Assembly (NCBI GenBank): GCA_016872355.1
Contig: VGZY01000016.1
Span: forward strand, 1 to 46,129
Direction: 5' to 3'
Length of the DNA: 46,129 nt
Origin: SAR202 cluster bacterium
Lineage (GTDB): Bacteria > Chloroflexota > Dehalococcoidia > Lucifugimonadales > VGZY01
In this document: positions 1 through 46,129 of the stretch, piece by piece
How the letters are laid out: each line of letters opens with the position of its first letter
Numbering within the stretch: position 1 is the first letter of the stretch
Position numbers and translations under genes: made by a program
The notes under the pieces: generated by a model
What the model saw: the letters and a program-made list of their open reading frames with translations, nothing else
Database searches by the model: none
What the model was told of the DNA's origin: nothing

Positions 1-65
1 TCAAGGACAGCGTTCAACACTACCGTTCGTTTAGCCTCTCTCTCGCTCATTGTCAGTTCTTTCAT
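1..65 (-). CDS. Transposase, N-terminal fragment (cut by window edge)
   Basis: Reading leftward from an ATG at 65, 21 codons are visible before the edge. They include the stretch SEREAKRTVVLN. The plus-strand fragment at the right end of the window starts the same way (TEREAKRAQILN); 12 of the 21 aligned residues are identical. A short charged helix with EREAKR and LN.VL just before a helix-turn-helix is typical of the N-terminus of ISNCY/IS1202-type and related DDE transposases; that family call is from memory of the pattern and rests on few residues. Two copies of a 16-nt motif lie just upstream, as expected for a transposase-binding terminus. The rest of the element lies outside the window. 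Confidence 0.55.
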   Translation of the reverse strand, partial: MKELTMSEREAKRTVVLNAVL

Positions 66-68
66 AGA

Positions 69-111
69 CTGACATTTTCACTGCTCCCTTAACCCCTGAC
101 ACTATCACTGC
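69..111 (-). repeat. Paired 16-nt motif upstream of left transposase (probable IS end)
   Basis: On the minus strand GCAGTGATAGTGTCAG (111-96) is followed 27 nt later by GCAGTGAAAATGTCAG (84-69). The same pair, with the same 27-nt period, precedes the transposase start at the right end of the window. Core: CAGTGA, 2-4 variable bases, TGTCAG. This arrangement fits repeated transposase-binding sites at an insertion-sequence end. Confidence 0.6.
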
Positions 112-152
112 ACCAATGCAAACCCTGCCTAGCCTTTGCTACCCGTTTCCCT

Positions 153-158
153 TATACT
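153..158 (+). promoter_or_regulatory. Candidate -10 element for sucA
   Basis: TATACT matches a sigma-70-type -10 box about 90 nt upstream of the sucA start, in the only intergenic stretch between the IS end and sucA. No convincing -35 box is found 16-18 nt upstream, so the call is weak. A second AT-rich block (TATAAA, about 167-173) is an alternative. Confidence 0.25.
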
Positions 159-245
159 GTTAGGCGTATAAAGCCGCCATTCGGTGGGCCGCATTTGCGC
201 GCCCTGAATGCGGCCCAGGTGGACCTACTCTAGGTAGGGGGGAGT

Positions 246-3101
246 ATGAGTGATCTGACGAAGTTCTCGGGGCCCAATTTTGGGTACGTCGTTGAACAGT
301 ATGAGATGTACCTGAAGGACCCCAACTCGGTAGCCCCTGAGTACCGAGCTCTATTTGCGAATCGGACCCCGGAGCTGGAAGAAAAGACGTCCGCCCGGAC
401 AGTCGGCAGGGATTCGGCCTCCAGGGAGAAGGTCGAGGTCCGCGTTTTCGATGACCAGGACCTGCGGCTCCTGGGACTCGTGGAGGCGGTCCGTCACTAC
501 GGGCATCTCAACGCGTCCATTGACCCGCTGGACCTCCGCAAGAAGGACGCGAGCCTCATCGCGGACAGCAGCCGCAAGATCACCGAGGCGGAGATGAAGG
601 GGCTCCCGGCCGATATGGTCCCGAGCCCGCTTGCGAAAGGCGCAGCCTCGGCCGCCGAGGTTGTCTCGCGCCTGAAGTCCGTTTACTGCGGAACAACAGG
701 CTACGAGTACGGCCACATCCGCAGCTCTGAGGAGCGGTTCTGGCTCCAGTCGGCTTTCGAGTCCGGCCAGTACAGGGCTAACCTGGACCCCCAGGCCAAG
801 CTGAGCCAGCTTGAGCAGCTCACCCAGGCGGAGGTCTTCGAGCAGTTCCTCCATTCCAGCTTCCCGGGCCAGAAATGGTTCTCTCTCGAGGGCAATGAGG
901 CGCTCATCCCCATTCTCGATGACATCGTTTTCAGCGCGGCCCACTCTGACCTGCGGGCGTTGCACATGGGCATGGCCCATCGCGGCCGCCTGAACGTGCT
1001 GGCGCACATCCTGGACAAGCCGTATGAAAAGATAATGTCCGGCTTCCTTGACAAGCACTTCGTCCAGGAGGGCAGGATCGAGGACGTCGAGATCGGCCGC
1101 ATGCGGGACGTGAAATACCACCTTGGGGCGAAGAACCGAGTGCCTACGCCCAGCCACGGTGAGATCTTCCTTCAGCTGTCGCCCAACCCGAGCCACCTCG
1201 AAATAGTGGGTCCCGTTGTTCTCGGCGCAGTGCGCTCACGGCACGAGAAGAACGGCAATGTCGGCTTGCCGCACCTGAACCCGGACGCGGCAATGGGCAT
1301 AATCATGCACGGAGACGCCGCCTTCGCCGGCCAGGGAATCGTCGCAGAGACGTTTAACCTCGCCGGGCTGGAAGGTTACAGGATCGGCGGCAGTATCCAT
1401 ATCATCATAAACAACCAGGTCGGCTTCACCACGGAGCCGTCCCAGACGCAGTCCACCATCTATTGCTCCGACATGGCGCGCGGCTATGACCTGCCTATCG
1501 TCCACGTCAACGCGGACGATGTTGAGGCCTGTATCAGCGCCGCCCGGCTGGCGTTCGCCTACCGGCAGAAGTTCCACAAGGACTTCGTAATCGATCTGGT
1601 GGGCTATCGCCGCTTCGGCCATAACGAGGGCGATGAGCCCACTTTCACACAGCCGGTCATGTACGAGGCTATCCGCACGCACCCGACCGTGAAGGCGCTG
1701 TGGGCCGAGAGGCTGGTGAAGGAAGGCGTCGCGACTCAAGAAAAGGTTGAGGCGCTCGCCGCCGAAATGAAGTCCCGACTGCAGTCGGCGCTGGACGCGG
1801 TGCGCGAGGCCAAGACCGACGACCATGCCTCGCCGTCGGCACACGTGAACGGGGTGGAGCCCGCGCAGCCCCCGGCGGCGCAGCCTACGGCCGTGCCCGC
1901 TGACGAGCTGGCGGCCATCAATAAGGAAATAAACACCTTCCCTGAGGGGTTCGCGCTGAACCCCAAGCTGGACAGGCCGTTCCAGAGGCGCCGGGAAGCG
2001 CTGGACGGGGCGGCGAAGATCGACTGGGCGCACGGCGAGGCGCTGAGCTTCGCCTCAATCCTCGCCGATGGCACGCCCATCCGGATGACCGGCCAGGACA
2101 TAGAGCGAGGCACCTTCAGCCAGCGCCACGCGGTCCTGCACGATGTGAAGACCGACGCGAGGCTCGTGCCTCTGCAGACGTTCCCCAGCACAAACGCGAC
2201 GTTCGCAATCCACAACAGTCCTCTTTCGGAGGCTTCCGTCCTCGCTTACGAGTACGGCTACTCCGTCTCTTCGCCCGAGACGCTGGTCCTGTGGGAGGCG
2301 CAGTTCGGGGACTTCGTGAACAACGCGCAATCGGTCATAGACGAGTTCATCTCCTCCGCCCACGCCAAGTGGGGCAAGCAGTCTAGCATTGTGATGCTGC
2401 TCCCGCACGGATACGAAGGTCAGGGCCCTGACCACTCCAGCGCTTTCCTGGAGCGGTTCCTGCAGGTGGCCGCCGAGGACAACATCCAGGTGGCCTACCC
2501 CACCAACGCATCTCAGTACTTCCACCTCCTCCGCCGCCAGGCGAAGAGCCTGGGCGGGGAGCGCAGGCCACTGGTGGTAATGACCGCCAAGAGCCTGCTG
2601 CGACACCCGATGGCCCAGTCCAGCATCACCGACCTCGCAGAGGGCCATTTCCAGACCGTTATCGACGACGCGAGGGCGCGGGAGAGCATTGAGAAGGTCC
2701 GCCGTATCGTCCTCTGCACCGGCAAGGTGTACGTGGACATGATCACGAGCGAGGAGTACCAGAAGGCGAGCAACGTCGCCATCGTCAGAATCGAAGGGCT
2801 CTACCCATTCCCTGCCGAGCGTCTTGGCCAGGTGCTCTCCCAGTACGCAAAAGCAAAAGAAGTCCTCTGGACGCAGGAGGAGCCGGAGAACCGCGGCGCG
2901 GCCCCGTCCGTAATGCCGCGCATATTCCCCCTCCTGAAGCATGGCGTTTCGCTCCGATACGTGGGCCGCCCGGCCCGCGCCAGCCACGCGGAGGGCTCGT
3001 CCGGCGACCACAAGAATGAACAGGCACGAATTATCCGCGAGGCCCTCCTTGATGCCGGCCTCATCACAACTTCCGCAGGAATGGTGAAGCATGTCCGTTG
3101 A
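246..3101 (+). CDS. sucA: 2-oxoglutarate dehydrogenase E1 component
   Basis: Thiamine-diphosphate-dependent E1 of the 2-oxoglutarate dehydrogenase complex. It decarboxylates 2-oxoglutarate in the TCA cycle and passes the succinyl group to E2. The 951 residues are close to the usual 930-950. The N-terminus carries the SucA segment with [26 protein letters not shown] is at 242-252, the ThDP motif GDAAFAGQG at about 356-364 with NNQ at 389-391, then [25 protein letters not shown] and [15 protein letters not shown] Pro/Ala-rich linker at roughly 525-555 separates the two halves. The ATG follows a G-rich Shine-Dalgarno (AGGGGGGAG) at unusually short distance. The 3' end overlaps sucB by 11 nt, indicating translational coupling. 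No lpd (E3) gene follows. Confidence 0.97.
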
Positions 3102-4347
3102 GATCAAAGTCCCAGAAATGGGCGAGTCCATCGTGGAGGCCACTGTCGGCAAGTGGCTGAAGCGACAGGGCGACAAGGTTGCTGCGGGTGAGGCGGTGGT
3201 GGAGCTGGAGACAGACAAGGTGAACGTCGAAGTCGCGGCCCCGGCCGAGGGCACTGTTGAGGTCCTTCTCAAGACCGGCGAGAACGTGAAGGTCGGGTCC
3301 GTGCTGGGCAAGATCGTAGCAGGCGCAGGCGCCGCCGCTCCCGCATCCAATGGCCAGCCCGCCGCGAAGGAGGCTGCCCCCGCCAAGGAAGCTGCTGAAG
3401 ACGGCGTCAAGGCGACCCCGGTAGCGCGGAACCTTGCTGAGAAGCTGGGAGTAGACCTGAAGACCGTCAAGGGAACAGACCCCGGCGGAAAGATTTCCCG
3501 AGAAGACGTTGAGGCAGCAGCGAAGGCAAAGGCCGCGCCCGCCGCGCCCGCGAAGGCCCCCGAGGCCCCGGCGAGGCCGCAGGCCCCTGGTGCAGCGCCG
3601 GCGGCAGCGAAGCCCGCTCCCGTCGTAACACGTTCGCAGTCCGGGCGCGTCGAGGAGCGCATCAAGCTCTCGCGCCGCCGCCAGACCACGGCGAAGAAGC
3701 TCGTGGAGGCGCACCATATCGCCGCGATGACCACCACCTTCAACGAGGTGGACATGGGCGCGATCATGGAGCTGCGCAAGGCGCGCCGGGAAGAGTTTAA
3801 GAAGCGCAACAACAACACCGACCTGGGCTTCATGCCGTTCTTCGTGAAGGCGGTCGTCGGCGGCCTCAAGGCCCACCCGTGGATGAACTCCGAGCTCGCC
3901 GAGGATGAGCTGGTGCTGAAAAAGTACTACGACATCGGCATCGCCGTCGGCTCCGAGGACGGGCTTGTGGTGCCGGTCCTGCGCGACGCCGACAAGCGCA
4001 CCTTCGCGCAGATAGAGGCGGGAATCGCCGAGCTCGTTGCAAAGACCAAGGAGCGCAAGCTCACCATCGAAGACCTGACAGGCGCAACGTTCACTATCAC
4101 AAACGGCGGCGTGTTCGGCTCGCTGATGTCCACGCCGACGCTCACGCCCCCGCAGGTGGGCATCCTGGGGATGCACGGCATCAAGGAGCGCCCCGCAGCG
4201 GTCAACGGCCAGGTGGTCATCCGGCCAATGATGTACCTCGCGGTCACGTACGACCATCGCGTCGTGGACGGCAGCGAGGCAGTCAGATTCCTTGTGAGGG
4301 TGAAGGAGCTTCTGGAGGACCCGGCACGGCTCCTGCTCGAGACGTAG
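3091..4347 (+). CDS. sucB: Dihydrolipoyllysine succinyltransferase (E2 of 2-oxoglutarate dehydrogenase)
   Basis: E2 core of the 2-oxoglutarate dehydrogenase complex; it transfers succinyl from its lipoyl arm to CoA. One lipoyl domain spans about 1-76 with the lipoyl lysine at K43 (ETDKVNVEV). An Ala/Pro-rich linker follows, then a peripheral-subunit-binding domain at about 106-145 ([15 protein letters not shown]). After a second Ala/Pro linker comes the acyltransferase domain from about 187 to the end, with the catalytic signature DHRVVDG (H389, D393). The 418-residue length is normal. Placement directly behind and overlapping sucA favours SucB over the pyruvate or branched-chain E2. A perfect palindrome follows the stop codon. 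Confidence 0.95.
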
Positions 4348-4360
4348 AATAGCGCGATAG

Positions 4361-4392
4361 ACGAAGGGCGACGGAATTCCGTCGCCCTTCGT
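4361..4392 (+). terminator. Perfect 32-nt palindrome after sucB
   Basis: Arms of 14 nt (ACGAAGGGCGACGG and its complement) flank an AATT centre, so the whole 32 nt is self-complementary. It begins 13 nt after the sucB stop. There is no U-tract, so termination would be atypical. It shares its GGAATTCC centre and GGGCG arms with the palindrome at 31805-31842 and may belong to the same repeat family. Confidence 0.6.
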
Positions 4393-4451
4393 GTCAATGT
4401 CATCTAATGGCAACAAAGCGGACGGTTAATGAGTCCAGGAGGGCAAGCACC

Positions 4452-5420
4452 ATGGTAGTCGCCGAGAAGAACCGCATCGTGGACCAGTTCAACGACGATG
4501 GCTACTACGTCTACCGCGGCCTGCTGGACCCGAAGACCGATCTCCAGCCGGTCTACGACGAGTATGAAGCGCTCCTCGACCGCCTCGCGAAGCAGTGGCA
4601 CAGGGAAGGCAAGCTTTCCAGTGACTTTGCCGGCATGCCGTTCGGCCCAAAAGTGACGAAAATCGCCATCGAAACGAAGGGCAGCTACTACCAGCACCTG
4701 GACATTTCCCTCCCTCTAAAGGCCATCGCGCACGACAGTGGAATCCACTGCGGCCCTGCGGTCTTCAACTTGCTCCGCAACAAGAAGCTGCTGGACGTCG
4801 CCCAGATGTTCGTCGGCCCCGAGATTTACTCCAACCCGGTCCAGCATGTGAGGATCAAACCCCCTCAAGACGTCCTGCCGCAGGAGCTAAAAGACAACAC
4901 AATCGTCGGGCGCACTTTCTGGCACCAGGACCAGGGCGTCATTCAGTCCGATTCCGACAACTCCAACATACTCACGGTCTGGCTTCCGGTCACCGAGGCC
5001 ACTGTTGAGAATGGCTGCCTCACCGTCGTGCCGAAGAGCCATAAGGAGGGGCTGGACCTGCACTGCATGACGGAAAAGAGGCTGGGCATCCCCGACGAAC
5101 GCATCGGCCCAAACACACTCCCGCTTCCGATGAGTCCAGGCGATGTGCTCTTCATGACGAAGTTCACCAAGCACGCTTCGCTGGAGAACGTCAGCAGGGA
5201 TATCCGATGGAGTTTCGACCTCCGCTACCAGCCCATCGGCCATCCGACCGGCCGCGCCGCCTTCCCCGGCTTCGTCGCCCGCAGCCGGGCCCATCCCGGG
5301 TCGGAGCTCCGCGACTGGAAGGTGTGGGAGGCGAAGTGGCTGGAGGCCCGCCGCGCCCTCGCCGAGGGCGGAACCCCCAACTTCCGCCGCTGGGACCCGA
5401 ACGACCCGATGTGCGCGTGA
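4452..5420 (+). CDS. Phytanoyl-CoA dioxygenase (PhyH) family, Fe(II)/2-oxoglutarate-dependent oxygenase
   Basis: Probable non-haem iron dioxygenase that hydroxylates an unknown substrate while converting 2-oxoglutarate to succinate and CO2. The metal-binding HxD is at H158-D160 (FWHQDQG), the distal His is probably H241 (TKHASLENVS) and the 2-oxoglutarate-binding Arg probably R258 (FDLRYQ). The double-stranded beta-helix core includes VENGCLTVVPKSHKEG. The ATG at 4452 is chosen because AGGAGG lies about 9 nt upstream; an in-frame ATG at 4407 has no good ribosome-binding site and lies right behind the palindrome. That gives 322 residues, usual for the family. The position after sucAB, whose product consumes the same co-substrate, is notable. 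The family is often expanded in marine and soil heterotrophs; the substrate cannot be inferred. Confidence 0.85.
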   Translation: MVVAEKNRIVDQFNDDGYYVYRGLLDPKTDLQPVYDEYEALLDRLAKQWHREGKLSSDFAGMPFGPKVTKIAIETKGSYYQHLDISLPLKAIAHDSGIHCGPAVFNLLRNKKLLDVAQMFVGPEIYSNPVQHVRIKPPQDVLPQELKDNTIVGRTFWHQDQGVIQSDSDNSNILTVWLPVTEATVENGCLTVVPKSHKEGLDLHCMTEKRLGIPDERIGPNTLPLPMSPGDVLFMTKFTKHASLENVSRDIRWSFDLRYQPIGHPTGRAAFPGFVARSRAHPGSELRDWKVWEAKWLEARRALAEGGTPNFRRWDPNDPMCA

Positions 5421-5422
5421 AG

Positions 5423-5464
5423 GGGCATAGGGTACGGGATATAGAGTACGGGGTACGGTTAAAC
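5423..5464. repeat. Degenerate 7-bp tandem repeat
   Basis: Six consecutive 7-nt units fit an approximate consensus GGGTACG (units include GGGTACG twice and GAGTACG). The array starts directly after the dioxygenase stop codon. It resembles heptamer arrays at 8271-8312, 12693-12727 and 17621-17655 in period but not in sequence. Confidence 0.6.
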
Positions 5465-5536
5465 AGTAAGCAAAGACGTTTTCATCGGTAGGGGTGGGTC
5501 TGAGACCGGCCCTCGCTGTTCACAAGGTAGCGCCGG

Positions 5537-7256
5537 ATGACGAGAATGACCTACCGCACAATCGTCGAAAAAGGCCTCCCTGCCATCATGCGGGACGGCA
5601 CGGTCCTGCGCGCCGACGTGCACCGCCCGGACGCGCCCGGCAGGTTCCCCGTCCTCCTCGACCGCACTCCCTAAAGCACTACGCGAAACACCTATGTGGA
5701 AAAGGCGCCGAAACTTGCTGAGCGCGGCTACGTGGTCGTGCTGCAAGACGTGCGCGGCCGTTTCGCGTCCGACGGCGAATTCAAGCCAGGCTTCTATAGC
5801 TCCGACACGTGCGATGCCGACGACGGCTACGACACCGTGGAATGGGCCGCGGCGTTGCCGTGGTCGAACGGCAGCGTGGGCACCATCGGCGGCTCGTATG
5901 CAGGGTGGACGCAGTGGGAGCTGGCAAAGACGCGCCCTCCTCACCTCGAGGCGATGCTGCCGCAGGCGATCTGCGCCGATCTGCTCGACCGCGAAATGGG
6001 CGGCGTCCTGAGCCTGGGCCGCGTCCTGTGGTGGACGATGAACACGTTCGCGCCGGAAGAGCGGCGCAGGCAGAATCTGCCGTATGGCCCGTACACCGAG
6101 GACCACGCGGTGGCGCTCTGGGCGTCCAAAGAGCGCAGCAAGTGGCTCTGGTACCTGCCCCTGATGGAAATACCGGACTACGCGATGCCCGGCATGGGTA
6201 AGCACTGGCGCCGGTGGCTGCAGGACCACACCACGGACCATCTCGGCTTCGAGAAGGCGCATCCCCAGGTGGACGTGCCCGCACTGCACACGACGGGCTG
6301 GTACGACCAGCAGATAGGCACAATCAAGAACTTCACCGGCATGGTGAAGAACGGCATGACAGCCCACACGGGCCGATAACCAGTACCTGGTCATCGGCCC
6401 GTGGACGCACGTCAGCCACAGCCTTGCGCGCAAGACGGGCGACGTAGACTTCGGCCCTGAGGCGGAGCTGGACTACTACGAGATCGCCGACCACTGGTTC
6501 GGGAAGTGGCTCAAAAGCGAGAAGACGGCGGTGGCCGATTGGCCGCACGTGCGCTAATTCGTCATGGGCGCGAATACTTGGAGGACGTCCGATACCTGGC
6601 CCCTGCCCGGCACAAAGTACACGCCGTACTACTTGCACAGCAGAGGCAACGCAAACACGCCCTTCGGCGACGGCTCGCTCTCGGTCAGCGCGCCGGAGGC
6701 CGAGCAGCCCGACCGTTACGACTACGACCCGCGCGATCCCGTTATGACGCTCTATTCGCCCCCCGGGCAGCAGGAGCCACGCGACCAGCGCGCGCTCGAC
6801 GACCGCAGCGATGTGCTCGTCTACGCCACGCCGCCGCTGGAGCGGGCGGTGGAGGTTGCCGGCCCGGTGTTAGTAAAACTCTTCGCCGCCACGTCGGCGC
6901 GTGACACCGACTTCACGGTCAAGCTGATCGACGTGTGGCCGTCCGGCTTCGCACAGGAGCTGTGCTACGGCATCGTCCGCGCCCGCTATCGGGAATCGTA
7001 CACGGAGCCGTCCTTGCTTGCGCCCGGCAAGGTGTACGAGTACACCATCCAAGTGAACCCGACCGCGAACCTGTTCAGGCCCGGCCACCGCATCCGCGTG
7101 GACATATCGAGCTCGGACTTCCCCAACTTCGACCGCAACCACAACACAGGCGGCAACGACTACTCGGAGTCCACGCTAATCACCGCCCACCAGACCGTTT
7201 ACCACGACGCTGCAAGGCTGTCGCACATCGTCCTGCCGGTGAGGCCGGCGCCATGA
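5537..7256 (+). pseudogene. CocE/NonD-type serine hydrolase, broken by two stops and one frameshift
   Basis: Read through its lesions this is a full-length (about 573 codons) CocE/X-Pro dipeptidyl-peptidase-like hydrolase. Visible features are the N-terminal MRDGTVLRADVHRP, the nucleophile motif GGSYAGWTQW, the acid region TTGWYDQQIGT, NQYLVIGPWTH, and the C-terminal jelly-roll end HRIRVDISSSDFPNFDRN. Lesions: TAA at 5672-5674 where family members have Tyr in RTPY; an apparent 1-nt deletion near 6374-6376, after which NQYLVIGPWTH continues in the next frame; TAA at 6555-6557 where the family has Tyr in VRYFVMG. Both stops differ by one base from Tyr codons. The 3' end overlaps the glutaredoxin start (ATGA). 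The retained similarity implies recent decay; sequencing error could explain the frameshift but hardly all three. Confidence 0.85.
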
Positions 7257-7486
7257 CGACACGCACTGCTGTTGTGGTCTACACGCACCCTGACTGCCAC
7301 TACTCGCGCAAGCTCAAGGGAGAGCTGCGCGCCGAAGGTACGCCATTCGAGGAGATAAACCTCTCGCGCCGGCCCGAAATGTGGGAAGAGATCGAGCGCA
7401 TCACCGGCGGCGAGCGCATCACGCCGGTGATGGTCCGCGACGGCAAGGTGAAGCACGACTTCCGCAACGTTGGCTGTGTTTGCTGA
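7253..7486 (+). CDS. Small glutaredoxin-like protein
   Basis: A 77-residue thioredoxin-fold protein, probably a cytosolic thiol-disulfide reductase. The N-terminal strand VVVYTHPDC leads into a CHYS (CxxS) active site, so it is monothiol-type at the second position. The cis-proline segment TPVMV and a terminal NVGCVC with two further cysteines follow. This is shorter than typical glutaredoxins (about 80-90) but has the complete core. The start overlaps the last codon of the hydrolase pseudogene (ATGA), so the two were probably co-translated. The next gene also has a thioredoxin fold, suggesting a redox pair. Confidence 0.8.
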   Translation: MTTRTAVVVYTHPDCHYSRKLKGELRAEGTPFEEINLSRRPEMWEEIERITGGERITPVMVRDGKVKHDFRNVGCVC

Positions 7487-7538
7487 ACCGGAACGACGGC
7501 GGCGGGCATCCAACCAGCCAAACCCACACGGAGTACCC

Positions 7539-8258
7539 ATGACCACCACTCGCAAGATCATCGAAGCGGGAGACCTCGCCCCGGATTTCACCCTGCCGGA
7601 CACTGATGGCGCGCCCGTCAGCCTGTCCAGCTACCGCGGCAAGAAGCTCGCCATCTTCGTGTGGGGCTCCTGGTGCGGCTGCCGCAACCAGCTCCCCGCG
7701 TGGCAGGAGCTCTACAACCAGCACGCCGGGCAGGGTCTCGAAGTACTCGGTGTGTCGATGGACTCCGAAGGGCCGTTCCGCGTGACTCCTTTCATTACGT
7801 GGGCGAAGACCACTTTCAAGACTGTGGTGGACGTGCGCAACACTCTGACGGAGTTGTACGGCCTAAAGGCGGTGCCCACCTGCTACCTGGTTGACGAGAG
7901 CGGCGTAGTGCGGTTCAAGCAGCACAAGGGGTTCGACATCCGCAAGGCGGAGTCCGCAGCGGTCATCGAGCGCTGGCTCGCCGGCCGGCCTCCCATCGCG
8001 GAGGGGCTGCCGCCGTCCGCCCCCGTGGGTAAAGAGGTGTACGACGGACACGCGGTCTATTTGAAGGGACTTGAAGCCTTCCGCGCCGGGAGACGCGAAG
8101 AGGCGATCGCCATCTGGCGCGACGGCCTCGCGAAAGACCCGGACAACTTCATCCTGATGAAGCAGGCGTGGTCCGCGGAGAACCCGGACGCCTTCAAGGC
8201 TGCGCTGGAGAAGTTAACGGAGCAGCCCGCGCCAACCTCCCAGTCCTCCATACCTTGA
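7539..8258 (+). CDS. TlpA/AhpC-TSA-like redoxin with C-terminal helical (TPR-like) tail
   Basis: Thiol-disulfide or peroxiredoxin-like protein of 239 residues. The redoxin domain (about 10-150) begins GDLAPDFTLPDTDG and contains GSWCGCRNQLPAW, LEVLGVSMDSEGP and a cis-Pro region AVPTCYLVDESG. The active site reads Cys46-Gly-Cys48, one residue shorter than the usual CxxC of TlpA proteins. No signal peptide is evident, so it is probably cytosolic. Residues from about 170 form helices (GLEAFRAGRREEAIAIWRDG) that look like one TPR unit. The ATG at 7539 is preferred because an upstream in-frame start would overlap the glutaredoxin gene. The array at 8271 follows. Confidence 0.8.
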   Translation: MTTTRKIIEAGDLAPDFTLPDTDGAPVSLSSYRGKKLAIFVWGSWCGCRNQLPAWQELYNQHAGQGLEVLGVSMDSEGPFRVTPFITWAKTTFKTVVDVRNTLTELYGLKAVPTCYLVDESGVVRFKQHKGFDIRKAESAAVIERWLAGRPPIAEGLPPSAPVGKEVYDGHAVYLKGLEAFRAGRREEAIAIWRDGLAKDPDNFILMKQAWSAENPDAFKAALEKLTEQPAPTSQSSIP

Positions 8259-8270
8259 CCAACGTCCAGC

Positions 8271-8312
8271 TTCTAACATCCAACTGCTAACTCCTAACTT
8301 CTAACTGCCAAG
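8271..8312. repeat. Degenerate 7-bp tandem repeat between convergent genes
   Basis: Six 7-nt units of approximate consensus TNCTAAC (TTCTAAC occurs twice, also TGCTAAC and TCCTAAC) fill the space between the redoxin and RidA genes. The last units overlap the 3' end of the RidA gene, whose stop codon is taken from the repeat. Confidence 0.65.
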
Positions 8313-8696
8313 CACCGCCTGCGCGGTGATCTCTATGTGCAGGCCGGGCTCCGCGAGGGCTCGGACCTCTACGTATGAATTCGTTGGGTATTGCTGCCGG
8401 GGGAAGAACTCGTCCCATATCGCTTTTTGCGTGTCGTCGATCGGCCAATAGTCCTTCATGTTCACGAGGTACGTCGTGAGCATCACGATATTCGCGGACG
8501 TGCCGCCCTCGGCCTCAACGACGCGCGTGATCCTCTCCAGGCACACACGCAACTGCTCCATCGGCGGCCCGCCGTCGGCCTTGGAATAACGCGCGGTCAC
8601 GCCGGAAAGATAGAGCGTGTTACCCGCCCTGATCGCCCGCACGTAGGTTGGGCCGGCCGGATAGATTGCCGAATGGTTGTTGCGAACAATGGTCAT
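8301..8696 (-). CDS. RidA/YjgF/YER057c family protein
   Basis: A 131-residue RidA-superfamily protein; members hydrolyse reactive enamine/imine intermediates or have related pathway-specific roles. The fold signatures are AIYPAGPTYVRAIRAGNTLYLSG at the N-terminus, the central QLRVCLERITRVVEAEG.....IVMLTTYLVNM, and the C-terminal YVEVRALAEPGLHIEITAQAVL with Arg and Glu in the usual pocket region. The exact spacing of the Arg differs slightly from E. coli RidA, so it may be a Rid subfamily with another substrate. The start ATG at 8696 has AGGGGG about 5 nt upstream. It begins 13 nt after the purF-like gene, so the two are very probably one operon. Confidence 0.87.
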   Translation of the reverse strand: MTIVRNNHSAIYPAGPTYVRAIRAGNTLYLSGVTARYSKADGGPPMEQLRVCLERITRVVEAEGGTSANIVMLTTYLVNMKDYWPIDDTQKAIWDEFFPRQQYPTNSYVEVRALAEPGLHIEITAQAVLGS

Positions 8697-8709
8697 TGCG
8701 CACCCCCTG

Positions 8710-10272
8710 TTATGGTCTCCGGGCCGGCGCGTCCGCCGGTGAATACTGCTCCAGCCGCTTCTCCGGGTCGTAGCGGTTGAAGTCGAACGGCGGGCCGTCG
8801 TCCCCGTGGCAGTAGCCGCAGAAGGCCTCCGGCGCCTCCTCGAAGTGGCTCCGCACGGCGGCACGGCCGGCCATTGAGAGGAACGCGACCGAGTCCGCGC
8901 CCACCCTCCGGGCGATCGACTCGTCCGAGCGCACGCGCCACGCGCCGTCCCGCTTCTCCACCGCACCCAGCTCTTCGCGCTCGTTGATGTTCACGCCCAG
9001 CACGCAGGGGCGGATGAACTTGGGCGCCAGGCTTCGCGCGTGGATTTCCCGCACCCCAAAGAACTCCCGCATGTTGCGGAACAGGATCCGCCATGTCGTG
9101 AGGCGCACTGAAGAGTCGTCGACCACGTAGACAACCTTGTCGCGGAGCGTGCGGGAGAGCTTGTACTTGTGCTCTCCACCCTGCTGCCGGAGAAGGTCGC
9201 TCATCTCGATGAAGGTCCGGCGCGTCTGCTTGGTGGATCGGCCCTTGTAGATGCCGTCGTCGTAGTCCAGTCCCAGCGCCCGGGCGAAGGTTATCGCGCC
9301 GGTCCGGCCGGTCTCTGGAACGCCGATAACGATGTCCGCGTTCACCAGGCGACCGGACTCCACCTCCTCCCGCGCAAGCTCCACGCCACACTGCTTGCGG
9401 ATCGCGCCGACCTCAACGCCGTTCCGGACTGAGGGGCCGAACGAGAAGTACCAGTCCTCGAAGTCGCAGTACTTCCTCTCCCTTCCGCTCGCGAGCTCAA
9501 TCCGCTCCGGCTCCGCTCCCGGCCTGAAACGCCACATCTCCCCCGGGCGAATCTCGTGCTGGTCCACTGCACGCTGTGAGTCCAGTACGCAGGACTCGGA
9601 GGCGACGAGGTAATACCCTTTGGCTTTCCCCCAGGAGAGCGGCCTGATTCCCCATGGGTCCCTGAGCGCGAACACCTCGTCCTCCTCCGTAGCGATGATC
9701 AGGCTGTACGCGCCCTCGGCGCCCTTCAGCCCGTTTGCGATGCGCTCTGCCCACGTGGCGCCGTCCGCCCGGGCGATCCGCCGGAACAGTATCTCGCTGT
9801 CCAGCGGCGGCATCCGTTTGCCGGCCCTGTCCACATTCCCGTAGCTGTCCAGGTAGTCCCCGCCCGAAGGCAGTTCTTTTTGAAGGTCTGCGTAGTTGGC
9901 GATATTACCGTTGTGCCCGCCCACGAGCGTCCTGCCGGCCTCGGTCACAATCACCGGCTGGGCGTAAGATACATCGTCGGCCAGGCCCATCGTGCGGTAC
10001 CGGGTGTGCGACACTGCGATCTCACCAGAGATGCCGAGCTGCTGAAGCACCTCCGCGGAGTGGAATATGGCATCGAAAGTGCCGATAGCCTTGTGGACGC
10101 GGAACGGCTGGCCCATCGGCTTTCCTGCCATGCCGCCGCCGTCCTGTCCCCGGTGGACTAGCTCCGCGCCCATCGCGGCCGCCACCGGCGCGGCGTCGCG
10201 ACCCGGCGGTGCGATCACCGCGGCAATACCGCACTTCTCCTGTATGGACTTCAACGCAATTCGAAAGGTCAT
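8710..10272 (-). CDS. purF: Amidophosphoribosyltransferase (PurF family)
   Basis: Glutamine amidotransferase fused to a PRPP transferase; canonical members make phosphoribosylamine, the first step of purine synthesis. The 520 residues start with a 13-residue propeptide before the catalytic Cys14 (EKCGIAAV). The glutaminase half has SHTRYRTMG and GGHNGN. The PRPP loop reads VVDDSSVRLTT (about 383-393), with Leu where PurF usually has Gly. Cys228 (SESC), Cys423 (RPCVLGVNI) and Cys485/Cys488 (CGYC) fall where B. subtilis PurF holds its 4Fe-4S cluster. The ATG at 10272 follows GGAG. Divergent wording in several motifs leaves room for a PurF paralogue with another role. The downstream partner is a RidA-like gene. 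Confidence 0.85.
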   Translation of the reverse strand: MTFRIALKSIQEKCGIAAVIAPPGRDAAPVAAAMGAELVHRGQDGGGMAGKPMGQPFRVHKAIGTFDAIFHSAEVLQQLGISGEIAVSHTRYRTMGLADDVSYAQPVIVTEAGRTLVGGHNGNIANYADLQKELPSGGDYLDSYGNVDRAGKRMPPLDSEILFRRIARADGATWAERIANGLKGAEGAYSLIIATEEDEVFALRDPWGIRPLSWGKAKGYYLVASESCVLDSQRAVDQHEIRPGEMWRFRPGAEPERIELASGRERKYCDFEDWYFSFGPSVRNGVEVGAIRKQCGVELAREEVESGRLVNADIVIGVPETGRTGAITFARALGLDYDDGIYKGRSTKQTRRTFIEMSDLLRQQGGEHKYKLSRTLRDKVVYVVDDSSVRLTTWRILFRNMREFFGVREIHARSLAPKFIRPCVLGVNINEREELGAVEKRDGAWRVRSDESIARRVGADSVAFLSMAGRAAVRSHFEEAPEAFCGYCHGDDGPPFDFNRYDPEKRLEQYSPADAPARRP

Positions 10273-10303
10273 GCAAGCTCCGGGAGTTAATCGTGACAGC
10301 AAT

Positions 10304-11125
10304 TCAACGAGGCTTCGTCGCCTTTACAGAGTACAGGCAGGGTATCTGTAGCCGGCCTTCCGGGAGGCGCCACCACCCGTCGTCTCCCTTTACCATCTGT
10401 GGCAAGCGTTGATACGCGCTCACGTTGAATTCATGCAGAAATTCTATCCTAAGACCCGCCCCGATGAGTGAATTCAGCACATCGCCGATGCTGTGTGACC
10501 ACTCGTGGTCACCCGAATGCACTATCTCCGCGTCCTTTGTATATGACGGAAAGCCGCCGGGCTCGAATGAACCCGCCGGGTCGTGAAAATAGGGATACCG
10601 CGCGACCAGCTCGCCGTCCTGTCGGGAGTCGTCGAACATGCCGCCGAACGGATGACCATCCACCATGTAGAAAGTGCCGCCGGGCGTAAGGAAATGCGCG
10701 ATTACCTGCGCCCATAGCGTGAGATCCGGTAGCCAGCACAGGACGCCGTATGAGGTGAAGACGAGGGGGTATCGCGCGTTGTGGACTTTGGGCAGGTCAT
10801 AGACGTTGGAGTGAATGAATCGGGCGTTCAGTCCGGTCTCCTCGGCCAGCGCCCGCGCAGCCTCAATCGCCGCGTCCGAGAAGTCCACGCCGGTGGCATG
10901 CGCGCCCATCTGCTGCAAAGAAAGCGTGTCCAGCCCAAAGTGGCACTGAAGGTGCAAAATGGGCGTGCCCACGATGTTGCCCAGCTCCGCGAGCTCGATC
11001 GGCATGAGCGTATTGCGGCCGGCTTTGAACCCCGCAACGTCATAGAACGGCGATTTCAAGTGTATCGCCGTTCTCTCGTTCCAGTTCCGCCGGTTTAGCT
11101 CAAATTCGCGCTCGTATTGGAGCAT
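10304..11125 (-). CDS. Class I SAM-dependent methyltransferase
   Basis: A 273-residue soluble methyltransferase of unknown substrate. The SAM motif I is ILHLQCHFGLDTLSLQQMG (about 58-76), followed by GVDFSDAAI (motif II) and the acidic VYDLP. Later strands include FTSYGVLCWLPDLTLWAQVI and GGTFYMVDGHPFGGMFD. The C-terminal half with YHDPAGSFEPGGFPSY and HEWSHSIGDVLNSLIGAGL is typical of small-molecule methyltransferases. Its ATG overlaps the stop of the upstream DUF559 gene (TGATG), so the two are translationally coupled. No neighbour gives the substrate. Confidence 0.85.
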   Translation of the reverse strand: MLQYEREFELNRRNWNERTAIHLKSPFYDVAGFKAGRNTLMPIELAELGNIVGTPILHLQCHFGLDTLSLQQMGAHATGVDFSDAAIEAARALAEETGLNARFIHSNVYDLPKVHNARYPLVFTSYGVLCWLPDLTLWAQVIAHFLTPGGTFYMVDGHPFGGMFDDSRQDGELVARYPYFHDPAGSFEPGGFPSYTKDAEIVHSGDHEWSHSIGDVLNSLIGAGLRIEFLHEFNVSAYQRLPQMVKGDDGWWRLPEGRLQIPCLYSVKATKPR

Positions 11126-11499
11126 CAACTCTTGGCCACACTCACTATCTGCGCCAGCACCATTTCAATATCATCCCTCACTCTGTGATTTTCAAATCGG
11201 ATGACAAGTACGCCGTATTGCGCCAAAATCGCATCCCGCTCAACATCGTACTCTTGCCGCTCTGAATGTGCTTCGCCGTCTACCTCTATCGCAAGTCCTG
11301 CAGAGTCGCAATAGAAATCAACTATGAACCCTTTGATGACCTGTTGACGCCGGAAATGAAGTCCAGCCAGTTGACTTCGGCGAAGCCGATCCCACGGTAA
11401 CTCCTCCTCTGGGGTCGCACGCCTCCTCATCTGCCTCGCCAAATCCAGCTTGCCCGCTTCGACCGGCTGCCCGCGCACTACGTGTCGGGATGGACGCAT
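11125..11499 (-). CDS. DUF559 family protein (PD-(D/E)XK nuclease-like)
   Basis: A 124-residue member of the DUF559/MTES_1575 group, related to very-short-patch-repair-type endonucleases. Key elements are ATPEEELPWDRLRRSQLAG, FRRQQVIKGFIVDFYC, AIEVDGEAHSERQEYD and a final VLVIRFENHRV. The IVDFYC...AIEVDGEAH core contains the predicted acidic nuclease residues (Asp, Glu-Val-Asp). The function of the family is not established; members often sit near mobile DNA. The ATG at 11499 is chosen for an AGGAG about 6 nt upstream. It is coupled to the following methyltransferase. Confidence 0.82.
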   Translation of the reverse strand: MRPSRHVVRGQPVEAGKLDLARQMRRRATPEEELPWDRLRRSQLAGLHFRRQQVIKGFIVDFYCDSAGLAIEVDGEAHSERQEYDVERDAILAQYGVLVIRFENHRVRDDIEMVLAQIVSVAKS

Positions 11500-11525
11500 A
11501 GATACTCCTGTCCAACGGCCTCGAT

Positions 11526-11640
11526 CCACCTAACCCCTGCCCCTTCCCTGAGAGGGAAGGGGTTCAAATCCGGCGGCGCGAAGCGCCGTTTCCTTCCGTC
11601 CTCCCTTCCCTCCCAGGGAAGGGATAAGAGGGTTAGGTGG
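11526..11640. repeat. Nested inverted repeat with two G/C hairpins
   Basis: The outer arms CCACCTAACCC (11526-11536) and GGGTTAGGTGG (11630-11640) are perfect complements. Inside lie two further hairpins, each built on CCTTCCCT...AGGGAAGG. It fills the gap between the DUF559 gene and the dehydrogenase stop. It resembles the CCCTAACCCTCTCCC-type intergenic repeats of other high-GC bacteria, and 43197-43234 is a possible shorter relative. It may also act as an RNA stem. Confidence 0.7.
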
Positions 11641-11643
11641 CTC

Positions 11644-12606
11644 CTACACCACGACATTTTTCGGCTTGCCGTCCAGGAATGCCAGCACGTTGTCCACCAC
11701 GCCCTCGTTGAGCAGCTCAACGCCCTCGGGCGTCTGGTCCGCGCAGTGCGGGGTGAGCACTACCTGCTGGCAGACGAAAATCGGGTGGTTGGGCGGAAGG
11801 GGCTCCTGGTCGAACACGTCAAGCCCCGCGCCGGCCAGGTGGCCGGAGTTAAGGGCATCGACCAGAGGGCCGGTCTGCACCAGGTCCCCGCGCCCGCAGT
11901 TGATGAGGATCGACCCCTTTTTCATAATCGCAAGCTCGCGCTTGCCGATCATTCCGCGGCTCTGGTCGGAGAGGCGCACGTTAAGGCTGACGACATCCGA
12001 GTTGCGGAGAAGTTCGTCCATCTGCACGAACTTGACCCCCATCTCGCGCTCCCGCTCGGGGCTCGGGTTGTACGTCCAGGCGATGACTTTCATACCGAGC
12101 GCAACGCCCAGCTTGGCGACTTCCCGGCCGATATTGCCGGTGCCGATGACGCCCAGCGTCTTTCCGCGCAGGTATACCATGTCCATCTTGGTCCAGCGAC
12201 CGGCTTTGAGCTCCGTTGTGAAGTACGCCGCGCGCTTGGCCGTGGCAAACATGAGCGCGATGGCGTGCTCCGCCACCAGAGGCGCTGTGCGGCCCGGCTG
12301 GTTGCAGACGGTTATGCCGAGCTCTTTCGCCGTCTTGAGATCGATCATGTCCGTGCCTATCGAGCATGTTGCGATCAGCTTGAGCTTCGGCAGCCGCCTG
12401 AGGGCCTCCCCGGGCCACTTAACTGCGCCGCGCGTGTTGAGGATCACGTTTGCGTCCTTCACGCGATCAAGCTGCTCCTGCATTGTCGCAGGCCGGTCCG
12501 CGTACATCACAAACTCGCCGCGCGACTTGAGCCGGTCGATGTGCGGCGACCCCTGAATCTGGACAGGCTGGTCGCCGGGCACCACAAATTTGTTCCTGGA
12601 AGCCAT
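11644..12606 (-). CDS. D-2-hydroxyacid dehydrogenase family protein
   Basis: NAD(P)-dependent oxidoreductase of the D-isomer-specific 2-hydroxyacid dehydrogenase family (320 residues); it would interconvert a 2-oxo acid and a D-2-hydroxy acid. The Rossmann motif is LGVIGTGNIGREVAKL. The catalytic set is present: R239 (CGRGDLV), E268 (FDQEPLP) and H287 (LTPHCADQTPEG). The N-terminal substrate domain has TCSIGTDMIDLKTAKELGI and NQPGRTAPLVAEHAIALM. The start at 12606 (MASRNKF) follows GAGGGT. It stands alone, with repeats on both sides. The substrate (phosphoglycerate, glyoxylate or another) cannot be told; absence of an ACT domain argues against a typical SerA. Confidence 0.9.
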   Translation of the reverse strand: MASRNKFVVPGDQPVQIQGSPHIDRLKSRGEFVMYADRPATMQEQLDRVKDANVILNTRGAVKWPGEALRRLPKLKLIATCSIGTDMIDLKTAKELGITVCNQPGRTAPLVAEHAIALMFATAKRAAYFTTELKAGRWTKMDMVYLRGKTLGVIGTGNIGREVAKLGVALGMKVIAWTYNPSPEREREMGVKFVQMDELLRNSDVVSLNVRLSDQSRGMIGKRELAIMKKGSILINCGRGDLVQTGPLVDALNSGHLAGAGLDVFDQEPLPPNHPIFVCQQVVLTPHCADQTPEGVELLNEGVVDNVLAFLDGKPKNVVV

Positions 12607-12692
12607 ATGTGCAACCCTCAGCTTCGTTATCACAAGCGAGACTATAGACACCCGCCCGCAAAGTCAATAACGGCCGCCTCTGCCCTTCTTCA

Positions 12693-12727
12693 ATTCACTA
12701 TTCACTATTCCCAATTCACTATTCTTA
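12693..12727. repeat. Degenerate 7-bp tandem repeat (ATTCACT)
   Basis: Five consecutive 7-nt units; ATTCACT occurs three times, with ATTCCCA and ATTCTTA as variants. It lies between the divergent dehydrogenase and membrane-protein genes and is AT-rich against a GC-rich background. It has the same period as the other heptamer arrays. Confidence 0.75.
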
Positions 12728-12775
12728 TCGTGCTGGCATGAGGCATTGCGGTTAGCGGCGGAGAGGCATAGAGTA

Positions 12776-14746
12776 ATGGCCATGAAATTGATAGGCCGGA
12801 TAATATCGCTGCCGTTCGGCATTGTCTTGCTTGCGCTGCTCCTGCTCACACTCGTCTGGATGCAGGTGAACAGAACGTTCTTGAACCCCGCCTACTACAA
12901 AGAGGAGCTTCGCAAGGCGGACATCTACAACTTCGTAACGAACGATCTGCTAACCTCCGCCCTTGACGAAGCCCGTGAGCTCCCACCGTCGGAAGGAATG
13001 GACGAGAACCTCCTTGTCACCACAGGCCTGGAAACTGCGCAGATTTTGGACTCCGTCAACGACGCCATTCCTCCGGAATGGGTCCAGGCCCAGGTTGAAG
13101 AGTCGCTGGACGAGTTCGGCCAGTACCTGGTCGGCGAGCGCGACACATTTACACTTACTATCAACCCTGGCGAGCGGGTTGAGCAAGTCCTTGACGAATT
13201 GCAGGAGCTTATTCACGAGGCGGACGCATACGAGCTAATCTACAGCCAGCAGATCGATCCCAAGCTCGAAGAGCTGGCCTCAAGCGATCTGCCGCTCGGC
13301 ATCGATGTCACCGGTGACCAGCTCAAGGCCTCCTTCCGAAAGATTGTCCCGCCGGACTGGGTTGAGACCCAGGTGGACAATGCGATCGACGAGGTCACAC
13401 CCTACCTTGCCGGCAAGGAAGACTCCTTCCTGGTCACGGTCCCCCTCTCCGACAGGGTTGAAGCAGCCCTTGAAGAGACAAAGATTATCCTCGCTCAGTC
13501 AGACGCCTATGATATCGTCTACCGGCAGGCGGTGGAGCCCACGCTGGTGGAGTCCCTGGGAGACTTTGTAGACTTGCCGCTGGGCATTAGGATCGCCCGT
13601 GAAGAGGTCCTGGACGCCCTCCGCCGGGTGGCGCCGCCCGAATGGGTCCAGGAGCAGGCCGAAGCGATTATTGACGACAGCACTCCGTACATCGGCGGCC
13701 GGGTTGAAACCTTCGCCACCGAGATCGATCTTACTGAAAGCAAAGAGCGCGCCGCGGTTGAAATATCAGCGCTGGTTGAGGCCAGGACCAATGAGGTCCT
13801 CGCCCGAATCCCCAGCTGCGCCACTATTGAGGAATTCTTTGCGAGCGGCGGCGCGCAGCCCGGCTCACTGGCCCTCCCCCGGTGCGTACCGCCCGGGACC
13901 GACCCTCAGCAGATTCTCGCGATGCTTGGCATCGACCTTGACGATCTGGTCGCCCGAAGCATCGTCAGTAATATCCCAAATACAATCACCTTCAGCGAAT
14001 TCCAGATACGGTCCGCTCTCACCCAAACGGGCGCGGTCGGGACGCTGGAACAGATTGACCACGTCCGCAAGTTGTTCAAAGAGGGCTTCACGTACGACCA
14101 GAACGACCTGGCGCGGGACTTCGCCGAAATGTCGGACACAACGGAAGCTGACGCGGCGGAGAGGATCGCGGAATTCCGCGACTGGCTGGAGAACGGGTTC
14201 ACCTACACTGAGGTAGACTTCCAGGCGGACCTGGCGGAGGCAGATGACCCGGAGACGGCGCAAAGCTTCAATGACGCACGCAACATCCTGAAGTCTGCAA
14301 AGACCTGGGGCACATTCCTGCTTTTCTTTATGGTCCTGCTCCTCCTGGCGATCATTGGCTTCCTCGGGGGCGGTAGCCGCTGGTCCATGCGCGTAGCCTG
14401 GGCCGGTGCATTCCTGATGGTCACCTCCGCAATCACCTTCATTGTCTTCCTGCCAGTGTATAGCGCACTGGCCAGTCCCCGAATCGAGCAGGCCCGGGCG
14501 GACATGCTCGCGGACATCAGGGCGGGCGGCGGCGATTTTGTGGGCACGGCGGAGCTGGCGGCCGGAAAGGGGTTCGATATGGCCGTCTCCATGGCTGACG
14601 GCTTCGTGGGCGGCATAGCCTTTAGAAGCTTCCTCCTGACGCTGCTGGGCCTCGCCCTCTTCCTGGGGGCCTTTTTGGGACTCTCTGTACGCCAGGGCGT
14701 CAGTCTACCTCCCCGCGAAGTCGCAGGAGGCAAAGGGCCCCGGTAA
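12776..14746 (+). CDS. Unrecognised membrane protein with three ~94-residue internal repeats
   Basis: No known family was recognised. The 656 residues start with a membrane segment at about 5-28 and end with three more (roughly 518-540, 548-573 and 622-645). Between them lies a large, acidic, presumably extracytoplasmic region. It contains three tandem units, each with PPEWV/PPDWV (residues 99, 192 and 287), then D...PYL.G...F and SDAY-like ends, giving a 93-95-residue period. Later come ASGGAQPGSLALPRCVPPG and two repeats around FKEGFTYDQNDLARD and LENGFTYTEVDFQAD. The start ATG at 12776 has GGAGAGG upstream. A strong hairpin follows at 14787. It may be a surface or envelope-organising protein; two intramembrane protease genes lie directly downstream. 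Confidence 0.75.
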   Translation: MAMKLIGRIISLPFGIVLLALLLLTLVWMQVNRTFLNPAYYKEELRKADIYNFVTNDLLTSALDEARELPPSEGMDENLLVTTGLETAQILDSVNDAIPPEWVQAQVEESLDEFGQYLVGERDTFTLTINPGERVEQVLDELQELIHEADAYELIYSQQIDPKLEELASSDLPLGIDVTGDQLKASFRKIVPPDWVETQVDNAIDEVTPYLAGKEDSFLVTVPLSDRVEAALEETKIILAQSDAYDIVYRQAVEPTLVESLGDFVDLPLGIRIAREEVLDALRRVAPPEWVQEQAEAIIDDSTPYIGGRVETFATEIDLTESKERAAVEISALVEARTNEVLARIPSCATIEEFFASGGAQPGSLALPRCVPPGTDPQQILAMLGIDLDDLVARSIVSNIPNTITFSEFQIRSALTQTGAVGTLEQIDHVRKLFKEGFTYDQNDLARDFAEMSDTTEADAAERIAEFRDWLENGFTYTEVDFQADLAEADDPETAQSFNDARNILKSAKTWGTFLLFFMVLLLLAIIGFLGGGSRWSMRVAWAGAFLMVTSAITFIVFLPVYSALASPRIEQARADMLADIRAGGGDFVGTAELAAGKGFDMAVSMADGFVGGIAFRSFLLTLLGLALFLGAFLGLSVRQGVSLPPREVAGGKGPR

Positions 14747-14786
14747 AACGTAGCCGTAAACAGCTATAATTAAAGTAAGTCCATCT

Positions 14787-14812
14787 CAGGGCATCCAGTG
14801 CTGGATGCCCTG
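14787..14812 (+). terminator. Rho-independent-type terminator
   Basis: A 12-bp perfect stem (CAGGGCATCCAG / CTGGATGCCCTG) with a 2-nt loop is followed by ATTCTTT. It lies 40 nt after the repeat-membrane-protein stop, and argues against a GTG start at 14798 for the next gene. Confidence 0.75.
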
Positions 14813-14833
14813 ATTCTTTACCCTGAGGCCACC

Positions 14834-16009
14834 TTGTACTGCCGGACTTGCGGCAACACGAACCCCGCTTACGCGCACTTCTGCATCAAGTGCGGCAGCG
14901 GCCTGCGCCCCGAGTCATGCATGTCGTGCGGAGCAACCCTCCTGCCCAACGCCAACTTCTGTATGTCCTGTGGGCGCGCGGCCACGCGGATTGCCCCGGG
15001 TCCGGCGCAGGAAAGCGCCGGAGCTGCTGTAGCGGCCGGCCGGTGGGCGCCGTTCACGGATGTGAAGGCACGCGCGTTGTTGATCATGGCAGTGCTGGCG
15101 ACTCCCGTTACCATCACCCTGTGGCTGGGGCTTGCCGCCCTCACAGGCGCGGAACGGGACGACCCCACGGTTGTCGCCGCGACGGTCGGCCAGTGGGTGA
15201 ATCTCACTCTATTCTTCTGGATTTTCTGCGCGGTCAAGTCGAAAAGGGTGAGCCTGCGGCGACTGATGGGGCGGGTGCCTCCGGGCTTCAACTGGCTGTC
15301 CACGATCGCGCTCATCTTCGCGGCGATCGTCTTCGCCGCCGGAATGGCCATCGTCGCCATCTTCGTGCTGTCCCTTGCGTTTCCTGACCTGGCCCGCGCG
15401 GCCACTCAGGACAGTTTGCTCGGCGAGACTGCGAACACGCGCACTCCAATCCTCTACGGAATCGTCCTTGGCCTCTCACTGATGGTCGCTGCGCCTCTAC
15501 TCGAAGAGCTTGCGTTCAGAGGATTGCTGCTGCACCGCTGGACGGTCAAGTGGGGCGTCAGGAAGGCCCTGTTCGTGTCGACGATTATATTCGGACTCGC
15601 CCACCTGCTTAACGCGCCCGGCGCGGCCTTCGGCGCCACGATGGCCGGATTCATCCTGGCAATCCTGTATATCAAGACCCGCACGCTGATTGTTCCCATG
15701 GTGTGCCATTTCATCTTCAACGGGTTCGCCTTCAGCGTGAGCGTCATCAGCGCTTTCACCGACCCACCCACGGCGGAAGAGGCAGGGCTTGCCCTTGAGC
15801 AGATCAGGGACGCCGCGGGCACCGGCGCGCTGCTCATAGCGATATCGCTCCCGTTTCTCCTGAATTTCGTCATCCGGAACTGGCCCAGGGCAACCGACCT
15901 GCCGCCCTACTTCGAAGCTGCGCCTGCTGCGCCAGGGCCGGAGCCGGTCATAGCCGCCGCCACGGCGCCGCACGATGATGACTCGACGGGCGCGACAAGG
16001 AGAGAGTAA
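14834..16009 (+). CDS. Double-zinc-ribbon CPBP intramembrane metalloprotease
   Basis: CAAX-protease/bacteriocin-processing (CPBP) family membrane protease with an N-terminal double zinc ribbon; 391 residues. Zinc cysteines are C3/C6, C17/C20, C29/C32 and C43/C46. A linker and about eight membrane segments follow. The catalytic motifs are EE224-225 with R229 (EELAFRG), FxxxH at F253-H257, and HxxxN at H292-N296. The TTG at 14834 is chosen as start: it has TGAGG 6 nt upstream and yields MYCRTCGNTNP, the usual beginning of such ribbons. An in-frame GTG at 14798 lies in the preceding terminator stem. The C-terminus is Ala/Pro-rich. The rhomboid gene follows after 4 nt. The substrate is unknown. 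Confidence 0.87.
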   Translation: MYCRTCGNTNPAYAHFCIKCGSGLRPESCMSCGATLLPNANFCMSCGRAATRIAPGPAQESAGAAVAAGRWAPFTDVKARALLIMAVLATPVTITLWLGLAALTGAERDDPTVVAATVGQWVNLTLFFWIFCAVKSKRVSLRRLMGRVPPGFNWLSTIALIFAAIVFAAGMAIVAIFVLSLAFPDLARAATQDSLLGETANTRTPILYGIVLGLSLMVAAPLLEELAFRGLLLHRWTVKWGVRKALFVSTIIFGLAHLLNAPGAAFGATMAGFILAILYIKTRTLIVPMVCHFIFNGFAFSVSVISAFTDPPTAEEAGLALEQIRDAAGTGALLIAISLPFLLNFVIRNWPRATDLPPYFEAAPAAPGPEPVIAAATAPHDDDSTGATRRE

Positions 16010-16013
16010 GCGG

Positions 16014-16727
16014 ATGTTCCTGCCCACCAGCACGCGGGAGAAGTACGGCCGCCACCGGTTTCCGATAGTCTGCGTGCTCCTCGCACTGATAAATATCATC
16101 GCCTTTGGGTACGAGGTGTCGCTGCTATTCAACGAGGGCGAAGGCTGGCTGAACGACTTCATAGTCACATTCGGCGTCGTTCCTGCAGGGATCATGGAAG
16201 GCCGCGGCCTGACGACCCTGATCACAGCGATGTTTCTCCACGGCGGCCTGCTGCACATCGCCGGCAATATGCTGTTCCTCCTGGTCTTCGGCGACAACGT
16301 GGAGGACCGCATGGGTCCCTTCGTATTTATCCTCTTTTACCTCGGCACCGGCGTCCTGGCCAGCCTGGCGCACATCGCGTTCGACCCGCAGTCCACCATT
16401 CCCAGCATCGGGGCCAGCGGCGCAATCGCGGGCGTGCTGGCCGCCTACCTGGTCTTCTACCCGACGGGCAAGGTCAAGGTCTTCGTCTTTCTGGGGCCGC
16501 TCAACCTCCTCTTCCGGCCTTACTTCGCCGTTTCGGCATTCATATTCATCGGCTTCTGGTTCATCATGCAATTCATCTACGGCGTGGCCTCCTTCGGCGT
16601 CGAGACGGCGCAGACGGACGGCGTAGCCTACTGGGCCCATATCGGCGGCTTCGTCGCCGGCATCGCAATCGCCTTCATGTACTGGCTCACTCCCGGCGGT
16701 CGCAGACTCCGGCGGGCGACGCGATAG
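16014..16727 (+). CDS. Rhomboid family intramembrane serine protease
   Basis: A 237-residue polytopic serine protease that cleaves within or next to membrane segments. The catalytic dyad is S135 (GASGAIAG) and H209 (AHIGGFVAG). Other family marks are MFLHGGLLHIAGNMLFLLVFGDNVE and the GxxxG-like packing in the last helix. Six membrane segments are visible. The ATG at 16014 has AAGGAGAG about 9 nt upstream and lies 4 nt after the CPBP stop, so the two proteases form an operon. A conserved target is not evident; the repeat membrane protein just upstream is a candidate by position only. Confidence 0.93.
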   Translation: MFLPTSTREKYGRHRFPIVCVLLALINIIAFGYEVSLLFNEGEGWLNDFIVTFGVVPAGIMEGRGLTTLITAMFLHGGLLHIAGNMLFLLVFGDNVEDRMGPFVFILFYLGTGVLASLAHIAFDPQSTIPSIGASGAIAGVLAAYLVFYPTGKVKVFVFLGPLNLLFRPYFAVSAFIFIGFWFIMQFIYGVASFGVETAQTDGVAYWAHIGGFVAGIAIAFMYWLTPGGRRLRRATR

Positions 16728-16825
16728 CGGAACGCCGCGTTCATGTGGCATACTTGACTGCGTTACAGACCTCCAATGAAGCATGCGCCGTCCCAATGTG
16801 GGCATGGCGGAATGAGAAATGACGA

Positions 16826-17620
16826 ATGGCGACTCGGAAAGCCGCGACAGCAGCGGCAAGCACCAATGGAATATCCAGGCAGCCCGTCACAGGTCCGGTG
16901 ATGAAGACCAGGCAGGGCATGGCGCGGGGTCCGGCGATCTGGCTGGCCGGGGACCCGGAGGACCTGAAGGAGTGGATGCCGCGCGGCGCGGCCGGCATCG
17001 TGACCAATACTGTTGTGCTCAACAACATGGTCAAGAAGTACGGGCAGATCACGGACGTTGTGAAGCGCTACCTGGACATCACGGACAAGCCTGTCGTCAT
17101 CGAGATAGACGGGACGACAACGAAAGAGCTGATCGACGTCGCGCACCGCTTCACTAAAATGTCGAAGCAGATCATCATCAAGGTCCCGTGCACCGTTGAG
17201 GCGCTCGACGTCTTCCGCCAGCTTGATGAGGAAGAGATCGAGACCTACTGCACGACGGTCTTCTCGCTTCCCCAGGCGGCCGCTGTGGCCCAGGCCGGGG
17301 TGACGCACGTTCTCCCGTTCTGCGAGCCGGTGAAGGAGATGGGCGGCGACCCGACGAAGCTGGTCCGCGAGTGCGTCCAGATGTTCGCGGGCTGGGAGAA
17401 CCGCCCGTACGTGACAGCCGCGCTCGTCCGCTCCGTGGACACAGCCTACCAGTGCCTCCGCGACGGCGCGGACGGCATAATCGTCTTCTGGCCCATCTTC
17501 CGCGACATGATGAAGCACCCCCTCACCGACCAGTGGAACAAGACCTTCATGAAAGAGTGGGTAGCAATGCACGAGGCCGGCCTCATGAAGGACGTTCCGA
17601 TCACGCTGGGGAAAAAGTAG
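16826..17620 (+). CDS. Transaldolase/fructose-6-phosphate-aldolase-like protein
   Basis: TIM-barrel aldolase of the transaldolase superfamily, 264 residues. The probable Schiff-base lysine is K119 in QIIIKVPCTVEAL. Strand 1 is GIVTNTVVLNN, in place of the usual TTNPSL, and the CTTVFSLPQAAAVAQAGVTHVLPF segment matches the family's N.T.IFS..QA..A...G..YVSPF. The first 25 residues are low-complexity; M26 (MKTRQGMARGP) is an alternative start with GGTCCGG upstream. The motif changes suggest a non-canonical substrate. The gene is monocistronic and ends at a bidirectional terminator. It could work with the catabolic genes downstream, which include other sugar-type enzymes. Confidence 0.75.
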   Translation: MATRKAATAAASTNGISRQPVTGPVMKTRQGMARGPAIWLAGDPEDLKEWMPRGAAGIVTNTVVLNNMVKKYGQITDVVKRYLDITDKPVVIEIDGTTTKELIDVAHRFTKMSKQIIIKVPCTVEALDVFRQLDEEEIETYCTTVFSLPQAAAVAQAGVTHVLPFCEPVKEMGGDPTKLVRECVQMFAGWENRPYVTAALVRSVDTAYQCLRDGADGIIVFWPIFRDMMKHPLTDQWNKTFMKEWVAMHEAGLMKDVPITLGKK

Positions 17621-17623
17621 TAG

Positions 17624-17729
17624 GTAGTTGGTCGTAGGTAGTTAGCCAGAAGCCAAGACAGAAGAGGGGCCTCGCGTCTGCGAGGCCCCTCCTGGTTTGG
17701 CCAATTACTAACTACCTACGACCAACTAC
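17624..17729. repeat. 21-bp perfect inverted repeat made of 7-bp units
   Basis: The arms at 17624-17644 and 17709-17729 are perfectly complementary over 21 nt. Each consists of heptamers such as TAGGTAG and TTGGTCG. They flank the terminator stem at 17664. The element sits between two convergent genes. Confidence 0.8.
17664..17691. terminator. Bidirectional terminator stem
   Basis: A 12-bp perfect stem (GAGGGGCCTCGC and its complement) with a GTCT loop lies midway between the stops of the convergent transaldolase-like and oxidoreductase genes. TGGTTT follows on the plus side. Confidence 0.7.
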
Positions 17730-17734
17730 GGCTG

Positions 17735-18865
17735 CTAGTCCTTCTTGTGCCCTCGGACCTGCTTCATATACGTCTCGTGGCCGTAGATGGGCTTCTTGTT
17801 GTCGAGGCGCCAGTTGAGCGGGATGATGCGCAGGCTGCGGTCCTGGATGGGGAACTGCACCGGCGCGTGGCCCCTGCGGGCGGACTCGCGCAGGCCGATC
17901 GCCATCTCCAGGATCTTGCGGCCGTTGTCGCCGCTGTGCACAGGGTCCCTGCCCGCGTCGAGCGCGTCGACGAAATTGGCGACGCTCGCCATGTTGCGGT
18001 CGCCGGGCCACTTCCAGCCGTCGGCGTCGTACTGCATCGCGGCGGAACGGGTGCCGTAGATATTGCCCTCGGGCAGAACGCCCTTGATCTCGACGAGGTC
18101 GGAGAATGCAGGCCGCGTAACGCCCTCCTTGACCTTGTAGATGTGCGAGAAGGCGTAGTCGCTGGAGTACACACCCTTCGAGCACAGCACCTCGAAGCCG
18201 TTGCGGGCGTTCTGCTTGCGCGTAATGAAGCCCTCGACGCCGTTGACGAAGCGGAAGTAGCCGGACGCGCCCTGGTCGTGGTCGGACCATGGGTCGTCAG
18301 ACACCCAGCCGATCGACCATGCCACGTCCACCTGGCTGGCGAACATGCGCATGAGGGTGAACAACTGGCAGCCGCCGCCGGACATCTCACTCCCGGCGCC
18401 CATGTGGAAGGTGATGCTCTGCACCTCGCCCAGCTCGCCTGAGTCGATAATCTCCTTCGCCTTCGTGTGCGCCGGCAGGTTGGCGTCCATGTCGCCGCCT
18501 GCCAGGCGGATGTTGCGCTTGCGCGCGGCGTTTACCATGCGGTCGGCCTCTTCCAGGCTGACGGCCATCGGCTTCTCGCAGAAGATGCCCTTGACATCGA
18601 ACTCTGTGCAGCCGATCACGACTTCGGCATTCGGGCGGACCGGGAGGATCGGCGAGACGATGTCGATCTTCTCCTTCTTCAGCATCTCGCGGTAATCGGA
18701 ATACCCCGGCACCTTGAACCTGCTCGTGAAAAGGTCCAGGTTTTCCTTGTCATTGTCGGCTGCGGCAACGATCTCGCACTTCGGGTTCAGCGCATAGCAT
18801 CGGGCATGCTGGGTGCCCTTGCGGCCCACGCCGATCATGCCTACTCGATACTTCTTCTCTCCCAT
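17735..18865 (-). CDS. Gfo/Idh/MocA family oxidoreductase (first copy)
   Basis: NAD(P)-dependent dehydrogenase or related enzyme acting on a sugar or sugar derivative; 376 residues. The N-terminal Rossmann fold has VGMIGVGRKG (8-17) and the family marker EKP at 97-99 (FCEKPMAV). The C-terminal alpha/beta domain includes SGGGCQLFTLMRMF, WSDHDQGASGYFRF and SGDNGRKILEMAIGLRESARRG. The start at 18865 follows AAAGG. It is closely similar throughout to the frameshifted gene at 29820-30946. It is divergent from the enolase-like gene, with 146 nt between them, a likely shared regulatory region. The substrate is unknown. Confidence 0.92.
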   Translation of the reverse strand: MGEKKYRVGMIGVGRKGTQHARCYALNPKCEIVAAADNDKENLDLFTSRFKVPGYSDYREMLKKEKIDIVSPILPVRPNAEVVIGCTEFDVKGIFCEKPMAVSLEEADRMVNAARKRNIRLAGGDMDANLPAHTKAKEIIDSGELGEVQSITFHMGAGSEMSGGGCQLFTLMRMFASQVDVAWSIGWVSDDPWSDHDQGASGYFRFVNGVEGFITRKQNARNGFEVLCSKGVYSSDYAFSHIYKVKEGVTRPAFSDLVEIKGVLPEGNIYGTRSAAMQYDADGWKWPGDRNMASVANFVDALDAGRDPVHSGDNGRKILEMAIGLRESARRGHAPVQFPIQDRSLRIIPLNWRLDNKKPIYGHETYMKQVRGHKKD

Positions 18866-19011
18866 TCAGATACCTTTCTGGTCCGTAGATTTAAGCTCGC
18901 CAAATGATACCAGCATTCACTGTTATTGTGCAGCACCGGCTGCTTTGACACGCTTGTGGGCCGGTGATAGAGTTGGGACGAATACAGACATCCCCCAGCA
19001 GGAAGGTCGCC

Positions 19012-20238
19012 TTGAAGATCGTCAACGTCGAGCTTTTCCATATCAGGCCAAGGTTCAACACCAGACTCCTCAAGCACCTCCCGAATTCGAACGATGTTGA
19101 CTCCCGGATGGTGACAAAGATAACCACCGATAACGGCATAGTGGGGTACGGTGACTACGACCTCCCGGTCGCGGCACCTCCACTCTCAAAATTCGAGTAC
19201 CTTATCGGTCGAAACCCCTTCGATTTCCTCAACACAACAACCGACATCTCCGTGGGCATGGCGCTTTACGACGTGATGGGAAAGTACCTTGAGGTGCCGG
19301 CGTATAAGCTCATGGGGCAGAAAGTACGCGAGGGCCTGACGATGTGCGCCTGGAGCCGGCGCGTGCCTCCGGAAGGCTTCGCGGAGGAGATACAGCGCGC
19401 CGCCGCACAGGGCTACATGTGGTTCAAAATGCACACCGGGGAGATGTATGACATTTTCGAACAGACCCGCGCTGCCGAGGAGGTCGCGCCTCCCGGATTT
19501 CGGATTCACTACGATTTTAACGGGGCGGGTCGCACCGCGGGGACCGTAATGCCGATCATTGCGGAGCTTCAGAGCAAGCACCCGATCGTGGGCGTCATCG
19601 AGGACGCCCTGCCGGCCTCGGACCACGCGGGCTGGCGCTCGCTGCGCGGCCGGAGCCGCATCCCCCTCGCCATGCAGGTGCCGAGGCTGGGCGGCATCCA
19701 GGAGGCCCTCCAGGGCTGCGCCGATATCTACATGATCGGCGGATGGGACGGCGTGGGCGGGATGCTCAGCCAGGGAATGGCTTACGGCCGCGCGAACATT
19801 CAGGTGATCACTCAGCTCGTTGGCGGCACGCTCGGAAAGGCGCTCGCGCTGCACATGGCGGCTGTGCTGCCCACGGCAACCGGCCATTCTATAAACCTGG
19901 ACGACCAGTACGACGATGACATCACAACCGCTCAAATTCCGGTGGTAGAGGGCTTCTCACGCGTGCCGGAGGCGCCGGGCCTCGGCGTGGAAGTGGACGA
20001 CGCGGCGATACGCCGCCTGGCGGCGAATACCAGGACGCCCGCCCCGCGCTGCATCAACGTGGTCGTGCTCCCGGGCGGCCGCACCGCATACGGCGTAAGC
20101 AGCCTCCGCCAGCTCATCGGCGGCGAAGAGGCTAGCATCCGTGGCCACCGCTCGCACCTGTGGAAGGACGACGGCTCGCCGGAGTTCGAGAAGATTTACG
20201 AGCGTGTACAAAACAGCGGTGCCTTCATTGTCGACTAA
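19012..20238 (+). CDS. Enolase-superfamily (mandelate racemase-like) protein with altered metal site
   Basis: A 408-residue protein with the two-domain layout of the mandelate racemase/muconate-lactonising subgroup. These enzymes abstract the alpha-proton of a carboxylate substrate such as an aldonic acid. Expected metal ligands appear at D168 (HYDFNGAG) and E197 (VIEDALP). At the third ligand site, about 25 residues on, the sequence is LAMQVPR, so the usual Glu/Asp appears replaced by Gln222/Val223. K139 (WFKMHTG) may be the basic residue. The TTG at 19012 is taken as start: AGGAAGG lies upstream and it yields the usual MKIVNVELFHIRPRF. The loss of a ligand may mean altered chemistry. It is followed after 46 nt by the 654-residue gene and is probably co-transcribed with it. 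Confidence 0.8.
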   Translation: MKIVNVELFHIRPRFNTRLLKHLPNSNDVDSRMVTKITTDNGIVGYGDYDLPVAAPPLSKFEYLIGRNPFDFLNTTTDISVGMALYDVMGKYLEVPAYKLMGQKVREGLTMCAWSRRVPPEGFAEEIQRAAAQGYMWFKMHTGEMYDIFEQTRAAEEVAPPGFRIHYDFNGAGRTAGTVMPIIAELQSKHPIVGVIEDALPASDHAGWRSLRGRSRIPLAMQVPRLGGIQEALQGCADIYMIGGWDGVGGMLSQGMAYGRANIQVITQLVGGTLGKALALHMAAVLPTATGHSINLDDQYDDDITTAQIPVVEGFSRVPEAPGLGVEVDDAAIRRLAANTRTPAPRCINVVVLPGGRTAYGVSSLRQLIGGEEASIRGHRSHLWKDDGSPEFEKIYERVQNSGAFIVD

Positions 20239-20284
20239 CCAGGCCGATATATCCGTGAATTAAAGCTGACCAACAGGAGCATCC

Positions 20285-22249
20285 ATGCCGGCCGCAACAA
20301 AGCTCAATCTTCCTGAAATGCCCTTAGTCACAGCCACTCACCGCGGCGCTCCCCCGGCGTGGGCGCTCCTGGAGCGGGAGCTGATATCCCTGATGGAGAA
20401 GACTGCGCGCCTGACGATGGAGAAGTACCACGAGCGTGGCGGCGGATTCTACTGGGCCGACTGCGTGGATGACTACTACGAGGAGTTCTACAACTGGGGC
20501 CTCTTCTACGGAATCGGCGGGAGCGAGGACGTGCTTAACCTCGCGCTCGACGGCTGGAATGCAACCACACGCACCTGCGACGACTCCATCTTTCACCGCA
20601 AGAAACACGACAAGTTCTACCACGGCATTGCGCACCGCCAGTGGACGCCTCAGATCCACAACGAGTACTTCAACAAGCGCACACTGACATACGCCGGCCC
20701 CGCCGAGTGGCACCACCAGAGCGAGGCCAACATGGCCTTCTACGGCTTCGGCCTGGCGGACCCCACGATATCGGAAAACGTTCGCCGCGCGCGCCGCTTC
20801 GCCGGGATGTACATCGGCGAAGACCCGAAGGCGCAGAACTGGGACCCCAAGTACCGCGTCATCAAGTCACCGATACCTACGAGCGAGGGGCCGTTCTGGG
20901 AGGCGGACCTCGGCTTCGTCATCCGCTGGATGCAGGGCGGCACAGATAAGGAATACCGCTGGTACGGCCTGCGGTCGGACATCACGCCCATCGTCCCCGA
21001 CCTGGGCAAGGGGTGGTGGGACGACCCAAAGCGGGCGAAGGAGATAGTGGACCTCTTTAACAAGATTGTCCTCCACAGCGACTCGCCCATGACCCTCGCC
21101 GCGACCGCGCTCGTTACCAACGCCTACCTGTACACCGGAGAGAGCAATTACAAGCAGTGGGTGCTGGACTACACGGAAGCGTGGATTGACCGGATGAAGG
21201 CCAACGGCGGAATCGTGCCGGACAACGTCGGCCCGACGGGCAAAATCGGCGAGTACCGCAACGGCCAGTGGTGGGGAAATCTATTCGGATGGAACCATTA
21301 CCAGGGCTACAACGTCATGTATCATGGGCTCACAATCGCAGCAGAGTGCGCCCAGCTTCTGACGGGCGATATGGGGTACTCCGACCTGCTTCGTTCCCAG
21401 CTGAAGTACCTGCTGGACAGGTCGTACCGAGAAAAGGACGGCCAGCTTATCGTCCCCTTGCGCTACAACGGCAAGGACGGCTGGACGCACTACCCCGGCA
21501 GCGGCCCGCAGAACCTGCGCCCGGAGGAGCTGGCCCACCTTTACCATATGACCCTTTCGCAGGAAGACCGGGACATGGTCGCATTCATCCGCGACGGCGA
21601 CGTGCGCGTGGACTGGACACAGCATGCGAATGTACACGAAAAGAGCCAGGGACAGCCGGAGCGGCCGAGGTTCGAATACTACGCGGGGCGAAACCCGGGC
21701 TGGCCGGAGCGCGCGCTGGCGCTGGACTTCAAGCAGGCGCTGCAGAGCTATGAGAAGGCCAGGCTTGAAGGCCGGGACGCCGAGCAGCAGATAGCAGACA
21801 ACGACGGCGCGCCGACGGCCGTCTTCACCAAGGCGCTCGAGCAGGTGACGATGGGGACGCCGCAACAGGTCTACAACGGGGGCCTCACCCGCGCCACGGT
21901 GCGCTACTTCGATGCCCAGCGCGTCCGGCCGGGTCTCCCGGCTGATGTGGCAGCTCTGGTGGATGAGCTCGGCGCGGACAAGGTGGGCTTACAACTCGTA
22001 AATACAAGCGTTTCTAGTACCAGGAACCTTATCATTCAGGCAGGGGCATTTGGAGAGCACAGCTTTACCGATGTGACGTACGCGTCCAGTGGAGACCGCA
22101 CGGGCACGCCGATCAACGGCAAGTACCTTAGCGTGAGCATCCCGCCGGCAACGTCCATCAGGCTAAGCCTGGGAATGAAGCGGTTTGTGAACACGCCATC
22201 GTACGCATTCCCGTGGCACGGCGGCGCCGTGAACGCCCCGTTCCAATAG
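20285..22249 (+). CDS. Unrecognised 654-residue protein, possible alpha/alpha-barrel carbohydrate-active enzyme
   Basis: No family was recognised with certainty. The first ~450 residues are rich in Trp, Tyr and His and show helical hairpins such as ERGGGFYWADCVDDYYEEFYNW, ALVTNAYLYTGE and FGWNHYQGYNVMYHGL. These resemble six-hairpin glycosidase or polysaccharide-lyase-like folds. The C-terminal ~120 residues are beta-rich (VGLQLVNTS, RNLIIQAGAFGEHSF) and could be a beta-sandwich. No signal peptide is visible, so it may be cytosolic. CAGGAG precedes the ATG by 7 nt. The gene follows the enolase-like gene and precedes the response regulator by 16 nt. A role in modifying an oligosaccharide or glycoside is an inference from fold resemblance and context. 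Confidence 0.7.
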   Translation: MPAATKLNLPEMPLVTATHRGAPPAWALLERELISLMEKTARLTMEKYHERGGGFYWADCVDDYYEEFYNWGLFYGIGGSEDVLNLALDGWNATTRTCDDSIFHRKKHDKFYHGIAHRQWTPQIHNEYFNKRTLTYAGPAEWHHQSEANMAFYGFGLADPTISENVRRARRFAGMYIGEDPKAQNWDPKYRVIKSPIPTSEGPFWEADLGFVIRWMQGGTDKEYRWYGLRSDITPIVPDLGKGWWDDPKRAKEIVDLFNKIVLHSDSPMTLAATALVTNAYLYTGESNYKQWVLDYTEAWIDRMKANGGIVPDNVGPTGKIGEYRNGQWWGNLFGWNHYQGYNVMYHGLTIAAECAQLLTGDMGYSDLLRSQLKYLLDRSYREKDGQLIVPLRYNGKDGWTHYPGSGPQNLRPEELAHLYHMTLSQEDRDMVAFIRDGDVRVDWTQHANVHEKSQGQPERPRFEYYAGRNPGWPERALALDFKQALQSYEKARLEGRDAEQQIADNDGAPTAVFTKALEQVTMGTPQQVYNGGLTRATVRYFDAQRVRPGLPADVAALVDELGADKVGLQLVNTSVSSTRNLIIQAGAFGEHSFTDVTYASSGDRTGTPINGKYLSVSIPPATSIRLSLGMKRFVNTPSYAFPWHGGAVNAPFQ

Positions 22250-22265
22250 TCCCGCAGAGGCTGTA

Positions 22266-23057
22266 TTGCAGAGCACTCGAAACGCGCAGCTGAAGATCGT
22301 GATCGTGGACGACGAATGGAAGTCGTCTATAGTGAGCTCTGTCCGCAAGAGGCTGGACCAGGAGGGATGGAAGACGCACGTTGTTGCGCCGGATGGGGGG
22401 CTGTCGATCGGGGAGGAGTTCCAGGCCGCCGCCCTCTACACCATCGAAGAGGTGAGGCCGGACGGCGTGATCCTGGACGTACGGTTCGGCGAGCAAATGG
22501 ATGACCGCTTCAAGGGGCTATCCATCCTGCGAAAGATACTCGAGCGGTTTCCGGGACTACCCGTACTGATGTACACGCAGTATGCCCAGGGGCCGGAGCG
22601 GGAGACCGCAGTGCGCGGCTCGCTCAACTGGGACGCGCCGGTCGACTTCATCGACAAGCTCGCCAGCCCCGAAGAGGTGGTGCTGAGAATGCGGCGCCTG
22701 TTCGGCAGCACGCCGGAGATTATCTCTATAGGCGGGAGGCTCTCGCTGGATGCCCGGGCGAAGATTGTGTACGTGGTGATAGGCGATGAGCTCCGCCCCG
22801 TTGAAGACATCATAGGGATGAAGTTTGAGATTCTGAGGGAACTCGCCGCGACGTGGTACCGGAGCCCAGGGGAGCTAGTGCAGTTCAGCCGGCTGGAAAG
22901 GTACTCGGAAGGCGAAGACGCCAGGGCCTCCCTGCGGGTACGTATACGTGAGATCAAGGATGCAATAGGAAACGCCCTTGGCGTACACTTTGGAGCGAGC
23001 GACCTCATCATCAACGTTCGCGACCGGGGGTACCGGCTTATCCCTCCAAAGAGCTGA
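22266..23057 (+). CDS. Response regulator, OmpR-type
   Basis: Two-component regulator of 263 residues. The receiver domain has acidic D15/D16 (IVIVDDEW), phosphoacceptor D71 (VILDVRFGE), T104 and K131 (DFIDKL). The C-terminal winged helix (about 160-263) ends VRIREIKDAIG...LIINVRDRGYRLIP, the typical OmpR/PhoB DNA-binding signature. The TTG start is supported by AGAGG shortly upstream and by the residues before the first beta strand. The receiver is followed by an atypical linker (IISIGGRLSLDARAKIVYVV). The kinase gene starts 4 nt downstream. The pair sits between a catabolic gene and surface-type genes; its regulon is not apparent. Confidence 0.9.
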   Translation: MQSTRNAQLKIVIVDDEWKSSIVSSVRKRLDQEGWKTHVVAPDGGLSIGEEFQAAALYTIEEVRPDGVILDVRFGEQMDDRFKGLSILRKILERFPGLPVLMYTQYAQGPERETAVRGSLNWDAPVDFIDKLASPEEVVLRMRRLFGSTPEIISIGGRLSLDARAKIVYVVIGDELRPVEDIIGMKFEILRELAATWYRSPGELVQFSRLERYSEGEDARASLRVRIREIKDAIGNALGVHFGASDLIINVRDRGYRLIPPKS

Positions 23058-23061
23058 GCCC

Positions 23062-24027
23062 GTGGCAAACAGGCAGCGACTTCTCAAGCTGGCGCGCATA
23101 GCCTGCGGCATTGTTGTGCTGCTCGGCGTTATCGTCATGCTCGCCTCCTTCCGTTTCGGCGTGCTCTTCTCCGAGAAGCTGTGGGGCGTGGAGCCCCTCG
23201 CCTACTTGGCCGGCGTCGTGACAATGGCCGCGCTGGGGTTCATATGGGGCACGTACGTGCTTCAGTCGCGCGCAACGCAGCACGGCTACCACCTCAACGG
23301 CTTCGACAGCTCGCTCGAGAACTGGACGAAGCTGACAAAGCAGTACTTTGAGCTCTACCACCACGACCTTGGCCGCCCCCTGACCCGCATCCTTGCAAAG
23401 GAGCGGGAGCTGCGCGCGGTTCTGGCCCGCACCGGAGGCAACGCTGACCCCGGCGTCTCTGAGCTGCTTGATGAGATTGAGCGGCAAGCGCCCAACTTCC
23501 GCCTCATGCTTGCAAACATCCAGGTGCTCGTTGAGCTTGAAGCGCCACGCAAGCCGGACGACGTGCACCCCGTTGAGCCTGCGCAGGTGGTGAGGAGGAT
23601 TGTTGACAGGTACGCGGGCGTGGTCGCGGAGGCGGGGAAAGAGATCACATGGTGGTCGGAGCCCTCCGAGTTCGGCATGGTCTATTCCGATCCTTCGGCG
23701 ATTGAGCATATTATCACCAACCTCATCGACAACGCGTCCAAGTACGCGACGGAGCACATTGAGGTCCGGCTGACAAAGGACGAGAGCCACTTCTACATCC
23801 GGGTCTGGGACGATGGCCCCGGCATTGCGCCGCACCACGTTCCGCACATCTTCGACAGGGGCTGGACACCGGAGGTCTCTCGGCGGGACGAGAAGACGAG
23901 CTCCGGCCTTGGGCTATTTATCGCGCGGACGCTGGCGGCGAGAAACGGCGGCGACATCACCGTGGAGAGCGTCACGGCCCCGGACCCGGACCACCATACG
24001 GCGTTCGTGGCCAGCTTCTCATTGTAG
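23062..24027 (+). CDS. Membrane sensor histidine kinase
   Basis: Partner kinase of the upstream regulator; 321 residues. Two membrane segments lie at about 11-30 and 46-67, with only a short external loop, so sensing may occur in or near the membrane. The dimerisation box has H101-D102-L-G-R-P (YHHDLGRPLTRI). The ATPase domain has the N box NLIDNASKYA, G1 DDGPGI and G2 SSGLGLFIAR. The GTG at 23062 is preferred over earlier in-frame starts, which would run deep into the regulator gene. Coupling is tight: it starts 4 nt after the regulator's stop. No PAS, HAMP or periplasmic sensor domain is seen. Confidence 0.9.
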   Translation: MANRQRLLKLARIACGIVVLLGVIVMLASFRFGVLFSEKLWGVEPLAYLAGVVTMAALGFIWGTYVLQSRATQHGYHLNGFDSSLENWTKLTKQYFELYHHDLGRPLTRILAKERELRAVLARTGGNADPGVSELLDEIERQAPNFRLMLANIQVLVELEAPRKPDDVHPVEPAQVVRRIVDRYAGVVAEAGKEITWWSEPSEFGMVYSDPSAIEHIITNLIDNASKYATEHIEVRLTKDESHFYIRVWDDGPGIAPHHVPHIFDRGWTPEVSRRDEKTSSGLGLFIARTLAARNGGDITVESVTAPDPDHHTAFVASFSL

Positions 24028-24095
24028 GAGCAGCCGTAGCAGCCCGTCTGACGCAACCTTTTCCCTCCCGTTTCCGTCTAGAGTACAGGGGCAAA

Positions 24096-25022
24096 TTGCT
24101 GATCTATGCTCGAACATACGGGGCGCAGGTACTGGGCGCAGCAGCGCTTCTTATGGCGCTGTCCGCCATCGCCTGCGTCACGCCTATTGACCGTCCGGGA
24201 GCGATAGCGAAGGCGCCGCCAGCTTCCGCGCCATCGTCCACGCCGCCGCAGCAGGTGGCGTCCGTTCCGACGGCAGCGCCAACAATCGCAGTCCCCTCCC
24301 CGACCCCTACGCTCTCGCCCACACCTTTCCCGACGTCGGGAGTCACTCTTTCCCCAACGCCCAACCCCGATCCGACTGTGACTCCAGCGGTCCCAGAGCC
24401 AACTGTCATGAACGGCTCCCCCACGCCATCTCCAACGACAAGCCCCGTCTCAACGCCGACACCTGTTGTGCCTTTCGAGACGGCGACCCCTGGACCGTCA
24501 TCCACGTCGGAACCGCCGTTGCTTGTGATGCTGGAGCCGGCGAATGAGGCCCCGTACTTGTACCACTACGCGGATGTCGTTGGGAGGACCGAACCAGGGG
24601 CCACAGTACTTGTTCAGGGGCATGAGGCGGCGGTTGACCAAGAGACCGGCCTGTTTTCAACACGGGCATTGCTGGTGACCGGGTGGAACACAATCGAAGT
24701 GCGAGCATCGCTTGAGGGCCATGAGAGCACTGCGTCCATCAGAGTATTCTCCCTGGGCGCCGAGCCGCCTTCCGAGATATTCCTGGTAGTCAACGGCCCG
24801 CCGGACGGGCGCACAAGCCAGAATCCAATAATCATTACCGGGAATACGGTGCCAGACGCGATAGTAAGCGTGGAAGGCGTGACGGTGCCTGTTAGCGGGG
24901 TCGGGTTCTTTCAGGCCACAGTCTTGCTTAAGAACGAAGGCCCCAACCTGATTAACGTTACGGCCTCCACGTCCGACGGGCAGTCAAAGGACAAGCCGAT
25001 CACAGTCTTCTACAGGCCGTGA
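24096..25022 (+). CDS. Exported lipoprotein-like protein with Pro/Thr-rich linker and Ig-like repeats
   Basis: A 308-residue secreted or lipid-anchored protein. A hydrophobic N-terminus ends at Cys27 (MALSAIAC), an imperfect lipobox. Residues about 35-140 are a Pro/Thr/Ser-rich linker (TPTLSPTPFPT-like), a possible wall-spanning spacer. The C-terminal half has two beta-sandwich repeats: EPGATVLVQGHEAAVDQETGLFS...NTIEVRAS and VPDAIVSVEGVTVPVSGVGFF...NLINVTAS. These resemble bacterial Ig-like or glucodextranase-B domains. The TTG start at 24096 has AGGGG upstream; ATG at 24153 is an alternative. It lies behind the kinase and before the DUF5666-like gene, a probable surface group. No catalytic motif is seen. 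Confidence 0.78.
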   Translation: MLIYARTYGAQVLGAAALLMALSAIACVTPIDRPGAIAKAPPASAPSSTPPQQVASVPTAAPTIAVPSPTPTLSPTPFPTSGVTLSPTPNPDPTVTPAVPEPTVMNGSPTPSPTTSPVSTPTPVVPFETATPGPSSTSEPPLLVMLEPANEAPYLYHYADVVGRTEPGATVLVQGHEAAVDQETGLFSTRALLVTGWNTIEVRASLEGHESTASIRVFSLGAEPPSEIFLVVNGPPDGRTSQNPIIITGNTVPDAIVSVEGVTVPVSGVGFFQATVLLKNEGPNLINVTASTSDGQSKDKPITVFYRP

Positions 25023-25121
25023 GGCACAACTTGACAGGTAACACATGAGTAATTTTGTGAATGTTAACCTTTTGACGTAGGCCGAAGTATTCATCAGCAT
25101 TCAGGACTGCGAGCAAGGCTC

Positions 25122-27539
25122 ATGGGCAGGACAAAGAGAAGCGTGGCGATTGTACTCATTGCCGCGATATTCGCAGCGATGGTATCGAGCTTTGCCTTTT
25201 CGTCCCGCGCCTATGCAGAGGCCGGCATCCCGCGCGACTTCATCGGCGTGGTGCTGAGAGTCAACGGCGACGTGTTGACGGTCCAGGCGGAGTTCGGGAT
25301 AGTAGACATCCTCCCTAACGTCAATACACGTGTGGTGCTCCCTCTGAGTGAGCGGGCCACGATCGCAGACCTGGTAGTCGGCGACGAGGTGGCAGTATCC
25401 CTTACAGCGGACAACTCGCTGGTCGTGGACAGGGTGCTGCTCATACCGAGCAAATCGAAGTACCGCCACATCTCCGGGCAGGTTGTGGGCATGACGGAAG
25501 GGTCCGTCACAGTCCGCATACCCGACACGGACGACATCTCACTTCTCACAAGTCCGCTGACGAGGACCATCAACCGTGGGTACCCGGCAAAGCTTGCCGT
25601 TGGTAGTTACGTGGTGGTTGTTGTGGCCCGCGACCTCACTTCCGGCGGGGGTAGCGAAGCGATTGAGATCAACATCGTTCCGCCGCCATCGCAGACGGTC
25701 GTCGCCCCCGCGCCGGAGCCGACACCCGCGGCCAGGAATGTAGCAGCATCCGTCTCGATTGTGGGCGTATTCGAGGGCATCGACGGCGCCGGTAACCTTG
25801 TCGTAAGCGGGACAAGGCTTGCGATGACGAGCGCCACGAAGCTGGAGGAAGGGCTCGTAACCGGCCAACAGGTAACCGCGAATGCAGACATGACATCAGA
25901 CGGGAAGTTGACCGCCGTTCTCCTCGTCCCGGTGAAGCTCTCAGCAGAGAACGGGTCCCGCGTGACGCTGGACGGTATCTTCGATGGGATGATCCGTTCA
26001 GGAATCTGGGTTGTGAGCGGGAACATCGTCATTGTGGACAAGAACTCTGACACGGACGGCATCCCGGATGTTGGCCAACGCGTGAAGGTAAATGCGAGCA
26101 GGCTGCTCGATGGAACACTGGTTGCCCGCGAGATTGAGAACATTCGGACACAGGAGACGGCTCGTCCGGAGCCACAATCGGTAGAAATGGTCGGAGCGTT
26201 CCGGGGCACGGACAGCTATGGCAATTGGCTTGTAAACGGCATCCGGGTTGCGGTCGACTCCAGGACCAGGCTCGAAGGCCGCCCTGCCATCGGCAGGCTG
26301 ATCAGGGTCCGTGCGTCCGTCAGTCCGTCCGGCGTACTGGTTGCAACGTCCATCACCGCAGTCGCTTCGGAGTCATCAACGGTCAAGAAGACGGTCCAGG
26401 TGAAGGGGCTCGTCCAGCGCGTGGACGAGAGCGGCACAATCACGGTCAACGGCGTACAGGTCCAGATCGGGCCGCTTTCCGAGGTATCCGGCAAGCCCGA
26501 GGTGGACAAGTACGTGGAGGTGGAAGCGCAACTCCAGAACGACGGCACCCTGCTGGCCCGACTGGTCAGCGCGTACGGATCAGCCGACGCTGCCCGCTCA
26601 GACCGAAGGGTGACGATCGAAGGCGCTGTTCAAACTGTGCGGGAAGACGGGACCATGGTTGTCAACGGCATCTCAATCACGCTAGACAAGGATACAGTGA
26701 CGGAAGGCGAGACGATCCATGGATCACTGGTACGCGTCGAGGGGGTCCTGAACCCGGACGGCTCTGTGCTAGCGATAGTCGTGAAAGGCGAGAACCGACT
26801 TGCAACGCAGAGCGGCACGGAGGTAAGGATCGAAGGCTCAGTAGACTCCGTGAAGCGCGACGAGTCCGGCAAGCCGGTCGGCATCGTCGTGGACGGCGTT
26901 CCGGTGGACCTGAGGAGCCTGACGGACGTGGCGGTCAAGCTGAGCGCAGGCACACAGGTCATGGTAAACGGCGTTATAGCCGATGGCACGATAGTGGCGC
27001 GCAACATCGGCCCCAGGGCTACTGTTGCAACTGCACCGCCTACTGTCGTCATTACAGGAGTCATCGATAAAGTTGGCGTCAACGAGGTGAGCAAGATAGA
27101 CCTCCTCGGCGTCAACGGCATCGAAGTATCGGTGCAGATATTCACGTTCGTGGAAGGGGAGCTGAAGAAGGGCAATCTGGCGAGGGTAACCGGTTACCGG
27201 TCGGGCACGCAGTATATCTCTACGGCCATCCGGGCCTCAGAATTGAAACGCGATGCGGCAGTCTCTCCCGGGGAGGACGCCTCCGGCGCCGCGGATACCG
27301 TGACGGAACAGGTAAAGGGGCGGGTCGATGTCCTGCAGCTCGACTCGCGCGGCCGTCTGGTAGCGCTCGTGGTCGCCGGAAAGCGAATGGCCGTGGACGA
27401 GAACACGGTTATAGATGGAGAGCTTGAGAGGAGAAGTCGCGTTGAGATTGAGGCAAGGGTGGCAGGCCTGGGGCTCACAGCAGTATCGGTCAAAGTCTTG
27501 CCCGCCGATCCGGGCTCCGGCGATAGTGTAACGCCCTGA
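25122..27539 (+). CDS. Exported protein of ten DUF5666-like beta repeats
   Basis: An 805-residue protein with a signal peptide (hydrophobic 7-25, cleavage near AYA-EA at about 32). The remainder consists of about ten ~60-75-residue beta-rich repeats. Each begins with a V.G.....-type strand (e.g. SIVGVFEGIDGAGNLVV), then a variable turn with DG or DR, then G..V.V.A....DG.L.A..I. DUF5666 is a family of unknown function, common in exported proteins of Chloroflexota and other groups. The repeats differ in sequence, unlike recent tandem duplicates. There is no terminal membrane anchor or wall motif, so the protein may be soluble or associate through other proteins. It follows the lipoprotein by 99 nt on the same strand. 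Confidence 0.8.
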   Translation: MGRTKRSVAIVLIAAIFAAMVSSFAFSSRAYAEAGIPRDFIGVVLRVNGDVLTVQAEFGIVDILPNVNTRVVLPLSERATIADLVVGDEVAVSLTADNSLVVDRVLLIPSKSKYRHISGQVVGMTEGSVTVRIPDTDDISLLTSPLTRTINRGYPAKLAVGSYVVVVVARDLTSGGGSEAIEINIVPPPSQTVVAPAPEPTPAARNVAASVSIVGVFEGIDGAGNLVVSGTRLAMTSATKLEEGLVTGQQVTANADMTSDGKLTAVLLVPVKLSAENGSRVTLDGIFDGMIRSGIWVVSGNIVIVDKNSDTDGIPDVGQRVKVNASRLLDGTLVAREIENIRTQETARPEPQSVEMVGAFRGTDSYGNWLVNGIRVAVDSRTRLEGRPAIGRLIRVRASVSPSGVLVATSITAVASESSTVKKTVQVKGLVQRVDESGTITVNGVQVQIGPLSEVSGKPEVDKYVEVEAQLQNDGTLLARLVSAYGSADAARSDRRVTIEGAVQTVREDGTMVVNGISITLDKDTVTEGETIHGSLVRVEGVLNPDGSVLAIVVKGENRLATQSGTEVRIEGSVDSVKRDESGKPVGIVVDGVPVDLRSLTDVAVKLSAGTQVMVNGVIADGTIVARNIGPRATVATAPPTVVITGVIDKVGVNEVSKIDLLGVNGIEVSVQIFTFVEGELKKGNLARVTGYRSGTQYISTAIRASELKRDAAVSPGEDASGAADTVTEQVKGRVDVLQLDSRGRLVALVVAGKRMAVDENTVIDGELERRSRVEIEARVAGLGLTAVSVKVLPADPGSGDSVTP

Positions 27540-27639
27540 AGGGCAAGCGCTGCGACAGGCTGTTCCTGACGCACCGACCGGACGCCTTGCCTGGGACAAC
27601 TGAATAGCTACAGATCAACCATCCTCCCCGGATGGCCTC

Positions 27640-27706
27640 CTCCAAAACCAATCAGGGCCAGAAATGCCGCGCACCGCACTACTGGCCCTGATTGGCGTAT
27701 TTGGAG
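27640..27706. terminator. Long hairpin about 100 nt after the DUF5666-like gene
   Basis: CCAATCAGGGCCAG (27648-27661) pairs perfectly with 27682-27695. An outer CTCCAAA/TTTGGAG arm extends the stem with a 4-nt bulge. The loop is about 20 nt. It could end transcription of the exported-protein gene, but it lacks a U-tract and may be a repeat element. Confidence 0.55.
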
Positions 27707-27801
27707 ATAGCTCGCGCGCCCCTCGTTACAACGGTTGCCTCTTGTCCGTTTCGCTGTCCGAACTTGCGTAAGGCTGCCTCGAACGCGCCACATCCGGGCA
27801 A

Positions 27802-28117
27802 CCATGGGCGTCCGTGATGCGGGGTTGATTTGGGGAGCGCTGAAGGCGCGGGATAACTCAGCCCAGGGTGGAGTGCCGAAGGCTTTGCGAAGGCACGCAG
27901 CCCTGGGTTACCGGATGGAAACAATTCTTAGCCCTGTAGGGGCGAAATACTTCCTGGTCACGCAAGAGATCATCTCGGCCCTTCAGGCCCTTAAGAAATT
28001 CTTCGGTCCGTTACCCAGGGCTACGCCCACTCCGCAGAGCCTCCGTGGGCTCCACCCTTGGCTTAGATAGGCCGCGCCTTCAGCGCACCCCAAGTCGGCC
28101 CCACTCCATGGGCGTCC
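27802..28117. mobile_element. MITE-like inverted-repeat element with 12-bp flanking direct repeat
   Basis: Two arms of about 130 nt, 27821-27952 and 27968-28102, are imperfect reverse complements sharing GAAGGCGCGG, CAGGGTGGAG and GCCCTGGGT blocks in the same order. Internal hairpins (GCGCTGAAGGCGC, GCCCTGTAGGGGC) recur. The exact 12-mer CCATGGGCGTCC lies in direct orientation on each side (27802-27813 and 28106-28117), which the inverted symmetry does not explain and which looks like a target duplication. No coding sequence is present, so mobility would need a transposase supplied elsewhere. Confidence 0.6.
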
Positions 28118-28215
28118 AGCGGTTCCCTTGTGATGCCACGGCCGGATTTCTGGTGGGTAATGCACGCTGAAGGTGAACAGAATTAGTTAGGGAAGTTCGG
28201 GGCAAACCTGCCCGC

Positions 28216-29823
28216 CTATTTGTAGTCCACCCAGATGTCCACGTGGCTGATCGTCAGCGGCGGCGTGATCCGCTCGTCGCGCTTGACCAGCTTCACCTGC
28301 ACCTCCCGCGTGCCGACGGCCAGCAACTTCGGGTCCAGCTTCCAGACTAGCCAGCTGTTCTCATCCACGTCTGATGGATTGCCCGGGTCCTGTGCAGCCT
28401 TGTTCGTTACCGTGTAAGCGCCGAGGTCTTTACCATCCAGCGTCGCGGAGACTACGTCGGCCCCCGGGGAGAAATGCTCCATGCGGATGTGCAGCTCCGC
28501 CCCGGCCAGCGTGCCGGCCTTCGCCGCTGTAGGCACGTCATCGTACATGGGTACCTGGAACGTCGGCCCATCGCCGGTGAGGGTGCGGTGCAGCTCCACG
28601 GGCGTCTCGCCGTAGATGCGGTCGTCGCGGTCCGCGTAGTCGCGCTGGCTGCCACGAGGGGGAATCATGCGATGGACGTTGGAGTAGCACTTTCGCGTGC
28701 CCTTGAGCGTCACCGGCGATCCCATGGTCGTGAATAGGGCCTGATTGGTGTCCGTGTAGCCGTGCCAGTTAAAGACGTAGATGCCGGATGCCCCCCTGCT
28801 GTGGAACTCCTGCGCCAGCGCGCGGAACCACGCCGTGCGCCAGTCCTTACCTTTCACCAGACGGTCGGTCGCCTGACGGCCGTCGAAGTCCCAGCACGGG
28901 TAGAGCTTGATGTCCCTGCCCTGGCACAGCTCTGCGGACCTCTCAACCTCAAAGCCGGGGTCCGTGCCGGAGTTGCCGCCCCCGATGATTATGTCGCACA
29001 GCCCTTCCTTCGCCCATGTCTCGATGTCGTAGCCGATGCGGTTGCAGCTCTCCAGCGTTGCGGCCACCCGCACAGCGAGCCTGAACGGCCTGCCGCGCTC
29101 CTTCCCGAGCTTGTTTGTCATGTCGCGCATTGTGCGCATCAGGTCTGTGAGGGTGTAGCGGAGTCGGTACTCGTCGCCCCAGGGCAGGTGAAAGGCGTGG
29201 CGTTGCCAATCGAGCTCCACACCGTCCCAGTCCGCTATCCGGCATGCCTCCTCGATAAACTTCAGCTTGAAATCGCGGACCTCCGGAATTGCCATATTCC
29301 AGGAGGTGGCGCACCAGCCGGGGGCGTGCTTCTCGCTCAGGCACCACTCCGGATGGTCCAGGCGCATCTTCGTGAACCGCTCGCCTTTGGACTTGAGCAT
29401 GGCCTCGATGGTCTGGTACGTCCAGAAGTGCTGGTCGTTCATGCGGATGGAGGGGTAGACATGCATTCCCAGCCCGTGCCCGTGGTCCGCGATGGCGGCG
29501 TATGGGTTCTCCCCGCGCTCCCAGTACTCGCGGACCGTCTCCGAGATGTTGCGCTTGAGGACGGCGTCGTACTTCCTGTCGCTTGAGTCGCCGATCATCT
29601 CCACGATCTTCGTAGGCCAGGTAGCCTCGTGAATGCCGAGGCTGAAGAAGAGCGCGTCCACCTGTGTGTTCCGGATGGGGCCGAAGGTCTTCTCGAGCAG
29701 CATTTCGGCGGTCTGCGGATATCCGGCGTAGATCAGCGGCGCGCCGTCCCAGTTGCAGATGATGCGGTAGCTCGGAACCTTGCCGGAATCGCTCTTCTTG
29801 GGCCTGGCCTGGGTCTGTGTCAT
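28216..29823 (-). CDS. TIM-barrel glycoside-hydrolase-like protein with C-terminal beta domain
   Basis: Unassigned 535-residue protein. The N-terminal part (to about 370) has features of a glycoside-hydrolase-type TIM barrel: DGAPLIYAGYP, GHGLGMHVYPSIRMND, the acidic WDGVELDWQRH at about 200, GLCDIIIGGGNSG, and a terminal SGIYVFNWHGYTD. Acidic residues in the GVELDWQ strand end would be the catalytic candidates. The last ~130 residues form beta strands (LAGAELHIRMEHF, SHVDIWVDY), probably a carbohydrate-binding or sandwich domain. No signal peptide is seen. The start ATG overlaps the stop of the frameshifted oxidoreductase gene (ATGA), so the two were co-translated. The substrate is unknown. 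Confidence 0.7.
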   Translation of the reverse strand: MTQTQARPKKSDSGKVPSYRIICNWDGAPLIYAGYPQTAEMLLEKTFGPIRNTQVDALFFSLGIHEATWPTKIVEMIGDSSDRKYDAVLKRNISETVREYWERGENPYAAIADHGHGLGMHVYPSIRMNDQHFWTYQTIEAMLKSKGERFTKMRLDHPEWCLSEKHAPGWCATSWNMAIPEVRDFKLKFIEEACRIADWDGVELDWQRHAFHLPWGDEYRLRYTLTDLMRTMRDMTNKLGKERGRPFRLAVRVAATLESCNRIGYDIETWAKEGLCDIIIGGGNSGTDPGFEVERSAELCQGRDIKLYPCWDFDGRQATDRLVKGKDWRTAWFRALAQEFHSRGASGIYVFNWHGYTDTNQALFTTMGSPVTLKGTRKCYSNVHRMIPPRGSQRDYADRDDRIYGETPVELHRTLTGDGPTFQVPMYDDVPTAAKAGTLAGAELHIRMEHFSPGADVVSATLDGKDLGAYTVTNKAAQDPGNPSDVDENSWLVWKLDPKLLAVGTREVQVKLVKRDERITPPLTISHVDIWVDYK

Positions 29824-30946
29824 TTCGTCCTCTTGATTACTTCGAAGGTACTGTCATACTTCTCTGAGCCGTACACGTCTTTCTTGTTGTTCCACCGTGT
29901 TGGGTGAGGGTAGAGCGCCAGGCTACGGTCCTCAAGCGGCAACTTCACCGGGGCGTGGCCGCGTCGGTGCGACTCGCGGAAGGCGATGGCGATCTCCAGG
30001 ACCCTGCGCTGGTTATCTCCGGAGCTGCGCGGCTCCACCCCCGTCTCCAGCGCGTCCACGAGCGACTCGATGCTGGCAGTCGTTCGTGGGCCGGTCACCC
30101 GCCAGCCATCCGAGTCGTATGAGGTGTCGTACGCGCCTGATTCCGGCAGAGCGCCGGGCATCTCCTCAAGGTCTTCCCAGAAAGCCCGGCCGGCCTGGAC
30201 GCCATCGCGCAGCTTGAACAGCTTGAAGGTCCTCCAGTCGGCGAAGAACAGGCCCCGGGCGCAGTGTACCTCAATACCCCGCCGCGCGGTAGCCTTGGGC
30301 ATGACGTATCCTTCGACCCCGTTTGAGAAGCGTATCACACCTCCCATATTCTGGTCTTCGTTGCTCCACGGGTCGCCGCCCACCCAACCCGTCACCCAGT
30401 CTATCTCCGAATCGCCGGCGTCCAGCCTCATAAGGCTCAACCCCTGGCAACCCCCTCCGGATATCTCAATCGTGGGCTCGTGCATCACCACGCTTTGCAC
30501 AGGGCCAAGCTCGCCCGAATCGATAATCGCCTTCGCCTGCCAGTACTGCGGAAGCGCGCGGTAGGCGTCCCCACACTGGAAGACTACGTTGTGCTTGCGA
30601 CACTCCTCCACCATGCGATCGGCGTCCGACAGGACTGCGGCGATGGGCTTTTCGCAGAAGACAGCCTTCACGCCGAGGCGAGCCGCGCCCACAACGACGT
30701 CCGGGTTAACCTTAACCGGCAGGACGGGGGCCACGATGTCAATCTTCTCCTTGCCGAGCATCTCCTGGTAGTCGGTGTACCCCGGCACGTTGAAGCGGCG
30801 GCAGAACTGCTCCAGCGTCTTCTCGTCCCTGTCCGCCGCGGCGACGACTCGCGTTTGCGGGTTCTCGTTGTAAGCGCGGGCGTGACAGTGCCCATGAGGC
30901 CGCATCCGATCATGCCGACGCGGTACTGTTTCGAGGGGATGGCCAT
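29820..30946 (-). pseudogene. Gfo/Idh/MocA oxidoreductase (second copy), single frameshift near N-terminus
   Basis: Read across one frameshift this gene gives an intact ~375-residue paralogue of the oxidoreductase at 17735-18865. The N-terminus MAIPSKQYRVGMIGCGLMG is in one frame from the ATG at 30946, which has GGAGG upstream. From about 30890 the sequence continues HCHARAYNENPQTRVVAAAD in another frame. A single missing base at the GGG of 30889-30893 accounts for it. The break lies inside the Rossmann glycine loop. The remainder (EKPIAAV, SGGGCQGLSLMRL, SGDNQRRVLEIAIAFRES) is uninterrupted. It may be a recent mutation or a base-call error in a G run. The stop overlaps the next gene's start (ATGA). 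Confidence 0.75.
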
Positions 30947-31060
30947 GGCGGCACCTCCGTATATGAAAACAACTCTTGAGCGGTTACAATAGGCCGCGAA
31001 ACGTCGCTCGACCTATTCTATACCAATCGGTTGCAAACAAGGACGCAAGGAGAAATCGCA

Positions 31061-31786
31061 ATGGGCATGGCTTCGAAAGAGGTTCTCGACGGGATGAAGG
31101 ACATGGATACCGCAACGTTATTCAACGCAGTCGTTGCGGCAATGGGCGGGAGCCAGGGCGGATTTGAGCTGGAGAAGAAGGGAGGAATGCCGGTCAACTA
31201 CACCGACAATACTCTCCGCTGTCTCTTGCCGGAGCTCGGCATCGCCGCCGGCTACGCGGTGACGATGGAAGTGACAACCAACGACCCTGATTCCTCCGCG
31301 CTCAAGTGGGACGAGTACTACGATATGCTCGCGAAGACGCCGGGACCCAAGTTCGCCATCGTGAAGGACGTGGACTCGAAGCCCGGCCGCGGCGCCTCCT
31401 TCGGCGACGGGATGGCAGCGACCCACAAGCTGCTTGGAGTAACAGGCGCAGCGGTGGACGGCAGCGTCCGCGACCTCATGGGCATCAAGAAGGTTGGGCT
31501 GCCGATGTGGGGCAAGGGCCTGGTGCCCGGGCACGGCATCTTCAACCTGATCAGCGTCAACCGCCCGATCGTCGCGTGCGGCCTGCTGGTGAAGCCCGGC
31601 GACTTCATTGTCGCGGACATGGACGGGATCACCAAGGTGCCCCTGGAGATGGACCTGGCGGCGGTGCTGAAAGAGGCGCTGAAGATCCGGCGCAAAGAGG
31701 GCGCGTACCACGAGCAGTTCAAGAAGCCGGGCGCGACAAAGGCATCGATCGACGCCTGGTGGAAGGCGAACAAGGACAAGTTCTAG
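31061..31786 (+). CDS. RraA-family protein (possible HMG/CHA-type aldolase)
   Basis: A 241-residue member of the RraA/menG-like fold. Its relatives are either inhibitors of RNase E or 4-hydroxy-4-methyl-2-oxoglutarate/4-carboxy-4-hydroxy-2-oxoadipate aldolases. The characteristic segments are LRCLLPELGIAAGYAVTMEV, a glycine-rich GDGMAATHKLLGVTGAAVDGSVRDL (about 115-139) with R137-D138 in the metal/substrate site, and GDFIVADMDGITKVP. Length is longer than E. coli RraA (161) and closer to aldolase-type members. The ATG at 31061 follows AAGGAG. The gene is divergent from the oxidoreductase gene and next to sugar-phosphate-isomerase-like genes, so an aldolase role in a catabolic route is likelier than RNA regulation. 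Confidence 0.85.
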   Translation: MGMASKEVLDGMKDMDTATLFNAVVAAMGGSQGGFELEKKGGMPVNYTDNTLRCLLPELGIAAGYAVTMEVTTNDPDSSALKWDEYYDMLAKTPGPKFAIVKDVDSKPGRGASFGDGMAATHKLLGVTGAAVDGSVRDLMGIKKVGLPMWGKGLVPGHGIFNLISVNRPIVACGLLVKPGDFIVADMDGITKVPLEMDLAAVLKEALKIRRKEGAYHEQFKKPGATKASIDAWWKANKDKF

Positions 31787-31804
31787 GACCTTGGACGAGT
31801 AATC

Positions 31805-31842
31805 ACAATGAGGGCGGTTGGAATTCCAACCGCCCTCATTGT
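31805..31842. terminator. Perfect 38-nt palindrome between convergent genes
   Basis: The whole 38 nt is self-complementary, with arms starting ACAATGAGGGCGGTTGG around a central AATT. It lies between the RraA-like gene and the minus-strand isomerase-like gene. TTTATG follows on the plus side. It shares its core with the palindrome at 4361-4392. Confidence 0.75.
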
Positions 31843-31861
31843 TTATGTAACTCGATGCGCC

Positions 31862-32659
31862 CTAACTCACCAGGGTCTTGAGGTACTTTACGCCCTTCGC
31901 CATCCCCTCCCGCTCGTTCGCCTGGTTGCGGCCGGAGCCCATGTAGTAGATGGACAGGGCGCCGTTGAAGCTATTCTTGCGCAGGACGCTCAGGATGCGG
32001 GGATAGTCGCACCACTCCTCACGGCCGCTGTCTATCTTGTAGATCTTCGCGCGCACGCTGGTGGCGAGCGGCGCCAGCGCCTCGAACCAGCCATAGTAGT
32101 GCTCCTGCAATGGCCCTTCCTTGTACCCTTCCCACTTGTGAGTGTCCACGACGAGCGTCGTATTCTCCCGGTCCACATCCTTGTAGAGATTGAGCATCTG
32201 CTCGGCCGTGGGGGTGGTGGGCGGGCCGTGGCCATGGATGGCTATTATGATGCCCTGCTCCGCGGCGTAGTCGCAGATCTCCTTGAACGCGTCCACCTGC
32301 GGCTTCCAGTACGACTCCGTCCGGTACCCTCCGCCCTGCACCGTTATCTTCGGCGCGCCCAGGAAGCGCGCCACCGCCACGGCGTTCTTCGCCTTATCGG
32401 TCCTGGCGCGGCGCTCTTCATCCGTGCCGACGAGGCCGCCGCTGCCGGACACCAGGCCCACAGGCAGGCCGTACTTAACGCACTTCCGCTTGATGCGGGC
32501 CAGCCCCGCCGGGGTTGTACCCGTGAACCCCTTGTCCATGCTGATGTCCACGATGTCCATGCCGGTCTCGCAGGCGAGGTCCAGGAACGTCTCGGTGTCC
32601 ATCTGTCCGCCGGGGCCCTTGTCGTCCTTCAGGACTGAAATCGCGCCGACTTTGATCAT
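31862..32659 (-). CDS. Sugar phosphate isomerase/epimerase family TIM barrel (copy A)
   Basis: A 265-residue protein of the xylose-isomerase-like/AP-endonuclease-2 TIM-barrel family, which includes sugar epimerases, 2-keto-myo-inositol dehydratase and hydroxypyruvate isomerase. Recognisable parts are KITVQGGGYRTESYWK, IIIAIHGHGPPT with the metal-binding His, TTLVVDTHKWEGYKEG, VRAKIYKIDSG and ALSIYYMGSGRNQ. The start is set at 32659 (MIKVGAIS) because GAGGAG lies 8 nt upstream. It is clearly homologous end-to-end to the gene at 32844-33650, from which it is separated by an inverted-repeat region. The exact reaction is unknown. Confidence 0.87.
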   Translation of the reverse strand: MIKVGAISVLKDDKGPGGQMDTETFLDLACETGMDIVDISMDKGFTGTTPAGLARIKRKCVKYGLPVGLVSGSGGLVGTDEERRARTDKAKNAVAVARFLGAPKITVQGGGYRTESYWKPQVDAFKEICDYAAEQGIIIAIHGHGPPTTPTAEQMLNLYKDVDRENTTLVVDTHKWEGYKEGPLQEHYYGWFEALAPLATSVRAKIYKIDSGREEWCDYPRILSVLRKNSFNGALSIYYMGSGRNQANEREGMAKGVKYLKTLVS

Positions 32660-32721
32660 GTCGTGACTCCTCAGATTCATCTATGGGACGTCCGGCATTC
32701 ACCGGTACTTCTTCGTTTTTA

Positions 32722-32806
32722 TGTAGCCTGCGCGATTTATCGCGCCCGTGCCGCGAACAGGCGTCGCTGGAGAACAAAACAGGCGCGATAAATCGCGCAG
32801 GCTACA
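32722..32806. repeat. 25-bp perfect inverted repeat (MITE-like)
   Basis: The arms at 32722-32746 and 32782-32806 are perfectly complementary over 25 nt (TGTAGCCTGCGCGATTTATC and on). Each arm contains its own near-palindrome GCGCGATTTATCGCGC. The loop is 35 nt. It lies in the 184-nt gap between the two isomerase-like paralogues. The size and structure fit a small non-autonomous element or a hairpin-type intergenic repeat. Confidence 0.75.
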
Positions 32807-32843
32807 GGGACGGGGAAATTCCGCTGAGAATTCCGACCGCCCC

Positions 32844-33650
32844 CTAATACGTTTTGACCAGGTCCCTCAGGTACTGCGCCGCCTTTGCCATGCCTTCCTG
32901 GTCAGTGCACTGGTTGCGGCCGCGGAAGCCCATCCAGTAGATCGAGAGCGGGCCGTGGTAGTCCACCGACTTCAAAATCTTCAACACGCGCTCGTAGTCG
33001 ATCCAGATTTCCTTGCCGGTGTCTATTTTGAAAATCTTCGCGCGGACGTGTGAGGCGTACGGCGCGACGTCCTCCATATACCCGTAGAGCTCTTCAATGG
33101 CCGGGCCCTCGCGCCAGCCTTCCCACTTGGCGGTATCCAGGATGATAGTCGTGTTATCGCGGCCCACGTCCTTGCGGATGTTCAGAATCTCGTCCGACTT
33201 CGGGTGCTTGGGCGGGCCGTGGCCATGGATGCCGATGACTATGCCGTGGCCTTCGGCGTAGTCGCACATCTGCTTGTAGGCATCTATCATGCGGGGCCAG
33301 TACGACTCGGTCTTGAGGCCGCTCCCGTGCAGGAGGACGATGGGCGCGCCGAGGAAGACGGCGGTGCGCACGGCCTCTTTGGCGCGCGCGAGGCGCTCCT
33401 GTATCTCTTCCTCAGTTCCGACGAAGCCGCCGCCGCCGGTAACGTAGCCAATGGGCAAGCCGTAGCGGACGCAGAGCTGCTTGATTCTGGAGAGATTTTC
33501 ACTTGAGTGGCCCTTGAAGCCTTTTTCCAGAGCGATATCCACCATATCCAGGCCGATGCGCGTTGCGAAGTGCAGGAACGATTCTATATCGACGAGCTCG
33601 TTTCCTGCGCCGTCGACGTGGAAGTAGGTCAGCGCGCCGATCTTGAGCAT
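32844..33650 (-). CDS. Sugar phosphate isomerase/epimerase family TIM barrel (copy B)
   Basis: A 268-residue paralogue of the gene at 31862-32659. It has the same landmarks: IVLLHGSGLKTESYWPR, IVIGIHGHGPPKHP with the His, TTIILDTAKWEGWREG, VRAKIFKIDTGKE and LSIYWMGFRGRNQ. Where copy A has DTHKWEG this copy has DTAKWEG, so one potential metal-site His is absent. The start at 33650 follows GGAGG. The pair probably arose by tandem duplication, and copy B may have another substrate. It lies 15 nt upstream of a NUDIX gene's stop on the same strand. Confidence 0.87.
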   Translation of the reverse strand: MLKIGALTYFHVDGAGNELVDIESFLHFATRIGLDMVDIALEKGFKGHSSENLSRIKQLCVRYGLPIGYVTGGGGFVGTEEEIQERLARAKEAVRTAVFLGAPIVLLHGSGLKTESYWPRMIDAYKQMCDYAEGHGIVIGIHGHGPPKHPKSDEILNIRKDVGRDNTTIILDTAKWEGWREGPAIEELYGYMEDVAPYASHVRAKIFKIDTGKEIWIDYERVLKILKSVDYHGPLSIYWMGFRGRNQCTDQEGMAKAAQYLRDLVKTY

Positions 33651-33665
33651 GAGGCCTCCGTCGTC

Positions 33666-34193
33666 CTAAGCGGCATTCAAAGCCATGTAAATCGCGGCGA
33701 CCGTTTTCGCGTCCTGGATGTCTCCGGAGCGAATCATACCAGGGATGCTTGTCAAGGGCACCTTCTCGACGACGATAGCCTCCTCGTCGTCCGCTTCGAG
33801 TTTGCTGGGGAGAAGGCCTCGCGCGACGAAGGCGTACATGTACTCGGTGCAATAGCCGGGGCTCATCCACATCTCGCCGATTGGCCTGACGTCGGTCGCG
33901 GTGTAGCCCGTCTCTTCCTGAAGCTCGCGAATGGCGCACTCCATTGGGCTCTCCGGCGCATCAATACCACCGGCGGGGACTTCGAGGAGTCCCTTTTCGG
34001 CGGGGTACCGGTACTGGCGCACCAGGACGACATTGCCATCGCCGTCCAACGGGACGATCACGACGGACGCGCCATGGTCCACCACCTCGCGGACAGTCTC
34101 GCGTGCGTTCGCCAGGAGGACTTTGTCAACCCGCGCGCTGAATATCTTGCCCTTATAGATGCTCTTCGAAGATATCGTCTTTTCCGCCTTCAT
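33666..34193 (-). CDS. NUDIX hydrolase (ADP-ribose pyrophosphatase-like)
   Basis: A 175-residue hydrolase that probably cleaves ADP-ribose or another nucleoside diphosphate sugar. The complete Nudix box spans residues 75-97 (G75, E81, R89-E90, E93-E94, G96), with the preceding LLEVPAGG typical of the ADP-ribose subgroup. The N-terminal strand pattern VVIVPLDGDGNVVLVRQYRYPAE supports that subgroup. The start ATG overlaps the NAD-kinase stop (ATGA), so it is translationally coupled to it. Pairing with NAD kinase behind a nuo operon suggests clean-up of nucleotides from NAD turnover. Confidence 0.93.
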   Translation of the reverse strand: MKAEKTISSKSIYKGKIFSARVDKVLLANARETVREVVDHGASVVIVPLDGDGNVVLVRQYRYPAEKGLLEVPAGGIDAPESPMECAIRELQEETGYTATDVRPIGEMWMSPGYCTEYMYAFVARGLLPSKLEADDEEAIVVEKVPLTSIPGMIRSGDIQDAKTVAAIYMALNAA

Positions 34194-35086
34194 TGCGGCC
34201 CTCCCGCCGTCGCAGGGCCATCGTCAGGACTCCTGCGCCTCGGCGTCGTCTGTGCCTTTACCCCAAGCCTGCGGGTAAGGTTGGCGTAGAAAGCGGAAGG
34301 GGGGGCCTCCCTGAGGAACCGCGCTACGAAGGGACTGCGCCCGATGATGACCTTGTCATCCGGGCCGACAGGCGTCACGGTGATATTGTCCACGCTCATC
34401 AGCACGGCTTCACCCTCGGCGACGCTCAGCTCCAGGATGGAGTCCCTATCGGCAAGGATACCCGTCTGCAGGCTGATGTGCGCGGCGATGGGCTGCACGA
34501 AAAGGCACTGCATCTCCGGGTGTATGACGGGGCCGCCTGCGGAGAGCGCGTAGCCGGTGCTGCCGGTGGGCGTGGAGACGATGAGGCCATCCGCCCGGTA
34601 CGTCGCCAGGCTTGCGCCATCAATGACGACATCTACGTCGATGAGCCGGGCGACAGCGCCGCGGCTGACGACAACGTCGTTAAGCGCGTCCACCACCAAC
34701 TTTGGGGCGCCGCCCTTGCGCGGCACTACTGAAGCACGGAGCATCATGCGTTCTTCAACCCTGTGGCCGTCGCGCAAGTACTCGGGAATGCGGGCGATGG
34801 CATCTGCAACCTCAACCTCGGCCATGAACCCCACGCGGCCCATATTGATGCCGAGAATGGGGATGCCGTGAGGGGCGGCCAGGCGCACGGACCGCAGGAT
34901 CGTCCCGTCGCCGCCGGCGGTGATGAGCGTGGAAGTCCGGGAGAGCTTGTCGGTGGCGACGTCCAGTTTGTCCATTGACGTGACCCAGCAATCGCCCAGG
35001 CGCAGGGTCTTGATGAGCCTGTTGACGAGGTCCAGGGCTTCTTTGCGGTTCGGGTTATGTACGAAGCCGATGTACTGGGCGGGCAT
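34190..35086 (-). CDS. nadK: NAD kinase
   Basis: ATP- or polyphosphate-dependent kinase that makes NADP from NAD; 298 residues. The GGDGT motif is at 58-62. GLIVSTPTGSTGYALSAGGPVIHPE is intact. DALNDVVVSR stands where many members have ALNE, so Asp replaces the usual Glu. GINMGRVGFMAEV follows the first motif as usual. The start at 35086 (MPAQYIGFVHNPNR) has AGGA upstream and gives the standard beginning. The C-terminus has a short Pro/Gly/Arg-rich tail. It lies 80 nt below nuoN, within a probable long operon, and is coupled to the NUDIX gene. Confidence 0.95.
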   Translation of the reverse strand: MPAQYIGFVHNPNRKEALDLVNRLIKTLRLGDCWVTSMDKLDVATDKLSRTSTLITAGGDGTILRSVRLAAPHGIPILGINMGRVGFMAEVEVADAIARIPEYLRDGHRVEERMMLRASVVPRKGGAPKLVVDALNDVVVSRGAVARLIDVDVVIDGASLATYRADGLIVSTPTGSTGYALSAGGPVIHPEMQCLFVQPIAAHISLQTGILADRDSILELSVAEGEAVLMSVDNITVTPVGPDDKVIIGRSPFVARFLREAPPSAFYANLTRRLGVKAQTTPRRRSPDDGPATAGGPQ

Positions 35087-35166
35087 CTGGAGTCCTTGGC
35101 GGGCGGCCACTGGGCCGGAGTGGTCCGGGCGGCAGCCCGCCCACGGAGATTATACGCCCACAGGCG

Positions 35167-36669
35167 TCAGGCGGGGAGAAGGAGTGCGACGGCAGACCGG
35201 GCGGCGTCCATGAGCCACGCCGGGTATATGCCGAACGCCAGCACGCCGGCGGCGGTCACAAGCAGCGCCGCGCGCATGGGGAGAGCGGACGGCACTTGCT
35301 CGGCACCCTGCGGCGGAGCGGTGAAGTACATGGCTTTCACGACGCGCAGGTAGTAGTACGCGCCAACGACGCTGTTCAGCACGCCCGCAAGCACCAGCCA
35401 GGCGAGGTCCGCCTCAATTGCTGCCGAGAAGAGGAAGAGCTTGCCGACGAAACCTACTGTCGGCGGGATGCCCGTCAGCGAGATCAGGGCAAAGGTGAGG
35501 ACGGCCGCGAGGTAAGGCGCACGCCTGCCCATCCCGGCGAAATCGTCTATATGGTCGCTGTTGATCCGGTTGGTGATCGCTATGATCGCCGCAAATGCGG
35601 CAAGGTTCATCACCGCGTACCCGCTGAGGTAAAAGAGGACGCTCGCAGGGCCAAGGACGGAATCGTCGCCGGTTCGCGCGGTAACCGACGCCAGCCCCAC
35701 GAGGATATACCCGGCGTGGGCGATGGTGGAGTACGCGAGCATGCGCTTGATGTTGCTCTGGGCGATGGCCACCAGGTTTCCGATGGTCATCGAAGCGACG
35801 GAGAGGACCGCAAAAATGGTGCTCCATTCTACACTGAGCACGTCCAGCGAAAACGCGACGTAGAAGACGCGGAGAATGACCGCGAAGCCCGCCGCTTTGG
35901 AGGCGACGGACAGGAATGCGGTAACCGGCGTGGGCGCGCCCTCGTAAACGTCGGGCGCCCACATGTGGAACGGGAAAGCGGCGATTTTGAAGCCGAATCC
36001 CGCGATCATCAGCACGACGGCCGCGAGGAGCGCATAGCTGCCGAAGGGCTCCTCGGCGCTGAGGTCTATCTGCCCGAGGCGCATCGCGATCTCGTCGAGC
36101 TGGACTGTGCCGGTGAAGCCGTAGAGGAGCACCATGCCATAGAGCAGGAGCGCAGAGCTCACTCCGCTTAGGACGAGGAACTTCATGCCGGACTCCGACG
36201 AGCGGCCGTCTCTCAGGAATGCGGCCATCGCCGCTAGCGGGAGCGCCGACAGCTCAAGGGAGATGTAGATGGAGATTAGATCGCGCGTGGATGCCATCAG
36301 CATCATGCCGGTGGTGGAAAACAGGAGCAGCGAATAGAACTCCGCGCGGAAGGTATCGAACTTCCGCACGTAGTCCGTCGACATCAGGATGACTATTGCG
36401 ACAACGCCGATGAAGAAGAACTTGAAGAAAAGGCTGAATCGGTCGAGGGAGAGGCTGTTGGCGAAGACGCCGGTGTTCTCAACCGCGCCGTCGGGCTCAA
36501 GGCTGCCGAAGAGGGCAACGGTCAGGGCCAGCGGCACGACAAGCCCCACGAACGCCACGATTGCCGCGACGCCCCTGCGCGGGACAATGATGTCGACCAG
36601 GAGCACGACAAGGCCAAGGGCGGCCATGGCGGCTTCGGGCGATACCAGGAATAGATCGTGTAGTGTCAT
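35167..36669 (-). CDS. nuoN: NADH-quinone oxidoreductase subunit N
   Basis: Antiporter-like membrane subunit of complex I; 500 residues and about 14 membrane helices. The family core is visible: SGVSSALLLYGMVLLYGFTGT, AAFPFHMWAPDVYEGAPTPVTAFLSVASKAAGFAV, and IKRMLAYSTIAHAGYILVG. Lys and Glu residues in these helices form the proton path. It is the last nuo gene on the strand and is 11 nt downstream of nuoM. Confidence 0.96.
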   Translation of the reverse strand: MTLHDLFLVSPEAAMAALGLVVLLVDIIVPRRGVAAIVAFVGLVVPLALTVALFGSLEPDGAVENTGVFANSLSLDRFSLFFKFFFIGVVAIVILMSTDYVRKFDTFRAEFYSLLLFSTTGMMLMASTRDLISIYISLELSALPLAAMAAFLRDGRSSESGMKFLVLSGVSSALLLYGMVLLYGFTGTVQLDEIAMRLGQIDLSAEEPFGSYALLAAVVLMIAGFGFKIAAFPFHMWAPDVYEGAPTPVTAFLSVASKAAGFAVILRVFYVAFSLDVLSVEWSTIFAVLSVASMTIGNLVAIAQSNIKRMLAYSTIAHAGYILVGLASVTARTGDDSVLGPASVLFYLSGYAVMNLAAFAAIIAITNRINSDHIDDFAGMGRRAPYLAAVLTFALISLTGIPPTVGFVGKLFLFSAAIEADLAWLVLAGVLNSVVGAYYYLRVVKAMYFTAPPQGAEQVPSALPMRAALLVTAAGVLAFGIYPAWLMDAARSAVALLLPA

Positions 36670-36680
36670 GTGGCTCTTCT

Positions 36681-38204
36681 TTACTTCATCGCCAGGTCTG
36701 AAGTCTGCTCAACGGTCGCGACAATCCGCTCAACGCCACTGGTGAAGAAATCGCTTATGATGGCCGGATACACGCCGACCGCGATGATAACGACGCCCAG
36801 CACCGCAAGCGGCACAAGCTCAAGCGGAGTGGCGTCCCGAATATGGTCAAAGTGGGGGTTCTTCGGCCCGAACATCGTCCGCTGCACCATCCACAGGATG
36901 TAGCCGGCGGTAATGACGACGCCGAACGCGGCCAGCGCAGTTGCCCAACCGAACACCGGTAACGTACCGAGGAAGACTAGAATTTCCGCCACGAAACCGC
37001 TGGTGCCGGGCAGCCCCAGAGAGGCCAGCCCCGCAAGGAGGAACGCGACCGCCACAATCGGCATCTTGGTGGCCAGGCCGCCAAGGTCCGGGATGTACCT
37101 CGTGTGCGCCTTTTCGTACACCAGGCCGACAACAAGGAACATCAGGCCGGTGATGGTGCCGTGCGTGAACATCTGCATCGCAGCGCCGGTCAGGCCAATG
37201 GGCGAGACGACGCCCGCGACGCCTGCGATGGAGGCGATTCCGATGAGGACGTACCCCATGTGGCTGATGCTGCTGTATGCGACCAGCCGCTTGAGGTCGG
37301 TCTGCTTGATAGTCACTACCGCGCCGTAGAGCACGTTGATAACGCCAAGTACCGCGAGGACGATTGCGGCGTCCACTATCACTTCTGGGAACATCCCTGC
37401 CCCAATGCGGATCATGCCGTACCCGCCCATCTTGAGCAGCACGCCGGCGAGCATCACGCTGACCGCCGTGGGAGCGTCTGTGTGGGCGTCAGGGAGCCAT
37501 GTGTGTACGGGCCAGACCGGCAACTTCACCGCAAAGGCGACCATAATCAACGTGAATATGACTGCCGCGGGCATGAGCAGCGAGGCCTCAGCAATCTTCT
37601 GCTGCATGATGGTCATGTCCGACGTGCCGGTGGAAAAGATCAGTGCGAGAATGCCGACAAGCATGAACGCGCTGCCGAGGAAGGTAAAGATCAGGAACTT
37701 CATCGCGGAGTACTCTTTGCGCCCGCTCCCCCAGATGGAGATGAGGAAGAACATCGGGACCATCTCGAGCTCCCACATGAGGAAGAAGAGCACGAAGTCC
37801 AGCGAGACGAATACGCCCGTGACTGAAGCCTGGAGGATCAGCAGCCAGAAGAAGTACTCCCGAACCCTTGTCTTGACGTGCCACGAGGCGAAGACGGCGG
37901 CCATGCCCAGCAGGCCGTTCAGCAACACCAGCGGCGCGCTGAGACCGTCGACGCCGACGAAGTACTGGATGTTCAGCGATTCAATGGGTATCCAGTTGGT
38001 GAGCTTGTCAACGTGCTGGTACCCGCCATCGGAGAGCTTGTAGCCAACGAACACGGCAATGCTCAGCCCCAACTCGATGAGGGCGGTTGCGCCGGCGACC
38101 ACGCGCACGGCGCGGTCGTTCTTCACCGCGATGGCGATGACCGCCGCCGCGATGATCGGCAGGAAGATAGTTATTGTGAGAAGGCCGGAGCCCGTAAACT
38201 CCAC
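36681..38204 (-). CDS. nuoM: NADH-quinone oxidoreductase subunit M
   Basis: Antiporter-like proton-pumping subunit, 507 residues, about 14 helices. Key segments are FFLMWELEMVPMFFLISIWG with the conserved Glu, KLPVWPVHTWLPDAHTDAPTAVSVMLAGVLLKMGGYG with the conserved Lys, and LKRLVAYSSISHMGYVLIGIAS. Fifteen nucleotides separate it from nuoL upstream and 11 from nuoN downstream. Confidence 0.97.
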   Translation of the reverse strand: MEFTGSGLLTITIFLPIIAAAVIAIAVKNDRAVRVVAGATALIELGLSIAVFVGYKLSDGGYQHVDKLTNWIPIESLNIQYFVGVDGLSAPLVLLNGLLGMAAVFASWHVKTRVREYFFWLLILQASVTGVFVSLDFVLFFLMWELEMVPMFFLISIWGSGRKEYSAMKFLIFTFLGSAFMLVGILALIFSTGTSDMTIMQQKIAEASLLMPAAVIFTLIMVAFAVKLPVWPVHTWLPDAHTDAPTAVSVMLAGVLLKMGGYGMIRIGAGMFPEVIVDAAIVLAVLGVINVLYGAVVTIKQTDLKRLVAYSSISHMGYVLIGIASIAGVAGVVSPIGLTGAAMQMFTHGTITGLMFLVVGLVYEKAHTRYIPDLGGLATKMPIVAVAFLLAGLASLGLPGTSGFVAEILVFLGTLPVFGWATALAAFGVVITAGYILWMVQRTMFGPKNPHFDHIRDATPLELVPLAVLGVVIIAVGVYPAIISDFFTSGVERIVATVEQTSDLAMK

Positions 38205-38219
38205 GGAGTTGCCTGACCC

Positions 38220-40235
38220 TTACCAGAAATAGGTCGCCAGGTATATGCCCAGCATCGCCAGAACGCCAACCGATATCACAAGGCCGTAACCCTGCAGCTG
38301 CCCTGTCTGCACGTGACCGATAAGCCCGCCGGCGTTGCGTCCGACCTTGTCGATGAATCGCACTGTGCCGTCGACGACGTTCTTGTCCGTCCAGTCCAGC
38401 GCATTCACAAGCCCGCGATAGAAGAGCTTGCGCACGATTATGTCTTCATACAGGGTGTCGAAATAATACTTGTTTAGCAGCACGGTGTAGACGGGCCGGA
38501 ACGTGCTCGCCAGCTTTGATGGCGAAAGCGCCTTCTTCATGTACATCACGTAGGCGAGGGCGATACCGGCCACAGCCACCGCGGTTGATATGCCCGCAAC
38601 CATGTAGTTAAAGTCCTCGGTCTCGGCGTGCAGGAAGTGCGAGAACCAGTGCTTGGGTATTGGGCCTATATCGGACCACACCGGGTTGACCAGGTAGCCG
38701 ATGCCGACCGCCAGCACCGCCAGGACGATCATCGGAGCGACCATCGAGATGGGCGACTCCGCCAGGTGGACGTGGTGCTCCTGGTGTTCGTCCGCCTTGC
38801 CGTGCGCGTCATCGGTATGCCCGGCCGCATGCCCTGCGGACGGCGCCGCATGGGCGTGCACCTTCTTTTCAGCGTCCGCGCCACCGCGGAACTCGCCGTG
38901 GAAGGTCAGGAAGAGCGCTCGGAACATATAGAAGGCGGTCATGAAGGCCGCCGCGAGGCCCAGGTAGAAGACGAAGTGGCCGAGAGAATGTGACAGTATC
39001 TCGTCCTTGCTCCAGAAGCCGGAGAGCGGCGCAATGCCCGCCAGGCTCAGGCTGCCGATGAGGAACGTGATATAGGTCCACGGCATGTGCTTGCGGAGGC
39101 CGCCCATGAACCGCATGTCGAAGGTGCCGGCGGCGTGGTTGACGCTGCCGGAGCCCTGGAAGAGCAGGCACTTGAAGAAGGCGTGAGTGAACAGGTGGAA
39201 GATCGCCGCGCCGTACGCTCCCACGCCCAGGGCCATCATCATGTAGCCGAGCTGGCTCACAGTTGAATAGGCCAGCACGCGCTTGATGTCGTTGGCAACG
39301 AGGCCCATGGACGCCGCGAACACGGCAGTGAATCCGCCGATAATCGCAACGACCTGCATGGCGCTTTTGGACGCCTCGAAGAACTCGAAGAAGCGGCCGA
39401 CCAGGAATACGCCTGCCGCCACCATGGTCGCTGCGTGGATGAGCGAGCTGACGGGCGTGGGACCCTCCATCGCGTCTGGCAGCCACGTGTGCAGAGGGAA
39501 CTGGCCGGACTTGCCTACAGCCCCCATGAAGAAGCCGAGCGCCACCCACGTGCTTACGCTCGTCGCCAGCAGGCCGCCCTTGGCGGCCTCGTTGATGTCG
39601 TGAATGTTCAGGACGTTCATCCCGTTCACCGAGAAGACGTCCACCTGGGTGAACAGGTACAGGATGCCGAGCAGGAACCCGAAGTCGCCGAGACGAGTGA
39701 CCAGGAAGGCCTTCTTCGCGGCCGCTGCAGCAGAAGGCTGGTGGTACCAGAAGCCGATCAGCAGGAAGGAACAGAGGCCAACAAGCTCCCAGAAGAAGAA
39801 GACCTGGATGATGTTGTCCGCAATCACCAGGCCGACCATTGACGCCGTGAAGAGCGACATGTAGGCGAAGTACCGGGCATAGCCGGGATCGCCCTTCATG
39901 TAGCCGGTGGAGTATATCTGCACGAGGAAGGAGACGCCCGTCACCACCACGAGCATGATGGCGGTCAGCGAGTCCAGGAGGATGCCAACCTCCAGGTTGA
40001 ACGCGCCGATCTCCAGCCAGGGGTGGGGGTCGAACGGCAGCGCGGCGCCGTCATTGTCCACAACGCTCTTTAGCGCCCACAGGGACAGGCCGAACGCAAC
40101 GCCGATAGCAAGAATAGTGACATACCCCGCCACCTGCGAATAGCGGTTGAAGAACGGCCGCACAATCAGGCCGTTCACGAGGAACGCGGCCAGCGGCAGG
40201 AGGAAGATAAGCAATGCGGCTGATTCGGGTATCAT
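38220..40235 (-). CDS. nuoL: NADH-quinone oxidoreductase subunit L
   Basis: The longest antiporter-like subunit of complex I, 671 residues. Family marks: FFFWELVGLCSFLLIGFWYH, GKSGQFPLHTWLPDAMEGPTPVSSLIHAATMV and KRVLAYSTVSQLGYMMMALG. The C-terminal extension forms the lateral amphipathic helix and final membrane helix (about 600-671). A His-rich loop lies at roughly 453-493 (HAHAAPSAGHAAGHTDDAHG), which could bind metal or be a flexible linker. The ATG overlaps the stop of the small DUF2007-like gene (ATGA). Confidence 0.97.
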   Translation of the reverse strand: MIPESAALLIFLLPLAAFLVNGLIVRPFFNRYSQVAGYVTILAIGVAFGLSLWALKSVVDNDGAALPFDPHPWLEIGAFNLEVGILLDSLTAIMLVVVTGVSFLVQIYSTGYMKGDPGYARYFAYMSLFTASMVGLVIADNIIQVFFFWELVGLCSFLLIGFWYHQPSAAAAAKKAFLVTRLGDFGFLLGILYLFTQVDVFSVNGMNVLNIHDINEAAKGGLLATSVSTWVALGFFMGAVGKSGQFPLHTWLPDAMEGPTPVSSLIHAATMVAAGVFLVGRFFEFFEASKSAMQVVAIIGGFTAVFAASMGLVANDIKRVLAYSTVSQLGYMMMALGVGAYGAAIFHLFTHAFFKCLLFQGSGSVNHAAGTFDMRFMGGLRKHMPWTYITFLIGSLSLAGIAPLSGFWSKDEILSHSLGHFVFYLGLAAAFMTAFYMFRALFLTFHGEFRGGADAEKKVHAHAAPSAGHAAGHTDDAHGKADEHQEHHVHLAESPISMVAPMIVLAVLAVGIGYLVNPVWSDIGPIPKHWFSHFLHAETEDFNYMVAGISTAVAVAGIALAYVMYMKKALSPSKLASTFRPVYTVLLNKYYFDTLYEDIIVRKLFYRGLVNALDWTDKNVVDGTVRFIDKVGRNAGGLIGHVQTGQLQGYGLVISVGVLAMLGIYLATYFW

Positions 40236-40426
40236 AGCTTCCTCAAAATCTCATCTGCGACGTGCTCGCGCCCCTTGGGCACGAAGATGCGGAACGGGAC
40301 GCGCTCACCCCAGTTCAAGATGTCCCCTTCCGGCATTATCTTCGTAGGCAAGCCCTCGCCTTCGAGCGTGTTCTTCCACATCTCGGCGACCATGAGGTTG
40401 GGGGCTTTGCGGTATTCAATCCACAT
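40232..40426 (-). CDS. Small DUF2007-like protein inside the nuo operon
   Basis: A 64-residue soluble protein: MWIEYRKAPNLMVAEMWKNT, then LEGEGLPTKIMPEGD and a final FVPKGREHVADEILRKL. This is the layout of DUF2007 (putative signal-transducing or PII-like-fold) proteins, where an N-terminal strand and helix are followed by EGI/LPTKI. It is inserted between nuoK and nuoL and overlaps nuoL by 4 nt, so it is co-translated. A complex I assembly or regulatory role is plausible but unproven. Confidence 0.65.
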   Translation of the reverse strand: MWIEYRKAPNLMVAEMWKNTLEGEGLPTKIMPEGDILNWGERVPFRIFVPKGREHVADEILRKL

Positions 40427-40437
40427 ACTATGCCCTC

Positions 40438-40788
40438 TTAGTGCCTCATCCGGTTGGCGTCGGTGACGAACACCGTTTCGCGTTTGCGGAAGATCGCGAT
40501 CAGAATCGCGACGCCCAGCGCCACCTCGGCGGCGGCGACTGTGATGATGAATATCGTGAAAATCTGGCCGGTCAGGAGCGTCCGAGCCACGTCCTCTGTC
40601 GGGATGGCCACGCCGGAAATGCCGCCGGGGACGATGTACCGCGACAGCGCAACGGCTGTGATGTTCACGGCATTGAACATGATCTCAAGGCTCATGAGCA
40701 CCGTCACGGCATTGCGCTTGGTTAGCGCGCCGTACAGCCCAATGGCGAAGAGGACCGCCCCGACGATCAGGAAGCTCTGAAGTCCCAT
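40438..40788 (-). CDS. nuoK: NADH-quinone oxidoreductase subunit K
   Basis: Small three-helix membrane subunit, 116 residues against the usual ~100. The conserved Glu positions lie in VLMSLEIMFNAVNI and IITVAAAEVALGVAIL. An insert of about 15 residues, containing VPGGISGVAIPTEDVART, lies between helices 2 and 3. The start is 4 nt below the nuoJ stop. Confidence 0.95.
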   Translation of the reverse strand: MGLQSFLIVGAVLFAIGLYGALTKRNAVTVLMSLEIMFNAVNITAVALSRYIVPGGISGVAIPTEDVARTLLTGQIFTIFIITVAAAEVALGVAILIAIFRKRETVFVTDANRMRH

Positions 40789-40792
40789 CTTC

Positions 40793-41344
40793 TCACCGCT
40801 CCCTGACGAGCGCGATCGCGCCGACTACAGCGGCCAGGAGGAGCACCGAGGCCACTTCAAATGCAAGAACGTAGTCGCGGAGCAGCAGCCCAGCAAGCTC
40901 CGGCACAGAGTTCGCGTATACCCCGTCGATTGCTGCGCCCGTCTCAGCCGAAATTCCCGCCGCGCCGGAAAGCTCATTCCACTCCGTCTGGGTGACGACG
41001 TAAGCCGTAGCGGCGAAGAAGAGAAGCACAAGCGCGAGCGCAGGCACCCTGAGGCGGTTGTAGGGGTTCCCCTGCTCCACGTCGCGCGTCATCATGATCG
41101 CGAAAAGCAGGAGCACAGCAATTGCGCCCACGTAGATGAGCACCTGCACCACCGCCAGGAACTCGGCGCGGAGCAGGACGAACATGCCTGCCACCGCGGC
41201 GAAAGAGGCGACCAGGAACAGGCCTGCCCTGAACAGGTCCCGGGTCTGCACGACAGCTATCGCGGAAATGATGCACGATATCGCGATCACCCAGAAAGCG
41301 ATATCGATAATGATGTTCGATTCGACGCCTGAGCCGAGGGTCAT
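40793..41344 (-). CDS. nuoJ: NADH-quinone oxidoreductase subunit J
   Basis: Five-helix membrane subunit, 183 residues. Helix 3 has the flexible glycine-containing segment VLIYVGAIAVLLLFAIMMTRDV, typical of NuoJ. The ATG at 41344 overlaps the nuoI stop (ATGA), which decides the start over an upstream in-frame codon at 41359. Confidence 0.95.
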   Translation of the reverse strand: MTLGSGVESNIIIDIAFWVIAISCIISAIAVVQTRDLFRAGLFLVASFAAVAGMFVLLRAEFLAVVQVLIYVGAIAVLLLFAIMMTRDVEQGNPYNRLRVPALALVLLFFAATAYVVTQTEWNELSGAAGISAETGAAIDGVYANSVPELAGLLLRDYVLAFEVASVLLLAAVVGAIALVRER

Positions 41345-42015
41345 AGTCTCTTGGCCCACTTCACTTCTTGCTTTTGCTCGCTGGGCTTTTCGTGCCGGCC
41401 CACATCTACGTACGTGGCTTCCTTGCCGGAGTGCGGGTTGTAGTCCTTCGCCTCGAGCTGCGGGCGGAACCAGTTGCTCGGCCGCTTGGGCTGTGTCCTC
41501 AGCCGGTTAACATCGATAACGAGGCCCGAGCGCGTGTACCTGCCCTCCTCGAAGCCGCTGCCCATGTGCAGCGCGTCGTACGGGCACGCCTCAACGCACA
41601 GGCCGCAAAACATGCAGCGGCCGATATCAATGTCGAAAACCTCAATCGCGTACTTCTCGCCCTCCTGAACGAACCTGCCGCTAGGATCGGTCACGATTCG
41701 GATGATGCCCAGCGGGCAGTACTTTGCGCAGCTTGCGCAGCCCGTACAGCGCTGCTCGTACCACGTGAACTCCTCGCCCCGAAAGCGCGGGTGCTGGGGC
41801 CAGCGGTCAGGCACCCATTCGAGCCCTATCGCAGACCTGACGGCCTTCGCGGGATTCTTTGCCGCGTAAGAGATTACGTTAGTGCTTGATGCCTTTGCAA
41901 GCTCAAACACGCTTATGCGGCGGTTGGGGTACTGGTGAGTCGTGAACATGCGGCCGGGCGTCACCGCGTTCTTGAGTGTGACTGCCAGCCCTTTGAATAG
42001 TCCAAGTCCGTACAT
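41341..42015 (-). CDS. nuoI: NADH-quinone oxidoreductase subunit I
   Basis: Ferredoxin-like subunit that carries clusters N6a and N6b of complex I; 224 residues. Cluster cysteines are C90/C93/C96/C100 (CTGCASCAKYCP) and C134/C137/C140/C144 (CMFCGLCVEACP). The N-terminal helix LGLFKGLAVTLKNAV binds the membrane arm. The ATG at 42015 comes 1 nt after the nuoH stop. The C-terminal extension (SNWFRPQLEAKDYNPHSG...) is longer than in E. coli. Confidence 0.96.
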   Translation of the reverse strand: MYGLGLFKGLAVTLKNAVTPGRMFTTHQYPNRRISVFELAKASSTNVISYAAKNPAKAVRSAIGLEWVPDRWPQHPRFRGEEFTWYEQRCTGCASCAKYCPLGIIRIVTDPSGRFVQEGEKYAIEVFDIDIGRCMFCGLCVEACPYDALHMGSGFEEGRYTRSGLVIDVNRLRTQPKRPSNWFRPQLEAKDYNPHSGKEATYVDVGRHEKPSEQKQEVKWAKRL

Positions 42016-42016
42016 G

Positions 42017-43192
42017 CTAGTCGGCCTCCGCGGCCATTCGGGCGAGAGGCGACGGCACCGGGACCGTGCGGTCGCGCTTCTGGCCTGACAGGTTGCCAAT
42101 TACGTATATCGCAACGAAGGTGACAGGGATGTTAATCAGCGCCATGATGGCCTGGTCGCCCAGTGTGAGCGCTCCCACAGCGTCCTGAAGCACAAAGTAC
42201 TCCACGGTAACGAGCGCCAGGTTGATCATGGAGAGCGGGAACAGGCCCTTCCAGGAGAAGGTCATGATCTGGTCTACCCGCAGGCGCGGCCACGTGGAGC
42301 GCGTCCACACGATAACGAACGCGAAGGCTACCACCTTGAGCACGAACCACCACGGGCCGGAAATGATCGGCCCCTTTGTGCCGCCCAGGAAGAGCACGGT
42401 CACAATCGCGCCGTTGGCCAGCGGGGCCATGAACTCCGCAAGCTGGAAGAGCGCGAACTTCATCCCGCTGTACTCTGTGTTGTACCCGGAACCGAGCTCC
42501 GATTCGGCCTCTATCATGTCGAACGGCGCGCGGCTCATCTCTGCGAGTGTGGCGGTGAAGAAGACGAAGAAGCCGAGCGGCATCACCAGGATGTAAGGCA
42601 GGTGCTGCCCCTGTACGATCCCGAGGGTAGACATGGTGCCGGAAAGGAGGACAACCGCCACGAGGCTCATCGCCATCGGCACTTCGTAGCTCACGAGCAT
42701 CGCCACGCCGCGCATTGCGCCGAAGAGCGCGTACTTGTTGCGGGAGGCCCAGCCGGCCATGAAGACGCCGATAATGTGCATGCCGGTGACGGCGATGATG
42801 AAGACCAGCGCCACGTTCAGCGTGCCGAGGAACGACCCGTCGCCCAGCGGCAGCACCGAGACTGCGACCAGCACCGGGACCAGGAATACCACTGGGGAGA
42901 TTGTGAAGACGATCTTGTCGGCCACGGTGGGCGCGATGTCTTCCTTCAGGATGAGCTTGATAATATCCGCGAAGGGCTGGAACATGCCGAACGGACCCCA
43001 TCGGTTGGGACCGAGGCGCGACTGGAAGCGGCCGATTAGCCGGCGCTCGAATAGCGTGTATGCCGCCGTGGACATCACCATTGCGTTGATCACGACAAAC
43101 GCAAGGATTCCGCCCGCGACGAGGTAAGCCATCCAATCGAGGCTTTCAGGCAGGAACCTGTCCGCTATGTCGTAGAGATTTCTGAAGCTCAC
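42017..43192 (-). CDS. nuoH: NADH-quinone oxidoreductase subunit H
   Basis: Membrane subunit at the quinone entry site, 391 residues. Key parts are ERRLIGRFQSRLGPNRWGPFGMFQPFADIIKL, MRGVAMLVSYEVPM, SRAPFDMIEAESELGSGYNTEYSGMKF and TRSTWPRLRVDQIM. The GTG at 43192 (VSFRNLYDIADRF) is chosen because AGAGG lies 5 nt upstream. An upstream ATG at 43246 would start inside a hairpin repeat. The start is 73 nt from nuoD, the largest gap within nuo. Confidence 0.95.
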   Translation of the reverse strand: MSFRNLYDIADRFLPESLDWMAYLVAGGILAFVVINAMVMSTAAYTLFERRLIGRFQSRLGPNRWGPFGMFQPFADIIKLILKEDIAPTVADKIVFTISPVVFLVPVLVAVSVLPLGDGSFLGTLNVALVFIIAVTGMHIIGVFMAGWASRNKYALFGAMRGVAMLVSYEVPMAMSLVAVVLLSGTMSTLGIVQGQHLPYILVMPLGFFVFFTATLAEMSRAPFDMIEAESELGSGYNTEYSGMKFALFQLAEFMAPLANGAIVTVLFLGGTKGPIISGPWWFVLKVVAFAFVIVWTRSTWPRLRVDQIMTFSWKGLFPLSMINLALVTVEYFVLQDAVGALTLGDQAIMALINIPVTFVAIYVIGNLSGQKRDRTVPVPSPLARMAAEAD

Positions 43193-43196
43193 TTGA

Positions 43197-43234
43197 CCTC
43201 TCTCCCTAGCCCTCTCTCCGTCCACGGAGAGAGG
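43197..43234. repeat. Hairpin repeat between nuoD and nuoH
   Basis: A 10-bp perfect stem (CCTCTCTCCG / CGGAGAGAGG) with a 4-nt loop is preceded by a second CCTCTCTCCCTAGC unit. It lies in the longest nuo gap, next to the nuoH ribosome-binding site, and may modulate translation or transcript stability. It resembles the repeat at 11526. Confidence 0.55.
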
Positions 43235-43264
43235 AAACAGGGCCAACAGCCATGTGGAGCTCGC

Positions 43265-44368
43265 CTATCTGTCTACTTCGCCGAGCACGATGTCCGTGCT
43301 GCCGAAGATGATGATCATGTCCGCCATCTTCCAGCCCACCAGCATTTCCCTCAGCAGGCTCAGGTTGATCAGCGACGGGGCGCGTATCTTGCACCTGTAG
43401 GGAGAAATGCCGCCGTCGCTAACCAGGTAGAACCCCAGCTCGCCCTTGGGCGCTTCAACCGACGCGTAGGCGTCGCCGACCGGCGGGCGGATGAAGAACG
43501 GCCCCGGGGTCCTCGTGGGCCCCTCGGGGATCTGCTGAATACACTGCTTGATTATCTTGACGCTCTCCCGCATCTCAAGGATGCGGATGTAGTACCTGTC
43601 GTATGTGTCCCCGCGCGAGCCGATGGGTACATCGAACTCCATGCGGTCGTAGACCTCGTACGGGTTGGCCTTTCGCAGGTCCCACTTGACGCCGGAGGCC
43701 CGCAGGATGGGGCCTGAGAGGGACCCGTTGATCGCAGCCTCGGGCCTGATGATGCCGGCATTCTGAGTGCGCGCCAGGACGATCTCGTTGCCTGAGATAA
43801 GCTGGTCGAGCTCGTCGATATACATCGGCATGTCGCGCATAAGGATGTCCAGCGCGGGCCAGAACTCCCTGGGCGCGTCCTGGGTGACGCCGCCGGGACG
43901 CATGTAGCTCAGGGTCACGCGCGCGCCGCAGAGCATCTCAAAGAGGTCCAGGATGCGCTCGCGCTCGCGGAAAGCGTACATGAGCGGCGTTGCGAACGCG
44001 CCGAGCTCCTGCAGCAGGAAGCCCGTGGCGATCATGTGGCTGGCGATGCGCTGAAGCTCCGAGCATATGACGCGGAGATACTTCGCGCGCTCCGGGACGG
44101 GGATGCCGGCTAGCTTTTCGACTGCGCTCACATATGCCAGGTTGTTGGTCATGCTGGACACGTAGTCCAGGCGGTCCGTCAGCGTGACGATCTGCACGTA
44201 AGTGCGCTCTTCGGCCAGCTTCTCGGTGCCCCTGTGCAAATAGCCGAAGACGGGTTCGATATCGAGCACCAGCTCGCCGTCGAACTTGACGCGCAGCCTG
44301 AACACGCCGTGCGTGCTCGGGTGCTGCGGTCCAAGGTTGATTGTGATCGGCTCTGTGCGTATTGCCAT
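43265..44368 (-). CDS. nuoD: NADH-quinone oxidoreductase subunit D
   Basis: Large hydrophilic subunit of the quinone site, 367 residues, unfused to NuoC. NLGPQHPSTHGVFRL contains the HPSTHG loop. EPVFGYLHRGTEKLAE, YVSSMTNNLAYVSAVEKLAGI and the C-terminal EAPKGELGFYLVSDGG, CKIRAPSL and IIFGSTDIVLGEVDR are all present. The final Asp-Arg matches the family end. Confidence 0.97.
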   Translation of the reverse strand: MAIRTEPITINLGPQHPSTHGVFRLRVKFDGELVLDIEPVFGYLHRGTEKLAEERTYVQIVTLTDRLDYVSSMTNNLAYVSAVEKLAGIPVPERAKYLRVICSELQRIASHMIATGFLLQELGAFATPLMYAFRERERILDLFEMLCGARVTLSYMRPGGVTQDAPREFWPALDILMRDMPMYIDELDQLISGNEIVLARTQNAGIIRPEAAINGSLSGPILRASGVKWDLRKANPYEVYDRMEFDVPIGSRGDTYDRYYIRILEMRESVKIIKQCIQQIPEGPTRTPGPFFIRPPVGDAYASVEAPKGELGFYLVSDGGISPYRCKIRAPSLINLSLLREMLVGWKMADMIIIFGSTDIVLGEVDR

Positions 44369-44396
44369 TTAGCTAACACTATCGGTCGGACACGTG

Positions 44397-44840
44397 CTAT
44401 CTCAGGAAGTCTTTCCTTAACGGGTGCCCTTCGAAGCCCTCCCAGAGGAGGATGCGCTTCATGTTGGGGTGACCGTCAAAGTGGATGCCCATGAGGTCCC
44501 AGACCTCGCGCTCCTGCAGGTCCGCGCCCTTCCACACGTCCATCACCGACGCCACGGCGGGCCGGTTGCGCCCGTAAAGGCGCGTCTTGAGGACGGCGTT
44601 GTGGTTCTTTCTGAGAGAGCGGAGGTGGTAGACCATCTCAAAATACTCGACGTAGTCGACGGCGCTGACCGCGACCAGGTAGTTGAAGTCCATCTCCTGG
44701 TCCGTCTTCAGGAAGCTTGCAACGGCGTGGACCGCGTCCGGCTTTACCCAGACGTCGGTCGCGCTCCAGTCGACGACGGCGGCTGGGTGCTCCTGCTTGA
44801 TGCGCTCGGCGACTGCTGCGCCCGGCAGTTCTCTCGCCAT
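44397..44840 (-). CDS. nuoC: NADH-quinone oxidoreductase subunit C
   Basis: The 30-kDa-type hydrophilic subunit, 147 residues. The conserved C-terminal motif is EREVWDLMGIHFDGHPNMKRILLWEGFEGHPLRKDF. The ATG at 44840 overlaps the nuoB stop (TAATG). It is a separate protein rather than a NuoCD fusion. Confidence 0.95.
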   Translation of the reverse strand: MARELPGAAVAERIKQEHPAAVVDWSATDVWVKPDAVHAVASFLKTDQEMDFNYLVAVSAVDYVEYFEMVYHLRSLRKNHNAVLKTRLYGRNRPAVASVMDVWKGADLQEREVWDLMGIHFDGHPNMKRILLWEGFEGHPLRKDFLR

Positions 44841-45532
44841 TACCCCGCGGCCTTTCCGTTCTGTGGAGGGTGCTGGTCCTGGCGCAGGGGCGCTTCGTGC
44901 TGGCTGACGGCCGCCAGCTTGCCGCCTGTAACCGAGTAGCGCTTGATCTTCTCGTGCAGCTGCATGATGCCGTACAGCAGGGCGTCCGGCCTTGGAGGGC
45001 AGCCAGGGACGTACACGTCCACCGGGATTATGTGGTTCACGCCCGGGACGACAGCGTAAGACTCGTAGTAAGGGCCGCCGCTGGTGGCGCACACGCCCAT
45101 GGATATCACCCACTTGGGCTCCGCCATCTGCCTGTACACCCGCTCAATGGCCGGGGCCATTTTCCAGGTCACGGTGCCAGCGACGATCATCAGGTCTGCC
45201 TGCCTCGGGGAGGCCCTGAAAGCCTCCATACCGAAGCGGGAAAGGTCGAACCTGCACATGGCGCTCGCCATCATTTCGAAGGCGCAGCAGGCCAGACCGA
45301 ACGACAGGGGCCACACGGAGGCCTTTCGGCCCCAGTTGATCAGCGCGTCCACGGACGTAATCGCCAGGTTGCGCTTGAGGTCGTCAGGCACCTCTATCAA
45401 GGGGTCGGAGATCGGGTCTATGTTATGGGTCTTGAGGTAATTGATGTAGTCGCCCTCGGACCTGTCCAGCTCCCACGTTGTGTTGTGGAGCGGGATGCCG
45501 GCCGGGGAGGGCTTGAGGATTTCTGTAGACAT
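44840..45532 (-). CDS. nuoB: NADH-quinone oxidoreductase subunit B
   Basis: Carrier of cluster N2, the last iron-sulfur centre before quinone; 230 residues. Ligands are C82/C83 (LACCAFEM), C148 ([11 protein letters not shown]) and C178 ([13 protein letters not shown]). The N-terminal ~50 residues and the C-terminal Gln/Pro-rich tail extend beyond the core. The start is 6 nt below the nuoA stop. Confidence 0.97.
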
Positions 45533-45538
45533 GTGCGC

Positions 45539-45952
45539 CTACCTCCACTCCAGGGCGCCCTTGCGCCAGGCGTGCAGCCACCCAACCATGAGGATGCCGA
45601 TGAAGATGGCCATCTCTATCAGCACGAAGGCGCCGAACTCGCGCGACATTACGCCGAAGCTGGCGGCCCACGGGAAGAGGAAGACCACTTCAATATCGAA
45701 GATTACGAAGATGAGAGCGAGGGTGTAGAAGCGGAAGTTGAACCGGCTCCAGACGCCGGAAAGCGTCTCGAAACCGCATTCGTAGATGCTCATCTTGACG
45801 GCGTCCGGCTTTTTGGGCCTGATCTTGACGATGGAGGCAGCCCATGAGGCCAGGAGCATTCCGGTGGGCACTGCGACGGCGAGGGCTATGAAGATAGCGA
45901 TAAGCCCGTACTGACGAAAGTAGTCGTCCAGCATGACACTCTCTGCGCTCAT
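45539..45952 (-). CDS. nuoA: NADH-quinone oxidoreductase subunit A
   Basis: Three-helix membrane subunit, 137 residues. The conserved YECGFETLSGVWSRFNFRFYTLALIFVIFDIEVVFLFPWA marks NuoA. The start may be 45952, or the internal ATG at 45934, which has AGAGAG upstream and would fit the promoter at 45959-45987 better. First gene of the operon. Confidence 0.95.
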   Translation of the reverse strand: MSAESVMLDDYFRQYGLIAIFIALAVAVPTGMLLASWAASIVKIRPKKPDAVKMSIYECGFETLSGVWSRFNFRFYTLALIFVIFDIEVVFLFPWAASFGVMSREFGAFVLIEMAIFIGILMVGWLHAWRKGALEWR

Positions 45953-45958
45953 GCCGGT

Positions 45959-45987
45959 AATGTAGCATAGTGCCCCTAGCTTGGCAA
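45959..45987 (-). promoter_or_regulatory. Candidate sigma-70-type promoter of nuo
   Basis: On the minus strand TTGCCA (-35) and TACATT (-10) are separated by 17 nt. Transcription would start about at the first nuoA ATG, giving either a leaderless transcript or use of the ATG at 45934. The -35 box lies next to a GTGA..TTGTCA motif of the neighbouring IS end. Confidence 0.45.
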
Positions 45988-46012
45988 GTGAAGTTTGTCA
46001 CAATGTCTTTGC

Positions 46013-46055
46013 TCAGTGATATTGTCAGTAGGTAACTGCTCAGTGAATATGTCAG
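46013..46055 (+). repeat. Paired 16-nt motif upstream of right transposase (probable IS end)
   Basis: TCAGTGATATTGTCAG (46013-46028) recurs as TCAGTGAATATGTCAG (46040-46055), 27 nt apart. The same pair precedes the left transposase fragment. A third, weaker copy with GTGA...TTGTCA is at 45988-46000. These look like transposase-binding repeats. Confidence 0.6.
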
Positions 46056-46058
46056 TCC

Positions 46059-46129
46059 ATGAGAGGACTACATTTGACCGAGCGAGAAGCGAAGAGAGCA
46101 CAGATACTGAACCTTGTTCTGGAGGGGCG
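46059..46129 (+). CDS. Transposase, N-terminal fragment (cut by window edge)
   Basis: From the ATG at 46059, 23 codons are visible. They read MRGLHLTEREAKRAQILN followed by LVLEG. The EREAKR....LN.VL core matches the left-end fragment. The family is probably ISNCY/IS1202-like, judged from this helix alone. The gene reads out of the window; the element's upstream end abuts the nuo promoter region. Confidence 0.55.
   Translation, partial: MRGLHLTEREAKRAQILNLVLEG

Follow-up and report, generated by a model that had tools for sequence, protein, structure and literature searches.

Hairpin binding on single-stranded DNA, tyrosine-mediated cleavage and rejoining are established for the transposases of IS608 and ISDra2 and for TnpA-REP. 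The IS200/IS605 elements, to which IS608 and ISDra2 belong, combine an HUH/Y1 transposase with simple subterminal hairpins near their ends. REPINs and BIMEs, associated with RAYT (TnpA-REP, class 2 of TnpA-Y1), are inverted pairs of hairpin units dispersed between genes, and the RAYT gene itself is flanked by the same units; each unit, a REP, is a single hairpin of 20–40 bp, usually with a GTAG foot (PMC3116915, PMC6006769, PMC8266576), and the tyrosine motif of TnpA-REP is Y---NP (PMC6006769). TIRYT elements, or TIRtrons, are likewise tyrosine transposase genes within long terminal inverted repeats, with some dispersed dimers and with Acidobacteria among their hosts; most published examples were later placed in subclass 2.1 (and 2.2, 2.5), and their repeats bear a GGGGWSAS motif (PMC3733652). 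TnpA-Y1 subclass 1.2 has the signature DH[IV]H, WQ and Y---Q--HH in proteins of about 148 aa and is described as generally lacking terminal structures and REP (PMC6006769), a generalisation in the literature that membership does not demand. In a 2010 paper RF01687 appears as a candidate RNA from Acidobacteria and Lentisphaerae (PMC2864571); as Acido-Lenti-1 it is filed in Rfam as an sRNA gene.

The window, the whole 46,129-nt stretch of SAR202 cluster DNA analysed here, lies on contig C16 of assembly G000 (3.07 Mb, 133 contigs; C numbers denote its contigs). It contains an element that is very probably the non-autonomous miniature form, REPIN/BIME- or MITE-like and with paired arms, of a Y1 (HUH, IS200-like) element, and that is probably moved in trans as single-stranded DNA. 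Its kinship, as a non-autonomous unit with paired arms, to a Y1 element is well supported, and we infer its movement. As in REPINs and BIMEs, two inverted units are separated by a short spacer, the pair is dispersed, and the same units flank Y1 genes (on C50 and C73). The units differ from strict REPs, 20–40 bp hairpins with a conserved GTAG/GTRG foot, in being arms of about 100–115 nt with three hairpins each, and no invariant GTAG was found at the hairpin foot among the aligned arms; the transposase carries the class 1 motif Y---Q--HH rather than Y---NP. The arms are set apart from those of TIRYT by description, and an overlap with its Acidobacteria group is possible (PMC3733652). The features of the locus are listed below, where R1 is a covariance model of the arm and H1, H2 and H3 are its inner, central and outer hairpins.

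27796–28127, no strand: whole element, at the minimum extent given by the inverted repeat (true ends may lie further out); fold, dispersed copies
27836–27950, − strand: left arm, three hairpins, R1 58.0 bits
27970–28087, + strand: right arm, three hairpins, R1 45.8 bits
27836–27850, − strand: H3 of the left arm
27862–27907, − strand: H2 of the left arm (CCCAGGG...CCCTGGG)
27930–27944, − strand: H1 of the left arm
27951–27969, no strand: centre, 19 nt, the gap between the two R1 matches and the place of tnpA in autonomous copies
27976–27990, + strand: H1 of the right arm
28014–28061, + strand: H2 of the right arm, with one mismatch in the outer stem (CCCTTGG)
28073–28087, + strand: H3 of the right arm
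27836–27907, − strand: RF01687 (Acido-Lenti-1) match, 40.7 bits against a cut-off of 37, spanning H2 and H3
28043–28087, + strand: weak RF01687 match in the right arm, 23.2 bits, under the cut-off
27802–27813, + strand: left 12-mer CCATGGGCGTCC, outer motif of the arm, reverse-complemented compared with other arms
28106–28117, + strand: right 12-mer CCATGGGCGTCC, outer motif of the arm, in the usual orientation
27739–27799, no strand: outer left sequence, matched at 80% over 61 bp by the C3 copy

The inverted repeat formed by 27796–27873 and 28050–28127 is 76% complementary over 78 nt, and the repeat spanning 27796–28127 is the longest among those reported for the 46-kb window; complementary blocks also lie further inside, for example 27896–27911 and 28010–28025. 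The segment 27790–28130 folds at −213 kcal/mol, compared with −135 (sd 6) for shuffled sequences (z = −12.5; none of 100 shuffles was as good). The long imperfect inverted-repeat arms claimed in an initial annotation are therefore real and far above chance, and those it placed at 27821–27952 and 27968–28102 do exist, although the true arms are slightly longer and internally structured. Only short frames in the ORF list cross the element. It is bounded by two converging ORFs, 25122–27539 (+), which encodes a DUF5666 protein according to Pfam, and 28216–29823 (−), which had no Pfam match. A 20-bp hairpin at 27648–27695 (CCAATCAGGGCCAG...CTGGCCCTGATTGG), possibly a terminator, stands between the DUF5666 gene and the element.

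Within each arm, H1 (e.g. CAACCCTTTCAGGGTTG) is followed by a spacer of about 20–25 nt, H2 (CCCAGGG...CCCTGGGCT), about 10 nt and then H3 (e.g. CAATCCCGTTGGGATTG). The stems vary by lineage and covary: 96.0% of cells are paired, 13 of 14 pairs changed on both sides, and the covariation score is 0.452, against 0.158 for shuffles and at most 0.097 for slid controls. The genome-wide mapping of copies that had been proposed earlier found the element dispersed in G000, in many more copies and half-copies, the best being 85% identical over 251 bp. Paired copies on C16 (the window), C22 and C69 have arms and centre in common at unrelated sites, which suggests that both arms spread together as one unit.

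Weak R1 matches (21–32 bits) on C58, C59, C124, C104, C32, C83 (161–244) and C35 form a second, shorter-arm family; several lie near the starts of short contigs, and they are perhaps another repeat of like kind. At two pairs of contig ends, L009/L004 (end of C15, start of C120) and L018/L014 (ends of C3 and C20), H1 of the arm is interrupted by sequence common to the two contigs, and the C3/C20 insert opens a frame resembling an IS110-type transposase. Other mobile elements seem to insert into arm hairpins; insertion of other mobile elements into REPs has been reported (PMC1525189).

Only two genes of G000 match Y1_Tnp (PF01797), and each is flanked on both sides by outward-facing arms, on contigs different from that of the window element:

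C50: tnpA gene 8037–8486; arms 7893–8006 (−) and 8528–8642 (+)
C73: tnpA gene 5115–5564; arms 4982–5095 (−) and 5582–5696 (+)

The two proteins are IS200-like transposases, 59% identical, encoded by intact frames with conserved catalytic motifs (the C50 TnpA has 150 aa; in the C73 protein R replaces the Q of the motif). Searching with one sequence alone retrieved no solved structure; a profile of 34 relatives matched the solved IS608 transposase and its kin (IS608-type) at about 2e-11. The non-coding element had been expected to need a helper transposase, and a plausible Y1 helper, flanked by the same arms, is present in its genome.

GTDB species genomes were scanned with the two G000 transposases, which yielded 80 loci, 82 together with the two from G000. 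By the records' own labels these 80 come mostly from Verrucomicrobia and Planctomycetes, with others in Acidobacteria, a Lentisphaerae record, Hydrogenedentota, Bacteroidetes, Chlamydiae, Fimbriimonadaceae, a few Proteobacteria and one record labelled as an archaeon. The HUH motif DH[IV]H and WQ are present in all 82 proteins and Y---Q--HH in 80, with a mean length of 150 aa; as assigned by motif, not by tree, they match the subclass 1.2 signature. They resemble that subclass in DHVH, WQ, Y---Q--HH, a length of about 150 aa and low copy number (PMC6006769). Published members are mostly from Cyanobacteria and Bacteroidetes, whereas those found here are from PVC bacteria, Acidobacteria and others and have three-hairpin arms, a sample picked by similarity to the two G000 proteins and not representative of the Cyanobacteria and most Bacteroidetes members (PMC6006769).

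In a model-free comparison, an inverted repeat of at least 40 bits joined the 450-bp flanks of tnpA at 65 of the 82 loci. Mismatched flank pairs reached 40 bits in 874 of 6642 cases (13%), as expected if the arms are shared between genomes. The flank repeats have one architecture, the three-hairpin arm. R1, to which 42 of the loci contributed, finds an arm within 450 bp at 80 of the 82, at least one outward-facing arm at 78 and outward-facing arms on both sides at 68, so the published lack of REP or terminal structure in subclass 1.2 does not hold for these loci. The fair figures, because of those 42, are the ones for the 40 loci outside model building: 38, 36 and 26, respectively. Many downstream arms start at the tnpA stop codon. 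Each of 12 genomes, all holding such a tnpA by selection, contains between 4 and 85 R1 arms (85 in G205, 68 in G207). Away from tnpA, neighbouring arms in the fetched loci are arranged −/+ in 31 cases, versus 13 +/− and 1 ++, and the outward pairs have gaps of some tens of bases, a layout like that in the window. Among 148 genomes of the window's class, arms were found in 3 and such a tnpA in 4, with G000 alone in both lists, numbers too low for power; the element looks horizontally acquired in this class. A paired-arm copy (−/+) also occurs in G173, of the same class (L157, 1302–1589), a draft about 92% complete, where a search at E 1e-10 detected no tnpA of this kind.

A mechanism can be proposed by analogy with IS608/ISDra2 and TnpA-REP. 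In the autonomous form, outward-facing arms lie on either side of tnpA (arm–tnpA–arm); the window copy is arm–19 nt–arm. Most likely, TnpA would recognise the arm hairpins on single-stranded DNA and cut near the arms via its tyrosine, and the paired unit would be joined elsewhere in trans, with no target-site duplication made. Observed directly are the structured, covarying arms, their dispersal in copies, their link to tnpA both in G000 and in other phyla, and their outward pairing; TnpA action on the arms, a single-stranded route and present activity we infer. The element shares with IS200/IS605 the HUH/Y1 transposase and hairpins near the ends; it differs in its composite arms, which form inverted repeats.

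The copies in G000 are modest in number and diverged (best 79–86%), and the family may accordingly be dormant. This divergence, the truncation of several copies and the mismatch in the central stem of the right window arm would also suit a relic, that is, arms left behind after loss and decay of tnpA and immobile now. The two intact tnpA frames with their conserved catalytic motifs speak against it, as do the full-length paired copies with a common centre at unrelated sites, by which the pair once spread as a unit. We regard a relic as somewhat unlikely, and it would be compatible with the paired-arm miniature of a Y1 element as the end state of the latter.

RF01687 covers H2 and H3 of the arm, and over these two hairpins the Acido-Lenti-1 RNA has the same sequence and structure as the arm (PMC2864571); in the present loci it falls within a transposable-element arm, which has H1 as an extra hairpin. 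In G000 it matches 28 places at E ≤ 1, nine of them above the cut-off. At L077 (Thermoanaerobaculia) both arms around tnpA match it, at 46.6 bits each, and arms of several other loci give matches under the cut-off. A literature search that reached few subscription journals found no paper linking RF01687 to a transposase. These matches suggest that an orphan Rfam "RNA" is really part of a transposable element. An opposite reading takes the arms as structured RNA (an Acido-Lenti-1 sRNA) or as hairpins working at the RNA level (terminators, or mRNA-end stabilisers between converging genes), their mobility being incidental. It draws on the above-cut-off match in the left window arm, on the position between converging ORFs, and on the strong fold and the covariation, which would be expected from RNA and from single-stranded DNA alike. 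An sRNA gene, however, would not need to flank tnpA symmetrically in opposite orientations as the arms do, and at L077 RF01687 itself sits in both arms around tnpA. We consider an RNA identity improbable; a secondary RNA role of the arms is possible.

On the transposable-element reading, we incline slightly to the view that subclass 1.2 TnpA and the three-hairpin arms constitute a distinct and widespread Y1 system of PVC bacteria, Acidobacteria and others, with a composite three-hairpin end, and that Acido-Lenti-1 would be its DNA substrate and not an RNA gene. With these findings an orphan Rfam family acquires a probable identity, and a transposase subclass reported to lack a partner acquires a probable one in DNA; both are open to a simple cleavage assay. 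The three-hairpin arm, its tie to transposases with the subclass 1.2 motifs and the reinterpretation of Acido-Lenti-1 are new here, and no priority is claimed.

The initial annotation took the two 12-mers to be a target-site duplication. Parts of inverted arms are expected in inverted, not direct, orientation. When 25 arms of G000 are aligned in one orientation, conservation of CCATGGGCGTNC stands out beyond the third hairpin. Some 15 of the 25, at unrelated sites, match 9–12 of the 12 motif positions outside H3, all with one orientation relative to their arm, and the motif of the C44 arm is identical to that of the right window arm. The left window arm is the only one of the 25 scored in which the motif is reverse-complemented relative to its own arm, and it is this flip that turns an expected inverted pair of 12-mers into a direct one; a small local inversion is probably the simplest account. 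Homology with the C3 copy runs on beyond the left 12-mer (about 27739–27799). As to whether the 12-mer is a common repeat, which had been raised as an objection to a duplication, it is not unique to the site, with four exact copies of CCATGGGCGTCC in the assembly, three of them inside arms of the family, and 59 copies at up to one mismatch, against 19 for a reversed control pattern. A longer outer motif, CCATGGGCGTGCAATGGCA, was considered as a separate repeat or target and discarded: allowing 3 mismatches, it occurs no more than six times, and three of these occurrences fall in arms.

Between the 40-nt outer flanks of the 68 transposase-bearing loci, the mean longest direct match is 5.29, against 5.02 for mismatched pairs, which is no excess; this is a weak test of duplication, and its outcome weakly supports duplication-free transposition. 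A search for empty sites in 59 relatives found none: outside G000 only one relative matched, within the neighbouring coding region alone, and no relative had the locus. In the genus of G206, relatives aligned to nearby genes, mostly at 75–79% and at 90% in one stretch, and synteny did not extend across the arm pairs. With the 12-mer being part of the arms, its left copy flipped and the homology continuing beyond it, a target duplication is not supported, which corrects a tempting misreading of an exact direct repeat of 12 bp next to inverted arms; the rest of the earlier reading, a dispersed non-coding inverted-repeat mobile element with a helper, stands. A classical MITE of a DDE transposase, with a 12-bp target-site duplication framing its terminal inverted repeats, would account for the exact direct repeat at both ends of the long inverted repeat but is highly improbable, given that such a MITE has a fixed-length duplication directly outside its inverted repeats whereas in other copies this 12-mer forms part of the arm, that the transposase flanked by the arms is a Y1/HUH enzyme, and that the 68 autonomous relatives have no such repeats in excess.

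Other repeats were seen elsewhere in the window. A 44-bp inverted repeat at 17624–17729 (GTAGTTGGTCGTAGG...) is 80% complementary, its halves 18 nt apart, and one of 28 bp at 32722–32806 (TGTAGCCTGCGCGATTTATCGCGCCCGT) is 96% complementary, with 29 nt between the halves. A sequence near the C3 copy, GGGCGCGATGAATCGCGCAGGCTACA, resembles the repeat at 32722–32806, which may represent another dispersed repeat family.
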